This document shows, in pieces, positions 1 through 64,000 of a stretch of DNA of 64,000 nucleotides. Each line of letters starts with the position of its first letter. Position 1 is the stretch's first letter. The stretch comes from an uncultured Tateyamaria sp. (GTDB lineage Bacteria > Pseudomonadota > Alphaproteobacteria > Rhodobacterales > Rhodobacteraceae): positions 1,240,001 through 1,304,000 of the forward strand of contig NZ_CANMBJ010000002.1 of NCBI RefSeq assembly GCF_947496075.1, written 5' to 3'. A program made the position numbers and the translations under genes. Below the pieces are notes generated by a model. It was not told the DNA's origin. It made no database searches and worked only from the letters and a program-made list of their open reading frames with translations.

Positions 1-1
1 T

Positions 2-868
2 CCAGCGCTGAATGCGCGTGAGGACGACGGCGAGCCACCGCTGCTGGATGCATGGCTGACCCAGATTTCAGAAGAGCTTGACCGCCACAACCAGGCCAAT
101 CCCGACACACCCGCTGCCCCCTTTGCCGTCAACCAGATTGTGCACAGGTCGAACGGACGGCTGGAGCGCGACCTGGAGATTTGCGTCCGGCACAAAGTGC
201 CAATCTGGATCACGTCACTGGGCGCACGGGTCGAAGTGAACGAGGCCGCGCATTCCTGCGGAGGCGTCGTCCTGCATGACATCATCAACAACACGTTTGC
301 CCGCAAGGCGATCGACAAGGGGGCCGATGGTCTTGTCGCTGTCGCCGCGGGGGCGGGCGGTCACGCGGGCCAGCAATCGCCGTTTGCCTTGATCCGCGAG
401 ATCCGCGAATGGTTTGATGGTCCAGTGGCCCTATCTGGCGCTATCGCTACGGGTGAAGCATTGCTAGCGGCCCGCGCGTTGGGTGCCGATTTTGGTTATG
501 TCGGCTCGCCTTTTATTGCGACGGACGAAGCCAACGCAGTGCAGGGATACAAGGACATGATTGTGGACGCCGGCGCTGAAGATATCGTCTATTCCTCTCT
601 GTTTACTGGGGTGTGGGGCAATTACCTGCGTGGTTCGGTTGAGGCGGCTGGTATGGATCCCGACAACTTACCCACCGCAGATGCGGCATCGATGAACTTC
701 TCTTCGGGGTCGTCAAAGCCCAAGGCCTGGAAGACGATTTGGGGCTCTGGACAGGGGGTGGGGGCCGTTACCTCGATAGGACCCGCGGCCGCAATTGTCG
801 ACAGGATCGCCAGCGAATATGCGGAAGTCCAGGCACGACTGGCGCAGGACTTTTCAGGAAAACTGTGA
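2..868 (+). CDS. Nitronate monooxygenase-like (NPD/2-nitropropane dioxygenase family) flavoprotein, 5' end outside window
   Basis: The frame is open from base 2 with no start, so this is the C-terminal part (about 288 residues) of a TIM-barrel FMN enzyme. Family members oxidise alkyl nitronates, and related proteins act as enoyl reductases. Glycine-rich stretches typical of the NPD phosphate-binding loops are visible (GGVVLHDI, then VAAGAGGHAG, then SGAIATGEALLAARALGADFG). The conserved GSPFIATDEA segment follows. The stop overlaps the ATG of the next gene (GTGATGG), so the two are translationally coupled. The family call is secure; the true substrate cannot be read from sequence. The upstream N-terminal barrel half and flavin site are not visible here. 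Confidence 0.85.
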   Translation, partial: PALNAREDDGEPPLLDAWLTQISEELDRHNQANPDTPAAPFAVNQIVHRSNGRLERDLEICVRHKVPIWITSLGARVEVNEAAHSCGGVVLHDIINNTFARKAIDKGADGLVAVAAGAGGHAGQQSPFALIREIREWFDGPVALSGAIATGEALLAARALGADFGYVGSPFIATDEANAVQGYKDMIVDAGAEDIVYSSLFTGVWGNYLRGSVEAAGMDPDNLPTADAASMNFSSGSSKPKAWKTIWGSGQGVGAVTSIGPAAAIVDRIASEYAEVQARLAQDFSGKL

Positions 869-1896
869 TGGACACCCAAACGCTTGATACAGCCGCTGTG
901 GCGGCCTTTCTCAAAGACAAGTTGCCAGGGTTTGACAAAGCCATCGAGGCGACAAAGTTCGCAGGGGGCCAATCCAACCCAACTTTTCTTTTGCAGACGA
1001 ATGCGGGGAACTATGTTCTGCGCCGCAAGCCTCCAGGTCAACTTTTGAAATCGGCTCATGCTGTGGATCGAGAGTTTCGGGTGCAAAAGGCGCTACATGG
1101 TTCAGACGTGCCGGTCGCGAAAATGCATGTTTTATGCCAAGAACCATCCGTCATCGGTTCGGACTTTTACGTGATGGACCATGTCGCAGGCAGGAACTTC
1201 AACGAACCGACCATGGACGGGGTGAACAATGAGGATCGGTCGGCAATCATCACAGATATGAACCGCGTTTTGGCGGCGCTGCACGAGGTTGATATCGAGG
1301 CGGTCGGACTGTCCGATTATGGCCCGCCCGGTCACTATTTGGAGCGGCAGGTTGGGCGCTGGACAAAGCAGTATCGCGCATCCGAAACCCAGAATATCCC
1401 GTCGATGAACAGCTTGATTGAGCGACTTGACGCTGACATGCCCGAAGATGATGGCCAGCGTACGCTGGTGCATGGTGACTATCGCATCGACAACATGATT
1501 TTCGAAACCGAGGGCACGCGTTGTCTGGCGGTGCTGGATTGGGAGTTAAGCACAATCGGCCACCCTTATGCAGATCTGGCATCGGTTATCATGCAATGGC
1601 AGTTGCCCGCCGGACCACAGGGCCGCGGATTGATGGGCGTAGATCGCGCCAGTTTGGGGCTGCCGTCTGATGCAGAATTTGTTGGGGCATATTGCGAAAG
1701 ACGGGGTTTGGATCGCGTCGACCGGTTCGGTTTCTACGTCGCGTTTTGTTTTTTTCGCATGGGGGCGATCATTCAGGGGGTGCTGAAACGAGCCATTGAC
1801 GGAAATGCGTCCAACCCGGAACGGGCCATGCAACTGGGCGCGTTTGTTCCTGTGTTTGCTGACAACGGATTGAAGGCCCTAGAAAGTGATCAATAA
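868..1896 (+). CDS. Phosphotransferase family protein (APH fold, ACAD10/11 N-terminal-like)
   Basis: A 342-aa protein of the aminoglycoside-phosphotransferase/choline-kinase fold. Start chosen at the ATG overlapping the previous stop; a longer upstream reading lies inside the upstream gene. Kinase-fold landmarks: FAGGQSNPTFLL near residue 30 (nucleotide loop), YVLRRKPPG (the ATP-contacting lysine region), LVHGDYRIDNMIF (Brenner-type catalytic loop, H-G-D-x-x-x-x-N) and AVLDWELSTIG (metal-binding Asp, as in D-W-E). Members of this subfamily are usually encoded beside acyl-CoA dehydrogenases or other acyl-CoA enzymes and are thought to phosphorylate hydroxylated acyl intermediates, not antibiotics. 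Its pairing with a nitronate monooxygenase-like gene suggests fatty or branched acyl catabolism, but this is inference. Confidence 0.85.
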   Translation: MDTQTLDTAAVAAFLKDKLPGFDKAIEATKFAGGQSNPTFLLQTNAGNYVLRRKPPGQLLKSAHAVDREFRVQKALHGSDVPVAKMHVLCQEPSVIGSDFYVMDHVAGRNFNEPTMDGVNNEDRSAIITDMNRVLAALHEVDIEAVGLSDYGPPGHYLERQVGRWTKQYRASETQNIPSMNSLIERLDADMPEDDGQRTLVHGDYRIDNMIFETEGTRCLAVLDWELSTIGHPYADLASVIMQWQLPAGPQGRGLMGVDRASLGLPSDAEFVGAYCERRGLDRVDRFGFYVAFCFFRMGAIIQGVLKRAIDGNASNPERAMQLGAFVPVFADNGLKALESDQ

Positions 1897-2079
1897 CATA
1901 GCCTTATCGCGCTCTTGTAAAGCTATGCATCAAGAATTATTAACGTGTGGCAATCGCGCGCCCGGATTCAACCTAGACGCTTGACTTATCCTGTACCTGT
2001 GCAACGCTGGATCTATCCCGCCTCGTAAACTGGCCCGAAAGAGGCCGCCTTGGCGGTCCGCGTCCTAGGGAGGAACATC

Positions 2080-3321
2080 ATGCGCACTACCACCATGCTT
2101 GGGCTGACCACTGCCCTTACTTTGGCCGCCAGCGCGTTTGCCGCTGGTGCTGACACGATCAAGATCGCTTTCATCGACCCCTTGTCTGGCCCATTTGCAG
2201 GGACAGGCACCAACGGCTTGCATCAATACGAATTCGCTGCCGAGGAGCTGGTGAACAAGAAGGGCGGCGTTCTGGACGGCGACATGTTCGAGATTGTGGC
2301 CTTTGACAACAAGATCAGCCCCAAGGAATCCCTGATCCAATTACAGGTCGCGATTGACCAGGGCATCCGCTACATCGCGCAGGGTAACTCGTCCGGTGTC
2401 GCCAACGCTCTCACGGAAGCGATCAACAAGCACAACCGCCGCAACCCGGAGGACCGGGTGTTGTTCCTGAACTATTCTGCCGTGGATCCGGCGCTGACAA
2501 ACGACAAGTGCAACTTCTGGCACTTCCGCTTTGACGCCAATGCGGACATCAAGATGGATGCATTGACCGACAGCATTGTCAGCAATGACGCCATCGAAAA
2601 GGTCTATATCATTGGACAGGATTACAGCTTCGGCAAGGCCGTGGCAGCCGCTGCTGTGAAGTACCTCGGCGAAAAGGCACCTGAAATCGAAATCGTCGGG
2701 AATGAGCTGCACCCGATCGGAAAGGTCAAGGATTTCACCCCCTACAGTCGGAAGATCGTCGCTTCTGAGGCGGACGCCGTCATTACCGGCAACTGGGGTG
2801 CCGATATGGTCGGCCTGGGCAAATCCGTGCTGGAGAATGGATTTACTGGCCCGATCTATACATATTACGCCGCAGCTGATGGGATCACCGCAGCCTTCGG
2901 GGATGCCGGGGTGGGCAGCTTGCGGCTCGTGGCAGAGGGGCAGTTGAACCCACCGCCAAATGACACCGCGTCAGGATATATTCAGGCGTTCAAGGCCAAG
3001 TATCCAGATGGCAATTTGAGCCAGGCCCGCATCACCAATGTGATCGAGATGTTGGCCAAGGCGATCAACGAGGCCGGTACGGCCGACGACGTTGTGCCAG
3101 TGGCCTACGCACTTGCCGGAATGGAGCACGAAAGTCTTTGGGGTGGCAATTTGATGATGCGCGAAAGCGATCACCAGCTGATCCAGAACGTACACATCAT
3201 GGAGCATACTGATGACGTCGTGTACGACCACGACAATTCCGGCTTCGGCGTAAAGGTGGTAAAAACGGTCGAGATGGCCGCGGCCGACAGCCCCACAAGT
3301 TGCAAGATGCGCCGCCCGTAA
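2080..3321 (+). CDS. livK: Branched-chain amino acid-type ABC transporter, periplasmic substrate-binding protein
   Basis: A 413-aa type I periplasmic receptor (LivK/ANF-like). The start is set by a strong AGGGAGGA six bases before ATG, inside the leader CCTAGGGAGGA that recurs before other receptor genes here. An N-terminal signal peptide is visible (basic MRT, hydrophobic LTTALTLAASAFA, cleavage after an Ala near residue 25). The mature start KIAFIDPLSGPFAG matches the family's opening beta-strand and ligand-contacting loop. The protein should deliver an amino acid or small amide/acid to the LivHMGF complex encoded downstream. A terminator-like hairpin separates it from the permease genes, as often seen where the receptor is made in excess. 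The ligand is unknown; liv-type systems of this kind also carry urea, amides and aromatic acids. Confidence 0.9.
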   Translation: MRTTTMLGLTTALTLAASAFAAGADTIKIAFIDPLSGPFAGTGTNGLHQYEFAAEELVNKKGGVLDGDMFEIVAFDNKISPKESLIQLQVAIDQGIRYIAQGNSSGVANALTEAINKHNRRNPEDRVLFLNYSAVDPALTNDKCNFWHFRFDANADIKMDALTDSIVSNDAIEKVYIIGQDYSFGKAVAAAAVKYLGEKAPEIEIVGNELHPIGKVKDFTPYSRKIVASEADAVITGNWGADMVGLGKSVLENGFTGPIYTYYAAADGITAAFGDAGVGSLRLVAEGQLNPPPNDTASGYIQAFKAKYPDGNLSQARITNVIEMLAKAINEAGTADDVVPVAYALAGMEHESLWGGNLMMRESDHQLIQNVHIMEHTDDVVYDHDNSGFGVKVVKTVEMAAADSPTSCKMRRP

Positions 3322-3332
3322 CTTGATCCAGT

Positions 3333-3365
3333 GGGGCCGCGTTTCGTTGGCCCCGCATTTTTCTT
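3333..3365 (+). terminator. Intrinsic (attenuating) terminator after livK
   Basis: GGGGCC and GGCCCC arms (3333-3338 and 3349-3354) enclose a 10-nt loop and are followed by a T-rich tract, ATTTTTCTT. It lies between the receptor gene and the permease genes on the same strand, so it probably trims rather than ends transcription and raises receptor over permease output. Confidence 0.75.
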
Positions 3366-3416
3366 CTGACCAAAAATACCACGGGGAGTTTGAGGGGTGG
3401 AACCCCTCATTCTCAA
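3366..3416 (+). repeat. Rhodobacterales-type intergenic repeat, copy 1
   Basis: The sequence begins CTGACCAAAAATACCACGGG and continues into a short stem, GAGGGGT/ACCCCTC around 3394-3410. A close relative with the same TCTTCTGA-C-AAAATA-CA-CGGGG core lies after livF at 7171-7195. Elements of this look, an AAAATA run followed by a G-rich stem, are common downstream of genes in Roseobacter-group genomes as I recall them. Confidence 0.45.
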
Positions 3417-3459
3417 ACAGAAATCGCGTCGCGCAAGCGGCATTGGGATCACGCCTGAT

Positions 3460-4416
3460 ATGGACCTTATCCTCGTCAATCTGATCGATGGACTTGTGAC
3501 CGGCCTGCTGCTTTTCATGCTGTCGGCTGGTCTGACGCTGATCTTTTCCATGATGGGCGTGCTCAACTTTGCCCATGCCAGTTTCTACATGCTGGGCGCA
3601 TATTTCGCCTTCCAGATCAGTCTGTATATCGGTTTCTGGATGGGCTTGCTCATCGCGCCGCTTGTTGTTGGTGTGCTCGGAGCAGGTGTGGAACGCTATG
3701 GGCTTAGGCGTGTGCACCAATATGGCCACGTGCCAGAGCTGATCTTTACCTTCGGACTCGCGTTGCTGATCGAAGAGGTGGTTCAGTTCATCTGGGGCAA
3801 GAACCAGATGCCCTATGCCACGCCCGAAATCCTGCAATTCACCGCGTTCTCCATCGCGGGCAATTCCATCCCTGCCTACAAGATCTTCATGATCTTCATT
3901 TCGATCGCGATCTTTATTGGATTGCTTTACGTCCTGACGCGGACACGCGTTGGCATGATTATCCAGGCCGCCCTGACATATCCCAAAACGGTCGAGGCTT
4001 TGGGGCACAATGTGCCGTTGATCTTCATGGGTGTGTTTGGCGTCGGTACGGCGCTGGCTGGCGTGGCTGGCGTCATCGCTGGGCCCGTGCTGGGCACATT
4101 CCCGGGTATGGCCTTTGTCCTTGGCTCAATCGTCTTCGTCACAATCGTCATTGGCGGGCTGGGCTCGCTTTGGGGCGCGCTTGTCGCTTCTTTGCTCATC
4201 GGTTGGATCACCACCTTTTCCAAAGCTTATAACCTGCGGATGGAAGACCTGCTCACATGGGCAGGCTTTACCAAACCCGAACCGATCTGGGACAGCGCGT
4301 GGCGTGATTTATGGTCGATCACCAGCCCGCAGATTGCGGACATCCTGCCGTACATCCTTATGGTTTTGATCCTGATTTTCCGTCCTTATGGCCTGTTCGG
4401 AAAGCGTGACGCATGA
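3460..4416 (+). CDS. livH: Branched-chain amino acid-type ABC transporter permease LivH
   Basis: A 318-aa polytopic inner-membrane permease with eight or so hydrophobic segments and the family's typical opening (ILVNLIDGLVTGLLLFMLSA) and GLTLIFSMMGVLNFAHASFYMLGAY motif. I chose ATG 3460 over an upstream GTG at 3397: the longer version adds a polar tail encoded in the repeat hairpin, unlike LivH proteins. It would form the translocation pore with LivM. The C-terminal loop (about residues 255-290) is slightly longer than in E. coli LivH. The stop overlaps livM by ATGA, so the four downstream genes form a tightly coupled block. Confidence 0.9.
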   Translation: MDLILVNLIDGLVTGLLLFMLSAGLTLIFSMMGVLNFAHASFYMLGAYFAFQISLYIGFWMGLLIAPLVVGVLGAGVERYGLRRVHQYGHVPELIFTFGLALLIEEVVQFIWGKNQMPYATPEILQFTAFSIAGNSIPAYKIFMIFISIAIFIGLLYVLTRTRVGMIIQAALTYPKTVEALGHNVPLIFMGVFGVGTALAGVAGVIAGPVLGTFPGMAFVLGSIVFVTIVIGGLGSLWGALVASLLIGWITTFSKAYNLRMEDLLTWAGFTKPEPIWDSAWRDLWSITSPQIADILPYILMVLILIFRPYGLFGKRDA

Positions 4417-5711
4417 CAGATCAGTTCACCTCAGACCCGTCAAAACCAGCACAACGGATGCGCGCCGGCTCCATGGTCATCCCACTGGTGCCGTGGGGGA
4501 TCGCAGCAGTATTGCTGATGGTTCTGCCGTTCATTTTTACGGCCAATTCTGCCATAACCATCATGAACCAGATGGCCATCACGATCATCTTTGCGCTGGC
4601 ATACAACATGCTGCTGGGGCAGGGCGGCATGCTGTCCTTCGGTCACGCAGTCTACGCCGGTGTCGGTGGGTTCGCCTGTGTTCACATCATGAACATGGAT
4701 GACTTCTTTGCCGGTATCCCGCTGCCCCTTCTGCCCATCTTTGGCGGGCTCATGGGCATGGGTTTGGCGACCATCGTTGGCAGCTTTTCGACCCGCAAGG
4801 CGGGCACGGTTTTTGCCATGATCAGCCTGGGCGTGGGCGAGTTGATCGCGGCCTGTTCCGTCATCATCGTCGCCTTTTTCGGTGGCGAAGAGGGGATATC
4901 GGGCGACCGCACTTACGGCATGCCGTTCTTCGGCGTCGAATTTTTGCAACAGATCGAGGTCTACTACCTGATCGCTGCATGGCTCTTGATATCTGCTGCA
5001 TTGATGTATCTTTACTCCCGCACTCCGCTCGGCCGTATGGCGAACGCCGTACGCGACAACCCCGAGCGGGCCGAATTTCTGGGCTATTCCGCGCGCTGGG
5101 TCCGCTTCTTTTCCTTTGTCGCATCCGGTTTTTTCGCAGGGGTCGCGGGCGCGCTTTTTGCCGTCAACTACGAGATATTGACCGAAGAAAACTTGAACAC
5201 CACGCAGTCCGGGCTCATCCTGCTTGCCACCTTCTTGGGCGGTGTCGGTTTCTTCTTTGGACCTATTCTGGGCGCCATAGTGTTCACCTTGGTGCAGACC
5301 GTGCTGAGCCTGCAAACCGAACTGTGGGGGTTTTATCTTGGCATCGTCTTTGTCGTGACGGTGATGTTTTTTCCCGGTGGGCTCGCAGGGCTGATCATGA
5401 TGCATGTGCCAGCCATGCGCCTTGGCAAGCTGGGTCGGCTAGGCATACCCTACCTCAAGACGCTAGGGGCTGGTGCCGTTGGATGCTTGGGGGCCGCCGC
5501 GCTGATCGAGATGACGTTCCATCTGCGTCATGCAAGTGCGGGCGATCATAGCATGACCCTTTATTGGATCACATTCGACAGTCACACCATGCTGCCTTGG
5601 ATTGTCGCGATCGCTGTCACCCTGATCGGCTTTGGCATCGTGCGCGCCACGGCACCCGCACTGGCCGAGGCGTGGAATGATGCCAACACTCCCGACGGAG
5701 CCCCACGATGA
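4413..5711 (+). CDS. livM: Branched-chain amino acid-type ABC transporter permease LivM
   Basis: A 432-aa membrane protein, partner of LivH. It carries the LivM hallmark AYNMLLGQGGMLSFGHAVYAGVG near residue 65, the cytoplasmic EAA-like loop around RTPLGRMANAVRDNPERAEFLGY, and about ten hydrophobic segments. The C-terminus has an extra pair of hydrophobic stretches (about residues 350-425) beyond the core permease, ending in a short polar tail, which makes it longer than E. coli LivM's conserved part. Four-base overlaps with livH and livG indicate one mRNA and translational coupling. Confidence 0.9.
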   Translation: MTDQFTSDPSKPAQRMRAGSMVIPLVPWGIAAVLLMVLPFIFTANSAITIMNQMAITIIFALAYNMLLGQGGMLSFGHAVYAGVGGFACVHIMNMDDFFAGIPLPLLPIFGGLMGMGLATIVGSFSTRKAGTVFAMISLGVGELIAACSVIIVAFFGGEEGISGDRTYGMPFFGVEFLQQIEVYYLIAAWLLISAALMYLYSRTPLGRMANAVRDNPERAEFLGYSARWVRFFSFVASGFFAGVAGALFAVNYEILTEENLNTTQSGLILLATFLGGVGFFFGPILGAIVFTLVQTVLSLQTELWGFYLGIVFVVTVMFFPGGLAGLIMMHVPAMRLGKLGRLGIPYLKTLGAGAVGCLGAAALIEMTFHLRHASAGDHSMTLYWITFDSHTMLPWIVAIAVTLIGFGIVRATAPALAEAWNDANTPDGAPR

Positions 5712-6463
5712 GCGCCGCGCTGGAACTGGACGGACTCAAGAAGTCCTTTGGCCAAACCGAGATCATTCGCGGTGTGGACCTCAGCATCGGCAAGGGTGAA
5801 CGACACGCGATCATCGGACCTAACGGCGCGGGCAAGTCGACTCTGTTCAACTTGATCACTGGCCGCTTTCCCCAGACCGAGGGCGCCATCCGCCTTCACG
5901 GTCAGGACCTCGCCGGCAAGGCCCCCTTCGAGATCAACCGCATGGGTCTGTCCCGCAGTTTTCAGATCACTAACATCTTCCCCAAGATGACAGTGTTTGA
6001 AAATGTTCGCTGTTCGTTGCTGTGGTCCATGGGATACCGCTATAATTTCTGGTCCATGGTTGGGCGCTCCCGCGCACTGACGAAAGGGACCGATGAAATC
6101 CTCGACCAGATCAACCTGACGGCCCGCCGCGATCTGCCCGCGGGTGTGCTCAGCTACGCCGAGCAACGCGCGTTGGAGATCGGGATTACGATAGCCGGTG
6201 GTGCAGATGTGATTATGCTGGACGAACCCACCGCCGGGATGAGCCATTCGGAAACCGACTACATCGTCGATTTGATCCGCACCGTGACAACGGGGAAGAC
6301 ATTGATCATGGTTGAGCATGATATGGGCGTGGTCTTTGGCCTTGCAGATCAGATATCGGTATTGGTCTACGGCGAAATCATCGCGACCGGCACACCTGAA
6401 GCCGTTCGTGCAAACCCCAAGGTTCAGGAAGCGTACCTTGGTGAAGCATTGGAGACGCACTGA
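5708..6463 (+). CDS. livG: Branched-chain amino acid-type ABC transporter ATP-binding protein LivG
   Basis: A 251-aa ABC ATPase. Walker A is GPNGAGKST (near residue 35), the Q-loop lies near SRSFQITNIF, the signature is the LivG-style LSYAEQRALEIG in place of LSGGQ, and Walker B is VIMLDEPTAG, followed by the H-loop in MVEHDMGVVFGLAD. All nucleotide-binding residues are intact, in contrast to the partner LivF. It pairs with LivF to energise LivHM. It overlaps both neighbours by one to four bases. Confidence 0.92.
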   Translation: MSAALELDGLKKSFGQTEIIRGVDLSIGKGERHAIIGPNGAGKSTLFNLITGRFPQTEGAIRLHGQDLAGKAPFEINRMGLSRSFQITNIFPKMTVFENVRCSLLWSMGYRYNFWSMVGRSRALTKGTDEILDQINLTARRDLPAGVLSYAEQRALEIGITIAGGADVIMLDEPTAGMSHSETDYIVDLIRTVTTGKTLIMVEHDMGVVFGLADQISVLVYGEIIATGTPEAVRANPKVQEAYLGEALETH

Positions 6464-7164
6464 TGCTCGATGTTGCTGACCTGCATGCCTATTACGGCAA
6501 GTCCCATATCCTCCAGGGCGTTAATATCCAGATCGCCGAGGGAGAGATTGTTGCGCTGCTGGGCCGAAACGGGGTGGGGCGCTCGACCACGTGCAAGGCT
6601 GTGATGGGGGAAGTGGAACCGCATGGTTCGGTGAAGTTCCGCGGGCAGGAGATTGCGGGCAAGAAAGCCTACGAGGTTGCCAATCTCGGGATTGGGTACG
6701 TGCCCGAAAACCGGGATATCTTTCCGGGGCTCACGACCCGTCAGAACCTGATCTTGGGCCTCAAACCCGGTCAAAAGGATGGGCAGGGACGTTGGTCGAT
6801 GCAGGACATGTTCGACATGTTCGAAAACCTTGCACACCGGGCTGATGTCGAGGCGTCTGTGCTGTCAGGTGGTGAGCAGCAGATGCTGACCATGTGTCGG
6901 ACTTTGATGGGCGATCCGGACCTCGTGATGATTGACGAACCGACGGAAGGTCTATCGCCGCAAATGGTGCAACGGGTCGCACAACTGCTGCAGGAGATTG
7001 CGGCACGAGGGATTGCAACACTGCTTGTCGAACAAAAACTGTCCATCGCTTTGGATATCGCGCACCGCGTCTATGTCATGGGACATGGGCAGGTCGTGTT
7101 TGAAGGCACACCCGCAGAATTGAAAGCACGTGATGACATCCGTAAGGAGTGGTTGGAAGTCTGA
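6463..7164 (+). CDS. livF: Branched-chain amino acid-type ABC transporter ATP-binding protein LivF with Arg in Walker A
   Basis: A 233-aa ABC ATPase closing the liv operon. The LivF body is intact: signature LSGGEQQMLTM, Walker B LVMIDEPTEGLSP, H-loop LLVEQKLSIALDIAH. The Walker A reads GRNGVGRSTT, so the invariant phosphate-binding lysine is arginine (residue 40, codon CGC at 6580-6582). Known biochemistry of ABC ATPases says this lysine is central to ATP hydrolysis, so one of the two sites may be weak while LivG supplies the competent one. I have an impression that Arg occurs in some other LivF homologues, so it may be a lineage trait rather than a fresh mutation. Start overlaps the livG stop (TGATG). 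Confidence 0.9.
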   Translation: MLDVADLHAYYGKSHILQGVNIQIAEGEIVALLGRNGVGRSTTCKAVMGEVEPHGSVKFRGQEIAGKKAYEVANLGIGYVPENRDIFPGLTTRQNLILGLKPGQKDGQGRWSMQDMFDMFENLAHRADVEASVLSGGEQQMLTMCRTLMGDPDLVMIDEPTEGLSPQMVQRVAQLLQEIAARGIATLLVEQKLSIALDIAHRVYVMGHGQVVFEGTPAELKARDDIRKEWLEV

Positions 7165-7170
7165 CTATCT

Positions 7171-7200
7171 TCTGAGCGAAAATATCAACGGGGGCGGTAG
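7171..7200 (+). repeat. Rhodobacterales-type intergenic repeat, copy 2
   Basis: TCTTCTGAGCGAAAATATCA followed by ACGGGGGC, just after the livF stop. It matches copy 1 at 3362-3390 at nearly every position of the core. Here the following G-rich stem is less obvious (GGCGGTAGCCGGGCGG). It sits between livF and the convergent GST gene. Confidence 0.4.
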
Positions 7201-7252
7201 CCGGGCGGAGGAAGCGACACCAGAATGTCGATGTAGCGTCGCTGCCTTCGGA

Positions 7253-7864
7253 CTAAAGTGCAGCGGCCTTTTTGTACGCTGACCGTGTTGTCAGTCGATC
7301 AACGTACTGAACCAACCGCGGCATCTGAGACATGTCGATCCCAATACCTTTTGCAGAAATCGCCGCCGATCCTGTCATGATGTCAGCTGCAGAAAAGTCA
7401 CCGGCCAGATAGTCCCGACTGTCCAGAGCGGCATCGACGGGCACCAACATCTGTCCAAGCAGCTTTTTCGCGCGTTTGGCATGGATTTTGGACTGCCGTT
7501 CGGGCGGCAAGAAGAATGTTTCGACCATATAGCTGTTCACCTGCGGCATCAGCATACCCTCGGAGTAATGCAGCCATTGCAAATAGTTGGGATAATCCGC
7601 GCTGCTCTCAGCCGGTCGAAACCGACCGTCGCCATGGCGTGCGAGCAGGTATTCAAGGATCGCGCCGCTTTCCATGATCTGCACATCGCCATCAACCAGC
7701 ACCGGCACGCGGCCCATGGGATGAATGTCGGCGCGGTATTCAGGGCTGCGCATGGCAGGATCGCCGAGGGCGTAGGACACAAGCTCATAATCGAGGCCCA
7801 TCTCCTCCAGCAGCCATGCCACACGTATCGCCCGGCTGCGCGGTGCAAAGTAAAGCTTGAGCAT
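7253..7864 (-). CDS. Glutathione S-transferase family protein
   Basis: A 203-aa protein of usual GST length. The thioredoxin-like N-domain (about residues 1-80) begins MLKLYFAPRSRAIRVAWLLEEMGLDY, with S/R near the expected glutathione-activating position. It contains the cis-Pro segment GRVPVLVDGDVQIMESGAILEYL, where ES binds the glutathione gamma-glutamyl group. The all-helical C-domain follows, with the DYLAGDFSAADIM N-capping box motif typical of GSTs. Cytosolic conjugation or reduction of electrophiles is expected; the substrate is unknown. It is convergent with the liv operon and divergent from the serine hydrolase gene. Confidence 0.88.
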   Translation of the reverse strand: MLKLYFAPRSRAIRVAWLLEEMGLDYELVSYALGDPAMRSPEYRADIHPMGRVPVLVDGDVQIMESGAILEYLLARHGDGRFRPAESSADYPNYLQWLHYSEGMLMPQVNSYMVETFFLPPERQSKIHAKRAKKLLGQMLVPVDAALDSRDYLAGDFSAADIMTGSAAISAKGIGIDMSQMPRLVQYVDRLTTRSAYKKAAAL

Positions 7865-7941
7865 TGAGATCCTCCCTTTGTTTCAGGCTATTCCCCAGTC
7901 TTTTGTCTTGGCAAGGCGGCAAGGCCCCGTATCGTGGTGAT

Positions 7942-9150
7942 ATGTCACTGACGCTAGATTCACGCCGCCTTGCCCGTGTTCAGAATTGGGCAGATCGCTA
8001 TACATCCGACCAGAGACTTGCAGGCTTGTCTGTCTTAATCCGTCAGCACGGAAAGGAAGTTTGTTACGCTCAATCCGGTGTGCGGGATCTTAAAGCCGGG
8101 GCTGCTTTTGATCGGAACACTGTGGCGCGCATCTATTCGATGACCAAACCAATCACGTCGCTGATCCTCCTGATGCTGGTTGAAGAAGGCTTGCTGCATC
8201 TGGATGCGCCGCTGTCCCGTTTTCTACCCGCGTTTTCCGATATGCGTGCCCTTCGACCCGGGGCGGTTGATCTGTCGCAAACCGAACCCTGTGTCACCCC
8301 CACTTTGCACCACTTGCTCACTCATCGATCTGGTTTGAGTTACCCATTCAATCCGGGTGTTCTGCCAGAGGCGATGGCAGAGCAGGATTTGCTGTTTAAA
8401 CCCACAGCGGGCACGTTGGCCGAACAATGTGACGTGCTGGCCGAACTGCCGTTGGCTTTTTCGCCCGGGCGGCGTTGGGAGTATTCGGTTGGCATCGATG
8501 TCATTGGCCGAGTGATCGAGGTGGTCACCGGCCAAGCGCTTGATCAAGTCTTTCGCGAACGGGTGCTGGACCCACTGGGTATGGGGGACACCGGGTTCTC
8601 GGTTTCGGATGGAACGCTTGACCGTTTTGCCAGCCTGTATACTCCGCTGGCCGGGGATGCCATGGACTTGAACGCTGCCGCAAACGGTGACAGTTCGCTC
8701 AGGCTTTTTGATGCTGCTGCAAACTCTCCGTTCCGGCGCACCACCTGTTTCAGCGGTGGCGGCGGCCTGGTCGGGACAATCGACGATTACATGTCGTTCG
8801 CCGAATGCTTGCGGAACCGAGGGCAGGGGCTGATATCACCGTCGACGGCCGATTTCATGATGTCGAACCATTTGCCCGGAGATATCGCCAGCCTTGGCCC
8901 CGCGAGCTTTGCCGAACAACCGATGGACGGCATGGGGTTTGGGATTGGCGGTGCGGTCGTTATCGACCCGGCCCGCAGCCGCGTACCTTCGTCGATTGGT
9001 GATTTCAGCTGGGGTGGTATGGCATCTACGTTCTTCTGGGTCGACCGTGTACATGATGTAAGCGTCGTCTTCTTCACCCAACTCAGCCCGTCCTCCAGCT
9101 ACCCGGCACGGGCCGAACTCAAAGCGCTGGTGCATGGCGCATTGATGTGA
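7942..9150 (+). CDS. Serine hydrolase of the beta-lactamase/esterase (class C-like) family
   Basis: A 402-aa protein of the beta-lactamase-related family (EstB/AmpC-like fold). The nucleophile motif S-x-x-K is visible as SMTK in ARIYSMTKPITS (about residue 66). The second motif Y-x-N is represented by YSVGID around residue 180. The C-terminal third motif is degenerate, with a WGG (FSWGGMAST) near the end. I start at ATG 7942, where the family begins, because the longer ORF from 7864 lies across the divergent promoter. No signal peptide is evident, so it is probably a cytosolic esterase, not a resistance enzyme. It is 12 bases upstream of the thioesterase gene and likely co-transcribed with it. 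Confidence 0.82.
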   Translation: MSLTLDSRRLARVQNWADRYTSDQRLAGLSVLIRQHGKEVCYAQSGVRDLKAGAAFDRNTVARIYSMTKPITSLILLMLVEEGLLHLDAPLSRFLPAFSDMRALRPGAVDLSQTEPCVTPTLHHLLTHRSGLSYPFNPGVLPEAMAEQDLLFKPTAGTLAEQCDVLAELPLAFSPGRRWEYSVGIDVIGRVIEVVTGQALDQVFRERVLDPLGMGDTGFSVSDGTLDRFASLYTPLAGDAMDLNAAANGDSSLRLFDAAANSPFRRTTCFSGGGGLVGTIDDYMSFAECLRNRGQGLISPSTADFMMSNHLPGDIASLGPASFAEQPMDGMGFGIGGAVVIDPARSRVPSSIGDFSWGGMASTFFWVDRVHDVSVVFFTQLSPSSSYPARAELKALVHGALM

Positions 9151-9162
9151 CAGGAAAAATCC

Positions 9163-10032
9163 ATGACAGATGCACATCAGACGTTGTTGGACCTTCTCGC
9201 CGTAGAGCGGCTTGAAGTCGATTTGTTCCGTGGAACCGGGCAGGGTGGCGAGACACCCACGCGTATTTTTGGCGGTCAGGTGATCGGGCAGGCATTGGCG
9301 GCAGCTTATCGCACAGTCGAGGACCGGTTGTGCCATTCGTTACATGCTTACTTTATCCGTCCGGGCGATCCGTCCATCCCGGTCATCTACCAGGTCGACC
9401 GGGCACGCGACGGTGGCAGCTTTACCACACGCCGCGTCGTGGCAATCCAGCATGGGCGGCAGATCCTGAACATGTCTGCGTCCTTTCACGCGGATGAGGA
9501 CGGCTGGTCGCATCAACACCCCATGCCGGATGTAGAAGGTCCGGACCACCTGTCCGACCGTACAACGCTGCGCGAAGCCGTGGTGGATCGGATACCTGAG
9601 AAGTTCCATGAAGAGTTCCTGCGCCCGCGTCCGATTGATATCCGAGAGGTTGCGCCGCGTGATTTCTTCGCGCCGGACCCGATGGATGACCGCAGTCACC
9701 TTTGGTTCCGCATGGCTGCGGCGCGCGGGATCAGTCCGCAATTGCAACATTGCCTTCTGGCCTATGCGTCGGATCTGAACCTATTGGGGACGGCATTGCG
9801 GCGCCACGGACAAACCTGGTTCACTGGGCGTGTGATGGCGGCCAGTCTTGATCATGCCATGTGGTTCCATGCGCCTGCGGAATTCTGCGACTGGCACTTG
9901 TACACCATGGACAGTCCGTGGTCAGGCAAAGGCAGGGGCTTTAACCGCGGCATGATCTACGACAAGAACGGAACGCTAGTCGCATCGGTTGCGCAAGAAG
10001 GGCTTATTCGCCCAATCACGCCGAAGAGTTAA
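9163..10032 (+). CDS. tesB: Acyl-CoA thioesterase II
   Basis: A 289-aa double-hotdog thioesterase, the same length as E. coli TesB. Start is preceded by AGGAAA at good spacing. N-terminal hotdog: LFRGTGQGG then RIFGGQVIGQALAAA and HSLHAYFIRPGD, the family opening. C-terminal hotdog: LAYASDLNLLGTAL carries the catalytic Asp, SLDHAMWFHAP the catalytic-region loop, and SVAQEGLIR the Gln of the Asp-Thr-Gln network. It hydrolyses medium- and long-chain acyl-CoAs in the cytosol. The 3' end overlaps the convergent SDR gene by four bases. Confidence 0.93.
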   Translation: MTDAHQTLLDLLAVERLEVDLFRGTGQGGETPTRIFGGQVIGQALAAAYRTVEDRLCHSLHAYFIRPGDPSIPVIYQVDRARDGGSFTTRRVVAIQHGRQILNMSASFHADEDGWSHQHPMPDVEGPDHLSDRTTLREAVVDRIPEKFHEEFLRPRPIDIREVAPRDFFAPDPMDDRSHLWFRMAAARGISPQLQHCLLAYASDLNLLGTALRRHGQTWFTGRVMAASLDHAMWFHAPAEFCDWHLYTMDSPWSGKGRGFNRGMIYDKNGTLVASVAQEGLIRPITPKS

Positions 10033-10793
10033 CCGCTGTAAGCGCGGTTCAATTTTTGCATGCCAGCAATCCAACGGTCATAATCCCCCGTCTTAAGCTG
10101 CATGTACTTCAGTACGTTCGCGTGCGGTAGAACCAGAAATGTCTCATCCCGGATGGCATCGACACAGGCACGCGCGGCATCTTCGGGTTCAAGCATTCCG
10201 TCTATGGCTGCTACATGGTCTTCGTGACCTTCGGTCATTGCGGTGCGAACCGCTTGGGGGCACAAGACCGATACCTTGATACCGGCATCGCCATGCGTGA
10301 TGGCCAACCATTCGGCAAGTCCCACGGCCGCGTGCTTTGTCACACCGTATGGAGCTGATCCAATCTGGTTCAGAAGACCGGCAGCAGAAGCGGTGTTCAG
10401 CAGATAACCGCCGCCACGCTCTGTCATGCGCGGCACAACGTGCCGTGCCGCCCAGACATGCGCCATCACGTTGATATCCCACAAACGTTGCCAGTCTGCA
10501 TCTGGCGCCTCTGCGCCACCTTCGACCAAAACACCTGCGTTGGAGCAGAAGATGTCGATCGGGCCGACAGACGCTTCGGTTGTTTCTATCAGGGACTTGA
10601 TCTGTTCCTCGTTTGCGACATCAACTTTTGCCGCTGTGCCTTTGATTTTATTCGAGGTTTCCTCGGAGCCTACGATATCACGGTCAGCGCAAATGATGTG
10701 TTCGGCGCCCTCATTTGCAAACGCATAACAGAGTGCACGGCCTATACCTCCGGCTGCACCGGTGACGACGATAATCTTGTCTTTGATATCCAT
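10029..10793 (-). CDS. SDR-family NAD(P)-dependent oxidoreductase
   Basis: A 254-aa classical short-chain dehydrogenase. Cofactor motif TGAAGGIGRA lies at residues 12-21, CADRD follows the second strand (the Asp suggests NAD preference), CSNAGV corresponds to NNAG, and the catalytic set is Ser in NTASAAG plus YGVTK (Y-x-x-x-K). The ATG at 10793 is preferred to a TTG two codons upstream. Substrate unknown; neighbours (thioesterase, hydrolase) hint at acyl or alcohol metabolism. Its tail overlaps the tesB tail, so the two are convergent without a visible terminator. Confidence 0.88.
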   Translation of the reverse strand: MDIKDKIIVVTGAAGGIGRALCYAFANEGAEHIICADRDIVGSEETSNKIKGTAAKVDVANEEQIKSLIETTEASVGPIDIFCSNAGVLVEGGAEAPDADWQRLWDINVMAHVWAARHVVPRMTERGGGYLLNTASAAGLLNQIGSAPYGVTKHAAVGLAEWLAITHGDAGIKVSVLCPQAVRTAMTEGHEDHVAAIDGMLEPEDAARACVDAIRDETFLVLPHANVLKYMQLKTGDYDRWIAGMQKLNRAYSG

Positions 10794-11161
10794 GAGCAAC
10801 CTCGATGCCGGTGCGTCGAATGAGGCACTATCACACAGTAAGTCGCATCGGTTTTGATGCCAAGTCAGGCTGTTAGCGATTGTTGGAGTAGGCCGTTGCT
10901 TGGCGTCTGATACCTTCCGCTGGTCAGTCGGTGTAAGTCAAAGCAGATGTTTGCCAAATGGGCGAATGGGCGTTAGTGTCGTAGTTCGAGAAACATAGTC
11001 ACAATGGGAGGGCACAAGCTGAGCATGCGCATCACACGTCGACTTCAGCATGGTCCCCGCGTCGCCCTGTAAATTCGTTTGCAGGGCTGACCAAAGGTAA
11101 TCTCACCACCCGGTCTGCCCAAAGCCGCGCTGCGGCACCCATTCCGTGTTCCGAGATTCCT
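10794..11161. other. Divergent intergenic region (368 bp) containing a UUCG-capped hairpin
   Basis: This holds the promoters for the SDR (minus) and ABC-F (plus) genes. I see no ORF with coding character. The only clear structure is a hairpin at 11064-11087, GCCCTG-T-AAA-TTCG-TTT-G-CAGGGC, ten pairs including one T-G, closed by a TTCG tetraloop. It lacks a T-tract, so it is not a plain terminator. No convincing -35/-10 pair was identified. Confidence 0.5.
11064..11087 (+). promoter_or_regulatory. UUCG-tetraloop hairpin in the ABC-F leader
   Basis: Stem GCCCTG/CAGGGC extended by a T-G pair and AAA/TTT, capped by TTCG. It lies about 75 bases upstream of the ABC-F ATG on the sense strand. TTCG-capped stems are unusually stable in RNA, so this may be a leader structure or a processing signal. 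Confidence 0.45.
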
Positions 11162-12679
11162 ATGGCTATCCTGCATTCAAACGCTCTGGCGGTAACTCTG
11201 AGCAGTACGCTCTTTTCTGACCTCAGCTTTACAATTTCCAAAGGCAACCGCATCGGTCTGGTTGCACAAAACGGCAGCGGAAAGTCGACACTTCTGTCCT
11301 GTCTTGCCGGGGAGATTGACCAAACCAGCGGCGAAATCACGCGGGCCCGTGGGCTGCGCATTGGCTTTGTAACGCAAGACCTTCCAACACATGCGTTGTC
11401 CTACACGATGTATGATTGGGTATTGGCGGCGCTTCCATCTGAACAGGTTGATTATGAAAGCTGGCGTGTCGACGTGGTGCTGAATGATTTGTCCGTTCCA
11501 TATGAGTTCCAACACAGATCACTGGCAGAGCTTAGTGGCGGGTGGCAACGCATGGCGATGCTTGCGGCCGTCTGGGTCAACGAGCCGGGTTTGTTGCTGC
11601 TGGACGAGCCCACCAACCACTTGGATTTGCAGCGTATCGCTGCTCTTGAGAGCTGGATGGCCGCGTTGCCCAGTGATTTGCCAGTGTTGATGACTTCGCA
11701 TGACCGGGCATTCCTGGATGCTGTGACCAATGGCACGCTGTTCTTGCGCCCAGAGCAGTCGCGCTTCTTTGCGTTGCCGTTTTCGGCTGCCCGCGCGGCC
11801 CTCGAAGAAGCCGACATGGCGGACGCGCGTCGGTTTGCCAATGATCTAAACAAGGCGCAGCAGCTACGGAAGCAGGCGGCGAAGTTGAAGAATGTGGGTG
11901 TGAATTCCGGCTCTGATCTGCTGTTGACCAAGACAAAGCAGCTGACCGAGCGAGCTAACAAAATAGAAGCCGCCGCAAGACCTGCGCATAAGGGTAAAAA
12001 CGCAGGAGACATCAAGCTATCGAACAGCGGAACGCACGCCAAAGCATTGATTGCCCTTGATGACGTTGTAGTCAAAACCCCAGACAATAGGTTGCTATAC
12101 AGAACCGGAAAGAAATGGATATCGCCGGGTGATCGGGTCGTGTTGTTGGGTGCGAACGGTGCGGGCAAGACCCAAATGGTCAAGATGATCGCACGCGCTT
12201 TGGACGGTGAAGACACAACAATTAGATGCGCGGCATCTGCCGTCGCCGGGTATTCTGATCAGCATCTCAGCCAGCTTTCAGACGACGATACACCCATGCG
12301 CGCTGTGACACACAACTTCGACATCGGTGATCAACGGGCGCGGGGGGTATTGGCCGGTGCGGGCGTCAGCTATCAGATGCAGGATACAAGGATTGGAGCC
12401 CTGTCCGGTGGGCAGAAGGCGCGGCTGACCATGTTGGTGCTTCGCCTGAAAAACCCGAATTTCTATCTGCTTGATGAACCCACGAACCATCTGGATATCG
12501 ACGGTCAAGAAGCGTTGGAGAATGAACTGATTGACCGCGATACATCCTGTCTGCTGGTCAGCCATGACAGACGTTTTCTGCGAAATGTAGGCAACCGGTT
12601 TTGGTGTATTCAAGGACAGGCTTTGCAAGAGGTCGATAGCCCGGACGACTTCCTCAACGCCGAAATGCAAACACCATAA
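11162..12679 (+). CDS. ABC-F family ATP-binding protein (ribosome-associated type)
   Basis: A 505-aa soluble protein with two ABC domains in tandem and no membrane segments. Domain 1: Walker A AQNGSGKST (about residue 40), signature LSGGWQRMAM, Walker B LLLLDEPTNHLDL. Domain 2: Walker A GANGAGKTQ, signature LSGGQKARLTM, Walker B YLLDEPTNHLDI. The DEPTNHLD double motif is diagnostic of ABC-F proteins, which act on the ribosome E site. The inter-domain linker (about residues 225-300) is charged and lysine-rich as expected for the P-site tRNA interaction motif. The C-terminal extension of Uup is absent. It could be a translation factor or an antibiotic-protection factor; sequence alone does not decide. 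No Shine-Dalgarno is seen before the ATG. Confidence 0.88.
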   Translation: MAILHSNALAVTLSSTLFSDLSFTISKGNRIGLVAQNGSGKSTLLSCLAGEIDQTSGEITRARGLRIGFVTQDLPTHALSYTMYDWVLAALPSEQVDYESWRVDVVLNDLSVPYEFQHRSLAELSGGWQRMAMLAAVWVNEPGLLLLDEPTNHLDLQRIAALESWMAALPSDLPVLMTSHDRAFLDAVTNGTLFLRPEQSRFFALPFSAARAALEEADMADARRFANDLNKAQQLRKQAAKLKNVGVNSGSDLLLTKTKQLTERANKIEAAARPAHKGKNAGDIKLSNSGTHAKALIALDDVVVKTPDNRLLYRTGKKWISPGDRVVLLGANGAGKTQMVKMIARALDGEDTTIRCAASAVAGYSDQHLSQLSDDDTPMRAVTHNFDIGDQRARGVLAGAGVSYQMQDTRIGALSGGQKARLTMLVLRLKNPNFYLLDEPTNHLDIDGQEALENELIDRDTSCLLVSHDRRFLRNVGNRFWCIQGQALQEVDSPDDFLNAEMQTP

Positions 12680-12847
12680 ATCACGGTTGATGTCGTGTGA
12701 TCCTGCACAAGAGACGCATCCGTAATTACAGGGCGATGTCGATCCGCCTGTTCGCTAAAGCACCGGCTGCATCGCCGTATTGGACAAACGCGCCACAGAC
12801 AATATCCTGACACTGAGGTCGAGAGCAGAACCGTTTTGGAGGAAACG

Positions 12848-14674
12848 ATGTCTGCAGTAGAACATATCAAAGAGATTGAAGCCGCTCTGTCGGAACGCCC
12901 AGTGCAACGCGACGACTTTGTCGTTGCGTCATGGCGCAGATGTATCGAACAGCATGGGCTTGATCCAACCAAACCAACGCCAGCGTATATTCTGCCGGAA
13001 CGCCAACTCCGACATCATCAGCAGCAGGCCGAGCGATTGACCTCAATTGCACGGTCTGGGTTGGAAGACCTGTTTCAACAGGTTGCAAGCCAGAACTACG
13101 TCTTGTTGCTCGCTGATGCACAAGGTGTCACCGTCGACTACTTTGGCGATGCAAACTTTGAGGACGATCTGCGCGCGTCGGGATTGTTTCTCGGGTCGTC
13201 GTGGTCCGAAGCACAATCGGGGACAAATGGCGTGGGCGCTTGTATCGCAACCGGCAGGGCGGTGACAGTTCATCAGGAAGATCATTTTGATCTGCACCAC
13301 GTTCCGCTGAGTTGCAGCGCAGCCCCCATTTATGATCTCAGTGGCAGTTTGGCCGCTGTTCTGGATGTATCATTGCTACGATCTCCACAACCAAAGGCGA
13401 CGCAGGCGCTGGCGTTGCACATGGTCAAAACAGCGGCGCGGCGTATCGAGCTTGCCAACCTGATGGCTGAGATGAGCACACATTGGGTGTTGCGTTTTTC
13501 TCGACGCCCGGAGTTTGTAGATGTGGATCCAGATGGCGCGCTGGCCATCGATAATTCTGGAACGATCATTGGTGCTACGCGACAGGCTCAACGCATTTTG
13601 TCCGGTCCTGTGGGCAGTGCGGTCGTTGGAAAGTTACTGAATTCATTTCTGGATCTTGAAATAGATGACCTTCCCACGTTCTCCAGAAGCCGTCCCACAC
13701 GGGAGCGATGTGTGTTCCTTAAATCGGGTGATGTCGTCTATGCACATGCAATAGCTCCACAGCCTGCGACCCGCCTCCGCAAACTCCCTTTGTCGGCAAA
13801 ACTGTCGAATGCATTTGCGACTTTGCACTGTGGCGACCCCAAGGTTGAACAGACGCTGAGCAAAGCAGAGCGCTTGGCAGCGAATGACGTGCCGATCTGG
13901 ATTACAGGTTCGAGCGGAACTGGAAAAGAGCGACTGGCTCGCGCCATTCACAAAAAACGTGATGAGCGTGCTCCATTTGTCGTCGTTCAATGCGCAGATT
14001 TCCCAGGGCGCCATTTGGAAACTATCCTTTTTGGGGACAACAGCGGTGATGGCGGTCTTGTTGCTCGTGCGCGGGATGGTGTGCTGTTTCTCGATGCGGC
14101 AGATGAAATGCCAGCAACCGTTCAGGCACGTCTGGCCCGTGCGCTCACGGACGATGGAATACGGCCCACAAGCGGCGCCAACCCAATTGCCATCAAAGCC
14201 AAGATTATCTCAGCAAGCACTGTACCACTGTCCGAATGCGAGATGCGCGACGACTTGATATTTCGATTGGGTGGCGCGTGCCTTGATCTTCCGGACCTTG
14301 ATGACCGTACTGACATTGACGGTCTTGTCGACAAGATCATGCGGCTGGCTGGCATTGCTTCACCAAAAACGTTCACGATCTCCGAGGGTGCTCGATCTCA
14401 TCTTAGGAACCGCAGATGGCCCGGCAACATCAGGGAGTTGAGGAACACGTTGCGTGTTTCGATGGCGCTGAGTGACGATGGTTTCATTGACATTGAACAT
14501 ATCCCGAAGCCGGTGATCCATCCGAAAACTGACCATGCTGCAGGCTGGGTTGCAGATCTTGAACGCTGTTTGAGTGAATGCGGGTGGAACATATCGCGCG
14601 TGGCGCGCTTGCGTGGCGTGGACAGAACAACGATCCACCGACAAATGAAACGCGCAGGGATCAGGCGCCCCTGA
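12848..14674 (+). CDS. AcoR-like bacterial enhancer-binding-type regulator with degenerate AAA+ domain
   Basis: A 608-aa regulator. ATG 12848 is chosen because GGAGGA precedes it; a TTG four codons upstream is also in frame. Order: helical N-terminus, GAF-like sensor domain (about residues 60-210, with AcoR-style SWSEAQSGTNGVGACIATG), AAA+ domain (about 325-545) and Fis-type helix-turn-helix (LERCLSECGWNISRVARLRG) at the end. Walker A is intact (GSSGTGKE). The sigma54-contacting GAFTGA loop is missing: LFG runs straight into DNSGDGGL. Walker B reads LFLDAADEM instead of the usual LFLDEI, so the catalytic Glu is Ala. It therefore probably does not remodel sigma54 holoenzyme and may act on sigma70, as known for R. 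capsulatus NtrC. It likely controls the adjacent monooxygenase. Confidence 0.82.
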   Translation: MSAVEHIKEIEAALSERPVQRDDFVVASWRRCIEQHGLDPTKPTPAYILPERQLRHHQQQAERLTSIARSGLEDLFQQVASQNYVLLLADAQGVTVDYFGDANFEDDLRASGLFLGSSWSEAQSGTNGVGACIATGRAVTVHQEDHFDLHHVPLSCSAAPIYDLSGSLAAVLDVSLLRSPQPKATQALALHMVKTAARRIELANLMAEMSTHWVLRFSRRPEFVDVDPDGALAIDNSGTIIGATRQAQRILSGPVGSAVVGKLLNSFLDLEIDDLPTFSRSRPTRERCVFLKSGDVVYAHAIAPQPATRLRKLPLSAKLSNAFATLHCGDPKVEQTLSKAERLAANDVPIWITGSSGTGKERLARAIHKKRDERAPFVVVQCADFPGRHLETILFGDNSGDGGLVARARDGVLFLDAADEMPATVQARLARALTDDGIRPTSGANPIAIKAKIISASTVPLSECEMRDDLIFRLGGACLDLPDLDDRTDIDGLVDKIMRLAGIASPKTFTISEGARSHLRNRRWPGNIRELRNTLRVSMALSDDGFIDIEHIPKPVIHPKTDHAAGWVADLERCLSECGWNISRVARLRGVDRTTIHRQMKRAGIRRP

Positions 14675-14691
14675 TGCCACAGGGTGTGGCG

Positions 14692-14707
14692 TTGCATCAG
14701 AATGCAA
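14692..14707. promoter_or_regulatory. Inverted repeat TTGCAT-N4-ATGCAA, candidate operator
   Basis: A perfect 6-bp dyad with a 4-bp spacer lies between the AcoR-like regulator stop and the monooxygenase start (about 110 bases upstream of the latter). It is the only dyad in this gap and is a plausible binding site for the upstream Fis-type regulator. I found no GG-N10-GC sigma54 promoter here, consistent with the regulator lacking GAFTGA. Confidence 0.35.
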
Positions 14708-14819
14708 CAGAATTTCAACTCCATTCGCGCTGCGTCGCAGCGGGGCCGTACGCTTTGGATAGGTCTCTTGAACGCCCCCGGCAATGATCGCCTTCAAACA
14801 ATGGGAGGAGGATCATTTC

Positions 14820-16622
14820 ATGCTGGATACATCACATAGTGACCAAGTCGAGGAAACACTGAACCGGTTCGGCGATGCCTTGGAAAATGGTCGAGTGGAT
14901 GAGTTCGTGTCCATGTTCCAGGCCGATTGCTTTTGGCGCGATCTGGTTTCGTTTACGTGGAACATCCGCACGATGGAGGGGCAGGATGCGATCCGCGACA
15001 TGCTGCAAGCTCAGCTTTCAGCAATCAAACCTAAAGGTTGGCAAGTTGCAGAAGGCGAGGCTGTCACTGAAGAAGGCGGCATTGTAACCGCATGGATTAC
15101 GTTCGAAACCGATGTGTCACGAGGCTATGGCCTTATCCGTTTGAAAGACGGATTGATCTGGACGCTGCTCACGTCAATGACAGAGCTGAAAGGTCACGAA
15201 GAGCCGCTTGGCTATGAAAGACCACTGGGTGCCAAGCATGGTGTGGGAAAAGGTCGGAAATCCTGGCGCGAAGAACGCGATCAGGAGATTGCCGAGCTCG
15301 GCCATTCTGTCCAGCCCTACACCGTGATCGTCGGAGGCGGGCAGGGTGGAATTGCGCTTGGTGCACGGCTGCGTCAGCTTGGTGTGCCCACAATCATTAT
15401 CGAGAAAAACGACAAACCTGGAGACAGTTGGCGCAACCGCTACAAGTCGCTCTGCCTGCATGACCCGGTCTGGTACGACCACCTTCCTTATCTGCCGTTC
15501 CCATCAAACTGGCCCGTCTTTTCGCCCAAGGACAAGATCGGCGATTGGCTGGAGATGTACACCAAGGTCATGGAGTTGAACTATTGGACCAAGACCACGG
15601 CGAAATCTGCCAAGTTCGATGAAGGCTCCAAAGAATGGACTGTAGTGGTTGAGCGTGACGGTGAAGAAATCACATTGCGACCAAAACAACTGGTGATGGC
15701 CACCGGGATGTCAGGCAAGGCAAACGTCCCGAGTTTCCCCGGCATGGATAAGTTCAAGGGAGATCAGCATCATTCATCCAAGCATCCGGGTCCCGATACC
15801 TACAAGGGGAAGAAAGCTGTTGTCATCGGGTCCAACAACTCCGCCCATGATATCTGTGCCGCATTGTGGGAAAATGATGTTGACGTAACAATGGTTCAGC
15901 GGTCGACAACCCATATCGTCCGATCTGATCCCCTCATGGAGATCGGCCTGGGCGATCTCTATTCAGAGCGGGCCCTCGAAGCTGGCGTGACGACCCAGAA
16001 GGCGGACATGATCTTTGCCTCCTTGCCTTACAAGATCATGCACGAGTTCCAAAAGCCCGTGTATGACAAGATCAGGGAGGTCGATGCGGACTTCTATGCA
16101 GGTCTTGAAAAGGCCGGGTTCCAACTGGATTGGGGGGCTGACGGATCGGGCTTGTTCATGAAGTACCTGCGTCGTGGCTCCGGTTATTATATCGACGTAG
16201 GGGCCAGTCAATTGATCATCGACGGCAAGATCAAGCTTGCCCATGGCCAGGTCAGCGAAGTGGTTGAAGACGGGATATTGCTTGAGGATGGCACGAAGCT
16301 CGAAGCCGATCTGATCGTTTATGCGACAGGCTACGGTTCAATGAATGGTTGGGTCGCTGATTTGATTGATCAGGACACGGCAGACAAGGTTGGCAAGTGC
16401 TGGGGTCTTGGCTCCGACACACCCAAGGACCCGGGCCCTTGGGAAGGGGAGCAGCGCAACATGTGGAAGCCAACACAGCAGGAGAACCTTTGGATGCATG
16501 GTGGCAACCTGCACCAGTCACGACACTATTCGCAGTACCTCTCTCTGCAACTGAAGGCGCGATATGAGCGGATCGACACGCCCGTTTACAAATTGCAGGC
16601 CTCTCACCATCTGGGTCGCTAA
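14820..16622 (+). CDS. Flavin-containing (Baeyer-Villiger-like) monooxygenase with N-terminal NTF2-like domain
   Basis: A 600-aa fusion protein. Start set by GGGAGGAGG nine bases before ATG 14820. Residues 1 to about 120 form a SnoaL/NTF2-like cone domain (EETLNRFGDALENGRVDEFV). The rest is a two-dinucleotide-fold flavoprotein: FAD motif VGGGQGGIALGARL, FMO/BVMO fingerprint beginning FKGDQHH (F-x-G-x-x-x-H, with His-Pro where BVMOs have Trp-Pro/Asp), NADPH motif VVIGSNNSAHD, and the ATG-containing VYATGYG linker. It would use NADPH and O2 to oxygenate a ketone or a soft nucleophile in the cytosol. The NTF2-like fusion is a recurrent architecture for this group. The AcoR-like gene upstream suggests induction by the substrate. 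Confidence 0.88.
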   Translation: MLDTSHSDQVEETLNRFGDALENGRVDEFVSMFQADCFWRDLVSFTWNIRTMEGQDAIRDMLQAQLSAIKPKGWQVAEGEAVTEEGGIVTAWITFETDVSRGYGLIRLKDGLIWTLLTSMTELKGHEEPLGYERPLGAKHGVGKGRKSWREERDQEIAELGHSVQPYTVIVGGGQGGIALGARLRQLGVPTIIIEKNDKPGDSWRNRYKSLCLHDPVWYDHLPYLPFPSNWPVFSPKDKIGDWLEMYTKVMELNYWTKTTAKSAKFDEGSKEWTVVVERDGEEITLRPKQLVMATGMSGKANVPSFPGMDKFKGDQHHSSKHPGPDTYKGKKAVVIGSNNSAHDICAALWENDVDVTMVQRSTTHIVRSDPLMEIGLGDLYSERALEAGVTTQKADMIFASLPYKIMHEFQKPVYDKIREVDADFYAGLEKAGFQLDWGADGSGLFMKYLRRGSGYYIDVGASQLIIDGKIKLAHGQVSEVVEDGILLEDGTKLEADLIVYATGYGSMNGWVADLIDQDTADKVGKCWGLGSDTPKDPGPWEGEQRNMWKPTQQENLWMHGGNLHQSRHYSQYLSLQLKARYERIDTPVYKLQASHHLGR

Positions 16623-16627
16623 TCAGT

Positions 16628-16658
16628 GTACCCGGGGCAACACGTGTTACCTGGGTAC
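16628..16658. terminator. Imperfect palindrome between convergent genes, possible bidirectional terminator
   Basis: GTACCC (16628-16633) and GGGTAC (16653-16658) flank a perfect inner palindrome AACACGTGTT (16639-16648). There is no T-tract on either strand, so a terminator role is inferred mainly from position between the convergent monooxygenase and matB genes. Confidence 0.4.
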
Positions 16659-16742
16659 CCGCTTACGAAATTGTGAAACAGATTTCACGCCCTATTGGGC
16701 GCCGGAGCGGTTCACCCAAGCTGTGGGAGTGAGCCGATCATT

Positions 16743-18257
16743 TCACTTGGTGAAGGTATCGGCAAATTGCTCTCTCAACGCCTTCTTCTGAACTTTCCCC
16801 ATCGTGTTTCGGGGAAGTTCAGGAAGTATGACGAGCTTTTTTGGCTGCTTGAAGCGCGCAAGCGAAGAACCGATTTCGGCGGCTATGGCATCGAGATCGG
16901 GCTGGCGGTCAGGCATCGCAACAATAATGCCGAAGACACTTTCGCCAAAATCTCTGTGCGGCACCCCGATCACGGCGCTTTCGAGAACGCCGTCCTGCTC
17001 ATCCAAGATCAACTCTATCTCCTTTGGATAGATGTTGTACCCGCCCGAGATGATCAGATCTTTGTTGCGCCCAACGATTGTTACGTAACCGTCCTCGTCA
17101 ATCGTTCCCAAATCACCAGTGATGAAAAATCCGTCTGCACGCAGTTCTTCGGCCGTCTTTTCAGGCATCTGCCAGTATCCCTGGAAGACATTTGGACCGC
17201 GTACTTCTATCTGGCCGATGTCTCCATTCGGCAGTGACACACCGCTCTTGGGATCAGTGATCTTCAACTCAACTCCGGGCAGAGGAATGCCAACGGTTCC
17301 AGCGCGGCGCTCTCCCGCATAGGGATTGGACGTGTTCATGTTGGTTTCGGTCATGCCGTATCGTTCGAGGATGCGATGGCCTGTCCGTTCTTCGAACTGG
17401 ATGTGTGTTTCGGCCAGTAGTGGGGCGCTGCCGGATACAAACAGCCGTATATGAGTTGTGAGGTTTTTCGTAAAACGGGCGTCTCCCAAAAGGCGCGTGT
17501 AGAACGTTGGCACACCCATCATTGTAGTTGCATTCGGCAGTTGGGTGATCAGCTGGTCCAAATCGAATTTTGGCAAGAAGATCATCTGGCCGCCGCACAG
17601 CAGGGTGATATTGGTTGCTACGAACAAACCGTGCGTGTGAAAGATTGGAAGGGCGTGGAGCAAAACATCCTGTGAGGTGAAACGCCATTCCTTTTGCAGC
17701 ACCTGAGCGTTGGACAGCAAGTTGCTTTGAGTCAGCATGGCCCCTTTGGACCGTCCAGTCGTGCCGGAGGTGTACAACAGTGCTGCAAGGTCGCTGCCCG
17801 TGCGAGATACGGTTTCAAAAGATTTCAAGTAGGGCGCTGCGTTGTCCGCAAATGAACCTGAACCATCCGCATTCAGAGTCTCCAGCTTCGCCCCGCACCG
17901 TTCTGTGATCGCAGCCAGAGCATTGCGTTTACTGCCCTCTACAAGCACCAGGCGTGCGCCGCTGTTTTCGACAAAATAGGCCACCTCGTCCGGGGTGTAG
18001 GCCGTGTTCAGCGGTAAGAAGACCAAACCAGCCTGTACACACGCGGCGTATACAGCCAGCGTTTCTGGAGACTTGGCGGTTTGAACAGCAACCCGATCTC
18101 CGGCCGTCAGGCCCATATCGGCCATCAAACCTGCATACTGTGCTGCGATGTCCAGAAAAGCTTCGTAGGTGAGCGAAAGGCCTCCGGGTAAATGCAGGAA
18201 CACCGCATCGCTTGCGCGGTGCTGACCAAACAGTGTGTCGTAGAGTGGGTTGGGCAT
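16743..18257 (-). CDS. matB: Malonyl-CoA synthetase (malonate-CoA ligase)
   Basis: A 504-aa acyl-adenylate enzyme that activates malonate with ATP and CoA. The AMP-binding P-loop YTSGTTGRSKGAM (about residue 160), the YGMTET motif (ERYGMTETNMN), the GDLGTIDEDGYV hinge and the C-terminal PRNTMGKVQKK lysine motif are all present. The opening (MPNPLYDTLFG) and the overall length match MatB. It is the last gene of a five-gene transcript after the TRAP genes and malonyl-CoA decarboxylase, the same order as the S. meliloti matPQMAB locus, which is the main reason for assigning malonate rather than another acid. Confidence 0.92.
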   Translation of the reverse strand: MPNPLYDTLFGQHRASDAVFLHLPGGLSLTYEAFLDIAAQYAGLMADMGLTAGDRVAVQTAKSPETLAVYAACVQAGLVFLPLNTAYTPDEVAYFVENSGARLVLVEGSKRNALAAITERCGAKLETLNADGSGSFADNAAPYLKSFETVSRTGSDLAALLYTSGTTGRSKGAMLTQSNLLSNAQVLQKEWRFTSQDVLLHALPIFHTHGLFVATNITLLCGGQMIFLPKFDLDQLITQLPNATTMMGVPTFYTRLLGDARFTKNLTTHIRLFVSGSAPLLAETHIQFEERTGHRILERYGMTETNMNTSNPYAGERRAGTVGIPLPGVELKITDPKSGVSLPNGDIGQIEVRGPNVFQGYWQMPEKTAEELRADGFFITGDLGTIDEDGYVTIVGRNKDLIISGGYNIYPKEIELILDEQDGVLESAVIGVPHRDFGESVFGIIVAMPDRQPDLDAIAAEIGSSLARFKQPKKLVILPELPRNTMGKVQKKALREQFADTFTK

Positions 18258-18273
18258 CGGTCGCTTTGACTAC

Positions 18274-19512
18274 CTAAGTTTTGGTTGAGAGCGTGGAACT
18301 GAGCGCGCGGACGTCGGATGACGCTGCCACTGTTTTGTGGGTCACGAAGTGCTCGTGGTTCGTTGTGATGCGAGAAAGGTCATAGATATAGTTCACCATG
18401 GCACCAGACGATTGTCGTATTCCATTGTCGGACAAATCCGCATCGGCATGGACCGCATGTACCGATGCACCGTTTCCCAAATGAAAGCGTGCAACTGGGT
18501 CCACGGGTAGTCCATCCTCGCGCTTTGCTTCTAGCAGATAATGCGCGACCTTTACCTCAATGGACGCGTTTTGCAAAAGCGGAGCATCCGCCCGGTTCAG
18601 CCATCTTGTCAGGCCGGGGATTGGCGACAGGGTCACAAATGTCTGAAGGTTTGAAAGGTCACGAGACAGGTCCGCAACCACCTGTTTGATCAACGAATTT
18701 CCGAATGAAATGCCCGCAAGCCCATCCTGGCAATTGGAGATGGAATAGAACACTGCGGTGTCAGCCTCTTCGGCATCGATGGGATTGCGCCCATCAGCCA
18801 GAAGGTTCTGAATGGAATTCGGGATGCCCTTGGTCAGCGCGACTTCGACGAAGATCAAAGGCTCATCCGGTATCGCGGGATGAAAGAACCCAAAACACCT
18901 GCGGTCCGAAGGTTGTAGGCGGCGGCGCAGGTCTTCCCAGCTGTCGATCGCGTGGACAGCTTCGTACGCGATGATCTTTTCAAGGATTTCGGCGGGGCTT
19001 GCCCAGTCGATGGGGCGCAGCACCAGAAAGCCGCGGTTGAACCATGATGCAAACAGATGTTGGAAATCCACATCAAGGGGCTCCAGCACTGGAGCGTCAC
19101 GCATCATACGCAAGAGATCTTTGCGCATGGATACCAAGTGCCGTGTCCCACCCGGTACTTGATTCAAACGACGCAACAGCTCTTGCCGTTTCGGTTCACT
19201 GGCGCGCACAAATTCACGATAGCTGCGCTTGGAAGGTGTTTCCTTGTAGGTCTTGAGGCTTTCGACAACATCCACTGGATCGATTTCCAGATCACGCATC
19301 ATGAATTCAAAGAACGCCTGCTTAAGCTGGTCATCGCCGCCGCTGTATTGATCCAATATAAGCCTTGCGAGCGTACTGCCGGAAACTTCCCCGCGCGCGC
19401 TCAGCAGATCTTGGGCCAATTCGGTTATGGCACGCCCTTGCGCATCAGATGACACGGCACGTGCATAGCGCCGCTCGAAAACCGTGGAAATGAGATCAGC
19501 GAAGTAGCTCAT
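18274..19512 (-). CDS. matA: Malonyl-CoA decarboxylase
   Basis: A 412-aa protein of the MCD family, converting malonyl-CoA to acetyl-CoA and CO2. The N-terminal helical oligomerisation region is followed by the catalytic GNAT-like domain. Family motifs include GGTRHLVSMRKDLL, the FASWFNRGFLVLRPIDWASPAEIL region and the ISNCQDGLAGISFGNSLIKQV loop (Ser and His/Asn near the active site). ATG 19512 overlaps the dctM stop by ATGA, so the longer reading from 19596 is rejected. With MatB it converts imported malonate to acetyl-CoA. Confidence 0.93.
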   Translation of the reverse strand: MSYFADLISTVFERRYARAVSSDAQGRAITELAQDLLSARGEVSGSTLARLILDQYSGGDDQLKQAFFEFMMRDLEIDPVDVVESLKTYKETPSKRSYREFVRASEPKRQELLRRLNQVPGGTRHLVSMRKDLLRMMRDAPVLEPLDVDFQHLFASWFNRGFLVLRPIDWASPAEILEKIIAYEAVHAIDSWEDLRRRLQPSDRRCFGFFHPAIPDEPLIFVEVALTKGIPNSIQNLLADGRNPIDAEEADTAVFYSISNCQDGLAGISFGNSLIKQVVADLSRDLSNLQTFVTLSPIPGLTRWLNRADAPLLQNASIEVKVAHYLLEAKREDGLPVDPVARFHLGNGASVHAVHADADLSDNGIRQSSGAMVNYIYDLSRITTNHEHFVTHKTVAASSDVRALSSTLSTKT

Positions 19513-20825
19513 ATCGCGGTGCCCATTACAGCGTTGGGTAGCCAAGTGGCCAAACCCGGGAAGATGCACAAAAGGATGATCGCAATCACCATGCACGCCA
19601 CAAATGGAAGCGATCCCTTGAGGATCGTCTTGAGCGAGATGTCGGGTGCAATCCCATTAATAACATAGAGGTTCAACCCAACGGGGGGGGAGATCAACCC
19701 GATTTCCATGTTGATGGTCAGCACCACAGCAAACCAGATTGGATCAAAGCCCGCTGTTGTGATGATCGGCAGCAGAATGGGTGCCGCCATGAGGATCACG
19801 GCAACCGGTGGCAAGAAGAATCCGGCAATCAAAAGGAAAATGTTGACCGCTCCCATCAGCACCCAGGGATTCACGTCCAATGTACCAATCCACGCCGCAA
19901 TGGACTGCGTGATGAAAAGGCTGGACAGCATGTAGGAAAAGACGCCTGCCGCTGCGATGATGAACAGGATCATCACGCTTTCCTTCGTGCTGTCGCGCAG
20001 CACCATCCACAGGTCTTTGGGGTTCCAAAGCCTGTAGATGATCATCGCGATCATCAGGCACAAAAGGGCTCCGACGGCAGCCGTTTCAGATGGCGTAGCG
20101 ACCCCTCCGTACATCGCATAAAGCACGCCAATGATGATGAAAATGAAAGGCAGGACGCGCGGCAGTATCTCGAGCTTTTGCCTCCAAGTGTAATTTGTGT
20201 GCGCCAGCAAGGCGCGATTACCTGATTGCCAAGTGGAGTAGAGAGACCACACCATGAACAGGCCCACCAGCATCAAACCCGGGATAACGCCCGCGAGGAA
20301 AAGGCGCCCAATGGATTGCTCGGTCGCGATGCCATATACGATCATTGTAACGGATGGCGGGATCAGGATGCCGAGTGTGCCACCGGCAGCAATGGAACCT
20401 GCCGCGACACCATCCGGATACCCGCGCTTGCGCATCTCGGGAATACCCATCTTGCCAATCGCGGCACAGGTGGCCGGGCTTGACCCGGACATAGCAGCAA
20501 AGAGGGCGCAGGCCCCGAGGTTCGAGATCACAAGCCCCCCCGGAACGCGGGTTAGCCAACGTTCAAGGGCCTCATAGAGGTCGGCACCCGCCCGCGTTGA
20601 CGCGATGGATGCCCCCATTATGATGAACATCGGGATCGACAGCAGGGCAAAGTTGTCCAGCTTTCCGAACAGGATCTCTGGCATCAATTCGAGGGATCGG
20701 ACACCGTCAAAAACCATGATGAAGCCCGTGGAGACAATCAGAAGCCCCAGAGCTACGGAAACGCCCGAGAACAAGACCAGGATCGTGCAGACCGCGACAA
20801 GTGCGCCAAGCGTGAGCGGGTCCAT
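19509..20825 (-). CDS. matM: TRAP transporter large permease (DctM type), malonate locus
   Basis: A 438-aa membrane protein with about 12 hydrophobic segments and the DctM hallmarks: PMFIIMGASIASTRAGADLYEAL near the front, SGSSPATCAAIGKMGIPEM and AAGGTLGILIPPSVTMIVYGI in the centre. The sodium-coupled elevator domain is complete. One base overlaps the start of the small-permease stop and four bases overlap matA. Its position fixes it as the translocating subunit of the malonate TRAP system. Confidence 0.92.
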   Translation of the reverse strand: MDPLTLGALVAVCTILVLFSGVSVALGLLIVSTGFIMVFDGVRSLELMPEILFGKLDNFALLSIPMFIIMGASIASTRAGADLYEALERWLTRVPGGLVISNLGACALFAAMSGSSPATCAAIGKMGIPEMRKRGYPDGVAAGSIAAGGTLGILIPPSVTMIVYGIATEQSIGRLFLAGVIPGLMLVGLFMVWSLYSTWQSGNRALLAHTNYTWRQKLEILPRVLPFIFIIIGVLYAMYGGVATPSETAAVGALLCLMIAMIIYRLWNPKDLWMVLRDSTKESVMILFIIAAAGVFSYMLSSLFITQSIAAWIGTLDVNPWVLMGAVNIFLLIAGFFLPPVAVILMAAPILLPIITTAGFDPIWFAVVLTINMEIGLISPPVGLNLYVINGIAPDISLKTILKGSLPFVACMVIAIILLCIFPGLATWLPNAVMGTAI

Positions 20826-21376
20826 TACACGTCCTCCAGGCCGAACGGCTTCTCAATCCCGAGCAGCATTGCGACCATGTCAGCAATCAGTTGCAGCAGG
20901 AATAACCCGAAACCCACAGGCAAGGCGAGGTAGGGTATCCACAGTCGGACACCCCAAACCGTGTCCGAGCGCCAGTTGCGTTCCCATGTCAGATGCCAGA
21001 ACTCGTAACTGTACCAGAGCATGATCGTCACCATGATGATGGACAGCGAAAGTGTGAAAACGGCGAGGGCAAAGCGCAAACGTTTGTTCAAGGCCAATGG
21101 CACAAGGTCCACGTTCACGTGCCCGCGCAGGCGCTGGACATAAGGCAGCCCGATTAATGTCGCGCCGATGGCGAGATAGATGACGGCCTCTGTTTGCCAG
21201 ATGGTCGATCCATTCAGAACGAAACGAATGAAGATCATTTGGCAAGTTATTGCAACAGCGGCAACAATCATCGCCGCAGAACACCAACCTGCCAGTGTGG
21301 ATAGTGCAGCCACGAAGCGCAGAAACGGATTATTGCCGGTGCGCGCAATCGCGGCGGAGCTTTGACCCGCCATCAT
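20825..21376 (-). CDS. matQ: TRAP transporter small permease (DctQ type), malonate locus
   Basis: A 183-aa protein with four predicted membrane helices and the DctQ-family middle segment, where WQTEAVIYLAIGATLIGLPYVQRLRGHVNVD shows the conserved E-x-x-x-Y and R-G-H-V motifs. It associates with MatM. The stop overlaps the next ATG (TAATG-type junction at 20825). Two adjacent ATGs (21376, 21373) are possible starts. Confidence 0.88.
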   Translation of the reverse strand: MMAGQSSAAIARTGNNPFLRFVAALSTLAGWCSAAMIVAAVAITCQMIFIRFVLNGSTIWQTEAVIYLAIGATLIGLPYVQRLRGHVNVDLVPLALNKRLRFALAVFTLSLSIIMVTIMLWYSYEFWHLTWERNWRSDTVWGVRLWIPYLALPVGFGLFLLQLIADMVAMLLGIEKPFGLEDV

Positions 21377-21403
21377 GATGTCCTTGGAAAAAACTGTTGG
21401 GGA

Positions 21404-21427
21404 GGGGCCGCCGGTTCGGGCGACCCC
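21404..21427 (-). terminator. Receptor-permease junction hairpin (matP/matQ)
   Basis: Nine-pair stem, GGGGTCGCC/GGCGGCCCC on the minus strand (one T-G pair), six-base loop, between matP and matQ. No T-tract follows, so it is more likely an mRNA-stabilising 3' end for matP than a full terminator. Confidence 0.55.
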
Positions 21428-21439
21428 TTGGCAAAGATG

Positions 21440-22426
21440 TTAGTCGACGGCCAGCGCCATATCCAAAAGTTCTTGACCGCCTTCGACTTCGGACACGAAC
21501 TTGGCATAGGATGTTTCCTGAGCCAGAGCGCGCCAAGCTTCGAAATCTTCGGCTGACATCTGTGCGATTTCTACGCCAGCGTCTCGGAACACTTGCTCCG
21601 ATGCTGCATCCTGCTTCTTGGCTTCCTCAAGGTAGAAGGCCTGCGCCTTGGCCGATGCGCCAAGCAGCGTTTGTTGTTGCTCAGGTGTCAGCGCATCGAA
21701 GCGCGATTTGTTCATGAGCAAAGGTTGATACATGAACCACAGAGCAACATCGCCGGCTGGTGTATAGCAACTGACCTGTTCATAGATGCGGTAGGACACA
21801 AACGACGATGACGACGTATTTGCGGCGGTCAGAACACCCGTCTGCATCGCGTTGTAGATTTCAGACGAGGCCATGGACGCAATGGATGCCCCGGCCCCGG
21901 CCAGCATTTGCTCAAAGGCCTTGCCTGCCGCACGTGTCTGCAGACCCTGCACGTCTTGCGGCTTTGTGATGCACTTGTCCTTACCGACAAACCCACCGGC
22001 CAGATAGCCGTGAACCAGAACCATCACGTCGTCATCGGCCATCTTCTCTTCCAATGCCTCCATGAAAGGCGACTCACTGAGACGTGCGGCGTGGTCATGG
22101 TTCTTAACCATGCCGGGCATAAGCGTCAGGTTGAAAGCGGGTTGTTGGCCACCGGCATAGCTGAGTGGCAGCACGGTCATGTCCAACTGGCCGCGGCTTA
22201 GTGGTCGATATTGCTCACGTGGTTTGAATAGCGATTTTGAGCCAAAGATCTGGATTTCGAGATCAACGTCAGCGGCTGCCACTTCGTCGGCAACCATCTG
22301 GGCCACTTGATGGCGTACGTCTTTGTTGGACCATTGATGCGATAGACGAAGTGTTTCCGCGCTTACGGTCGACGCGGCAGCGACGCACGTCGCAATGGCT
22401 GCGGCTGTGAGTGATTTGAATTTCAT
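21440..22426 (-). CDS. matP: TRAP transporter periplasmic receptor (DctP family), malonate locus
   Basis: A 328-aa periplasmic receptor. Signal peptide MKFKSLTAAAIATCVAAASTVSA is followed by the mature start ETLRLSHQW. The DctP fold shows the conserved Arg segment LQTRAAGKAFEQML (ligand carboxylate contact expected) and ASSEIYNAMQTGVLTAAN. The start is preceded by CCTAGGGAGGA, identical to the leaders of livK and phnD. It delivers a carboxylate, here inferred to be malonate from the matAB neighbours. Confidence 0.9.
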   Translation of the reverse strand: MKFKSLTAAAIATCVAAASTVSAETLRLSHQWSNKDVRHQVAQMVADEVAAADVDLEIQIFGSKSLFKPREQYRPLSRGQLDMTVLPLSYAGGQQPAFNLTLMPGMVKNHDHAARLSESPFMEALEEKMADDDVMVLVHGYLAGGFVGKDKCITKPQDVQGLQTRAAGKAFEQMLAGAGASIASMASSEIYNAMQTGVLTAANTSSSSFVSYRIYEQVSCYTPAGDVALWFMYQPLLMNKSRFDALTPEQQQTLLGASAKAQAFYLEEAKKQDAASEQVFRDAGVEIAQMSAEDFEAWRALAQETSYAKFVSEVEGGQELLDMALAVD

Positions 22427-22509
22427 GTTGTCCTCCCTAGGCGTGAATCAACGTTCGTGGGTTGAAACTGCACTTCAACGCTTCCACACCGTGCATAACA
22501 AGTCAACTT

Positions 22510-22523
22510 TCTTGTATACAATA
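22510..22523. promoter_or_regulatory. Candidate MatR operator
   Basis: TCTTGTATACAATA contains the perfect palindrome TTGTATACAA (22512-22521) in the 140-bp gap between the divergent matP and matR genes. It closely resembles the TCTTGTA/TACACGA motif that I recall for rhizobial MatR. FCD-type GntR regulators generally bind such T-G-T-N-A-C-A dyads. Confidence 0.65.
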
Positions 22524-22566
22524 TTAAGGTGGTTGCATTTGAGGGGGCAAATGGTAAACCTCCTTT

Positions 22567-23214
22567 ATGGATATCAGGCGCGCAGATCAGATTGCAGCAT
22601 CCCTTGAGCAACTTGTTTTCTCAGGGGAATTTCGCGATGGCGAACGACTGGATGAACTGCGGTTGGCGGAACAGTTTCATGTATCGCGGACGCCCATCCG
22701 CGAGGCACTTCAAGTTCTGGTGACGTCTGGGTTGGCTGAACAGGTGCCTCGTCGCGGTGTGTTTATCCGTCAACCTGGTCCTGTCGAGCTGATGGAGATG
22801 TTCGAAACCATGGCCGAGATCGAAGCAGTGTGCGGGCGCCTGGCTGCCATGCGTATGACGGATCAAGATATTGAAGCGCTGACGGCTGCAAATGAGCGAT
22901 GCCAGGAAGCCATTCAAGACTCCGATCCTGACCGCTACTATTCAGAGAACGAAACGTTCCACCAAATCATCTATCGTGCCTCGACGAACAGCTTTCTCGA
23001 AAAACAAGCGCTTCAACTTCAAAACCGCCTTAAGGCATATCGCAGGATCCAGCTTCGGTTTCGAGGCAGGCTGGAGCAGTCCATGAGCGAGCACTCAGAG
23101 GTTCTGCTTGCGCTGCAAGAGGGCAACGCCGACAGAGCTGCATCGGTGCTACGCAGTCACGTTGCTATCCAAGGTGAGAAATTTCACCAGCTTGTTGCCA
23201 GTTTGAAACGCTGA
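22567..23214 (+). CDS. matR: GntR/FCD-family regulator of malonate catabolism
   Basis: A 215-aa regulator. Residues 1-70 form the GntR winged helix (LRLAEQFHVSRTPIREALQVLVTSGLAEQVPRRGVFI). The all-helical FCD effector domain follows (MEMFETMAEIEAVCGRLAAMRM, ENETFHQIIYRAS, HSEVLLALQEGNADRAASVLRSH), carrying the metal-ligand His/Asp residues typical of the class. It is divergent from matP. Malonate or malonyl-CoA is the expected inducer, which would release repression at the dyad upstream of matP. Confidence 0.88.
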   Translation: MDIRRADQIAASLEQLVFSGEFRDGERLDELRLAEQFHVSRTPIREALQVLVTSGLAEQVPRRGVFIRQPGPVELMEMFETMAEIEAVCGRLAAMRMTDQDIEALTAANERCQEAIQDSDPDRYYSENETFHQIIYRASTNSFLEKQALQLQNRLKAYRRIQLRFRGRLEQSMSEHSEVLLALQEGNADRAASVLRSHVAIQGEKFHQLVASLKR

Positions 23215-23305
23215 AATCCATCAGCACCATGACTTACCAGTTTTGGACTTTGGGCCAAGTTCTAATGTACGAACAGCGGTGGCTTTGATGGTGTTGGTGC
23301 CGCGT

Positions 23306-24037
23306 TCAATTCTGCTGCAACCCCACTGCCGCTTTTGTCACGCCAAAGTGCAGCGTGGCTGTCATCACGGCCAAGACAATCAAGCTTGCAAACATCAGGT
23401 CTGTCTTTGCCCGCCCGTTCGCCAACAACATTAGATATCCGAGACCTTTCGACGCGCCGACCCATTCACCAATGACCGCGCCGATTGGAGCGTATACGGC
23501 AGCGAGGGTCAGCCCGGTTCCCAATGACGGAAGAGCATAGGGTATTCTGATCCTTTGCATGATATGCCTTTTGCTCGCGCCCATGGTTCGTGCCAGGTCC
23601 AACACGTCTGGTGGGATGCGGGTTAGTCCATCATAGAATGCGCTGGTGACCGGAAAATATATGATGAGGACCGCCATCACGATCTTTGACGCAATGCCGT
23701 ACCCAAACCACAGCGTCAGAATAGGGGCGAGAGCAAAAACAGGAACGGCCTGCGTGAATACCAGGAGCGGCATGAACAACCGGTGCAGCCGGGGAAAAAG
23801 TGCCAGTTGGATTGCGGTGAATGCTCCCAAACATGAGCCAATCAACAGGCCCAATAGAACTTCGGTCAGCGTGATGCTGGCATGTTCCATCAGCAAAATG
23901 CGATTGTCCCAGGCGGCGGCAGCGACTCTGGATGGCGGCGGCAGGATGAAATTAGGAACGTCAGTGACCCAAACCACTCCTTGCCATAAAAGCAGTCCGA
24001 GGGCAGAGGCACCAATCGTGTAACCCAGCCTGCTCAC
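23306..24037 (-). CDS. thiX: Thiamin-precursor ABC transporter permease
   Basis: A 243-aa permease of the taurine/nitrate (SsuC-like) class with about six membrane helices and the EAA loop RIPPDVLDLARTMGASKRHIMQRIRIPYALPSL. It is the last gene of the thi operon (four-base overlap with thiZ). Together with ThiY and ThiZ it should import a pyrimidine thiamin breakdown product such as formylaminopyrimidine or HMP. Confidence 0.85.
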   Translation of the reverse strand: MSRLGYTIGASALGLLLWQGVVWVTDVPNFILPPPSRVAAAAWDNRILLMEHASITLTEVLLGLLIGSCLGAFTAIQLALFPRLHRLFMPLLVFTQAVPVFALAPILTLWFGYGIASKIVMAVLIIYFPVTSAFYDGLTRIPPDVLDLARTMGASKRHIMQRIRIPYALPSLGTGLTLAAVYAPIGAVIGEWVGASKGLGYLMLLANGRAKTDLMFASLIVLAVMTATLHFGVTKAAVGLQQN

Positions 24038-24762
24038 ATTAGCCCCCGCAAGACGGAGAGAAGATCACTCTGGCAAGTGACGGTATCCGGCGCAAAGGAG
24101 TCGCGGACCGGTGGATTGGCGGGCACAGGCCATTTTTGCACTGATGTTCGCCCAAGAACAATGATCTGATGACCCAGGCGCACCGCCTCCGTCGGGTCGT
24201 GGGTGACAAGAAGTACTGTCTTCCCAACCAGCACCTCGGCAGCCAGTTCCTGCATTTCGGCGCGGCTACTGGCGTCAAGAGCCGAGAACGGCTCGTCCAG
24301 CAAAACGATGGGTCGGTCTTCCATTAGTGTACGGGCAAGCGCGTTACGCTGGCGCATCCCACCCGACAGCTCCCTGGGTTTCCTTTTAAGGTGGTCGGCA
24401 AGACCTACACGTTCAAGCAGGTTCTTAGCGCGCAGAAAATCAGGTTGCTTTCCGCGGAGGCGTGCGCCCAGAACCGTGTTCTCGATTACGGTAAGCCAAG
24501 GCAGCAATAGGTCCATTTGCGCCATGAAACTCACCCGGTTGTTGACGGGGTGGTGGTCAGACGCGGCGATCGTCCCTTGGAAAACTCCGCCGCACTCCAA
24601 TCCTGCCGTCAAGCGCAGAAGCGTTGATTTTCCGACGCCGGAGCGCCCCAGAACACAGGTCCATTGACCTGCGTTCAGTGTCATTTCCAAAGGCCCAAAC
24701 AAAGGCAGGCCGTCGATAGAGCAGGAGCCGTTGATATGGATAGATGGGGCTGTCGGTGTCAC
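24034..24762 (-). CDS. thiZ: Thiamin-precursor ABC transporter ATP-binding protein
   Basis: A 242-aa ABC ATPase: Walker A GRSGVGKST, Q-loop in FMAQMDLLLPW, signature LSGGMRQRNALARTL, Walker B IVLLDEPFSALD, H-loop LLVTHDPTEAVRLG. I place the start at GTG 24762, which overlaps the tenA stop as GTGA. The longer ORF from 24840 would read through tenA in another frame. All junctions upstream in this operon are four-base overlaps, which supports that choice. Confidence 0.85.
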   Translation of the reverse strand: MTPTAPSIHINGSCSIDGLPLFGPLEMTLNAGQWTCVLGRSGVGKSTLLRLTAGLECGGVFQGTIAASDHHPVNNRVSFMAQMDLLLPWLTVIENTVLGARLRGKQPDFLRAKNLLERVGLADHLKRKPRELSGGMRQRNALARTLMEDRPIVLLDEPFSALDASSRAEMQELAAEVLVGKTVLLVTHDPTEAVRLGHQIIVLGRTSVQKWPVPANPPVRDSFAPDTVTCQSDLLSVLRGLM

Positions 24763-25445
24763 GCTGCCCGCATTCCCATATCCCAAAAGCGCACCTCCAA
24801 CTCTGTGGCTGTGGTAAAGCGCTGCTGCAAGTGTTCCCACCGAGCGGCTTGTTGCGGGTTTTCCCCCAAACGGCGCGCGACGGCAGCGTCTATCATGCGT
24901 CCTACATTGGCTATGACTTTTTGATAATCCTCGCCCGCATAAGTGTTGATCCAGTCATGATAGGGCGCATCGGCGGCAGCATCTTGCGCCAAGCGCGCCC
25001 CGATCTCTCCATAGCCAAAACAGCAAGGGGCCAATGCGGCCATCAGATCCAGAAAATCCCCCTGTAGCCCGGCATCCATCACGTAACGCGTGTAGGCGAG
25101 ATTTTCGAACTCCTCGGATGCGTTGAACAATGTAGCTTCATCAATCCCTTCGGCTGCACATGTTTTGATGTGCAAAGCCATTTCGTGATTGACCAGGGCG
25201 TCGACGGTGCCTGCGCAGACTCTCATTTCATCCAGTGTTTCCGCTTTGACGACGCCGAGGGACCATGCGCGAGCGAAGTGGACGAGAAAGACGTAATCCT
25301 GGATCAGGTAGTGTAGAAACGCGGGGCGGGGCAGGGTGCCCTCGCGCAACCCCTCGACAAATCTGTGATGCGTGTAAGCCCGCCATGTGTCAGGGTAACC
25401 GCTGCGCCACATTGCAAAAGTCTTTCCGTACGGCTGCGTAATCAT
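24759..25445 (-). CDS. tenA: TenA family aminopyrimidine aminohydrolase (thiaminase II)
   Basis: A 228-aa all-helical TenA protein. It hydrolyses aminopyrimidine derived from degraded thiamin to HMP in the cytosol. The active-site cysteine lies in MAALAPCCFGYGEIG (about residue 137), where TenA has the catalytic Cys. The conserved LPRPAFLHYLIQDYVFLVHFAR opening, the E in NASEEFEN, and YAGEDYQ are also present. Its location between thiY and thiZ links uptake of the pyrimidine directly to its salvage. Confidence 0.92.
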   Translation of the reverse strand: MITQPYGKTFAMWRSGYPDTWRAYTHHRFVEGLREGTLPRPAFLHYLIQDYVFLVHFARAWSLGVVKAETLDEMRVCAGTVDALVNHEMALHIKTCAAEGIDEATLFNASEEFENLAYTRYVMDAGLQGDFLDLMAALAPCCFGYGEIGARLAQDAAADAPYHDWINTYAGEDYQKVIANVGRMIDAAVARRLGENPQQAARWEHLQQRFTTATELEVRFWDMGMRAA

Positions 25446-26380
25446 TGCGCCATCACATCGATAGCTATGTCAGAAACCGGATTAATGTTTGGGATCAGGC
25501 CTGCTTCGAACAAAAAAGTTTCGAAATTGGCGTAACGACCGACATCCACCGCCGAGGGACGCAAGGCAAACCGGGGCAATGTGTCTGCCCACGCACGTCT
25601 GTTGAGTTCGTCCTGCAACTCAGGCGCCGTGCCCGAAAAAATCTCCCAGCTCTCTTCTGGGTGATTGATGATGTATTGTGTCGCCTTTTCCGTGGCAGCC
25701 AGGAAACGCTGGATCTGGTCAGAATTCATTGTGCCCGGGTTGGCGATGTAGATCAGTTCATCGTAAGGCGGCAGCCCTTCTTCCTCGACGTAGAAGCAGC
25801 GGCCGGGTACGCCTTCGATATCCATCTGGTTCAGTTCAAAATTGCGGAATGCGCCGATGACTGCGTCCACCTGACCTGACATCAAAGATGGTGATAGTGA
25901 CCAGTTCACGTTGATCAGTTCGACATCGTCCAAGCTTAGTCCATGGGTGTTCAATACATGACCCAAAACGGCTTCTTCTACACTGCCGACGGAAAAGCCC
26001 ACCTTGCGCCCTTCGAGATCGGCTGGCGACGCGATTGGACCGTCATCAAGTACCAAAAGGCAATTTAGCGGTGTTGCGACCAGCGTACCGACGCGTTGTA
26101 AAGGCAGTCCTTCGTGAATTTGCAGGTGTAGCTGAGGTTGATACGAAATCGCCATGTCAGCTTGACCAGCTGCTACAAGCTTTGGTGGATCAGACGGATT
26201 GGCAGGGGCAATGATCTCAACCTCCAAATCCACGTCTGCGAAGAAACCTTTCTCTTGTGCAACGATCACCGGTCCATGGTCGGGGTTCACAAACCAGTCC
26301 AGCAGAAGAGTCATTTTGTCTTGAGCCCAAAGTGGCGTTGCGCAGATCGACAGGGCGGCTGCGATGACAATCGGTATCAT
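25442..26380 (-). CDS. thiY: Thiamin-precursor ABC transporter substrate-binding protein (NMT1/THI5-like)
   Basis: A 312-aa periplasmic receptor. Signal peptide MIPIVIAAALSICATPLWA precedes the mature start QDKMTLLLDWFVNPDHGPVIVA, with the D-W-x-x-N-x-x-H motif typical of ThiY/THI5 proteins. The GKKV-like segment is EGRKVGFSVGSVEEAVLG. Expected ligand is formylaminopyrimidine or HMP. It overlaps thiD and tenA by four bases each. Confidence 0.9.
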   Translation of the reverse strand: MIPIVIAAALSICATPLWAQDKMTLLLDWFVNPDHGPVIVAQEKGFFADVDLEVEIIAPANPSDPPKLVAAGQADMAISYQPQLHLQIHEGLPLQRVGTLVATPLNCLLVLDDGPIASPADLEGRKVGFSVGSVEEAVLGHVLNTHGLSLDDVELINVNWSLSPSLMSGQVDAVIGAFRNFELNQMDIEGVPGRCFYVEEEGLPPYDELIYIANPGTMNSDQIQRFLAATEKATQYIINHPEESWEIFSGTAPELQDELNRRAWADTLPRFALRPSAVDVGRYANFETFLFEAGLIPNINPVSDIAIDVMAQ

Positions 26381-27195
26381 GCGTGAGTTCCTTCCACGTC
26401 GGCGTAGAAAGCCGCGAAATGGTGTGTGGGTCCGTGTCCGTGTCCGACCGCAAGGTCATCTGCACGGGCAATGGCGCTGGTGACGTAGCTTTTGGCAGCT
26501 GTGACCGCAGCGGGGAGGTCTTGCCCCTTGGCCAGCTGCGCTGCCAATGCCGAAGACAGCGTGCACCCCGTCCCGTGGGTATTCCGGGTCTTTGTTCGGG
26601 GGCTTTCGAACCACCTGACATCTTGGCCTGTGACGAGGCAATCGGGGCTGTCGGGGCCGCCAAGATGGCCACCTTTCATCAAAACTGCGCCCGGTCCGCA
26701 TCGGGTCAAAGCGCGGCCTTGCGCTTCCATTTCGGTCCGCGTGGCCGCCGTTTTGGTCCCCAATAGATGCGCTGCTTCTGGCAAGTTGGGGGTTAACAGC
26801 GTTGCCTGTGGCAACAGTTGATTCCGGACAACGTCCACAGCGTCGGCCTGAAGAAGCTCGGCGCCGCCCTTGGCAATCATGACAGGGTCAACGACGACCG
26901 GAGCCTTACAGGTGTCAAGCGTGGTCACAACGGCTTGGGCGATCTCTGCATTTGCGATCATCCCAATTTTCACGGCATCCACTCGAATATCGGTGAAGAT
27001 CGCGTTGATTTGAGCCATGACGAAGTCTGGTGGTACGAGATGAATGCCGGTGACACCTCGTGTGTTTTGCGCCGTCAAAGCCGTCAGCGCTGCCATTGCA
27101 AATGCGCCATTTGCGGATATTGCTTTGATATCCGCTTGAACACCCGCGCCACCGGACGGATCCGACCCCGCGATACTCAGGACATTGGGTATCAT
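26377..27195 (-). CDS. thiD: Hydroxymethylpyrimidine/phosphomethylpyrimidine kinase
   Basis: A 272-aa ribokinase-fold enzyme that phosphorylates HMP to HMP-P and HMP-PP. Motifs: IAGSDPSGGAGVQADIKA at the N-terminus (substrate and metal loop), VVDPVMIAKGG centrally and the anion hole NTHGTGCTLSSALAA with catalytic Cys near residue 220. Start ATG 27195 overlaps the thiE stop by ATGA; the longer ORF start at 27255 is rejected on that basis. Confidence 0.94.
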   Translation of the reverse strand: MIPNVLSIAGSDPSGGAGVQADIKAISANGAFAMAALTALTAQNTRGVTGIHLVPPDFVMAQINAIFTDIRVDAVKIGMIANAEIAQAVVTTLDTCKAPVVVDPVMIAKGGAELLQADAVDVVRNQLLPQATLLTPNLPEAAHLLGTKTAATRTEMEAQGRALTRCGPGAVLMKGGHLGGPDSPDCLVTGQDVRWFESPRTKTRNTHGTGCTLSSALAAQLAKGQDLPAAVTAAKSYVTSAIARADDLAVGHGHGPTHHFAAFYADVEGTHA

Positions 27196-27830
27196 AATTT
27201 TGCCTCCGTTTCTGCGAAAGCGCGCGCAGCGGCTGTCGCATCCGGTTGACCACAAATGGCGGAAACCACAGCCAGCCCATCGGCGCCGCTTTCAAGAACT
27301 GCACGCTGGTGTTTTGCCTTCAGCCCGCCGATCGCGACGTTGGGTAGTGGAGACTGTGCGACCAATCCCGCCAAGCCATCAAAGCCGATTGGTTGCTTGT
27401 GATCAGCCTTGGTTGTCGTGCCAAAGACAGGACCAAGCCCGAGATAATCCGCGACTGCGGGATTGACCGCGTGCACGGCTTGGGCATTCTCACAAGAGAG
27501 CCCAAGTATTTTATCCGGCCCCAGCATCGCGCGTGCGTCAGCGGCTGATATGTCGCCCTGACCGACATGAGCCCCATCCACATCCGCTGCAACCGCAGCC
27601 TCGACGTCATCGTTGATGACCAGAGGGACGCCCGTGCCAGACAGGACGTCCCTCAACGCGCGTGCCATGTCGATGCGGGCCGCGGTTGTCGCATGCTTGT
27701 TGCGCAGCTGAACCATTGTGACGCCGCCTGCAACGGCTTGTCGCACTGTGTTTTCTAAGCCTGCAGTGCTGCAAAGCTGTGGATCGGTCACGAGGTACAG
27801 ACGCAAGCGCGGCCGAAGATCCGGTATCAT
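27192..27830 (-). CDS. thiE: Thiamine-phosphate synthase
   Basis: A 212-aa TIM-barrel enzyme joining HMP-PP and THZ-P to give thiamin phosphate. The pyrophosphate-binding motifs are visible: MVQLRNKHATT near residue 40, VINDDVEAAVAADVDGAHVGQGD (Mg-binding Asp) and the phosphate loop NVAIGGL near the C-terminus. Four-base overlaps join it to thiM and thiD. Confidence 0.94.
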   Translation of the reverse strand: MIPDLRPRLRLYLVTDPQLCSTAGLENTVRQAVAGGVTMVQLRNKHATTAARIDMARALRDVLSGTGVPLVINDDVEAAVAADVDGAHVGQGDISAADARAMLGPDKILGLSCENAQAVHAVNPAVADYLGLGPVFGTTTKADHKQPIGFDGLAGLVAQSPLPNVAIGGLKAKHQRAVLESGADGLAVVSAICGQPDATAAARAFAETEAKL

Positions 27831-28600
27831 GTGACGGCCCCCGCCAAGTCGGCAGGCTGAGTAGTTGCCAGCGCATCAAGGAAATGCATTTGAAAGCTGC
27901 CGGGCCCCTGTGCCTTCGACGCCGCCTGTGATCCGGCAACTTTGAAATGCGACAAAGCACCGACGGCTGCATCGTATGCGGGACCTGCTGCAGCATATGC
28001 ACCCATCAGCGCGGCCTGAGCGCATCCCAAAGCAGTGACCTTGGGCATGATCGGCGAGCCGCCTTGAACCCGGGCCGACTGAGAGCCATCGGTTACGAAA
28101 TCAGTCGGACCGGTTACGGCAATTACTGCGCCATATCTTTCAGCGAGGTTTTGCGCTGCGCCTTTTGCAGCTTCGACCGCATCCCCACTGTCAGCCCCTT
28201 TGCCAGCGCCGGACTCTCCGGCAAGTGCCAGTATCTCGGATGCATTTCCGCGAATGATGGTTGGACGTAACGCCAGCAAATCCTGGGCGACGGCCTTGCG
28301 ATATCCACTGACGAAATGCGCAACAGGGTCGAACACCCATGGTATGTTACTGTCATTGGCCAATTGTGCGGCCGCCAGCATGCTTGCCACCCAAGAGGTG
28401 GAAAGTGTTCCTATGTTGATTGTCACGGCCGCGCATACTGGTGTGAAATCCGCAATCTCTTCCGGAGCGTGCACCATTGCGGGTGATGCGCCCGCAGCGA
28501 GAACAACATTCGCAGCAACGTTCATCGCGACATAATTGGTGATGCAGTGCACCAAAGGGTTCTTATCGCGAAGGGGTGTCAATACGTCTTGGTAAGCCAT
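27827..28600 (-). CDS. thiM: Hydroxyethylthiazole kinase
   Basis: A 257-aa ribokinase-like enzyme phosphorylating the thiazole alcohol. It begins with the family motif PLVHCITNYVAMNVAANVVLAAGASPAM and has the conserved VFDPVAHFVSGYR and IRGNASEILALAG segments. The catalytic-Cys position lies in KVTALGCAQAALMGA. It is the first gene of the riboswitch-controlled operon. Its GGAG Shine-Dalgarno is inside the 3' arm of a hairpin (28604-28633), so translation is probably controlled. Confidence 0.94.
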   Translation of the reverse strand: MAYQDVLTPLRDKNPLVHCITNYVAMNVAANVVLAAGASPAMVHAPEEIADFTPVCAAVTINIGTLSTSWVASMLAAAQLANDSNIPWVFDPVAHFVSGYRKAVAQDLLALRPTIIRGNASEILALAGESGAGKGADSGDAVEAAKGAAQNLAERYGAVIAVTGPTDFVTDGSQSARVQGGSPIMPKVTALGCAQAALMGAYAAAGPAYDAAVGALSHFKVAGSQAASKAQGPGSFQMHFLDALATTQPADLAGAVT

Positions 28601-28603
28601 AGT

Positions 28604-28633
28604 GTCTCCGTTTTCGCAGACGAAAATGGAGAC
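28604..28633 (-). promoter_or_regulatory. SD-sequestering hairpin of the thi operon (expression platform)
   Basis: On the minus strand GTCTCCATTTTCG pairs with CGAAAACGGAGAC (13 positions, one T/C imperfection) around a 4-nt loop. The 3' arm contains GGAG, four to nine bases before the thiM ATG at 28600. The fold would mask the ribosome site. It lies just downstream of the TPP aptamer, as expected for a translational riboswitch. Confidence 0.6.
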
Positions 28634-28660
28634 GTGTCACCTATTGTTGAGTGACCTGCG

Positions 28661-28738
28661 ACCTCCCTCCGCCAGCATTATCTGGTTCAGGTTCAAAGGG
28701 TACGTCTCAGCTTTGCAGCGCCCCTGGCACTGCGAGGT
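28661..28738 (-). ncRNA. TPP riboswitch (THI element)
   Basis: Read on the minus strand the conserved core is present in order: a G-rich strand CCAGGGGCGC, then GCTGAGA, then ACCCTTTGAACCTGA, then CAGATAATGCTGGCG and GGAGGGAGGT. The flanking ACCTC (28738-28734) can pair with GAGGT to close P1. GCTGAGA binds the pyrimidine and the GGCG-type loop the pyrophosphate in known structures. It precedes thiM and should shut the salvage operon off when TPP is abundant. Confidence 0.93.
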
Positions 28739-29017
28739 GTAGAACGGTGAGATTACGTAGTCAAACAAGATCGGACGCCATTGTGAATGGTCTCGACACG
28801 GGGCGTCGTTTCAGAGCAAGCCTCAGTTCTCGTCCGCTGTGCCCACTTGATGCCACCGCTGTGATCTGTTTGTTCGACCCTGACCGCACGCAGCTTTTAA
28901 ACGAGTTTATTGACGAACTGCGCTTGCGATATAGCTCTCTTTTAGAAGTATTTTTCGGCGTCTACTTACGACGGTGAGCTGACCGTTCCCTTGGCAGAAC
29001 TGAAATTTTACAGGCGT

Positions 29018-30337
29018 TTACAAAACGTCTTGCAGGCTTTGCGCAAGCTTCTCGACCAACTCGTCGATCTGTGCTTCGGTGCAAATGTAGGGCGGTGCCA
29101 GCAAGATGTGGTCGCCGTGTTTGCCATCGATTGTGCCGCCGTTGGGATAACAGATTAACCCATTCTCCATCGCCTTTGCCTTGATGGATTTTGCCAGACC
29201 TTTTTCAGGTGCGAAAGGAGCCTTGGTATCCTTGTATTTGACAAGTTCCAACGCGCGAAACATGCCGCGCCCACGGATATCGCCGACGTGCTGGTGTTGA
29301 CCGAATTCCGCGTTAAGTGACTGCTCGAAGTAACGACCCATTTCCGCAGAACGTTTGGTCAGACCTCCTGCGGTCAGCTTGTTTACAACGGCATTTGCAG
29401 CGGCGCAGGCAATTGGGTGGCCAAGATAGGTGTGCCCGTGTTGGAAGAAGCCGCTTCCTTGCTTAATAGCATCGTGAATTGCCTCTGAGCATAGCATTGC
29501 ACCAATGGGTTGATATCCACCGCCCAGACCTTTCGCGATTGCAACGATGTCAGGGCGGACATGTTCCTGTTCACAGGCAAAGAAGGTGCCGGTTCTGCCC
29601 ATGCCGCACATCACCTCATCAAGTATTAAAAGCACGCCATACTTGTCACAGATTTCGCGAACGCGTTTGAAATAGCCTGAGGCAGGGGGAACAGCACCCG
29701 CTGTTGCACCGACAACCGGTTCCGCGATGAAGGCAACGACGGTTTCAGGACCGAGGCACAAGATTTCATCTTCCAACTCGTTTGCCGCGCGAAGCGCATA
29801 GTCGTTTTCTGTCTCTCCGTCGTCTTGGAATCGGTACGCATAGCAAGGTGCGATGTGGGATGCGGACACCATGACCGGGTCAAAGGGCGCGCGCCGCCAC
29901 ATGTTACCACCGGTTCCAAGTGCGCCCAGAGTGTTCCCGTGATAGCTCTGACGACGGGCAATGAAACGTTTTCGTTCCGGCTGGCCAATTTCGAGCATGT
30001 ATTGACGCGCAAGTTTGAGTGCCGCTTCAACAGCCTCGGAACCGCCTGAAACGATGTATACCTTTTCAATCCCTTCAGGGGCGTGAGCTACGAGGCGCGT
30101 GGCCAATGTTTCAGCAGGTTCTGATGTTAAAAAGCCCGTATGCGCGAACTCCAACCTACTCATCTGGTCAGCCATGGCAGCGATGACATCTTTATCCGCG
30201 TGACCAAGGCAAGAAACGGCTGCACCTCCTGATCCGTCTAGATAAGATTTCCCATTTGAATCATAGAGATATATTCCTTCACCGCGCACTGCGACAGGTA
30301 GGGTGGTATTCGAATTCCGCGAAAAAACATGCGACAT
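29018..30337 (-). CDS. Class III pyridoxal-phosphate aminotransferase
   Basis: A 439-aa fold-type I aminotransferase. Motifs: RGEGIYLYDSNGKSYLDGSGGAAVSCLGH at the N-terminus, SGGSEAVEAALKLARQY (phosphate cup), LILDEVMCGMGRTG (Asp binding the pyridine N) and the PLP lysine in VAIAKGLGGGYQPIGAM. Omega- or gamma-amino substrates are typical for this class (diamines, beta-alanine, taurine, 4-aminobutyrate). ATG 30337 is chosen; ATG 30358 is possible and neither has a clear SD. It is divergent from an RpiR regulator and a TAXI-TRAP operon, suggesting an imported amino compound as substrate. Confidence 0.88.
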   Translation of the reverse strand: MSHVFSRNSNTTLPVAVRGEGIYLYDSNGKSYLDGSGGAAVSCLGHADKDVIAAMADQMSRLEFAHTGFLTSEPAETLATRLVAHAPEGIEKVYIVSGGSEAVEAALKLARQYMLEIGQPERKRFIARRQSYHGNTLGALGTGGNMWRRAPFDPVMVSASHIAPCYAYRFQDDGETENDYALRAANELEDEILCLGPETVVAFIAEPVVGATAGAVPPASGYFKRVREICDKYGVLLILDEVMCGMGRTGTFFACEQEHVRPDIVAIAKGLGGGYQPIGAMLCSEAIHDAIKQGSGFFQHGHTYLGHPIACAAANAVVNKLTAGGLTKRSAEMGRYFEQSLNAEFGQHQHVGDIRGRGMFRALELVKYKDTKAPFAPEKGLAKSIKAKAMENGLICYPNGGTIDGKHGDHILLAPPYICTEAQIDELVEKLAQSLQDVL

Positions 30338-30445
30338 GGCTGATCCAGTGGCGTTCATTGGGTGCAGCGACTGAAACAGATGATCCATTCGTTGACAATG
30401 ACTGAAACAATAGAAACACTTTCGGCATGTCCTGAGGGGGTCCAT

Positions 30446-31309
30446 TTGGATTCGACATTTGAAACACGGCTTTCCGATCGATACAGCGGTCTGAGCTATA
30501 CGCTTCGCCAGGCGGCAGATTATCTTGCCAATAACCCGGTGGATGTCGCTTCGCGAACTCTGCGAACTGTGTCTCGTGAGAGTGGTGTTTCACCTGCCGC
30601 GTTCTCGCGCTTGGCTCGCGCTCTGGACTATGCTGATTTCGAAGAACTGCGTGAAGAGATGCGCGCGAAAATCGGGCGGAGCGTGAACAACTTTGCCGAG
30701 CGTGCGGAAAGGTTGCATAGCCAACACCAAGAAGGACGTGCAAGCTTCGTGGACGCACATCTCGCCGCGTGCCAATCAAACTTGCAGACGTTCGTGGATA
30801 GCCTGGATCGCAGGGCACTTGAAGGTGCCGTGGATCGAGTGGCTGCTGCACGCAAGGTGATGCTGTTGGGGGCACTAGGGTCGACAGGGGTCGTGGAATA
30901 CCTGTCCTATATGGCAAGCTTCTGTGTGGACAACTGGATGATGGCGAGCCGCATGGGCGCATCTTTGGGTGGCGGGATGGCTGGCCTGGATGAACGCGAT
31001 GCATTAATAATCGTGACAAAACCGCCATTTTCGGAACGCGCTATTCAAGCGGCTGCACTCGCGCAACAGCAGGGCGTTTATGTTGTTCTAGTCACCGACA
31101 CGCACCGTTGTCCGGCGCTGAAACATGCATCGGTCAGCTTCGTCGTGCCGACAGACAGCCCTCACTTTTATTCATCCTACGTGGTGACAATGTTCTTGGT
31201 CGAAGCCATCATCGGGGTTTTGGTGAGCCGAACAGGACCGGCAGCACGGACACGAATTGCCGAGGTGGAAGCGGCCAACAGGGTGCTTGCCGAGGTTTGG
31301 GATCAATGA
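30446..31309 (+). CDS. MurR/RpiR family transcriptional regulator with SIS domain
   Basis: A 287-aa regulator if the TTG at 30446 is used. That start has a strong GAGGGGG eight bases upstream and places the HTH where the family has it. In-frame ATGs at 30380 and 30398 have no SD. The HTH_6 domain (YTLRQAADYLANNPVDVASRTLRTVSRESGVSPAAFSRLARAL) is followed by a SIS sugar-isomerase-like effector domain (residues about 110-250; VMLLGALGSTGVVEYL, then DALIIVTKPPFSERAIQAAALAQQQG). The ligand is unknown. It is upstream of the TAXI receptor gene on the same strand and divergent from the aminotransferase, and likely controls both. Confidence 0.85.
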   Translation: MDSTFETRLSDRYSGLSYTLRQAADYLANNPVDVASRTLRTVSRESGVSPAAFSRLARALDYADFEELREEMRAKIGRSVNNFAERAERLHSQHQEGRASFVDAHLAACQSNLQTFVDSLDRRALEGAVDRVAAARKVMLLGALGSTGVVEYLSYMASFCVDNWMMASRMGASLGGGMAGLDERDALIIVTKPPFSERAIQAAALAQQQGVYVVLVTDTHRCPALKHASVSFVVPTDSPHFYSSYVVTMFLVEAIIGVLVSRTGPAARTRIAEVEAANRVLAEVWDQ

Positions 31310-31344
31310 TCAAATTGCTGAATATCAATCAAAGGGAGAACAGA

Positions 31345-32313
31345 ATGTTTAATAAATTCAAGATTATGGCGGTCGGTGTTGCGGTTGTAACATTGACGGC
31401 ACCCGTCGCAACTGCGGAAGAGTTCATTACAATTGGCACGGGCGGTGTGACTGGCGTGTACTACCCGACAGGTGGCGCAATTTGCCGCCTCGTGAATAAG
31501 GGGCGTCGCGATCACGGCGTGCGTTGCTCGGTCGAGTCGACCGGTGGCTCTGTCTACAACATCAACACAATTCGCGAAGGTGAGCTGGAATTTGGTGTGG
31601 CGCAATCCGACTGGCAGTACCACGCGTTTAATGGATCATCACGCTTTGAAGAAGCCGGTGCTTTTGAAGGCCTCCGGGCCGTGTTCTCGGTCCACCCAGA
31701 GCCCTTTACCGTTGTTGCACGGGCAGATTCCGGCATCTCGACAATCGCAGACCTGAAGGGCAAGCGCGTGAACATCGGTAACCCCGGTTCCGGTCAGCGC
31801 GGCACAATGGAAGTGCTTATGGAGGCGCTCGGTTGGACCACGGATGATTTCGCTTTGGCGACAGAGCTGAAAGCTGCGGAACAATCGGCTGCCCTGTGTG
31901 ACAACCAGATTGACGCGATGGTCTATACGGTCGGTCACCCGTCCGGGTCGATCCAAGAAGCGACGACTGCTTGCGACTCCGTTCTTGTTGAAGTTGCTGG
32001 TGATGCTGTTGACATGCTGGTTGAACAGAACTCGTTCTACCGGACGGCAACCATCCCTGGTGGGATGTATCGTGGCAACGACAATGACACGATGACATTC
32101 GGTGTTGGCGCGACATTCGTGTCGTCCGCAGATGTATCCGAAGACGTGGTCTACACTCTGGTGAGTTCTGTCTTCCAAAACATTGATGACTTCAAAGGGT
32201 TGCACCCTGCATTTGCAAACTTGGTGCCAGAAGAGATGGCATCGGCGGGTCTGTCCGCACCGCTGCATGATGGCGCTGCAAAGTACTATCGTGAACAAGG
32301 CTGGGTCGAATAA
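31345..32313 (+). CDS. TAXI-family TRAP transporter solute receptor
   Basis: A 322-aa periplasmic receptor. Start at ATG 31345 with AAAGGGAG upstream; the longer ORF overlaps rpiR. Signal peptide MFNKFKIMAVGVAVVTLTAPVATA precedes EEFITIGTGGVTGVYYPTGGAICRL, the TAXI hallmark (T-A-x-x-I family opening GTGGxTGxYYPxG). SVESTGGSVYNINTIREGELEFG and LKGKRVNIGNPGSGQRGT are also characteristic. The ligand is undefined. TAXI receptors usually serve fused permeases like the one encoded next. Confidence 0.92.
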   Translation: MFNKFKIMAVGVAVVTLTAPVATAEEFITIGTGGVTGVYYPTGGAICRLVNKGRRDHGVRCSVESTGGSVYNINTIREGELEFGVAQSDWQYHAFNGSSRFEEAGAFEGLRAVFSVHPEPFTVVARADSGISTIADLKGKRVNIGNPGSGQRGTMEVLMEALGWTTDDFALATELKAAEQSAALCDNQIDAMVYTVGHPSGSIQEATTACDSVLVEVAGDAVDMLVEQNSFYRTATIPGGMYRGNDNDTMTFGVGATFVSSADVSEDVVYTLVSSVFQNIDDFKGLHPAFANLVPEEMASAGLSAPLHDGAAKYYREQGWVE

Positions 32314-32334
32314 GACCACCTGTCTATTTTGTGA

Positions 32335-32358
32335 CCAAGGGCGTTTCGGCGCCCTTGG
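32335..32358 (+). terminator. Receptor-permease junction hairpin (TAXI receptor/permease)
   Basis: CCAAGGGCG and CGCCCTTGG form a perfect nine-pair stem with a six-base TTTCGG loop, followed by TTCCCTAA rather than a T-run. It sits between the receptor and the permease gene. It probably stabilises the receptor message or partly terminates. Confidence 0.6.
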
Positions 32359-32417
32359 TTCCCTAATCCGCCGAAAGAGCGGGACGCCGGCACAAGCCAT
32401 CACATGACGGGGACACC

Positions 32418-35030
32418 ATGACACAGACCGACAACCGCACACTCAGCGAACAAGAGCTTCAGGAACTGGTTGCGGCCAGCGACAGCGGAGCCCGCAGCCC
32501 TACGGGCGCAATTGGAACGGCCATCGCGGTGGTAGCCTTGGTTTGGTCGGTTTTTCAGGTCCTGTTGGCATCACCTGCCGCGCCCTACATTTTGCCCGGC
32601 GATTTGATCAACAACTCTCGTCAGATACACTTGGCCTTTGCCGTCTTCCTTGCAGCGATGGCTTACCCTCTTTTCAAGTCCTCGCCACGGCATCGCATAC
32701 CGTGGTACGACTGGGTTCTTGGTCTGGGAGGCGCGTTCCTCGCGCTTTATGGCTATTTTTTCTATGAGAAAATCGTGGCTGCTGGTGGCCTTGCCGATGC
32801 CGCGGACGCCAATTTCGCTCTCGCGGGCCTGACACTGCTCTTCATTGCGGCCTACCGCACGCTTGGACCGGTGATGGTCATCCTCGCCATTGTCTTTTTG
32901 TGTTATGTTTTCTTTGGATCTTCAGAATGGGTGCCAGATCAGATTCGATGGGCCGGTGCGTCGCTGCGCAAAGCGATGAGCCATATGTGGATCACCTCCG
33001 AGGGCGTCTTCGGCATTGCGCTGGGTGTATCGACAAAGTTCGTTTTCCTCTTCGTTCTCTTCGGCGCGCTGCTCGATAAGGCCGGGGCAGGGAACTACTT
33101 TATCAAGATGGCGTTTGGCGCCCTGGGGCACTTGCGCGGCGGCCCGGCAAAGGCGGCTGTTGTGGGATCGGCCGCGACTGGGCTGATCTCGGGCTCTTCG
33201 ATTGCCAATGTCGTAACCACCGGAACGTTCACCATACCGCTGATGAAACGCGTTGGCTTTAGCGCGGAAAAAGCCGGGTCAGTCGAAGTCGCATCCTCTG
33301 TAAACGGTCAAATCATGCCACCTGTTATGGGCGCGGCTGCGTTCCTGATGGTTGAATACGTAGGCATTTCATATGTCGAGGTGATCACGCACGCCTTCTT
33401 GCCTGCGGTCATCAGCTATATCGCGCTCGTCTACATTGTTCATTTGGAAGCTGTTAAAAACAACATGCCGACAATCGGAAACAAGGTCGTCAGCATGGGT
33501 CGGACAATCGGCGGCATGTTTGCCTTTTTTGCCGGTTTCGCTGTTCTTTGTTACGCGACGCAGTATCCGGTCGGTTGGGTCGTTTCGCTCTTCCCGTCTG
33601 GGTCCGGTTGGATTTTGGCGGCACTGCTGGGGCTGGTCTATGTGGCCTTGGTCTATCTCGCGTCACAGGTTACTGATCTAGAGCCCGACGATCCCAACGC
33701 CGAGGTCGTGGAGTTGCCCGAGGTCGCGAGGATTTATAAGTCGGGGCTGTATTACCTGCTGCCCATCATCGTGCTGGTCTATTTCCTGATGATCGAAAGG
33801 AAATCGCCTGGCTTGTCTGCCTTCTGGGCGACGTTCCTGCTGTTTGGGATTTTGCTCACGCAAAAGACGCTCAAGGCGATGTTCCGAGGTGAAGACAATT
33901 CGATTGGTCGGCTGCGGGATGGTGTCATTGATCTGATCGAGGGGATGATCGACGGCGCACGCAACATGATCGGTATCGGTCTTGCAACAGCAACTGCCGG
34001 TATCATCGTTGGTACAGTGTCGTTGACGGGCATCGGTCAGGTAATGGCAGATTTCGTCGAGTTTCTGTCAGGTGGCAATCTGATCCTGATGCTTATCTTC
34101 GTTGCGATCCTGTCCCTCATACTGGGGATGGGTTTGCCCACGACGGCTAACTACATCGTCGTAAGTTCGCTAATGGTTGCGGTTGTGGTCGAACTGGGCG
34201 CGCAGTCGGGACTGATTGTGCCGCTAATCGCGGTCCACCTTTTCGTGTTCTATTTCGGGATCATGGCGGATGTCACGCCACCTGTTGGGTTGGCGAGCTT
34301 TGCAGCGGCGGCTGTGTCGGGTGGTGATGCGATCCGAACCGGTTTCACGGCATTCTTCTACTCGCTGCGGACCGTGGCCCTGCCATTTGTGTTCATCTTC
34401 AACACCGATCTCTTGCTGATTGATGTCACATGGACGCAGGGGATCATTGTATTTGTTGTCGCCACGATCGGCATTCTGGTCTTTACGGCCGCAACGATGG
34501 GTTGGTTCTTTGCACGTAATCGTATCTGGGAAACGGTTGCACTGCTGGTGATCGCCTTCGCGCTGTTTAGGCCAGGTGTCTTCATGAACCAGATCCAACC
34601 ACCCTTCGAGGATGTGGCACCAGCAGCCTTCTCCGAAGCGGTTGGCAACGCATCACCGAGTGACCAGCTTAGGGTGATCATTTCCGGTCCGGATTTTGAC
34701 ACACTCGAGATGAAAGACCTGACGGTGCCAGTAACCATCCCGGATGTTGAAGGAGCGGATGCGCGGCTGGATCAACTTGGGTTCATGCTCGTTACCGAAG
34801 GGGACACGGTTATTCTGGAAGAACCCTTGTTTGGAACCGAGTTGGGCAATGCGCTGGATTCATTTGATTTCTACGGTGACAATCCCGTTTCGATCAGCGC
34901 AGTGAGAGCGACGGCACAGCAACTTCCGAAGGAGCTTATCTTCATCCCAGCACTTCTGCTCCTGGCATTTATCATATGGCTGCAAACGCGACGGGTGACT
35001 CCGCCCTTGCGCGAAGGAGAAATGGCATGA
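32418..35030 (+). CDS. TRAP transporter fused permease (4TM/12TM, TAXI type) with C-terminal extension
   Basis: An 870-aa integral membrane protein joining the small and large TRAP permeases. The N-terminal four-helix part is followed by the DctM-like region (LGHLRGGPAKAAVVGSAATGLISGSSIANVVTTGTFTIPLMKRVGFS, SVNGQIMPPVMGAAAFLM, and LILGMGLPTTANYIVVSSLM), all family signatures. Residues from about 735 form a soluble segment (PPFEDVAPAAFSEAVG) capped by a last hydrophobic helix (LIFIPALLLLAFIIWL). I recognise that region as the DUF3394-type extension known on some of these permeases. The C-terminus overlaps the Usp gene by ATGA. Confidence 0.9.
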   Translation: MTQTDNRTLSEQELQELVAASDSGARSPTGAIGTAIAVVALVWSVFQVLLASPAAPYILPGDLINNSRQIHLAFAVFLAAMAYPLFKSSPRHRIPWYDWVLGLGGAFLALYGYFFYEKIVAAGGLADAADANFALAGLTLLFIAAYRTLGPVMVILAIVFLCYVFFGSSEWVPDQIRWAGASLRKAMSHMWITSEGVFGIALGVSTKFVFLFVLFGALLDKAGAGNYFIKMAFGALGHLRGGPAKAAVVGSAATGLISGSSIANVVTTGTFTIPLMKRVGFSAEKAGSVEVASSVNGQIMPPVMGAAAFLMVEYVGISYVEVITHAFLPAVISYIALVYIVHLEAVKNNMPTIGNKVVSMGRTIGGMFAFFAGFAVLCYATQYPVGWVVSLFPSGSGWILAALLGLVYVALVYLASQVTDLEPDDPNAEVVELPEVARIYKSGLYYLLPIIVLVYFLMIERKSPGLSAFWATFLLFGILLTQKTLKAMFRGEDNSIGRLRDGVIDLIEGMIDGARNMIGIGLATATAGIIVGTVSLTGIGQVMADFVEFLSGGNLILMLIFVAILSLILGMGLPTTANYIVVSSLMVAVVVELGAQSGLIVPLIAVHLFVFYFGIMADVTPPVGLASFAAAAVSGGDAIRTGFTAFFYSLRTVALPFVFIFNTDLLLIDVTWTQGIIVFVVATIGILVFTAATMGWFFARNRIWETVALLVIAFALFRPGVFMNQIQPPFEDVAPAAFSEAVGNASPSDQLRVIISGPDFDTLEMKDLTVPVTIPDVEGADARLDQLGFMLVTEGDTVILEEPLFGTELGNALDSFDFYGDNPVSISAVRATAQQLPKELIFIPALLLLAFIIWLQTRRVTPPLREGEMA

Positions 35031-35467
35031 GTAAGACAGTCCTCTGCGCCGTGGACATCAACAGACCCCAAGACGAAACCAAGGTTCTGCAAGCAGCAAA
35101 GCGGCTGGCGGACATGGATGGTGCGCAGCTTGATCTCATCACAGTTGTGCCGGATTTTGGGGCGAGTGTTGTTGGTGCCTATTTCAAAGACCATGACGTG
35201 CAGACAGCCAAAGACGGGGCTGCCCAGTTGCTGTCTTCCTTTGGAGAAGATGTATTGGGGGCCAAGGCAAACCAATCCGTTCGCCATCTTGTAGCAACAG
35301 GCAGTGTTTACGAAGAAGTTTTGAAGACAGCGAAATTGGACAATGCGGACCTGATTGTTTTGGGTGCCAGCCGTCCGGATTTGAAGGATTTTCTGCTTGG
35401 GCCTAATGCGGCACGAATAGTCCGGCATTCAACTTGCTCGGTCTACGTTGTCAGAAGCGCCCCGTAG
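35027..35467 (+). CDS. Universal stress protein (UspA family) coupled to TRAP permease
   Basis: A 146-aa single-domain Usp. Start at ATG 35027 overlapping the permease stop. It opens KTVLCAVDINRPQDETKVLQAA and ends with the nucleotide-binding loop GASRPDLKDFLLGPNAARIVRHSTCSVYVV. The first loop Gly of the G-x2-G-x9-G-S/T motif is replaced, so ATP binding is plausible but not certain. A Usp encoded with a TRAP transporter is known for TeaD, which modulates the ectoine TRAP system TeaABC in Halomonas; a similar role is inferred. Confidence 0.88.
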   Translation: MSKTVLCAVDINRPQDETKVLQAAKRLADMDGAQLDLITVVPDFGASVVGAYFKDHDVQTAKDGAAQLLSSFGEDVLGAKANQSVRHLVATGSVYEEVLKTAKLDNADLIVLGASRPDLKDFLLGPNAARIVRHSTCSVYVVRSAP

Positions 35468-35624
35468 CCGCACATTGCCAGCCGCAGTCTGAGGTTGTTG
35501 CTTGGCCCCCATCAAAGGTGTGTATCCGAGGTGCCATATGGTCGTTGTCTTGCTCGCGGGGACAGTCTGCCGTGAACGACGCGACCGTCTTAGGCTGGAA
35601 CACTAAGGTTGGAGCATGAAAATG

Positions 35625-35658
35625 CCTCCGACATCGTGCATAAAACCGATGTCGGAGG
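35625..35658. terminator. Perfect 12-bp inverted repeat between convergent genes
   Basis: CCTCCGACATCG (35625-35636) and CGATGTCGGAGG (35647-35658) enclose a 10-nt loop. An outer ATGAAA/TTTCAT pair can extend the structure. It is placed after the Usp gene and before the end of the convergent small gene, so it likely acts on both strands. The rest of the 266-bp gap shows nothing else. Confidence 0.6.
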
Positions 35659-35733
35659 TCTGTTTCATCTATGACTTGTTTTAAATTTCTCGGCCTCTGA
35701 TGTCCGTCTCAAGACCGTTTGAAATTGTTTAGG

Positions 35734-36087
35734 TCAGCATTTGCCGAAGGATTTCGAAACGATCACTTTGCCCGCGACGCTGATGGTCACCTTGACCCCG
35801 GTTGGAATGCCCCAGGTGGTGCAGATGTGCAGGCATGCCTCTGCAGCGGTCCCGTTCGGGATGACGTTGGGAATGGGAAAACAGTACTTACCGAAACCAA
35901 GCGGCAAGTTGAGACAGACTTTGCCGTTTTCCACTGTTACAGAAACGCACCCGGCGGCCATCGACAGGTGACCATCCTCTGTAACGCCATCTGCCATTGC
36001 ATCGACTTTGTCAGCATAGTGGGACCGCGCTGCCTCCAATGCTGCAGCAACCGCTTCCTTATCAAATTCATATACTTCATCGGCCAT
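35734..36087 (-). CDS. Unknown small protein with six cysteines
   Basis: A 117-aa protein I do not recognise. ATG 36087 is preferred because GGAG sits nine bases upstream; an earlier ATG (36102) adds five residues. The N-terminal third is charged and helical (ADEVYEFDKEAVAAALEAARSHYADKVDAMADG). The rest is neutral, Gly/Val-rich and probably beta (CVSVTVENGKVCLNLPLGFG, then CTTWGIPTGVKVTISVAG), with Cys in six spaced positions and one at the very end. No signal peptide or TM helix. The helical-leader plus Cys-rich-core layout resembles a precursor but could equally be a small beta-sandwich. It is divergent from the GSY-protein cluster. Confidence 0.6.
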   Translation of the reverse strand: MADEVYEFDKEAVAAALEAARSHYADKVDAMADGVTEDGHLSMAAGCVSVTVENGKVCLNLPLGFGKYCFPIPNVIPNGTAAEACLHICTTWGIPTGVKVTISVAGKVIVSKSFGKC

Positions 36088-36229
36088 CTGAAAAATCTCC
36101 ATGTCAAAAGCTTAGTTTGTATTTGGCGGAACTGATCCAATCGGGATGCTAGGCAACCAACCATCACGGCCCGCTCCACAAGCATCGCCAAACGCTAGCG
36201 CACTGTCTTGAAATTGAGCCGAAACCTTC

Positions 36230-36278
36230 CCGAAATGAAAATATCTCGGTCGCAGGGGTGGTTGTTCCGAGATTTCGG
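36230..36278. promoter_or_regulatory. Compound inverted repeat CCGAAAT...ATCTCGG / CCGAGATTTCGG
   Basis: CCGAAAT (36230-36236) and ATCTCGG (36243-36249) together match, in reverse complement, the continuous CCGAGATTTCGG at 36267-36278. The two half-copies are thus an inverted pair with a 6-bp insertion in one. They lie between the divergent small gene and the 215-aa gene and could be operator sites. Confidence 0.4.
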
Positions 36279-36282
36279 AAAG

Positions 36283-36300
36283 TTTTCAGAATTATTTCAG
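36283..36300 (+). promoter_or_regulatory. Direct repeat TTTCAG with 11-bp period
   Basis: TTTTCAG (36283-36289) and ATTTCAG (36294-36300) are spaced exactly 11 bp start to start, about one helical turn. OmpR/PhoB-type winged-helix proteins bind direct repeats at this spacing, and such a regulator is encoded two genes downstream. Confidence 0.4.
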
Positions 36301-36432
36301 TACACTGAGCATTATTCCGGCCACCAATGAACGCGGAGAGGGGCAGGGTATTGTTGCGACCGCCGTGGCGCATGATCCCTTGGCAGGCTGGCTTTCTCTA
36401 CATTCATATGGATCGTTTGTTGCTGGGCAGGA

Positions 36433-37080
36433 ATGGAATTGTCAGTTCAATCACTTACAGACCTGGAGCTGTTTCCGTACTACGCGGACATTCCTCTGGA
36501 GGTGCCGCATTGCCTCACTGGTGGCGAGGCAGAATATGTACGTGGTACTGTAAACGGATTGGTCTATGAGGGCTTGAAGGTTTCGACCAGCATTTCATGC
36601 GGAGAGCTGCAAACAGGCGCCACCTACGTTGCTCTAGGGCGCGATGCGCGGGGCATGCAGGTACAGACACATTGGATGTATTGCACACAAACTGCGCCGA
36701 TCCCAACGCTTGCGATATCACATAATCACGGCACGCCTGGCGTGTTTGCCCCAGCACCCCATCTCGATCGATCCATGTTTGTAACGCTGGAGCCGCTTGG
36801 AGAAATAATAGGTGTGTCATCGTACCTGCCATCACACCTGGACGTATTCGAGTTCAAGCTAGGTACGTCGGGCGATTTGATCTCTACTGCTTTCGGCGCG
36901 CCCCATGTCATGGGCATTCGGATCAAAGACCCTTTTCTGCCACCACACTTCCTCACTGGGGCGCGCCGTTTGACGGTTACGGCCCGGTCAACGCGTACAG
37001 GCCAGTCCATCGGACTTCAGGATTTGATATGTGTACAGTCCGGTGATCCGGCCGTCTTTCTGCAAGAGAATTGCAAGTGA
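36433..37080 (+). CDS. Unknown 215-aa protein, first gene of GSY cluster
   Basis: I do not recognise this protein. It has no signal peptide and no membrane helix. Composition is mixed beta (VRGTVNGLVYEGLKVSTSIS, TLAISHNHGTPGVFAP, LTVTARSTRTG) with three His/Cys-containing loops (CTQTAPIPT, SHNHG, C-terminal CK). An SD-like GGGCAGGA is close to the ATG. It ends just before the winged-helix regulator frame and is on the same strand as regulator, PAP2-like enzyme and protease, so a shared transcript is likely. Coding status is supported by length, position and uninterrupted frame, not by homology. Confidence 0.6.
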   Translation: MELSVQSLTDLELFPYYADIPLEVPHCLTGGEAEYVRGTVNGLVYEGLKVSTSISCGELQTGATYVALGRDARGMQVQTHWMYCTQTAPIPTLAISHNHGTPGVFAPAPHLDRSMFVTLEPLGEIIGVSSYLPSHLDVFEFKLGTSGDLISTAFGAPHVMGIRIKDPFLPPHFLTGARRLTVTARSTRTGQSIGLQDLICVQSGDPAVFLQENCK

Positions 37081-37274
37081 TTGGCGCCGCGACAATAACG
37101 GTTCCGCATGAAAATGCGTGCAAGGAGCGGAAGCACGCGGCCGAACACCATATCCAGACCTCTGACAAATACGCGCATGGCGGGCAAAAAGTTCGCTTTT
37201 TTGTTGAAACCCCCGCCGCTTTGCGAAACCTTAACGGCGAACACAATGGCGCGGTCCGGGGGGAAGGAATCTGC

Positions 37275-39248
37275 GTGTCGGGGAAACTCAACACAGACAC
37301 ACTGGTTGTGTTGGGGGACGTCACTTACGATCCCAACCGTGATCAGCTACAGCGGGCCGACGGCACGCATGTTGTGCTTCGTGCGCAATCAGCAAGCGTA
37401 TTGCGGTGTCTGGCACAAAGCCCAGGCATACTGGTGCCGCGGGACACTCTGATCGAGACGGTGTGGGACGGGCTGTCTGTCACCGACGATAGTCTGACGC
37501 AGTGTATCGCAGATATACGCCGCGCAATCGGTGACACAGATCGCGCGATCTTAAAGACCGTCCCAAAACGCGGGTTTATTTTAAACGCCGTCTTGGAAAG
37601 CGTAGAACGACCCGGCCAGACAAGCATGCCAGCTGATCTGGGAACGATGGCAGAGTTAAGCTCAGGCCATGGGAACGTTGTCGTCTTAACAAAGCAAGCA
37701 TCTTTCGAGGCCGAAAAGACTGCACACACGACCCTAGACGCCTCCTCGGACGTAGAGAAACAAACCTTCACCAGCCTTACAGAAGCCGCCGCGACATGTT
37801 TAAGGCGGGCGCAAGGCAGCGGGGCGTCCAGTGCACTCGCCGCTGAATACGGCGATCCCGCACAACTCGCTGCACTGCTGGATGCCGCGCGGCCGGGAGA
37901 AGTGCTGAGCAGCCTCGATATTCGGGACATGGCCCACGCGTTCCCGCAACTTGTTTTTGAAGACCTCGGATACATCGACGATCAACAAAACACGCGCGCA
38001 TTTCGCCTGCTGTCGGAGGGACCAGGCGATACATTCGGGCAAGGTTTTGAAGATCAACCTCTCTTGCCAACCATTTCGGTGCTGCCTTTGCAGAACATGA
38101 GCCAAGATGGGCCGGACATTCTTGGCACTGTTTTTGCGGATCGGGTGACAGCGGTGTTAAGCGCATCGGAAGAGATCAACGTGACCTCACGCTTGTCCAC
38201 AGCGTCCTTTGTGCATGGTCCGGCCGATCTTCTTGAGGCCGGGCGGCTGCTGAACGCTGAATTTGTTCTTTCGGGCATGTACATCAAGCGCGGCGACAAG
38301 CTGCAGCTCAATCTAGAATTCACCGAAGTGGCCAGTCAGCATGTGCTATGGGCTCTCCGACTCGAAATGACTCAGGACGAGTTGCTTGGTGATTGTGAGC
38401 AGGCCTACGAGATTGTTGCAAAGGTGCGCCGCGCCGTTCTGATCAACGAAATTCGCCGGGCCAACACCAGACCTTTGGCAAGTTTGCAGAATTATTCGTT
38501 GATGTTCGCCGCCGTGGGGTTGATGCATCGGCTTTCACCCAAGGATTTCAAGAAGGCGCGTGATCTGATCGACGTATTGTCGGCACGCGTGCCAAATCAT
38601 CCCACACCTTTCGCCTGGCGCGCGCGATGGCATCTTCTCCGCGTGGTTCAAGGCTGGTCGCAGGACCCTGACAAGGATGCCCGGGCAGCGCTTGATTGCA
38701 CAGGCCGTGCACTGGATCTTGACCCGGAAAACGTACTGGCCCTTGCATGCGAGGGGCACGTTCTGACCAATCTGTTGCATCGGCTCGATGATGCAGAAGA
38801 ACGCTATGACATGGCACTGGACATCAACCCAAACGATGCCAATGCAAGATCGCTGAGAGGCATGCTTCTCGCATTCCAGGATCGCGGGGAGGATGGGGTG
38901 CGTGACACGGAGCGTGCACTTCATCTGGCACCGCTTGATCCGCATCGCTTTTTCTATCTCGTCATGGCGGCAGGCGCGTGGCTGACGCCAAACAACTTCG
39001 CTCGATCGGAAGAGTTGGCTTTGGCATCGTTGCGACTGAACAGAACTCACACATCCACTTTGCGCGTTTTGGCTGTGGCACAGCACAGTCAGGGAAAAAC
39101 GGCGGAAGCACGAGAAACCGTATCAAAGCTGTTGAAACTGCAACCCGATCTTCGAGTGAGCCGTTGGTTGAAGTCTTCTCCGAGCGCTGAATTCAATACT
39201 GGTAAGACATTTGCCAAAGCCCTGCGTGATGCAGGTGTTCCCGATTGA
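37275..39248 (+). CDS. CadC-like winged-helix regulator with TPR-like C-terminus
   Basis: A 657-aa protein from GTG 37275, which has a very strong GGGGGGAAGGA seven bases upstream; the frame is open to a TTG at 37071. Residues about 5-100 are an OmpR/PhoB-type DNA-binding domain (LGDVTYDPNRDQLQRADG, then LIETVWDGLSVTDDSLTQCIADIRRAIGD, KTVPKRGFIL). A central region (about 265-400; TISVLPLQNMSQDG then NAEFVLSGMYIKRGDKLQLN) resembles the FlgO/TolB-like module found in CadC-type and adenylate-cyclase-type proteins. The remainder is tandem TPR-like helices (ALDLDPENVLALACEGHVL, ALDINPNDANARSLRGMLL). No transmembrane helix is evident, so it is a soluble one-component regulator. It probably controls the cluster. 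Confidence 0.82.
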   Translation: MSGKLNTDTLVVLGDVTYDPNRDQLQRADGTHVVLRAQSASVLRCLAQSPGILVPRDTLIETVWDGLSVTDDSLTQCIADIRRAIGDTDRAILKTVPKRGFILNAVLESVERPGQTSMPADLGTMAELSSGHGNVVVLTKQASFEAEKTAHTTLDASSDVEKQTFTSLTEAAATCLRRAQGSGASSALAAEYGDPAQLAALLDAARPGEVLSSLDIRDMAHAFPQLVFEDLGYIDDQQNTRAFRLLSEGPGDTFGQGFEDQPLLPTISVLPLQNMSQDGPDILGTVFADRVTAVLSASEEINVTSRLSTASFVHGPADLLEAGRLLNAEFVLSGMYIKRGDKLQLNLEFTEVASQHVLWALRLEMTQDELLGDCEQAYEIVAKVRRAVLINEIRRANTRPLASLQNYSLMFAAVGLMHRLSPKDFKKARDLIDVLSARVPNHPTPFAWRARWHLLRVVQGWSQDPDKDARAALDCTGRALDLDPENVLALACEGHVLTNLLHRLDDAEERYDMALDINPNDANARSLRGMLLAFQDRGEDGVRDTERALHLAPLDPHRFFYLVMAAGAWLTPNNFARSEELALASLRLNRTHTSTLRVLAVAQHSQGKTAEARETVSKLLKLQPDLRVSRWLKSSPSAEFNTGKTFAKALRDAGVPD

Positions 39249-39281
39249 ATAATCTTAATACGAAGCTGGAGGAAGGTTAAA

Positions 39282-40475
39282 ATGACCGCAGAATTCTTTG
39301 GAAGCCCTCAGGGCTCGTACGGGTCCTATGGGTCGTATGGTTCTTACGGCTCGTATGGGTCCTACGGATCCTATGGTTCTTATGGCTCCTACGGGTCATA
39401 TGCGGCCTTCGGCCTCCCAGAAGGCCCTATTGCCGCAGAAGCATTTGTAACCACGCGCGACGGGATTGTTGGGGCTCCATTGGGTCCTATTCCTGGCACC
39501 CAACCGGGCGTGCCCAACGACGTGCAGAACCTGCAACGTCTTTCGCGCGAAGTGCGCGCCGCAATCTTTTCTTTCGCACTGGACACCCAGGTTGAGCTGA
39601 CTTTCGAACAAGGCCAAACGGCCAAGGCAACACTTTGGCGCAAAGAGGACGCGCACACGGGCAAGCCCGGGTGCAACTACAAGAAGCTCGCCAGAATCAA
39701 GGCGCCCAAGATGGAGGTCTTTGAAGAACAGATGGGCTTTCTGACGGGTTATGCGGACATTCGTCAGGATCGCGGTGCTGAGATTATCTCTCAGATTCCG
39801 GCACCTGTGCCGTTTTACCAAACTATTGGATTTATTGATCCGGCGCGCACACCGTATACGCTTGAATTGCTCGCCACCGGTCTTCGCTTCGCGAATTTCT
39901 GCGAACAGCAGTTCAAATACGTTCTTGCCGTCAAGCGACCGATTGAATTGTCGCCGCAAGTACAACCGATGATCGCCACACCAACCCATGGTTCGCTTCC
40001 CAGTGGGCACGCGACAGAAGCCTTTGTCATGGCTCGCTTGATTTGGAAGCTGATGCTGCATTCTGGAACACCACAATACGGGGCAGGGGGGCATTGGGGT
40101 GAAATGCTCATGCGGCTTGCGGCACGCATTGCGACTAACCGAACTGTGGCAGGTGTCCACTACCCTGTCGACAGCGCAACCGGAGCGATGCTCGGGCTGA
40201 CCCTCGCTGACTTTATCTATGATCTGAGCACAGGGAATGGCTGGACGACCGCCAAGTTCCACGGACATCACTACGCTGGAAGTAGCGATTTCGAGTGGCA
40301 CAAGCTCTACAAAGCGGATGACGACACCCAGAAAGACCAATCAACAGGACCGGACGGCGTTTGGGCTACCGCGACACAGCGCACATCCTGCAGCGCACCG
40401 GATCCAAGGCTCGCCTGGTTGTGGAACAAGGCACAAGCCGAATGGGTTGATTTCAACCCCAACCCAACGGTTTGA
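39282..40475 (+). CDS. PAP2/vanadium-haloperoxidase superfamily enzyme with N-terminal Gly-Ser-Tyr repeat
   Basis: A 397-aa protein with a strong GGAGGAAGG SD. Residues 11-40 are ten perfect GSY triplets, then a Pro/Gly linker. The catalytic domain has the complete three-part acid phosphatase/haloperoxidase signature: K212-x6-R219-P220, P-S241-G-H243 and N-R287-x5-H293-x3-D297 (the canonical Ser before the second Arg is Asn). His293 would form the phospho-enzyme or bind vanadate. No signal peptide and few hydrophobic helices, unlike membrane PAP2 lipid phosphatases, so it is a soluble form closer to haloperoxidase-like proteins. Whether it is a phosphatase or a haloperoxidase cannot be told from sequence. 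It is followed six bases later by an S8 protease gene. Confidence 0.82.
   Translation: MTAEFFGSPQGSYGSYGSYGSYGSYGSYGSYGSYGSYGSYAAFGLPEGPIAAEAFVTTRDGIVGAPLGPIPGTQPGVPNDVQNLQRLSREVRAAIFSFALDTQVELTFEQGQTAKATLWRKEDAHTGKPGCNYKKLARIKAPKMEVFEEQMGFLTGYADIRQDRGAEIISQIPAPVPFYQTIGFIDPARTPYTLELLATGLRFANFCEQQFKYVLAVKRPIELSPQVQPMIATPTHGSLPSGHATEAFVMARLIWKLMLHSGTPQYGAGGHWGEMLMRLAARIATNRTVAGVHYPVDSATGAMLGLTLADFIYDLSTGNGWTTAKFHGHHYAGSSDFEWHKLYKADDDTQKDQSTGPDGVWATATQRTSCSAPDPRLAWLWNKAQAEWVDFNPNPTV
39312..39401 (+). repeat. Ten tandem 9-bp units encoding (Gly-Ser-Tyr)x10
   Basis: Ten consecutive codon triplets all encode GSY, yet all ten 9-bp units differ in DNA sequence through synonymous changes (GGC/GGG/GGT/GGA, TCG/TCC/TCT/TCA, TAC/TAT). 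That pattern indicates selection for the amino-acid repeat rather than a recent slippage expansion. Confidence 0.95.
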
Positions 40476-40481
40476 GGGCAG

Positions 40482-42491
40482 ATGGCCATGGCCTATTCTT
40501 GGACATCGTCATCAAGGGACGAACAAGCACCCATCGATGCACTCACCTTTACCAGGCTGTCTAAGAGCCTGAATATACGGGACTCTGATTGGCTTTCAGC
40601 GATGGTAGAGCTTGAAAGCATCAGCCTCGCTGAACTCGAGGAGCGCTTGGCGGCTGACTATCCCAGCGATCTGCTTTTGCCGTCCGCGTATGACAAAGCT
40701 GATCGCAGCAGACGCCCTGAGCGGCAATTCGTGAGCCTTTTCGCGCGGCGAAACTTGATCGAAGCGCTGAACGACACCCAAAACGAATACAATGTTGTCA
40801 ATGTGCATTTGGGGCTGCTTACACCGGAGGAGTGGCTGTCATTTGAAGCAGATGCGCCAGATTTGTCTCCGATCGAAGTGCCCAAGGGCAGTGTTGTGAC
40901 GGCAATGATCGATGATGGAATTGGCATTGCGCACGAACTGTTTCGTGCTGAACCCGAAGAAACGCGTGTCGAATTTTGCACCGTTCTTCCTGCGCCGCCA
41001 AACCCTGATCGTGGTGACGCCTCGCAGGGCAGGGTGCTCGACGCCGATGAAATTGACAAGTATCTCCGTGAATTCACCCGGTCAGACCTCCTGGACGAAG
41101 ATCAGTTCTATAGCCACACGGCTCAAATTGACTACAGACAGGGCAAATTCTCACCCGTATCGCTGCGACGCTCACACGGCACGCATGTGATGGGCCTGTC
41201 GACTGGTTTCGCTCCCGAGCTGAATGACGGCACGCGCCCAATCATTTGCGCAGTACTGCCACCCCGCGTGGTCGAGGACACGTCAGGCATCAGTCTGTTG
41301 CCCGCACTTTGTCTGGCTCTCCATGTGCTGGGCAAGCAGGCCTCTCGCTTTAAATATGATGGTGAGCCCGTGCCGATGGTCACCAACTTTTCGTATGGCA
41401 ACTTCTCGGGTCCTCACGATGGGACCAGTGAGGTGTCTCGCCTGTTCGAGCAGTTTCTTTCGAGCGATCCTGAACAAACACGTTGGATGACACTGCCAGC
41501 GGGCAACGGCAATCTGGCACGCGCACACGCTGAGTTGCAATTTGACGGCAAGAATGCGGACGGGATCACACTTGATCTTCGAGTCTTGCCGGACGACCGG
41601 ACTGCAAGTCACGTTGAACTCTGGATGCCGTTTTCGGAATCTGATCCTCCCCCGGATTATGTCTCGGTCACTGTGACACCGCCTTTTGGTCCCGAAAGCC
41701 TGACGGTCAAAGCTCAGCCAGGACAGCACCAAACACTTCTTGACGAGCTGGGTCGGGTGGTGGCGACGCTTCTCTACACTTTTGAGCCGGCGCCAACGGC
41801 GCGGGGGCTCATCACCTTGGCTATTGAGCCGACCGCCAGTCTTGATCCGGGCCGTGCATTGGCACCATCAGGACGATGGAATATCTGTGCCAAACCTAAA
41901 GATATCGCGCCGGATCAAATAGTGCAGGTCTGGGTCAGACGCGATGAAACACTTCCTGGATACCGCCCCGGCGGTCGACAGTCCTATTTTGACAATGGCG
42001 ACTATGTGCGCTTTGGCCCATTTGGCGCTCCTTTGCCCGTTGATCCTCCGGACACGCCAAGCCCGATCAGGCGTGCAGGAACGCTCAGTGGGTTTGCCTG
42101 TGGGCCTTCTCCGATCGTGGTTGCCGCCTATACAAAGCGAAACGAGATTATCTCATACTACTCTGCAGCGGGGCCACTAACCCATACGCCAATGACACCC
42201 GAACCTTCGCGAAATGGACCTGATGTCGCTGCGGAAGGTGATGAATCCCTGGTGCTGTGGGGTGTGGTTTCAGCGGGATCGCGCAGCGGATCTTATGTGC
42301 GCCTCAATGGTACCAGCGTATCGGCACCAAGGGTTGCGCGCAAAGCGTCGGACGCGATCACTGATTGGAACGGAACTGCACGTGAGTGGGTCGCACTTGC
42401 AGCCAAGGAAGATCCTTTCGATCTGCCTCCGGGCACAGAACCGGAAAGAATGGGCCACGGCGGCATCACTATCCCAATCGAATGGTCTTGA
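40482..42491 (+). CDS. S8 (subtilisin-like) serine peptidase without signal peptide
   Basis: A 669-aa protein with a full catalytic set: Asp144 in VTAMIDDGIGIAHELF, His232 in RRSHGTHVMGLSTG, oxyanion Asn in LPAGNGNLARAH and Ser612 in LNGTSVSAPRVARKAS. The first 130 residues form a non-catalytic, Leu/Glu-rich N-terminal region without secretion signal. A large beta-rich insertion (about 355-555) separates the Asn motif from the Ser motif. ATG 40482 or 40488 may be used (GAGGG upstream). An intracellular S8 protease directly after the GSY-repeat protein suggests it processes or degrades a cluster product. A perfect hairpin terminator follows. Confidence 0.88.
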   Translation: MAMAYSWTSSSRDEQAPIDALTFTRLSKSLNIRDSDWLSAMVELESISLAELEERLAADYPSDLLLPSAYDKADRSRRPERQFVSLFARRNLIEALNDTQNEYNVVNVHLGLLTPEEWLSFEADAPDLSPIEVPKGSVVTAMIDDGIGIAHELFRAEPEETRVEFCTVLPAPPNPDRGDASQGRVLDADEIDKYLREFTRSDLLDEDQFYSHTAQIDYRQGKFSPVSLRRSHGTHVMGLSTGFAPELNDGTRPIICAVLPPRVVEDTSGISLLPALCLALHVLGKQASRFKYDGEPVPMVTNFSYGNFSGPHDGTSEVSRLFEQFLSSDPEQTRWMTLPAGNGNLARAHAELQFDGKNADGITLDLRVLPDDRTASHVELWMPFSESDPPPDYVSVTVTPPFGPESLTVKAQPGQHQTLLDELGRVVATLLYTFEPAPTARGLITLAIEPTASLDPGRALAPSGRWNICAKPKDIAPDQIVQVWVRRDETLPGYRPGGRQSYFDNGDYVRFGPFGAPLPVDPPDTPSPIRRAGTLSGFACGPSPIVVAAYTKRNEIISYYSAAGPLTHTPMTPEPSRNGPDVAAEGDESLVLWGVVSAGSRSGSYVRLNGTSVSAPRVARKASDAITDWNGTAREWVALAAKEDPFDLPPGTEPERMGHGGITIPIEWS

Positions 42492-42498
42492 AACGAAC

Positions 42499-42517
42499 GC
42501 GCGGCCCTAGGCCGCGC
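42499..42517 (+). terminator. Hairpin terminator after the S8 peptidase
   Basis: GCGCGGCC and GGCCGCGC form a perfect eight-pair stem with a 3-nt CTA loop, eight bases after the stop, followed by AGGTTTCC. It closes the cluster that begins at 36433. The T-tract is weak. Confidence 0.65.
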
Positions 42518-42614
42518 AGGTTTCCTAGATGTAGTAGGAAACTGGACAAAGGCGGCTTATTCTTCGTGTGCACACTTGATTGAGCCGGGTGCTGCATTGC
42601 TGACCTCTTGTCCT

Positions 42615-43579
42615 TTAATGGTGAACAATCAGGTCGACCCGCGGGGCGTCACATTCTAGTGCATCGGCCCACGCCAAAAACGGTGTGATCCCGATGCCAC
42701 CTTCGACCCAAATCTCGGCGGTTGGTCCAGAGCACCGAAATCGGCCAAACGGGCGTTGGATAGCAACCTCTCGGCCAAGCAAAGTGACGGTTTTGAGGTC
42801 TGACGTAAAATCTCCGAGGTCTTTGACCGTTACGCAAAGCAACCCGTCGCTGCAGATCTTCGAGAAGCTAAATGGATGCGGCTCTTCTGTGCCAGCGCCT
42901 GTAAATCGCAGCACTCCGAATTGTCCGGGCATGGCCCTCAAAGACTCTCCAACTGGCGACATAGTAACTGCCGGTGCTTTGAATATTTGTGATTTGGTAT
43001 CCATAACCCGGGCGCATTTTATAGGGAAACAGCATCCATATTTATGCTGCCAGTCCCGCCACGGAGAAAAGGCCAGTATACAGCCTCGCTGGATCGCCCA
43101 TCGTGAACGGTTTTATGATGAAGAAGAAATGGAAAGCGCCAGCCGTGAACAGAGCTCCCGTGGCTTTGTGTGTCCATCTCCGAAGGTGATAGGGGATGAA
43201 GGTTGCGACTGAGATCCCGACGAGGATCAACAGGCCATACAAGCTGATCTCACGCCAGGTCTCGGCAGGCTCATTGAGCGGGGTTTGGGCTCCAAACCAA
43301 GCGTGTCTGCATCAATGGTATCGTGAATTAGAAGCGCGAACATAGCGACGATACCCGCCCACTTATGCATAACACAGACCCGATCCAATTCACTAAAGAG
43401 CGTTTCAGTGCCCTTGAGCCGGGTGGACAGAGTTTGCCCGAAGCCATGAGAACCAAAGCTCCCAAGCCAAGGTACTGCGAGAAGAGCGCGACTTGGTTCG
43501 TCACATTCGGCAGCATGAAAAGTTGATGGGCGGGAAACAGTGTGGTCGCCGCAATTAGGATAATCCCGATGGGGTTCAT
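42615..43579 (-). pseudogene. Decayed ferric-reductase-like transmembrane protein (FAD-binding reductase)
   Basis: Reading the minus strand in several frames recovers one ancestral protein. The N-terminal helices are in one frame (MNPIGIILIAATTLFPAHQLFM). A shift near 43433 is needed to continue as LSTRLKGTETLFSELDRV then MHKWAGIVAMFALLIHDTIDA. A second shift near 43290 leads to LYGLLILVGISVATFIPYHL and AFHFFFIIKPFTMGDPARLY. An in-frame stop follows near 43042. The FAD-domain remnant (PGQFGVLRFTGAGTEEPHPFSFSK, GIGITPFLAWADAL) then continues to 42615, where the NAD-binding half is missing. The His ligands of a heme-binding ferric reductase are still visible. Multiple independent lesions make a sequencing error unlikely. 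Confidence 0.85.
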
Positions 43580-43588
43580 GGCCAATCT

Positions 43589-44093
43589 CTAAAGCGCAGC
43601 GTTTTGCGCGGCAGAAACCAAATCATCTGCCATAAGATCATCAAGAAAGACGCTTAATGGCTGCAAACGCCCTGCGACGTCGGCCCTTCTGTAAACGGAT
43701 GCGCATTGTGCTGTGACTGTGCCTTATTTGGTTTCGCAGAGCTCTGCCATTTCCGCGATAGAGAAGCCCTTGATCGCCAACATCGCGATTTCACACTCGA
43801 CGCTTGTCAGTGACTAAGCTTTGAAGCGCGCCTCCATCACTTCGCTGAACGCACCTGAGGCAATCTTAATCTGATCTTGGCGCGTCAGTGTTTGGCGCAA
43901 TTCATTGCTGGTGAACGCCAAACCAAAGAAAAGTGCGATCGTAACCAAGGCCTCGAATACGTCGCTGTCCGCGAGACGGTTTGTGGACGGCCGGCCACAG
44001 CAAGTCCCAAGCGATGCCCATCAGAAAGTATGCGCAACAGATCGTTTGAAGCGCGAGCACAAATCACAACACCGTGGCACGAGATAAATTCAT
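43589..44093 (-). pseudogene. Decayed LuxR-type helix-turn-helix regulator
   Basis: The ancestral protein is recovered across one frameshift and three in-frame stops. It begins MNLSRATVL, hits a TGA, and continues FVLALQTICCAYFLMGIAWDLLWPAVHKP (hydrophobic N-terminus). A shift near 43975 leads to DSDVFEALVTIALFFGLAFTSNELRQTL and DQIKIASGAFSEVMEARF. After a stop comes the HTH, LTSVECEIAMLAIKGFSIAEMAEL, another stop inside the HTH, then GTVTAQCASVYRRADVAGRL. The HTH and hydrophobic N-terminus match a membrane-anchored LuxR-type family I know from Rhodobacteraceae. It ends ten bases before the ferric-reductase pseudogene start, so the two were an operon. Confidence 0.85.
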
Positions 44094-44121
44094 TCGTTCA
44101 TCCTGACTAAAGGTGCGCCCA

Positions 44122-44468
44122 CTAGAAGGGGCGCACCGGGAGATGTTTATCGTCGTCTTCTCCTTCGTCATCATTGTCGTCCGAGGCTTCTCCCTCATCA
44201 TCATCGTCGTGGTCGTCTTCATAGGCCGCGAGAACCAAGCCCGTCTCTGGTGAAATATCGAATTCGATGGATTGAGCACCGTTTGCGGCTTCAACTTCAA
44301 TCACTCCATCCTCGTTTTTATCTCTGTGGCGATGTATCCGTGCGCTGCGAGCGCGGCTCGAAGTGCAGTTTCTGATGTGCCAAGCGCGTCACCGATGTTG
44401 ATCTGCACCTGCGCTGCGGAGGGGATGAGAAGCGTTGCTAGAAGAGCTGACTTGCAGTGCTCAATCAT
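44122..44468 (-). pseudogene. PepSY-domain protein with a frameshift
   Basis: ATG 44468 starts MIEHCKSALLATLLIPSAAQ, a short signal-like segment, then INIGDALGTSETALRAALAAHGY in the PepSY style. The frame ends after KTRME at a TGA, while the correct continuation (DKNEDGVIEVEA, then GAQSIEFDISPETGLVLAAYEDDH and an Asp/Glu-rich tail) is in another frame. The shift lies near a TTTTT/AAAAA run at 44315-44319. A single shift could be a sequencing artefact, but the two adjacent genes are clearly dead. PepSY proteins often accompany ferric-reductase-like membrane proteins. Confidence 0.75.
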
Positions 44469-45296
44469 GTTGTGTTCCCTTGCATTAAGTCTTCACCGCG
44501 CCGTTGCGGTTGCCTTGATATTGCTTCCATTGCAGGAAAGAAGAATTGGACTTCCGGTGGATTTTGAGTGGCCTGGGCCGAAGGTTTATCGCCGAAACAC
44601 AAAGAAACGTGGCCGTTTATGCCTGTTGCACCATCAGTCAAAATGAGCTTTTTGCACAGCTTCGCTGCGACTGGCATGAACTATGTTGACAAGTACACGA
44701 AGTCCAAAAAATCGACTGGAGCGACAAAAACCAAATGCTTGGCACCTTTGGTAAGCGGGTGGTCAAGCGAGGTTCAAGCCGAGAAGTATGTTCCAAGAAA
44801 CACGGTCAGGGTCAAAGTAAACAGTTTTTGGTTCAAGACAGCGAGTCAAAGCCCAAAATGCGCATGAGGTTGAGTTGGCCTGAACATTTCAATCCAGGAA
44901 AGCTGAATTAACTGCTTCCTGAAACGCCACCCCCGTTTGCTCTAGTTCGATTTCGGCAATTTCGAGCGACGGACACAGCTTTCCCGGCGATTTACAGATA
45001 CCGTAACCACGCAATGTGTGGTTGTATGCAGCATTTTGATTGGGATCGTCATGTTGCGCCGAGCGATAATCCCAGCGGGTATTCCTGTTGAAAACGATAT
45101 CGAGCAGGGGTTCATCTCCGCAGATTTGGTGCGGAGTACCAACTTGTAAAGCACATGAACTTTGACGCTTCTTAACTGGAGAAGGGTAGCTACGGTGTTG
45201 TCTCGTCCTGCGATTGCCGTGCCGACGATCTGTGCGTCGCAGCGAAAAGGGCATAAGTGTCTTCAAAGGCAAAAAATACTGGGAGGGACTGGAAAG
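44469..45296. other. Gene-poor region (828 bp) with uncertain ORF remnants
   Basis: No intact gene can be supported. A minus-strand frame at 44889-45130 reads in a protein-like way (CGDEPLLDIVFNRNTRWDYR, then GYGICKSPGKLCPSLEIAEI) and may be the tail of a lost gene, but I cannot assign a family and there is no SD-backed start. A plus-strand frame at 44568-44867 looks non-coding. The right end (45281-45287) carries the GGGAGGG SD of the next gene. Confidence 0.4.
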
Positions 45297-46088
45297 TTGG
45301 ACAGCGTATCAGAACGTTTGGAATTTGCGACGGAACTTTGCCACGCGGCTGGTGGCGTTGCACGCGACTATTTTGCAAATAGGGCTACACTTGTTGTCGA
45401 TCAAAAGGGCACTCAGGATTGGGTGAGCGAGGCCGACAGGAACGTCGAAACCTATATCCGTAAACAAATCGAAACGGCCTGGCCCGATGACGGGATCGTG
45501 GGCGAGGAGTACACACCGAAAGCTGGGAGCAGCGGCTTTGACTGGGTGGTCGACCCGATCGATGGGACCACCAATTTTGTGAATGGCATTCCCACCTGGA
45601 CCATCGTTCTTGCGGGTGTAAGGGATGGGCGCACAGAGTTGGGCGTCATCCACGATCCGATTGTTGGCGAAACATTTGCCGCCCTTCGGGGCGTTGGGGC
45701 AAAGCTGAATGGTGCTCCGATGCGGGTTGCCAGCGGCACTCCCCTAACAGCGGGCACCGTCGCGGTTGGATACTCGAACCGCGTGAAGGCGCGGCACGTG
45801 GTACCGATCGTGGCTGGCCTGATTGAGCGGGGTGCAATGTTTCATCGTAACGCAAGCGGTGCCTTGTCTCTGGCCTATGTCGCGGCCGGACGGCTGCTTG
45901 GATACGTTGAAGAACACATGAACGCCTGGGATTGCCTGGCCGGTCAACTCCTGGTGTCGGAGGCTGGCGGCGTGATCGAGGATCAGGATGCCGATTCGAT
46001 GATCCGTGAGGGGGGACGAGTTATCGTTGGCACGCCAGATGTCTTTGAAACCTTGCTTGAGATGTCGGAGAATGCCTGGAGAGTATGA
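45297..46088 (+). CDS. Inositol monophosphatase family protein
   Basis: A 263-aa enzyme, usual length for the family. TTG 45297 is taken as the start because GGGAGGG lies nine bases upstream and the family begins there; the frame is open further upstream. Metal and catalytic motifs: GEEYT (Glu of the first site), DPIDGTTNFVNGIP (Asp, Asp, Thr) and MNAWDCLAGQLLVSEAGG (W-D-x-x-A-G). It hydrolyses phosphomonoesters such as inositol phosphate, histidinol phosphate or fructose bisphosphate; paralogues are hard to separate. It ends 18 bases from a convergent decayed phosphatase at the edge of the organophosphate island. Confidence 0.88.
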   Translation: MDSVSERLEFATELCHAAGGVARDYFANRATLVVDQKGTQDWVSEADRNVETYIRKQIETAWPDDGIVGEEYTPKAGSSGFDWVVDPIDGTTNFVNGIPTWTIVLAGVRDGRTELGVIHDPIVGETFAALRGVGAKLNGAPMRVASGTPLTAGTVAVGYSNRVKARHVVPIVAGLIERGAMFHRNASGALSLAYVAAGRLLGYVEEHMNAWDCLAGQLLVSEAGGVIEDQDADSMIREGGRVIVGTPDVFETLLEMSENAWRV

Positions 46089-46106
46089 CCGCCAACCGAC
46101 GCTTTG

Positions 46107-46658
46107 CTAGCCAATGGCCGGCTGAAATGCGACAAGATCGGCGGTCCAGAGATGGCATTTCTCTGGCTGATCATGTGTTCGGTTGATGAGACGCTTTGCC
46201 AGTGCGCACCACAGAGGTGTCCCAACGGCACCATGAGTGGAAACCCCAAGGTCTGCCCTTGTGCGGTTGTTGATGATTTTGGTCACGGCTACGACGATGC
46301 GGGACCAGGCATCGTGGGCAGTTTCCCAACCTCGAAAATTGGTGACACGGAAGTCACAAAGAACGCATCTGCCGCAACTTCAAATTCGGCAGGTGGCAGA
46401 AAACCAGCGGAGCTGCGGTCGTTCTCACCAAGTTGCGGATGGGTGTGCACCTCAATTCCACGGGCGCAGCCAAAATGGCTGACGTGTCGCGCGTTTTTTG
46501 CTCAACGCTGGACCAGATATGCGTGACATGACAAATTCTGCCAACACGGCGAAGGCGGCGGTCCGATTACGACCCGTTTCATTTGGCCCCCAGTCGGGGA
46601 TGGGAATGCTCGGATCGACGGTAACCTTGGGATGCGAGACGACGATGAGTTGCGGGGT
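46107..46658 (-). pseudogene. Decayed histidine phosphatase (phosphoglycerate mutase-like) gene
   Basis: Assembled across frames on the minus strand: PQLIVVSHPKVTVDPSIPIPDWGPNETGRNRTAAFAVL, shift, WSSVEQKTRDTSAILAAPV, shift, VHTHPQLGENDRSSAGFLPPAEFEVAADAFF, shift, then FRGWETAHDAWSRIVVAV and LGVSTHGAVGTPLWCALAKRLINRTHDQP. The E-N-D-R-S, R-G-W-E-T-A and S/T-H-G-A-V-G-T motifs and the terminal HDQP are those of this alphaproteobacterial histidine phosphatase group. At least three frameshifts, loss of a start codon and an early stop (46107-46109) show it is dead. It immediately follows the ABC ATPase stop, so it was the last gene of that operon. Confidence 0.8.
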
Positions 46659-47720
46659 TTATTCAGGGAGAAGAACGGGGCCCTTGGCGGCAAACCCCAT
46701 GCAGACTTCGGCACCCGGCTCAAGCGGTGCCTCCACGTCGTCGTGGACAGCGAAGACCTGACCAAAGGCACCGGTGAGCGTGTATTCCATACGCACACCG
46801 ACATAGGTGGATTTGGCCACCTTGGCAGATATCCCTGCATCAGCACCGACGACAAGGCGTGAGGGACGCACCGCGATGGTCGCAGGCCCTCGGCCCAAAC
46901 CGCGTGACGGCAATGCGTGTTGGTAGCCTTCGATCTCGATTGTGGCCGTATCACCGTCAACGGCGATAATTTCACAGGACAGCAAATTCGCCTCGCCGAT
47001 GAAATCGGCGACAAAGCGATCGTTGGGCGCGTCATACAAATTGCGTGGCGTGCCCATCTGGGCGATGGCAGCGTTGCGCATGACGACGATCTCATCCGAG
47101 ACGGCGAGTGCTTCCTCCTGATCATGTGTGACGTAGACAACTGTCAAACCAAGATCTTGCTGAATGGCGCGAATATCTTCGCGCACCTGCCTGCGCAGCT
47201 TGGCGTCTAGGTTTGAAAGCGGCTCATCAAAGAGAAGCACCTGAGGTTCCAACACCAACGCCCGCGCGACGGCGACACGCTGCTGCTGGCCACCCGACAA
47301 CTCGGATGGCAGACGGCTGTCAAACCCTTTGAGACCGACAAGATCGAGGCCATGCAATGCGCGGCTGCGCGCCTCATCCTTTGCAAACCCCGAAAAGGTC
47401 AGCCCATACATGACGTTTTCAAGCACTGACATATGCGGAAACAAGGCGTAGGACTGAAACACCATCGAAACATCGCGGTCAGTGGCGGGCAGGGTGGTCA
47501 CATCGATATCCCCGATCGTGATCTTGCCCGATGTCGCCATTTCGAGCCCCGCGATCATGCGCAACGTCGTCGTTTTGCCGCAGCCGGACGGGCCGAGCAG
47601 TGTCACCAGCTTGCCCGCCTCGACATGGAGGTCGATCGCATCGACGGCGACCACATCCTTGCCGAATTTCTTGGAGACTTGTTCGAACCGCACGGGTGCT
47701 GCCTTGGATTGAATGCTCAT
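46659..47720 (-). CDS. ABC transporter ATP-binding protein (FbpC/AfuC/PotA class)
   Basis: A 353-aa ABC ATPase with a C-terminal TOBE domain. Walker A GPSGCGKTT (about residue 40), Q-loop VFQSYALFPHMSV, signature LSGGQQQRVAVARAL, Walker B LLFDEPLSNLD, H-loop VYVTHDQEEAL. The last 110 residues are the regulatory beta domain (VRPSRLVVGADAG). It energises the fused permease encoded 12 bases upstream. The operon includes a receptor of the iron/hexose-phosphate class; which substrate applies is discussed under the receptor. Confidence 0.88.
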   Translation of the reverse strand: MSIQSKAAPVRFEQVSKKFGKDVVAVDAIDLHVEAGKLVTLLGPSGCGKTTTLRMIAGLEMATSGKITIGDIDVTTLPATDRDVSMVFQSYALFPHMSVLENVMYGLTFSGFAKDEARSRALHGLDLVGLKGFDSRLPSELSGGQQQRVAVARALVLEPQVLLFDEPLSNLDAKLRRQVREDIRAIQQDLGLTVVYVTHDQEEALAVSDEIVVMRNAAIAQMGTPRNLYDAPNDRFVADFIGEANLLSCEIIAVDGDTATIEIEGYQHALPSRGLGRGPATIAVRPSRLVVGADAGISAKVAKSTYVGVRMEYTLTGAFGQVFAVHDDVEAPLEPGAEVCMGFAAKGPVLLPE

Positions 47721-47732
47721 GAGCGTAGGTCC

Positions 47733-49946
47733 TTACACATTGGTGCGCGATTGGGTTATGCGCCGTCCGATCTGTGTCCGCCCAACAGTGAACTGCATGC
47801 AGGCGACAACAGACAGCATCACGAAGATCAGCGTCGTGGAGTAGGCGATTGCAAGGCCGTAATCGTTATTTTCGACCCGGCCAATGATATAGCTGGTGGC
47901 CATGTCGTATTCCGCTGAGACCAAGAAGATCACCGCCGAAATCGCGGTCATGGCGCGCACGAAACTATAAACCAACGCCGCAAGGATGGCTGGGCGCAAG
48001 AGCGGCAAGATGATCCGGCGGAAGGTCTGCCAGGAATTGGCTCCCAGCGTGAGCGAGGATTCATCAAGCGATTTGTCCAGCTGGGACATGCTGGCGATGC
48101 CGGCCCTGACCCCCACCGGCATGTTTCTAAAGATGAAGCTGACCACAAGAATGACCCCGGTGCCGGTGATCTCGATCGGGGGTACGTTAAAGGCAAGGAT
48201 GTAGCTGACTCCGATCACGGTGCCCGGAATGGCAAAGCTGAGCATCGTGCCGAACTCGAAGGTGTCCTTGCCTGCGAAACTCTGGCGGGTCAGCAGATAG
48301 GCGGTCACCAAACCCACCGCGGCGGTTAGAGGCGCTGCAAGCGCGGCAATGGTGATCGTCGTCCAGAAACTATCCCAGGCGGCCCCGGTCCAGCGAATGC
48401 CCTCCGCCTCGATGCGGACGGAGAAGGCCGTGATATAGTGCTTGAAGGTCAGGGTGTTGTTGACGCCCCAAAGCTCCACCACGCTGCCATAGATGATCAT
48501 GCCGTAAACGATGACCGTGAAGACAGCCCAGAACAGCGCAATCAGCAGAACCGGCACTGAAAGGCCTGCTGGCATCAGGGGATGCACACCTGCGTCGCCT
48601 TTGCCCGTCACTGTGGTGTAGCTCTTCTTCCCGAGCCAGGCGCGCTGTGCGTAGAAGGCCGATAGTGTGAAAAACAGCAAGACCATGGCCAGAACCGCCG
48701 CGCGGCCCTGATCATATTGCGCGCCCACAATGGCAAAGAAAATTTCGGTCGAGAGCACGTCGAAATTGCCGCCCAGAACCAGCGGGTTACCAAAATCGGC
48801 CATGCTTTCGATGAAACCCAGCAGGAAGGCATTTGCGAGACCTGGGCGCATCAGCGGCAGCGATATGGTTCGGAATGTCTGCCACCGGTTCGCGCGCAGC
48901 GTTTGCGCGGCTTCCTCCATGGAGGGTGACACGCCCTCGACCACGCCGATGAGTACCAGAAAGGCAATGGGCGTGAAGGCAAGTGTCTGGGCTATCAGCA
49001 CCCCTGGCATGCCGTAAAGCCAGCGGGTGGGTTGGGCGCCGAAGAGGTCGGCGAAGAACACGGTGACCGAGCCAGACAGACCAAAGAGCAGGATCAGTGC
49101 CAGACCAATTACGAAGGGCGGAGTTATGATCGGCAGGACCGTTAGCGCCCGCAACGCGCGTTTGTAGCGGAAGCCCGAGCGGGTCACGACAAGCGCGAAG
49201 CAGAGGCCAAGAGCTGTGGTTATGAGGCCAACAAGGATGGCAAGAATTAGTGAATTCCACGCCGCCCCGCACCGCGCGCCCCAGAAACAGCCCAAGCTCC
49301 AAAGCCGGTCGTCGAAGAATTTCGACGCAAAGACCGATGCGGAATATGCTCCATCTTCGGTCACGAATGCAGCGAAGAGCATCTTGGCAATTGGGAAAAA
49401 TACGAAGACGGTGACGATGGTGATGATCCCGCCAATTGCACTGACGACAAAGACATCGCCGTTGATCGCACCCCGTGCAGCGATGCCTTGAGTTAACACA
49501 AACAGGAAGGCGGAGGCACATATCATGGCGCCGTAGCCCATGCCGAATTGGCGAATCTTGAGGTCCCCGAACAGGGCCTCCTGCCATTCGAAATTGAACC
49601 CACGGATGCCGATTGAAAAACCCTGGAAAATCAACCAACCAAAGCCGAGAGTACCTGCAAGGATCAATATCTTGGCGTAGAATGGGTCGGACTTCGGACG
49701 ACTGAGAGCCAAGAGCGGCAAGGTCAGCGGGAACAGAAGCGGTGCAAGCCACAGCTTTTCGCCCTGTACGGTCAGGAACAGTCCGGGCGCGTAATCGGCG
49801 TCAAACGGGTAGCCGTCAAACAGCCATTCGAACGACCAGAGGCCGTCCTCTACCATATACCATGGCAGAAGACAGAAGCCGACCCACCCAGCGATGATCC
49901 AGAAGATCAGAGCCGGATGGGTCGTTTTTGTTGTGGTGTCGCTCAC
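47733..49946 (-). CDS. ABC transporter permease, two fused permease domains (FbpB class)
   Basis: A 737-aa membrane protein with two tandem ABC permease modules, about 13-14 hydrophobic segments. EAA loops appear twice: VSPSMEEAAQTLRANRWQTFRTISLPLMRPGLANAF (about residue 360) and LDKSLDESSLTLGANSWQTFRRIILPLLRPAILAAL (about residue 650). Internal duplication of this kind is standard for FbpB-type iron and related importers. The start abuts the receptor stop directly, so all three genes are coupled. Confidence 0.88.
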   Translation of the reverse strand: MSDTTTKTTHPALIFWIIAGWVGFCLLPWYMVEDGLWSFEWLFDGYPFDADYAPGLFLTVQGEKLWLAPLLFPLTLPLLALSRPKSDPFYAKILILAGTLGFGWLIFQGFSIGIRGFNFEWQEALFGDLKIRQFGMGYGAMICASAFLFVLTQGIAARGAINGDVFVVSAIGGIITIVTVFVFFPIAKMLFAAFVTEDGAYSASVFASKFFDDRLWSLGCFWGARCGAAWNSLILAILVGLITTALGLCFALVVTRSGFRYKRALRALTVLPIITPPFVIGLALILLFGLSGSVTVFFADLFGAQPTRWLYGMPGVLIAQTLAFTPIAFLVLIGVVEGVSPSMEEAAQTLRANRWQTFRTISLPLMRPGLANAFLLGFIESMADFGNPLVLGGNFDVLSTEIFFAIVGAQYDQGRAAVLAMVLLFFTLSAFYAQRAWLGKKSYTTVTGKGDAGVHPLMPAGLSVPVLLIALFWAVFTVIVYGMIIYGSVVELWGVNNTLTFKHYITAFSVRIEAEGIRWTGAAWDSFWTTITIAALAAPLTAAVGLVTAYLLTRQSFAGKDTFEFGTMLSFAIPGTVIGVSYILAFNVPPIEITGTGVILVVSFIFRNMPVGVRAGIASMSQLDKSLDESSLTLGANSWQTFRRIILPLLRPAILAALVYSFVRAMTAISAVIFLVSAEYDMATSYIIGRVENNDYGLAIAYSTTLIFVMLSVVACMQFTVGRTQIGRRITQSRTNV

Positions 49947-50972
49947 TTACTGCGGCAGGACCGATACCTCTTCGTCCCATTTCTGCAGCAGGCGTTTGCG
50001 CTCGTCCGACGATCCGTATTTCTTGAAATCGTAGTCGATCAGCTTGATCGTCGACATATCCGGCGCGCTTTCAGAGGTTTCTGCGCCCTTGTTCGAGGGC
50101 ACCTGGAAGGCGTTCACCTGTAGGGCAAGGTTCTGCGCGTCGGTGCTGAGAGCCCAGTCATAGAACTTCTTGGCTTCCTCCTCGTTCCGCGCACCGTCGA
50201 TGATCGACATGGAGCCGATCTCATACCCGGTACCTTCGCAAGGCGCGACAACCTTGATCGGGAAACCCGACACAGCCTGTTTCACGGCGTCATGCATGAA
50301 TACGATGCCAACAGTGTTTTCACCGCGGCCCGCGGCCTTGATCGGAGCAGAACCGGACTTGGTGTATTGGTTGATGTTGGCGTGCAAGCCCTTCATGAAT
50401 TCGAACCCGTCATCCTCGCCAAAGATCTGCACCATAGAGGCCAGAGTGGTGTAGGCCGTGCCAGACGAGTTCGGGTTGGCCATCTGTACGTGCCCTTTGT
50501 ATTCGGGCTGCAGAAGGTCTTTCCAGCAGGCGGGCTCCGGAAGATTATTCGCTGCGAGAAGGTCGGCATTATAGCCGTAGCCCAAAGCGCCCGAATAGAT
50601 ACCGATGGTCTTGTCGCCTGCGCTTTCGGCTTGAGAAATCGCCCAGTCATGCAACTGGTCGCGCATCGGCGAGACATATTCCATGGTCAGGCCTTCTTCG
50701 GCCGCCTGAAGGTGTGGGTCGCCGGTGCCACCCCACCAGACATCTCCCTTGGGATTCGACGATTCCGCGCGGATCTGAGCAAAGGTCTCACCCGACGACT
50801 TGCGCGTCATGTTGACGTCGATACCCGTGGCATCCTCAAAGCTCCGCGCCATAAGCTGGCACCAGTCTTCCTGTGCCGAGCAATAAAACGTCAGCTTGTC
50901 AGCTTGTGCGGCACCCATTGATGCGGCCAGCGTGATCAGCGAGCTTGCCGCTGTCAGTGTCAGTTTTTTCAT
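49947..50972 (-). CDS. ABC transporter substrate-binding protein (Fe3+/hexose-phosphate AfuA-FbpA class)
   Basis: A 341-aa periplasmic receptor from ATG 50972, preceded by GGGAGGACAACA. Signal peptide MKKLTLTAASSLITLAASMGAAQA, then DKLTFYCSAQEDWCQLMARSF. The KSSGETFAQIRAESSNPKGDVWWGGTGDPH segment belongs to a subgroup that includes AfuA, shown elsewhere to bind hexose phosphates rather than iron. The two Tyr residues that grip iron in true FbpA are not obvious here. Given the phosphatases, Na/Pi transporter and phn genes around it, a phosphorylated organic ligand is at least as likely as iron. Ligand assignment is inference. Confidence 0.82.
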   Translation of the reverse strand: MKKLTLTAASSLITLAASMGAAQADKLTFYCSAQEDWCQLMARSFEDATGIDVNMTRKSSGETFAQIRAESSNPKGDVWWGGTGDPHLQAAEEGLTMEYVSPMRDQLHDWAISQAESAGDKTIGIYSGALGYGYNADLLAANNLPEPACWKDLLQPEYKGHVQMANPNSSGTAYTTLASMVQIFGEDDGFEFMKGLHANINQYTKSGSAPIKAAGRGENTVGIVFMHDAVKQAVSGFPIKVVAPCEGTGYEIGSMSIIDGARNEEEAKKFYDWALSTDAQNLALQVNAFQVPSNKGAETSESAPDMSTIKLIDYDFKKYGSSDERKRLLQKWDEEVSVLPQ

Positions 50973-51029
50973 TGTTGTCCTCCCATTGGAATAAGTCATC
51001 CGGTTTGCCCGGCTTTAATTAATCCCGGC

Positions 51030-51497
51030 TCATGCGGCCGGGCGTAGGTCTTCCAGTGCTGTCAGGATATCCGGGGTCTGAGCCAGATCCTGTAGCATTG
51101 TCATCAATTCTTTTTCTTCGACCAGCTTTGCAGCCTCCTTGAGCGAAAACCAGTGTCTCTTGCGTTCCTCGCGTTCTTTCCAGCGACGTTTCAACTTATC
51201 AACGATCATCGGATAGACCGTCACCCGGCAGAGAACGGATTGTCCTTTCGCAAGTCCTTTCATGTAGTGATAGTTGCCAATCGGCTGATCCGATACAAAG
51301 CCGACAGCGCCAGCTTCCTCTAGGGCTTCGATCTTGGCGGCCTGCCACGGCTTTTTGCCATCCATTGTCCAGCCCTTGGGCATGATCCAGCGCCCCCGGT
51401 CGCGGGAGGTGACCATCAGGACACGCAATCTGTTTTTCCTGTCCCATCGCAAAGGCAGGGCCGTGATCTGTTCGGCTTCATGATGCGTTGCGCTCAT
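51030..51497 (-). CDS. Nudix hydrolase (diphosphoinositol polyphosphate-like)
   Basis: A 155-aa single-domain Nudix protein. The region WIMPKGWTMDGKKPWQAAKIEALEEAGAVG shows the family box with two changes from consensus: the first Glu is Lys and the Arg of R-E-U-x-E-E is Ile, while the catalytic Glu triplet (E, EE) remains. The WIxPKGW lead is typical of the diphosphoinositol-polyphosphate hydrolase branch and its alphaproteobacterial relatives. It overlaps the Na/Pi transporter gene (ATGA, 51494-51497), so it likely acts on a phosphorylated compound linked to Pi homeostasis. Residues beyond the box are highly basic and helical (KLKRRWKEREERKRHW). Confidence 0.85.
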   Translation of the reverse strand: MSATHHEAEQITALPLRWDRKNRLRVLMVTSRDRGRWIMPKGWTMDGKKPWQAAKIEALEEAGAVGFVSDQPIGNYHYMKGLAKGQSVLCRVTVYPMIVDKLKRRWKEREERKRHWFSLKEAAKLVEEKELMTMLQDLAQTPDILTALEDLRPAA

Positions 51498-53155
51498 GCC
51501 AGACCTCCAACGCGCCTGCGGTGTGCCAACCGGCTGCCCAGAAGGTCGCCTGTTTCCTCGGCAATCGGATAGGCGACGTAGCTGAGAGCGGCGTTTACCT
51601 GTTTCAAAAGGCGCAACACGTCTTGATGGATGTTCGTAGTCTCGATGCTCGCCGTTTTGCCAAGTTGCAGGCGCTTCAAATGTCGTTCTTGCAACCTTAG
51701 TTCCTCGACACGGATACGATCCTTTTCAGCAACCAACTGCCGGGCCGCTTCAGCATCGCCGGTGGTAAGCACCTGAAGCGCAAGTTGACCGTTGGTGACA
51801 ACTTGATCGTGGAAATGCTCAAGATCTTGCAGGCCTTCATCCGAAAAAGACAGGGCGCTATCGTGCATATTTCGTGCCAATGCAGCCAGATTGACGGCGA
51901 TACGATCGCCTGCTTCCTCAAGGCTGTTTGCCGTTGCGACGATTTCGAGTGTTTTTTTCTGATCCGCCTCGGTGAGATCACGTTCTCGTAGGTGCGAGAT
52001 GTAGATTTTGGTCTCGAAGTGCATCTGGTCAATCTTGTCTTCGCAAAGGTCGATTTGCCGCGCCATGTCAGGGTTCCAGCTTCGAAACTGTTTCATCACT
52101 GGGACAAGGATCGTTTGAACAGTTTCGGCCATGCTCAGCAATTCGCGTTGCGCACAGGCCAACGCCAAAGGCGCGTGATCCAGCGTAGTGGTGTCTAGCG
52201 CGCTGACCGTGTCCGTGGTGGTGTCGGATCGCGAAGGCACCAGAGCCTCGCCCAAGCGGATCAGCATACTGACGCAAGGAAGCGCGACCAAAAGCATGAC
52301 AAAGTTCAGGAGAATATGAGTCAAAATAGCTAATTGGCCGGCGGGAACGAGTCCAATGGCTGGCTGGAACGCGCCAAGAACCAGCGCTGCAAGGAACGCG
52401 AGCGTCACTCCACCTCGCGCAGCAAGATTGCCGATAGCCACGATGCGCGCAGGCCGCTCGGCACCTGACAGCAAGACAAGGGGGATGACCGCACCGCCTA
52501 GGTTTGCGCCGATCACCAGCGCCATCGCAACAGCGGGTGATACAAGGCCAGTCGCAGCAAAGGAGGCAAAGGTCAAAACTGCGGCAAGGCTGGAATGCAT
52601 CACCCATGCCAGGATAGCCGCTATTACAAAGGCACTAACCAGATCACCATGAAGATACGCAGCGATCGATTGCACGATCTCGCTTTCGCCGATTGGAGTT
52701 GTTGCCATACGGATCATTTGCAGTGACATCAGTACAAGCGCAAAGCCGATCAGAATGCGTCCAACCTGTTTGGTCTTGCGCTGACGTGCCCTAAAAAACG
52801 TTAGGATGCCGGCCAGCAAAGCGAATGGAACGGCAGCCTGCACGGGCAGGAACAACACCTGCGCCATAAGTGCAGAGCCCAGATCGGCCCCAAGGATCAG
52901 AGCCAATGCGGCAGGGACTGCCAACATACCGGAGACGGCGAACCCGGCCCCGATCAAGGCAACGGCGGTAGCGCTTTGCACCACCATCGCGGACACAATG
53001 CCACCCGATGCAGCTGAGATAGGGCTGCCGGAAAGGGCGCGTAGCCACCGTTTTAACTCTGGCATGAAGGCCCGTTCAACACCGGTTCGGATCACGTTTA
53101 TGGACCAAAGAAGCAAGGCGACCGCCGCCGCGAGTTGGGCGGCCAAAAAAATCAT
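51494..53155 (-). CDS. Na/Pi cotransporter family protein with PhoU-like C-terminus
   Basis: A 553-aa protein. The N-terminal membrane half contains the inverted NptA/PiT-b repeats with Gln-Ser-rich motifs (GIVSAMVVQSATAVALIGAG and AWVMHSSLAAVLTFASFAATG). The C-terminal 200 residues are PhoU-like helical bundles (LREREL, MVHDSALSFSDEGLQDLEHFHDQVV). It may import or export phosphate with sodium. Transcribed divergently from the DeoR/phn operon across a large inverted repeat. Start at ATG 53155, where no SD is evident. Confidence 0.88.
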   Translation of the reverse strand: MIFLAAQLAAAVALLLWSINVIRTGVERAFMPELKRWLRALSGSPISAASGGIVSAMVVQSATAVALIGAGFAVSGMLAVPAALALILGADLGSALMAQVLFLPVQAAVPFALLAGILTFFRARQRKTKQVGRILIGFALVLMSLQMIRMATTPIGESEIVQSIAAYLHGDLVSAFVIAAILAWVMHSSLAAVLTFASFAATGLVSPAVAMALVIGANLGGAVIPLVLLSGAERPARIVAIGNLAARGGVTLAFLAALVLGAFQPAIGLVPAGQLAILTHILLNFVMLLVALPCVSMLIRLGEALVPSRSDTTTDTVSALDTTTLDHAPLALACAQRELLSMAETVQTILVPVMKQFRSWNPDMARQIDLCEDKIDQMHFETKIYISHLRERDLTEADQKKTLEIVATANSLEEAGDRIAVNLAALARNMHDSALSFSDEGLQDLEHFHDQVVTNGQLALQVLTTGDAEAARQLVAEKDRIRVEELRLQERHLKRLQLGKTASIETTNIHQDVLRLLKQVNAALSYVAYPIAEETGDLLGSRLAHRRRVGGLA

Positions 53156-53237
53156 GGGCGCTTTGTTTTTGGGATGTCCCGTAAGTGCTGCATTCGCATA
53201 CTGAGTTCCGGGTTTTTGCCAATCTTTTCAAAAACGT

Positions 53238-53274
53238 TGCATTAATTTGTGGCCTAAGCAACAAATTAATTGCA
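53238..53274. promoter_or_regulatory. Large inverted repeat, candidate DeoR operator
   Basis: ATTAATTTGT (53241-53250) and ACAAATTAAT (53261-53270) are a perfect ten-pair dyad with a 10-bp spacer. TGC before and TGCA after extend it with one extra base. It lies in the 168-bp divergent gap between the Na/Pi cotransporter and the DeoR gene and is A/T-rich against the surrounding GC-rich DNA, fitting an operator or overlapping divergent promoters. Confidence 0.65.
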
Positions 53275-53323
53275 CCGGCGACGGAAAGGTCACATTTTGG
53301 AAGGGCAGGGGATTTGTCGCTAT

Positions 53324-54160
53324 ATGCCGGAACCAAAGGACAAGCGTAAGGAAAAGGCCCGGTTTAAAAAAACCGAGCGACGACGGCAAATCCTCCTCGA
53401 ACTCAAGTTGCGCCCGCATGTGCGGATCAACGAACTTGCTGGACGCTTCAACGTTTCAACCGAGACTGTTCGCCGTGATTTAGACGCGTTGTCTGATGAT
53501 GGCCTCATAGCGCGAGCACATGGCGGCGCCTCCGCACCAGCTCAAGGGCACTATCCCGGTCTCGATGAACGCGCCAATGCGCGCATTGATGAGCGCGAGA
53601 ACATAGGCCGGCGTGCAGCCGAACTGGTGCGGGACGGCGAAACGTTGATGATCGATTCCGGCTCGACCACTATCGAGATGGCGCGCGCATTGGCATATAG
53701 AGGAACGCCGTGCACGGTGATCACAAACTCCATTCCGGTAGCTATGACCCTTGGCCATGGCGCGGCACAGGTCCTGCTATGCCCGGGCGATTACTTGGCA
53801 GCGGAATCGGCTGTCATCGGAACGGAGACGTTGGAATTTCTAGGCCGGTTCAATGTGGATCGCTGCATGATCGGCTCGTCGGGTTTTTCCGAAGAAGGGC
53901 TGTCCGAGACGGTGCGGGGATTTGCGGCGGTCAAGCGCATGATGCTGCAGCGTGCAGCATCACGGCATCTTTTGATTGATTCCGAGAAATTTGGGCGCAA
54001 AGGATTGGCGCAAGTAGGTGACCTGTCAGAACTTCAGTCTATTGTGGTCAATACAAAACCAACCGGCGCGCTTCTCGGCGCCCTGGTCGCCGCGGGGGTG
54101 GAAATTAATGCCGCGGACGAAACACAAAAATCAAACGCGGCCGAAAGTGCCGCATCCTAG
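53324..54160 (+). CDS. DeoR/GlpR family transcriptional regulator
   Basis: A 278-aa regulator. The HTH domain (RRRQILLELKLRPHVRINELAGRFNVSTETVRRDLDALSDDGLIARAHGGA, about residues 17-75) shows the exact DeoR signature. The effector domain has the sugar-phosphate-binding phosphate loop IDSGSTTIEMARAL and ends with VDRCMIGSSGFSEEGLSETVRGFAAVKRMML and LIDSEKFGRKGL. Proteins of this class sense phosphorylated sugars or G3P. ATG 53324 is chosen; an upstream TTG lies inside the operator. The stop (TAG) is part of the CCTAGGGAGGA leader of the next gene. Confidence 0.88.
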   Translation: MPEPKDKRKEKARFKKTERRRQILLELKLRPHVRINELAGRFNVSTETVRRDLDALSDDGLIARAHGGASAPAQGHYPGLDERANARIDERENIGRRAAELVRDGETLMIDSGSTTIEMARALAYRGTPCTVITNSIPVAMTLGHGAAQVLLCPGDYLAAESAVIGTETLEFLGRFNVDRCMIGSSGFSEEGLSETVRGFAAVKRMMLQRAASRHLLIDSEKFGRKGLAQVGDLSELQSIVVNTKPTGALLGALVAAGVEINAADETQKSNAAESAAS

Positions 54161-54170
54161 GGAGGACAAT

Positions 54171-55145
54171 ATGAAACTGGATATCAAACTACTGCTCGGC
54201 GCATCTGCCATTGCGCTCATGTCACTGGGCGGTACGGCATCTGCGCAGGACTGCCCACGTGGTGATCTGGACGCGCGCTTTTGCGACGCGGATGGCGACC
54301 TGATCGCAGACATCCCCACCGATGCGGCGGACCAACTGGATCCCGACACATTGATCTTTGCCTATACACCGGTTGAAGATCCCGCGGTTTACAAAACGGC
54401 CTGGTCAGATTTCCTCGGACATCTTGAGGCGGAAACCGGCAAGGACGTCGTGTTCTTCCCTGTCCAGAATAACGCAGCTCAGATAGAGGCGATGCGTTCG
54501 GGCCGTCTGCACATTGCAGGTTTCAACACCGGCTCCAACCCGCTGGCTGTGAACTGTGCGGGCTTCCGTCCCTTCACCATCATGGCCTCCAAGGACGGCA
54601 ATTTCGGCTATGAGATGGAGATCATCACCTATCCTGATTCCGGTATCGAGGCGGTCGAGGATATCAAGGGCAAGCAGCTTGCATTTACATCGCCCACCTC
54701 GAACTCAGGCTTCAAGGCCCCGTCAGCGATCCTGAAGGGTGATTTCGACATGTTGCCCGAGCGGGACTTCGAGCCCGTCTTCTCGGGTAAACACGACAAC
54801 TCGATCCTCGGTGTGGCCAACAAGGACTACATGGCGGCTTCGATCGCGAACTCGGTAAAGTCCCGCATGATCAGCCGCGACGTGATCAGCGAAGACGACG
54901 TGGTCACAATCTACAAATCGCAAACCTTCCCCACCACGGGCTTTGGCACGGTCTATAACCTGAAGCCGGAATTGCAGGACAAGATCCGCAATGCTTTCTT
55001 CAACTTCGAGTGGGAAGGCACCACGCTGCAGGCCGAGTTCGAGAAATCGAACGAGGGCCAGTTCCTGGAAATGACCTATCAGGAATTCTGGGAAGTCATC
55101 CGCAAGATCGATACGGCCAACGGCGTTTCCTACGCCTGCGAGTGA
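54171..55145 (+). CDS. phnD: Phosphonate/phosphate-ester ABC transporter substrate-binding protein
   Basis: A 324-aa PhnD-family receptor. Start at ATG 54171 behind CCTAGGGAGGACAAT. Signal peptide MKLDIKLLLGASAIALMSLGGTASA; the mature part has the family features LIFAYTPVEDPAVYKTAWSDFLGHLEAETGKDVVFFPVQNNAAQIEAMRSGRLHIAGFNTG and LAFTSPTSNSGFKAP, where backbone and Ser/Thr residues bind the phosphonate group. Its ligand may be a phosphonate, phosphite or a phosphate ester: no C-P lyase genes are nearby, but two HAD phosphatases are. Confidence 0.87.
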   Translation: MKLDIKLLLGASAIALMSLGGTASAQDCPRGDLDARFCDADGDLIADIPTDAADQLDPDTLIFAYTPVEDPAVYKTAWSDFLGHLEAETGKDVVFFPVQNNAAQIEAMRSGRLHIAGFNTGSNPLAVNCAGFRPFTIMASKDGNFGYEMEIITYPDSGIEAVEDIKGKQLAFTSPTSNSGFKAPSAILKGDFDMLPERDFEPVFSGKHDNSILGVANKDYMAASIANSVKSRMISRDVISEDDVVTIYKSQTFPTTGFGTVYNLKPELQDKIRNAFFNFEWEGTTLQAEFEKSNEGQFLEMTYQEFWEVIRKIDTANGVSYACE

Positions 55146-55159
55146 TCCATACTTGATAT

Positions 55160-55180
55160 GGCGGGCCATACCGGCCCGCC
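55160..55180 (+). terminator. Receptor-permease junction hairpin (phnD/phnC)
   Basis: GGCGGGCC and GGCCCGCC form a perfect eight-pair GC stem with an ATACC loop, 15 bases after the phnD stop. A T-run is missing. It matches the pattern of hairpins after the other receptor genes in this window. Confidence 0.55.
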
Positions 55181-55204
55181 AACCACCCTTATCTGGGGCA
55201 ATTC

Positions 55205-55996
55205 ATGCTGCGCCTTCAAAAGCTTACCAAAACATATAAAACGGGCGACCAGGCGTTGAAGGCGATTGATCTCGACGTCCCCAAAGGCCAGGTTCTGGCG
55301 TTGATCGGTCCCTCCGGGGCAGGCAAGTCCACGATGATCCGCTGCGTCAACCGCTTGGTAGAACCGTCAAGCGGTGCGGTCCTGCTAGAGGATGTGGACT
55401 TGACCAAACTCGGTGCGGGCGCACTGCGCAAGGCGCGCCGCGAGATGGGTATGATCTTTCAGGAATACGCCCTCGTTGAACGCCTGACAGTGATGGAAAA
55501 CGTGTTGTCGGGTCGACTGGGTTATGTCGGGTTCTGGCGTAGCTTCCTTCGTCGTTATCCACAATCGGACGTCGACGAGGCGTTTCGCCTGCTGGACCGT
55601 GTTGGTCTGCTGAATATGGCGGACAAGCGCGCAGACGAGCTCTCTGGCGGTCAGCGTCAGCGTGTCGGTATCTGCCGGGCCCTCATTCAAAACCCGAAGC
55701 TTCTCCTGGTGGATGAACCCACCGCATCGCTCGATCCTAAGACCAGCCGCCAGATTATGCGCCTGATCACCGAACTGTGCCGGGAACGTGGCCTTGCCGC
55801 CATTATCAACATCCACGACGTGGCTCTTGCCCAGATGTTTGTGCCCCGCGTCGTTGGCCTGCGCTTGGGCGAGATCGTTTATGACGGTGGCCCGAACGGG
55901 CTGACCCCCGACAAGCTGACTGAGATTTATGGCGAGGAAGACTGGGAAGCGACCATTGAGAAGGTCGAGGATGACGAGATCGAGGCGGCAGAATGA
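55205..55996 (+). CDS. phnC: Phosphonate-type ABC transporter ATP-binding protein
   Basis: A 263-aa ABC ATPase. It starts directly with the ATPase fold. Walker [11 protein letters not shown]-loop [11 protein letters not shown], signature [15 protein letters not shown], Walker [14 protein letters not shown]-loop [12 protein letters not shown] PhnC-like FLRRYPQ-S insertion is visible before the signature. It pairs with the two PhnE permeases. The C-terminus overlaps phnE by four bases. Confidence 0.9.
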
Positions 55997-56808
55997 GCGA
56001 CATAACCCTCGACCAGATGCTGGGACGAGGCTGGAAAAAGCCGCCATTCGTCAAACGCGCCTGGTTGCGCTGGACGCTGATCATCGGTTTTATTGTCTAT
56101 CTGATTGCTGCTGTGTCGACGATCGAGGTCGACTGGGGCCGCGTCTACGACGGCCTCGACCGAGGCTGGCAATTCGTGCTCGCCTTCACCAGCCCGGATT
56201 TCACCTCGCGCTGGACTGACATCTGGGAGGGGCTGCTGGAGAGCATCGTCATGACGGTTGCTGCCTCGGTTGTTGGCATCCTGATTTCGATCCCAATCGG
56301 CCTTGGTGCGGCGCGCAACATCGCCCCTCTTCCGGTTTACGTGGTCTGCCGGGGCATCGTCGCCATCAGTCGTGCGCTTCAAGAAATTATCGTGGCAATC
56401 CTGCTGGTAGCGATCTTTGGCTTTGGCCCACTCGCGGGCTTTCTGACCTTGTCTTTCGCCACCATTGGTTTCCTTTCCAAGCTTTTGGCCGAAGACATCG
56501 AGGCCATGGACAAAGTGCAGGCGGAGGCCATAAAAGCCTCCGGCGCGCGCTGGACGCAGTGGATCAACTACGGGGTTCAGCCGCAGGTCATGCCGCGCCT
56601 TGTGGGTCTTTCGATGTACCGGATCGACATCAATTTCCGCGAAAGCGCGATCCTGGGTCTCGTGGGCGCGGGCGGCATCGGGGCCACGCTCAATACCGCC
56701 TTTGACCGCTACGAGTATGACACTGCAGCTGCCATTCTGATCATGATCATCGTGATTGTCATGGCGCTTGAGTATCTGTCAGGCATCATCAGGGCGAGGG
56801 TTCAGTAA
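55993..56808 (+). CDS. phnE: Phosphonate-type ABC transporter permease, PhnE paralogue 1
   Basis: A 271-aa inner-membrane permease with about six helices. The EAA loop [35 protein letters not shown] is typical of PhnE, and the terminal part shows [33 protein letters not shown]. It overlaps phnC (ATGA) and the second phnE (one base). Two adjacent PhnE genes, as here, are common and form a heterodimeric pore. Confidence 0.9.
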
Positions 56809-57623
56809 TGCCGGTTCTGGAACGCGAGGATGCGCGGGTCTGGCGTCGGCGGACGACGGGCGAAAGCCTGATCCGCTGGTTTGGCTGGCTCCTGGGCGTG
56901 GCTGTCTTTGTCTATTGCTGGCAGATCATTTCTGCCTCGACGACTTGGTTCTTTGTCTGGGACGCCCCGCGCATCGCAAACGATATCTGGACACGTGCGA
57001 CACCGCCGCGATGGGAATATATTACGCAGCTTGGCCGTCCAATCTGGGATACGCTGAACATCGCGACCCTCGGCACGATGATTGCGCTCTGCCTTGCCGT
57101 CCCAGTGGCCTTTCTGGCCGCGCGCAACACGACGCCTTCGGCGCTCATTATCCGGCCCATCGCGCTGCTGATCATTGTGTCCACACGCTCCATCAATTCG
57201 CTCATCTGGGCGCTCTTGCTGATCGCAATCATTGGCCCCGGCGTCTTTGCAGGTGTGATTGCAATTGCGATCCGCTCCATCGGGTTCTGTGCAAAGCTGC
57301 TCTACGAGGCGATTGAGGAAATCGATCACACCCAGGTCGAGGCGATTACAGCTACGGGTGCCAGCCGCTGGCAGGTCATGGCCTACGGGATCGTGCCCCA
57401 GATCCTGCCTGCGTTTGCCGGAATCGCCGTGTTCCGCTGGGACATCAACATCCGCGAATCCACCGTGCTGGGGCTGGTTGGGGCGGGCGGCATCGGTTTG
57501 CAGCTTTCGGCCTCGCTAAACGTGTTGGCCTGGCCGCAAGTCAGCCTGATCCTGATCGTCATTCTCGCCGCTGTTGTCATCAGCGAATGGGTGTCGGCCA
57601 AAGTCCGCGGAGCCATAATTTGA
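56808..57623 (+). CDS. phnE: Phosphonate-type ABC transporter permease, PhnE paralogue 2
   Basis: A 271-aa permease of the same length as its neighbour and clearly paralogous: EEIDHTQVEAITATGASRWQVMAYGIVPQILPAFAG (EAA loop) and [20 protein letters not shown] at the same relative positions. The TAATG junction with the first phnE gives one-base overlap. The stop is followed after five bases by the HAD gene ATG. Confidence 0.9.
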   Translation: MPVLEREDARVWRRRTTGESLIRWFGWLLGVAVFVYCWQIISASTTWFFVWDAPRIANDIWTRATPPRWEYITQLGRPIWDTLNIATLGTMIALCLAVPVAFLAARNTTPSALIIRPIALLIIVSTRSINSLIWALLLIAIIGPGVFAGVIAIAIRSIGFCAKLLYEAIEEIDHTQVEAITATGASRWQVMAYGIVPQILPAFAGIAVFRWDINIRESTVLGLVGAGGIGLQLSASLNVLAWPQVSLILIVILAAVVISEWVSAKVRGAII

Positions 57624-57628
57624 CCGCG

Positions 57629-58525
57629 ATGTCGGTAGAAGAGGCGTTTCATGCCTATGAGGCTGCCCGGTATCGGCTGTCACCGATTTCCACCGATAGC
57701 AGGACCTACAAGACGGTGGAGACACTTGCCGATGTCGCGGATGACTTCGACGTGTTCTTCCTCGACGCTTTTGGCGTGCTCAATATCGGTGAGACGGCCA
57801 TTTCCGGCACGTCCCAAAGGATCATGGACCTGAAGGCTGTGGGCAAACGTGTGCTTGTGGTCTCGAACGCCGCGGGGTCTCCCCATGCCACGTTAATTAA
57901 GAAATACACCCGCCTCGACTATGATTTCGCGCCGGAGGACGTCATCACCAGCCGCGCGACGCTGCTTGCCGAAATGAACGGGGAGCGTGGCATGCATTGG
58001 GGGCTGATGGCCACGCGCAGCATCGGGTTGCAAGACTTTGAAGGGCTCAGTCTCACCTACCTTGAGGAAAACCCCGCACTATATGACACGGTCGACGGGT
58101 TCTTGCTGATCGGCTCGGCGGCCTGGACCGACGCTCGGCAGGCCCTTCTCGAAGACGCGCTCGCAAAGCGCATGCGTCCGGTCGTGGTGGGCAACCCGGA
58201 TATCGTGGCCCCGAGAGAGAAAGGGTTTTCCACCGAACCCGGCCATTTTGCTCACCGTCTGGCCGATCGAACCAAGGTCGTCCCGAAATTCTTCGGCAAG
58301 CCTTTTACCAACATCTTCGATTTGGCGTTCAAACGGATTGGACCCGTCGACCGAGCGCGCGCCCTGATGGTCTATGATAGCCTGCACACAGATATCCTCG
58401 GGGCGCAGACGGCAGGCATCGCCTCGGCCCTGATCTCCGACTACGGTTTCTTTGCGGGCCACGATGTCCCGCACGCTATCGCGCGCTCTGGGATTGTGCC
58501 GGACTACGTGGTATGCCGACCATGA
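57629..58525 (+). CDS. HAD-superfamily phosphatase, TIGR01459/NagD-like class IIA
   Basis: A 298-aa HAD hydrolase. The nucleophile motif is FLDAFGVLNIG (motif I with Asp followed by A-F-G-V, as this subgroup often has a large hydrophobic residue in place of the second Asp). Class II cap features, VVSNAAGSPHATLIKKY and the KFFGKPFTNIFDLAF lysine, are present. The DSLHTDILGAQTAGIASALISDYG motif IV is complete. It probably removes phosphate from a phosphomonoester imported by the upstream phn system. An in-frame TTG at 57620 overlaps the phnE stop, but ATG 57629 is preferred. Confidence 0.87.
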   Translation: MSVEEAFHAYEAARYRLSPISTDSRTYKTVETLADVADDFDVFFLDAFGVLNIGETAISGTSQRIMDLKAVGKRVLVVSNAAGSPHATLIKKYTRLDYDFAPEDVITSRATLLAEMNGERGMHWGLMATRSIGLQDFEGLSLTYLEENPALYDTVDGFLLIGSAAWTDARQALLEDALAKRMRPVVVGNPDIVAPREKGFSTEPGHFAHRLADRTKVVPKFFGKPFTNIFDLAFKRIGPVDRARALMVYDSLHTDILGAQTAGIASALISDYGFFAGHDVPHAIARSGIVPDYVVCRP

Positions 58526-59175
58526 GCGCCCGTATCGTCTTTGATCTCGACGGCACGTTGATCGACAGTGCACCAGATATTCGCGGTATCGCCAACGCGG
58601 CTTTGGCGCGTTTTGGTGCGGATCCGATCTCGCTTGCGCAGACACATGACTTCATTGGCGAAGGGGTTACCGTCTTTGTCGAAAAGATGCGCGCCGCAGG
58701 TGGGTTGCCCGACAGCTTGCAGGATGAATTGTTGAGTGACGTGGTCGCACGTTACGATGACGCCGTCGGCCTGACTGTCACCTATCCAGGTGTTCTGGAA
58801 GCTCTGACCAGCCTGTCTCGCGACTACCGCCTGGGTGTTTGCACCAACAAGCTCTATCGCCCCGCAATGGCTGTTCTGCAGCATCTGAGGTTGGCCGACT
58901 TTTTTGAGGCCGTGTCAGGAGGAGACAATCCACTGGGCCGCAAGCCTGATCCAGCGGCTCTTCTTGCTGTCTACGAAGAGCTTGGCGATGGCCCTTTGAT
59001 CTATGTTGGTGACAGCGAGATCGATGCAGAGACCGCCAGGCGCGCTTCGATCCCATTTTTTCTGTTCAGCGAGGGATATCGAAAACAGCCGATCTCCTTG
59101 ATTCCACATGACGTCGCATTCGCGGCATTCAGTGACTTGCCCGATCTGCTTGTGTCCTATCTTGATGGCATGTGA
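58522..59175 (+). CDS. HAD-superfamily phosphatase (phosphoglycolate phosphatase-like, Gph subfamily)
   Basis: A 217-aa HAD enzyme. Motif I VFDLDGTLIDSAPDIRG is perfect, motif II is VCTNK, the catalytic Lys lies in GRKPDPAALLAVYEELG and motif IV is YVGDSEIDAETARRA. It has the helical class I cap (about residues 15-80). ATG 58522 overlaps the previous stop by ATGA. The pair of HADs at the end of a phn operon fits sequential or alternative dephosphorylation of one imported compound. Confidence 0.88.
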   Translation: MSARIVFDLDGTLIDSAPDIRGIANAALARFGADPISLAQTHDFIGEGVTVFVEKMRAAGGLPDSLQDELLSDVVARYDDAVGLTVTYPGVLEALTSLSRDYRLGVCTNKLYRPAMAVLQHLRLADFFEAVSGGDNPLGRKPDPAALLAVYEELGDGPLIYVGDSEIDAETARRASIPFFLFSEGYRKQPISLIPHDVAFAAFSDLPDLLVSYLDGM

Positions 59176-59608
59176 GTTCTTTTACTGCTCACAGTGTTCC
59201 CAGATCCAACACAGAAGTGCGTGATTCACTATTGAACCGCAGTAGTTGAACCTGATCAATCGGCTGAAGACTTCAAGCATGTCAGCAGAATAAACCCTCA
59301 CGGCGCATCAGATATCCGGTGAATGGCCGGTCCATCCGACCCTTTTGTGTGACGCTGTCACCGTTTCCTGACTGCCACGCCATCCATTACGCCTTCGGCA
59401 GTATTGGCTTCATCTGGCTCAAGAAAAGGAAAATCAGTTACTTTGTCTTTTGAATTTCCAAGACTCCCGATTCTGGTATTTTTGGTAGCGTCGATCCTAA
59501 AGCCTAAGAGCATCTGCATCCGATTTCTTTGCGGTGAAATGAATAAGTGCGCCTGCGCCCGTGTTGTCAGGACGGAACGCGCAATTTCAATGGCAAAGGA
59601 TAGGATCG
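59176..59608. other. Intergenic region (433 bp), nothing recognisable
   Basis: No coding frame with family resemblance, no hairpin with a T-tract and no repeat were seen. The last 15 bases hold AAAGGATAGGA, the SD of the next gene. The T-rich segment 59440-59490 is the only candidate promoter area. Confidence 0.4.
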
Positions 59609-60826
59609 ATGGCAACTTGGAGCATCATTAGTCACCCCGACATTTGGAAGGTCATTCAAAAGCACAAAAAAACGCAACTGCTGAATGCGCCGAAAATCTC
59701 TTTTGACTATACGGCGACGTTTCCCGACAAGGTCTTCAAAGAGATTAAGGCTGACCCGCTTTTGATTGAAAAGATACGAAATCCTTGTGAGCTCTTGTTC
59801 AACAAGATGATTGCTGAGATGTCGAAGATCACTCAGGAATACGACAAGGTTGTCGCGGCAAAGCGCCAGGCCATCACGGATAGAGGTGACATTCTGGCCG
59901 TCAAAACTCTGAAGGCTCTTCCTGCCGCTCTGGAAAAGCAGCTGAACACAGTGTCGAATACTTATGTATCCAAGATGGATGCGGCCTCAAAAAAGGGTTG
60001 GGACGATTACGTCAAGTTAAAGACCGCTTACAAGAAGTTCAGGATAAAGGTCAGGGTCGACTTCGCCCTGCGTGGTGTAGGCGTTGCCATCAATGCGATC
60101 AAAGTCGTCACAGCGGGGCCGGTTGGAATCGTCTTTGCTGTACAGGGTACGCTCAAGGATGCGGTCTCAACGGCCAATGAACTGTATCTCATCTTCCGAA
60201 AGCTGGAAAAGGTACAGGAGCGGATCGAAACCGGCGTGAACGCACTGTCAGACAAGATGGCGGGCGGCAAGGGCAAGAAGGCAGATGTGCTGAAGTCATT
60301 CGCCGCGAGCATCACGGGCTATTGCGGCAAAACGGGCAAGCAAATGCAGAAAGAGCTTAGGTTCTACGAGGGCCGGATGGTCGAATATGAGCAGAAGGCG
60401 CACACGCTGAGCAAACGTTTGAACAAGCTGCTGGAGAAGGCGGAGTCGCTTGCAAAGAAGCTGCCGAAAGAGGTGGCCCAAGATGTGAGCAAGATCGAGA
60501 CTGAGGTCGGCACGCTGATCACGATGGTCAAGGATCGTGTCACAAAACTACCCAACTACAAGACATTTCACAAAGATACGAAAAAGACACTCGACGACTT
60601 GATGAATGACAAAGGCCTGAAGAATCTGGATAAATGGATCAACGCCTTCGAAACGGCTGTGGATGCGGCCAAGATCGCGACAGGGGCGGCGAGCACCGAT
60701 GCCTCAGGCTGGAAGAATATCGACAAGACGCTCGTGACGACTAACGGCTACCTTGTCTCGCTTGGTAAGGCTGTAGAGCGCCACTACAAAGGCGTGTCAA
60801 AAACGGTGGCGAATGCCGTCGCTTGA
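59609..60826 (+). CDS. Unknown 405-aa strongly helical protein with one central hydrophobic segment
   Basis: I do not recognise this protein. The start ATG 59609 has a good GGATAGGA upstream. It is Lys-rich and almost entirely helix-forming, with coiled-coil-like stretches (residues about 60-150 and 190-345, for example LSKRLNKLLEKAESLAKKL). A single hydrophobic block lies at about 152-179 (FALRGVGVAINAIKVV then AGPVGIVFAVQG), with no signal peptide. Long helices around a central hydrophobic hairpin resemble alpha-pore-forming toxins of the ClyA/HBL shape, but there is no direct motif match. It is flanked by an unremarkable gap and a dead transposase fragment. Fewer alanines and more lysines than neighbouring proteins hint at horizontal origin. 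Confidence 0.65.
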   Translation: MATWSIISHPDIWKVIQKHKKTQLLNAPKISFDYTATFPDKVFKEIKADPLLIEKIRNPCELLFNKMIAEMSKITQEYDKVVAAKRQAITDRGDILAVKTLKALPAALEKQLNTVSNTYVSKMDAASKKGWDDYVKLKTAYKKFRIKVRVDFALRGVGVAINAIKVVTAGPVGIVFAVQGTLKDAVSTANELYLIFRKLEKVQERIETGVNALSDKMAGGKGKKADVLKSFAASITGYCGKTGKQMQKELRFYEGRMVEYEQKAHTLSKRLNKLLEKAESLAKKLPKEVAQDVSKIETEVGTLITMVKDRVTKLPNYKTFHKDTKKTLDDLMNDKGLKNLDKWINAFETAVDAAKIATGAASTDASGWKNIDKTLVTTNGYLVSLGKAVERHYKGVSKTVANAVA

Positions 60827-60827
60827 T

Positions 60828-60865
60828 ATCGGAGCGCGCACCTTAGGTGCGCGCCTTGCTCCGAT
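60828..60865 (+). terminator. Long hairpin after the helical unknown gene
   Basis: ATCGGAGC pairs with GCTCCGAT outside, and GCGCGCACC pairs with GGTGCGCGC inside (arms share two bases, so they are partly alternative), with a TTA loop. It lies one base after the stop. A following T-run is weak (GGCCGCTCTTTA). Probably a terminator. Confidence 0.6.
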
Positions 60866-60944
60866 GGCCGCTCTTTACGCTGCCAAGCAGCGCTATGCAT
60901 TGAGTACATGCGGCGATATTCACGCTGCGCGCGTAGCGAGAAAC

Positions 60945-61320
60945 ATCAATGCCGGAGATGGGTTCAGAGCTGACAACGTTCTCGAAGCGTTCTATCCGTT
61001 ACTGCTGAAGCAAGGTTCGCGAGAGTACGTCCAATCAAACAACAGGCCTGAGTTCGCCGCTGGAACAATGCAGGGCTGGCTCCGGCGGGTTGGCATCAAG
61101 TCTATCCGCATCTATCCTGCATCACCTTGGGAGAATGGATGCAATGAGCGGTTCAATGGGACACTTCGCCGGGAAGTTCTGAATGCCAAATGGTTCACCA
61201 CAACCGAGCGAGCTTTGATCGTCATCCATCACAGAAAGTAATGCAATCACACCAGGCCCCGCATCAGGCGCCCACCAGGCCTGGAAACGCTATTTGAAAA
61301 AGCACAGTTCTGTGGCCCGG
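60945..61320 (+). pseudogene. IS3-family transposase (OrfB) C-terminal fragment
   Basis: The frame reads like the end of an IS3 integrase core: LLLKQGSREYVQSNNRPEFAAGTMQGWLRRVGIKSI then SPWENGCNERFNGTLRREVLN. The canonical R-S-D-N-G-P-E-F motif reads Q-S-N-N-R-P-E-F, so the second catalytic Asp is gone, while the Glu in W-E-N-G survives. A stop at 61239-61241 and a frame change end it early; NHTRPRIRRPPGLETL in another frame is the decayed Y-N-x-x-R-P-H tail. No terminal inverted repeats or OrfA were found. It is an old, inactive remnant. Confidence 0.75.
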
Positions 61321-61779
61321 AAACATGTGGATAGGCACGAACTGTACAGCACAGCTACGAACTGACGTATTCGTCTGGCGCTTATGCATGATCAACTGGC
61401 GTCGGTTCGGTTCGCAAGGCGTGGTACTCTCGAATTGAGACACTCCAGGCGCAATTGCGCAACATAGCGAACCATTTCGGTCGCAAACACGAGTACAGGC
61501 CTACTGCGGCCCCCCGCTGCTGCGTTCAATCCAAGAGCAGAACGGCCTCCCGATCGTCTGCAGCGCCTTTTGCCTGATCCATATGCACTGAATGTTGCCC
61601 TTAGCGGCTCAACGGGCTGACCCAGCCGGTTTGGTATTGACAGTTTGACACGTTTAAGGACCGATACCAATCTTAAATTGGTTCGTATTTTCATACGTTC
61701 TTTGTCACGGAACCAAGCAGTGTCACAAGTTAAGCAAGATTGTCAGACCGGATTGCATGAGCCACCTAATGGTTGTGCC
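61321..61779. other. Intergenic region (459 bp) upstream of the peptide ABC operon
   Basis: No coding frame with family resemblance. Two TTGACA hexamers (61637-61642 and 61645-61650) are candidate -35 boxes, but matching -10 boxes were not clear. A short perfect dyad, ACCAAT/ATTGGT, lies at 61666-61682. The left part may contain further IS debris that I cannot assign. Confidence 0.35.
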
Positions 61780-62751
61780 ATGGAGTTGACCAGCTTGGCC
61801 TTGCGCTTCCGCGGACAATCAAATGACGTCGTGGATCACGTATCCCTAGAGGCCAAATCGGGTGAAGTGCTTTGCATTGTCGGCGAGTCTGGCTGCGGCA
61901 AGAGCGTCACTGCGATGGCTCTAATGGGATTACTTCCGCAAGAATCCTCGATAATTTCATCGGGAAATCTGAGGGTTGGAGAAGACATCTTCGATCTCAC
62001 GCGCGATACCTTGCCGCGCGTCATGCGTGGCAGTCGCATCGCGATGATTTTTCAGGAACCCATGACATCCCTGAACCCAGCCTTTCGCATCGGGGATCAG
62101 ATATGCGAGGCGATCATTCAACACAGTGGCGCCACGCGCCCCGAAGCGCGTGCCCGTGCGGAAGACATGCTGCAACGCGTCGGCATTGCCAACCCTTCTC
62201 AGAGGCTATTCGAGTATCCACACCAATTGTCCGGCGGTATGCGTCAACGGGTCATGATCGCGATGGCTCTGGCCAACGACCCTCAGGTTCTTATCGCGGA
62301 TGAGCCGACAACTGCGCTTGATGTGACGATACAGGCGCAAATCCTCGACCTGATCAGGGACCTGCGCGATGCGACCAGGATGAGCACCATCATGATCACC
62401 CATGATCTTGGTGTTGTTGCAGAGATCGCCGATCGAATAACGGTCATGTACGGCGGTCAGGTGGTTGAGCAAGGGCCCGTGAGAGAGGTTTTTGACAACC
62501 CGCAGCATCCCTACACGATTGGTCTGATGAGCGCGATGCCCGGGCTGGACCGTCCGGGCGAGCGATTGGCGATTGTTCCGGGCACGGTTCCGACGATTGC
62601 GAATATGCCTAAAGGTTGCCGTTTCCGAACCCGGTGCGCCTTCGCAGCGGCGACATGTGCGCAGCGACCCACGCTCTCGGAGATTGCCCCGCAGCACCAC
62701 GTCGCATGCCACTTCGCGCCTCTTGAAGAACACATTGAGGTGACCCGTTGA
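61780..62751 (+). CDS. Oligopeptide/dipeptide ABC transporter ATP-binding protein (OppD/DppD class)
   Basis: A 323-aa ATPase: Walker A GESGCGKSVT, Q-loop FQEPMTSLNPAFRIG, signature LSGGMRQRVMIAMAL, Walker B LIADEPTTALD, H-loop MITHDLGVVAEIAD. The C-terminal Cys-rich zinc/iron-sulfur-like motif GCRFRTRCAFAAATC is the OppD/DppD extension. ATG 61780 is used; the frame is open upstream without an SD-backed start, so 15-45 extra residues are possible. It is the first of three overlapping genes at the window's right edge. Confidence 0.88.
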   Translation: MELTSLALRFRGQSNDVVDHVSLEAKSGEVLCIVGESGCGKSVTAMALMGLLPQESSIISSGNLRVGEDIFDLTRDTLPRVMRGSRIAMIFQEPMTSLNPAFRIGDQICEAIIQHSGATRPEARARAEDMLQRVGIANPSQRLFEYPHQLSGGMRQRVMIAMALANDPQVLIADEPTTALDVTIQAQILDLIRDLRDATRMSTIMITHDLGVVAEIADRITVMYGGQVVEQGPVREVFDNPQHPYTIGLMSAMPGLDRPGERLAIVPGTVPTIANMPKGCRFRTRCAFAAATCAQRPTLSEIAPQHHVACHFAPLEEHIEVTR

Positions 62752-63851
62752 ACCAAAACGTCATCCTCGAGGCCATCGATGTCGTGAAGCATTTTGGAAT
62801 GGGTTCTGGCTGGTTATCTCAAACGCCGGTTGTGCAGGCGGTCGACGGTGTCTCACTTGAAGTGCGGCGCGGAGAGACCTTCGCGATTGTGGGCGAGAGC
62901 GGCTGTGGAAAATCGACGCTCGCACGCCTGCTGATGCGGCTTTTGACACCAACCTCCGGCGATGTGCTGTTCGACGGACGACAGGTCAGTACGATCCAGG
63001 GCGAAGAGCTGAAGACGCTGCGCTGCGACATGCAGTTCATTTTTCAGGATCCCTTCTCCTCTCTGAATCCGCGGATGACGGTCGCCAAGCTTGTGGCGGA
63101 GCCTCTAGAAATTCATGCGCCCGCGCTGTCCGCACAGGACCGTCGCGCCAAGGTGGCCGAGCTGCTGCGCCAAGTTGGATTGCGCGCCGAACACGCAGAC
63201 AGGTATCCTCACGAATTCAGTGGCGGCCAGCGTCAACGGATCGGCATCGCGCGCGCGCTGGCCTCAGGGCCGAAGCTCATCATCGGGGATGAGCCGGTTT
63301 CGGCGCTGGACGTTTCGGTGCAGGCGCAAGTGATCAATCTTTTGGGCGATCTGTCCCGCGACCTTGGGCTGACCCTTGTGATCATCGCACATGATTTGGG
63401 CGTGATCCGGCACATGAGCGACCGCGTGGCCGTTATGTATCTGGGCCGGATTGTCGAGATTGGCACGACCGAGGATGTCTTTTCGGAGCCCAAACACCCC
63501 TACACACAGGCGCTTTTGGCCGCAATCCCGTCGATGGACGGGCCAGTGACGGATCATAGTGCGACGGTTCACGGCGAAATGCCCAGCCCATCGGATCCGC
63601 CGCCGGGCTGCCGGTTCCACACACGCTGCCCACACGCGCAGGCGCTTTGCAAAACGCAAAAACCGCATCTGAGTGCCGTACAGGACGCATCCCATCAGGT
63701 AGCCTGCCATTTCGCAGACACGTTGCAACGGCGGCACCGCCCATCAACCGCAACACAGAAATCCAAGACTGCCGAGGCACGTTTCGCGCTTTACCGCGCG
63801 GCGACAGAAGGCGGCGCCGTCACGCACAATGCAAAACAGGATCAGCCATGA
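62748..63851 (+). CDS. Oligopeptide/dipeptide ABC transporter ATP-binding protein (OppF/DppF class)
   Basis: A 367-aa ATPase starting at TTG, overlapping the OppD stop as TTGA. Walker A GESGCGKST, FIFQDPFSSLNPRMTV Q-loop, signature FSGGQRQRIGIARAL, Walker B LIIGDEPVSALD, H-loop IIAHDLGVIRHMSD. The GCRFHTRCPHAQALC motif and a longer, basic C-terminal tail (QRRHRPSTATQKSKTAEA) follow. It pairs with the previous ATPase. The order ATPase-ATPase-receptor differs from the usual receptor-first opp/dpp order. Confidence 0.88.
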   Translation: MNQNVILEAIDVVKHFGMGSGWLSQTPVVQAVDGVSLEVRRGETFAIVGESGCGKSTLARLLMRLLTPTSGDVLFDGRQVSTIQGEELKTLRCDMQFIFQDPFSSLNPRMTVAKLVAEPLEIHAPALSAQDRRAKVAELLRQVGLRAEHADRYPHEFSGGQRQRIGIARALASGPKLIIGDEPVSALDVSVQAQVINLLGDLSRDLGLTLVIIAHDLGVIRHMSDRVAVMYLGRIVEIGTTEDVFSEPKHPYTQALLAAIPSMDGPVTDHSATVHGEMPSPSDPPPGCRFHTRCPHAQALCKTQKPHLSAVQDASHQVACHFADTLQRRHRPSTATQKSKTAEARFALYRAATEGGAVTHNAKQDQP

Positions 63852-63868
63852 ACAGAGAGGATTTGAAG

Positions 63869-64000
63869 ATGTCACAGATGAAAAAGGCCATTATCACTGC
63901 ATTGGTTGGCGCAACCGCGCTCACTGCCAGCCCGGCGCTTGCCAAGGATCTGCGGATCGCGTTGCAATCGGACGCAGACGTGCTGGACCCCGACCAATCG
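63869..64000 (+). CDS. Periplasmic peptide-type ABC substrate-binding protein, 3' end outside window
   Basis: Only 44 codons are visible. ATG 63869 has GAGAGG at 8-nt spacing; an ATG at 63848 overlaps the OppF stop and is in frame. The signal peptide (MKKAIITALVGATALTASPALA) and mature start KDLRIALQSDADVLDPDQS match the family 5 receptor opening (D-L-R-I-A-x-x-x-D-x-x-x-L-D-P). It completes the importer with genes beyond the window. Confidence 0.8.
   Translation, partial: MSQMKKAIITALVGATALTASPALAKDLRIALQSDADVLDPDQS

What the first reader, a model, noticed from the sequence alone, without database searches (positions are those of the whole stretch)
39312..39401. Ten perfect Gly-Ser-Tyr repeats with ten different DNA units
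The N-terminus of a PAP2/haloperoxidase-fold enzyme is (GSY)x10. All ten 9-bp units differ at synonymous sites, which argues for long-term selection on the peptide, not replication slippage. [G/S]Y[G/S] repeats are the sticker motif of FUS-type low-complexity domains that phase-separate. A bacterial enzyme with such a tail next to an intracellular protease is unusual to me.
Basis: partly seen in the sequence, partly recalled or inferred. Interest (0 to 1): 0.75.

Follow-up and report, generated by a model that had tools for sequence, protein, structure and literature searches.

The report
Bacterial enzyme family with drifting repeat tags
A family of bacterial enzymes, found next to a regulator and a protease, carries at its front end a short peptide repeated exactly many times; the peptide differs from one family member to the next, but the copies within one protein stay identical while their DNA spelling is kept unlike, which points to an unknown function that needs exact repetition.

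Summary
(GSY)x10 at 39312-39401 is real: the N-terminus of a 397-aa PAP2 hydrolase (39282-40475). It belongs to a family-wide phenomenon. Of 142 homologous loci fetched with flanks, 141 carry a homogeneous array (123 of period 3) and the last a split (MA)n. The unit differs widely: GAY, SAY, NAL, TGW, GNQ, HAG, GGV, DAR, SK; 80 in all. On a tree the unit changes at least 86 times, the period 6 times; close different-unit pairs mostly differ by one residue, changed in all copies. Inside arrays pN is 0.006 while synonymous sites are saturated, and neighbouring copies avoid the same codon (0.267 against 0.368, z -10.4): natural codon scrambling. The gene sits in a conserved module with a TPR regulator (141/142) and a protease (142/142, 16 by weaker evidence). 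Tyr is not conserved, so the FUS-type idea fails as stated. Best reading: an identity array recognised as a lattice, by a partner (TPR is my candidate) or by itself. No reader was identified; covariation tests are inconclusive. I found no description in the open-access library searched.

The parts
39312..39401 (+). Array: ten perfect Gly-Ser-Tyr units, ten different 9-bp spellings
   Evidence: AlphaFold pLDDT <50 over residues 1-46
39282..40475 (+). Array-bearing PAP2 hydrolase, 397 aa, starts 33 bp after the stop of the regulator ORF; K212, R219-P220, P240-S-G-H243, R287, H293, D297 invariant or at least 90% conserved in 32 aligned sequences; no signal peptide or TM helix evident in a crude hydropathy scan
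37071..39248 (+). ORF of the module regulator: winged helix (Trans_reg_C), FlgO-like region, C-terminal TPR superhelix; start codon uncertain (match to the family profile begins near 37260)
40482..42491 (+). S8 subtilase, 669 aa, Asp/His/Asn/Ser motifs present; starts 6 bp after the PAP2 stop
36433..37080 (+). 215-aa protein of unknown family (c4), optional upstream member of the module (18 of 142 loci)

Best explanation
Shown by sequence statistics: the GSY array belongs to a conserved three-gene module of a TPR regulator, an array-bearing PAP2 hydrolase and a protease. Each array is kept exactly periodic and internally identical. The identity of the unit is nearly free; it drifts mostly one residue at a time and the copies follow. 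The DNA spelling of neighbouring copies is kept unlike. Inferred: the array is a multi-copy identity tag that must be read as a periodic lattice, by a partner with matching repeats or by other copies of itself. The protease would cut or shave the exposed array. The module would thus couple array integrity or occupancy to PAP2 activity and to transcription or cyclic-nucleotide output. Codon scrambling would protect the needed repeat number from one-unit slippage.
For: Array in 141 of 142 loci, the other has split (MA)n; 137 have at least 4 perfect copies. pS 1.03, pN 0.0064 between adjacent units; 13 of 1310 units deviate. Codon identity of adjacent units 0.267 vs 0.368 permuted, z -10.4, one array per unit, 76 arrays; 117 arrays below and 16 above own expectation of 137; control, same amino acid three codons apart in module genes outside the arrays, 0.405 vs 0.396; holds for 2-, 4- and 6-fold codons (z -6.5, -6.9, -4.7). 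At least 86 unit changes, 6 period changes over 140 tips; 16 of 19 closest disjoint different-unit pairs differ by one residue, 8.7% of random distinct pairs do. In-place switch: L061 (SGY)9 vs L063 (SGF)11, core 91% identical, the first six Ser codons share their AGY/TCN pattern, yet every Tyr is Phe. Detached copies follow the unit (ATENSQ/ATENHQ; 19 of 122 vs 5.5 shuffled). Regulator in 141/142 and a protease in 142/142 loci. Regulator model: long TPR superhelix, first PDB matches consensus TPR and OGT.
Against: No reader was identified. The excess divergence of the TPR C-terminal region in different-unit pairs (t 3.9; t 2.25 and 2.08 in the two orientation classes) was not significant in a stratified permutation (p 0.106), and 13 regions were tested. 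By eye, TPR repeats of one regulator do not look alike, as a strict one-repeat-one-unit code would suggest. Arrays of period 2, 4 and 5 (17 of 141) do not fit a 9 A lattice. Own-unit tripeptides are not enriched in the regulator (31 vs 33.2). In L061/L063 the TPR body is nearly identical although the unit switched; five of the few differences sit in the last 30 or so residues. The array count is helped by the way arrays were found (by periodicity), so the 13 deviants of 1310 are a lower bound.
Confidence: 0.35

Rival explanations
1. Homotypic assembly: arrays of identical units pack with each other (PGII/PPII bundles or cross-beta) and so cluster the PAP2 enzyme. Lock and key are the same sequence, so the unit can drift without a second gene following; mixed arrays pack badly, so homogeneity is kept. 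The protease disassembles the clusters.
For: No partner region covaries robustly with the unit; each of 80 units has G/A/S/N/T and at most one of V, I, L, M, F, W, Y; of the 15 genomes with two or more fetched loci, 14 have paralogs with different units; the array is predicted unstructured in the monomer.
Against: Units as unlike as SK, NR, DAR, QG, GGV and TGW sharing one packing mode is hard to picture; one genome (G014) has two paralogs with the same unit up to rotation; no assembly was tested.
Confidence: 0.3
2. Protease fuse or peptide-signal precursor: the adjacent protease cuts the array into many copies of one short peptide, which is the product that is sensed (by the TPR regulator) or whose loss switches PAP2.
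For: A protease in 142 of 142 loci, replaced by a non-homologous A4 peptidase in two; TPR regulator in 141 of 142; own-unit tripeptides slightly more frequent in the S8 partner (69 vs 53.7, sd 8.4); multi-copy identical units recall pheromone precursors (recalled).
Against: No signal peptide or TM helix evident on the array protein or the S8 proteins in a crude scan; by eye the S8 motif blocks do not follow the unit (nearly the same for SGY and SGF); one faulty copy in ten should be nearly neutral, yet pN is 0.006.
Confidence: 0.18
3. Neutral low-complexity linker kept homogeneous by slippage and gene conversion.
For: Whole-unit copy-number changes between close strains; in one genus a trough of DNA identity over the PAP2 gene suggests allele exchange.
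Against: Conversion or slippage would homogenise synonymous sites as well; they are saturated and anti-correlated between neighbours. A neutral linker at saturated synonymous sites would have lost its periodicity.
Confidence: 0.03
4. Slippery degron or anti-degradation tag (as low-complexity stretches do for AAA+ proteases; recalled), where only simplicity matters.
For: Composition nearly free; located upstream of the folded core in the model and in the homologues read.
Against: Simplicity alone does not demand exact order and register; departures from the unit are rare (13 of 1310, a lower bound).
Confidence: 0.07

Closest known systems
PAP2 superfamily, class A acid phosphatases and vanadium haloperoxidases (PF01569)
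   Same: Fold and catalytic K..RP / PSGH / R..H..D residues (motif names recalled)
   Different: About 400 aa, N-terminal array, extra beta region and C-terminal part; fixed TPR-regulator and protease neighbours
CadC/SARP-type winged-helix TPR regulators
   Same: Winged helix plus FlgO-like plus TPR (CadC among the PDB matches; SARP likeness recalled)
   Different: Genetically tied to array-PAP2 and a protease; the winged helix can be replaced by a nucleotide cyclase
Designed repeat proteins that bind tripeptide-repeat peptides (PMC10115654; passages seen)
   Same: A superhelical repeat protein and a perfect tripeptide-repeat ligand occur together
   Different: That system is human-made; here binding is only a hypothesis
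RRNPP TPR regulators with peptide pheromones (recalled; listing only)
   Same: TPR regulator, protease and short peptide units that vary between lineages
   Different: No secretion signal seen, carrier is an enzyme, different DNA-binding domain; no sensing shown
FUS-type [G/S]Y[G/S] low-complexity domains (recalled)
   Same: GSY composition of this one array
   Different: 107 of 141 family arrays lack aromatics, and exact order is conserved, not composition

Membership tests
PAP2 superfamily | PF01569 above its curated cutoff and the catalytic motif residues | tested here: met
   43.1 bits vs cutoff 27.2; catalytic residues invariant or at least 90% conserved; fold matches acid phosphatases
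Vanadium haloperoxidase | Vanadate-dependent halide oxidation | not testable with these tools
   Sequence only; closest by profile and fold are acid phosphatases, bromoperoxidases weaker
FUS-type condensate domain | Conserved aromatic sticker residues | tested here: not met
   34 of 141 arrays have any aromatic, 20 have Tyr
FUS-type condensate domain | Self-association or phase separation | not testable with these tools
   Needs an experiment
Slippage-driven minisatellite in a coding region | Near-identical DNA copies of variable number | tested here: not met
   Synonymous sites saturated, adjacent copies less alike than chance; copy number does vary
RRNPP peptide-TPR signalling | TPR regulator beside a peptide precursor gene | tested here: inconclusive
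   TPR regulator near the gene in 141 of 142 loci; precursor role of the array not shown
RRNPP peptide-TPR signalling | Secreted precursor | tested here: inconclusive
   Hydropathy scan only, no signal-peptide predictor: 11 of 142 have a strongly hydrophobic 19-residue window, three of these are the array itself
His-Xaa-Ser repeat peptides (HxsA4) | NCBIfam NF038313 above cutoff | tested here: not met
   34.3 bits vs cutoff 55, matching the array only (residues 10-40)
Known anti-phage defence systems | PADLOC model match | tested here: not met
   0 families at E <= 0.01 for three of four proteins; S8 only a weak IetS match, 16 bits, E 7e-4
S8 subtilase | PF00082 and catalytic triad | tested here: met
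   40 bits vs cutoff 21.8; D, H, N, S motif blocks present

The most novel reading that the evidence does not exclude
A natural lattice-matching recognition system: a TPR superhelix (or the array itself) reads a perfect tripeptide array one unit per step, and this lets bacteria hold a short peptide identity tag that mutates in lockstep across ten or so copies, giving each module its own private code, with codons scrambled to keep the repeat number.
Probability: 0.3. Interest if true: 0.95.

Novelty: categorically new. Interest (0 to 1): 0.86.

Why it matters
The parts are known kinds of protein, but I know of no system in which the period of a coding repeat is conserved while its sequence drifts in lockstep, at saturated synonymous sites, with avoidance of equal neighbouring codons. 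It is a natural experiment of about 80 units on what exact repetition is good for, and natural codon scrambling could serve as a marker for functional peptide repeats elsewhere. It makes a direct test possible: does a regulator, or the array itself, discriminate one unit from another by a single residue? Designed proteins that bind tripeptide repeats exist (PMC10115654, passages); a natural counterpart would be new to me.

Tried and rejected
Condensate/FUS reading: rejected as stated. Recent slippage as the whole explanation: rejected. A 36-bp higher-order repeat in the window: within chance. All-ten-units-differ as evidence by itself: within chance; over all arrays 32 of 137 have all units distinct, 38.5 expected.

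TPR covariation: looked good in a regression over 13 regions (there four of five S8 regions had t between -1.9 and -2.4), weaker when split by regulator orientation, not significant in a stratified permutation (TPR-C p 0.106; S8 D-H p 0.008 and insert p 0.033, both negative). I treat it as inconclusive. A first version (TPR-C p 0.005, S8 N-term p 0.001) was confounded by unequal divergence (0.307 vs 0.196). S8 motif blocks against unit: no tracking by eye. Own-unit tripeptides inside partners: regulator 31 vs 33.2, S8 69 vs 53.7 (sd 8.4), PAP2 after the array 85 vs 37.3 (sd 6.8; part of this is detached array copies). Cassette exchange: one genus shows an identity trough over PAP2 and the 3' end of the regulator; L061/L063 does not.

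Per amino acid the neighbour-codon avoidance is negative for all 11 tested but weak alone for T (z -2.1), Y (-1.8), F (-1.1) and L (-0.8). Outside arrays, directly neighbouring equal amino acids also avoid the same codon slightly (0.383 vs 0.397, z -3.4).

Viral spread: 15 pattern matches, none a relative. Literature: none of the rows listed described this module or such arrays (5 of 5 papers listed; 51: 12 of 84; 52: 0; 82: 0; 94: 2 of 2; 95: 4 of 5); I saw titles and abstract starts only. Searches were for comparison systems.

Limits: the 142 loci are those I fetched with flanks from the match lists, not all matches; two of them (L074, L182) have only about three copies. In one search, of 151 distinct hits 141 had an array score of 8 or more (one, L115, is a GGNWF repeat of fewer than four copies), three had short or split arrays (L046, L182, L199) and seven (L109-L114, L116; frames of 248-337 aa) had none and were not counted as family. 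The up/down labels are unreliable because stop-to-stop frames were used, so I cite only presence and strand; some regulator hits are partial (L188, L219). The protease count of 142 rests on 126 profile hits plus 16 others: 14 assigned by BLAST cluster (L193, L196, L220 confirmed as S8 by Pfam) and L221, L222 as A4 by Pfam. Pairs are disjoint but not all phylogenetically independent. Genomes with several copies: only 15 with two or more fetched loci were compared; others were not fetched. The units AAF (three copies, then two more after a spacer), GGY and NGY come from seven further loci, all with arrays, not in the statistics.

Full report
The observation. The ORF at 39282-40475 (+) encodes 397 aa beginning MTAEFFGSPQ-(GSY)x10-AAFGLP, with the array exactly at 39312-39401. 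The ten 9-bp units are all different. It is a PAP2 protein (PF01569, E 4e-11); its AlphaFold model (mean pLDDT 84) is least confident over residues 1-46, the array included, and its first PDB matches are acid phosphatases. The gene starts 33 bp after the stop of an ORF with a winged helix and TPRs (37071-39248) and ends 6 bp before an S8 subtilase (40482-42491). In this window alone the claim of selection is weak: with the same codons dealt at random, all ten units differ in 30% of draws.

The family. Searching relatives (27 of 101 genomes at E 1e-10; 29 of 398 of the phylum: 151 of 390 of the order at E 1e-15) and a public genome collection (six loci 69-72% identical) showed that homologues carry an N-terminal array of a short peptide, but a different one. 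In 142 loci fetched with flanks, 141 have a homogeneous array (123 of period 3, 9 of 2, 6 of 4, 2 of 5, 1 of 6) and the last, L199, has (MA)n in clumps; 137 have at least four perfect copies. Counting three units found later, 80 units occur, among them GSY, GAY, SSY, SAY, NAY, NAL, DAL, SGY, SGF, STF, GGF, NSF, TGW, GNA, TAM, NSQ, NHQ, GNQ, GWE, GYD, HAG, GGV, TGV, QHG, PQG, GKM, DAR, SR, SK and NNS. Each contains at least one of G, A, S, N, T; none has more than one of V, I, L, M, F, W, Y, or any Cys; 11 of 80 contain Tyr. More distant short phosphatases (seven of 151 hits) lack arrays.

Selection on exact repetition. Between adjacent units, synonymous sites are saturated (pS 1.03) while pN is 0.0064, and 13 of 1310 units deviate from their array; since arrays were found by their periodicity this is a lower bound. 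Adjacent units share the same codon less often than codon permutation predicts: 0.267 against 0.368 with one array per unit (76 arrays, z -10.4), while lags 2 to 5 are slightly above expectation and lag 6 is at it. Of 137 arrays 117 lie below and 16 above their own expectation. The effect holds for 2-fold, 4-fold and 6-fold codons and has the same sign for all 11 amino acids tested, though it is weak alone for T, Y, F and L. The control, same amino acids three codons apart in the regulator, S8 and PAP2 core, shows 0.405 against 0.396; for directly neighbouring codons there is a slight avoidance, 0.383 against 0.397. This is natural codon scrambling. It can be selection against one-unit slippage, or survival of arrays that cannot slip; both need a reason to keep the array exact.

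How units change. On a FastTree core tree of 140 sequences the unit changes at least 86 times (127 for shuffled labels), the period 6 times. The 19 closest disjoint different-unit pairs (patristic distance below 1.0, equal period) differ by one residue in 16 cases; 8.7% of random distinct three-residue units do. In L061 and L063 (PAP2 core 91% identical) one has (SGY)9 and the other (SGF)11: the AGY/TCN pattern of the first six Ser codons is shared, yet all Tyr are Phe. Copies separated from the array follow it, as in ATENSQ and ATENHQ. In seven Phaeobacter plasmid records of three species the unit stays NSF and the copy number varies from 5 to 7.

The module. Around the 142 genes at least part of a homologue of the TPR regulator is found in 141; the exception, L086, is a 9-kb contig cut off inside the S8 gene, the side on which related loci (L184, L185, L200) have the regulator. 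An S8 protease is found by profile in 126. The 16 others have a more divergent S8 (14, by cluster; three confirmed by Pfam) or, in L221 and L222, an unrelated A4 peptidase. The regulator is on the same strand as PAP2 in 82 and opposite in 59 loci, the profile-detected S8 in 100 and 26, so the association is not just one inherited operon layout. The regulator's N-terminal output varies: of 76 scanned, Trans_reg_C is detected in 20 and a nucleotide cyclase in 5, the rest having no detected output domain; the commonest TPR models match 40-42 of 76. Roseibium (L252) has a cyclase-TPR version. The regulator model (mean pLDDT 90) ends in a long TPR superhelix whose first PDB matches are consensus TPR and O-GlcNAc transferase (loose superpositions, rmsd about 13 A), with CadC also listed. 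No signal peptide is evident in the array protein or the S8 proteins in a crude hydropathy scan; the regulator was not scanned for TM helices. The seven Phaeobacter records name the three only as winged helix, phosphatase PAP2 family and S8 family proteins. In 43 loci no other sense ORF carries five or more perfect copies (the other hits there are antisense shadows).

What reads it. I looked for a partner that changes with the unit. A regression over 13 protein regions singled out the C-terminal TPR part (t 3.9), the two orientation classes agreed weakly, but a stratified permutation gave p 0.106, so this is inconclusive. In L061/L063 the TPR body hardly differs and five differences sit in the last 30 or so residues of the regulator. 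S8 motif blocks do not follow the unit by eye. Two recognition models remain about equal: a partner with matching repeats (TPR; the tripeptide rise is close to the rise per TPR, from recall, and designed proteins do this, PMC10115654, passages read), or homotypic packing of arrays. Of the 15 genomes with two or more fetched loci, paralogs have different units in 14; G014 has two with the same unit up to rotation. A neutral linker or a merely simple sequence does not explain exact order at saturated synonymous sites.

Novelty. None of the rows listed in text searches of the open-access library (titles and abstract starts seen) was an account of this module or of such arrays; most subscription papers are not held there. 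I rate the array phenomenon categorically new, its individual proteins as members of known families, and its function as open.

Noticed in passing
window 36433-37080: 215-aa protein without Pfam, NCBIfam or PADLOC match, sometimes the first gene of the module (18 of 142 loci).
   Followed up: partly
L221 3002-4075 and L222 4759-5850: The module protease is an A4 family peptidase in place of S8; no signal peptide seen by eye.
   Followed up: partly
L252 2550-4331: In Roseibium aggregatum the module regulator has an adenylate/guanylate cyclase domain in place of the winged helix.
   Followed up: partly
L251 3001-5309: In Parasedimentitalea marina pW43B the module looks broken: PAP2 match in two pieces and short hypothetical proteins, array (NSF)x7 still intact.
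   Followed up: no
window 59561-60826: 421-aa protein, Lys/Glu-rich by eye, with only sub-threshold Pfam matches (ATG17_like, DUF6468).
   Followed up: no
G000:C6:376074-377144 (L045/L080): Second copy of the module in the same genome, with a (HAG)x17 array.
   Followed up: partly
L276: (GGY)x11 array whose Tyr codons alternate TAC/TAT without exception.
   Followed up: no
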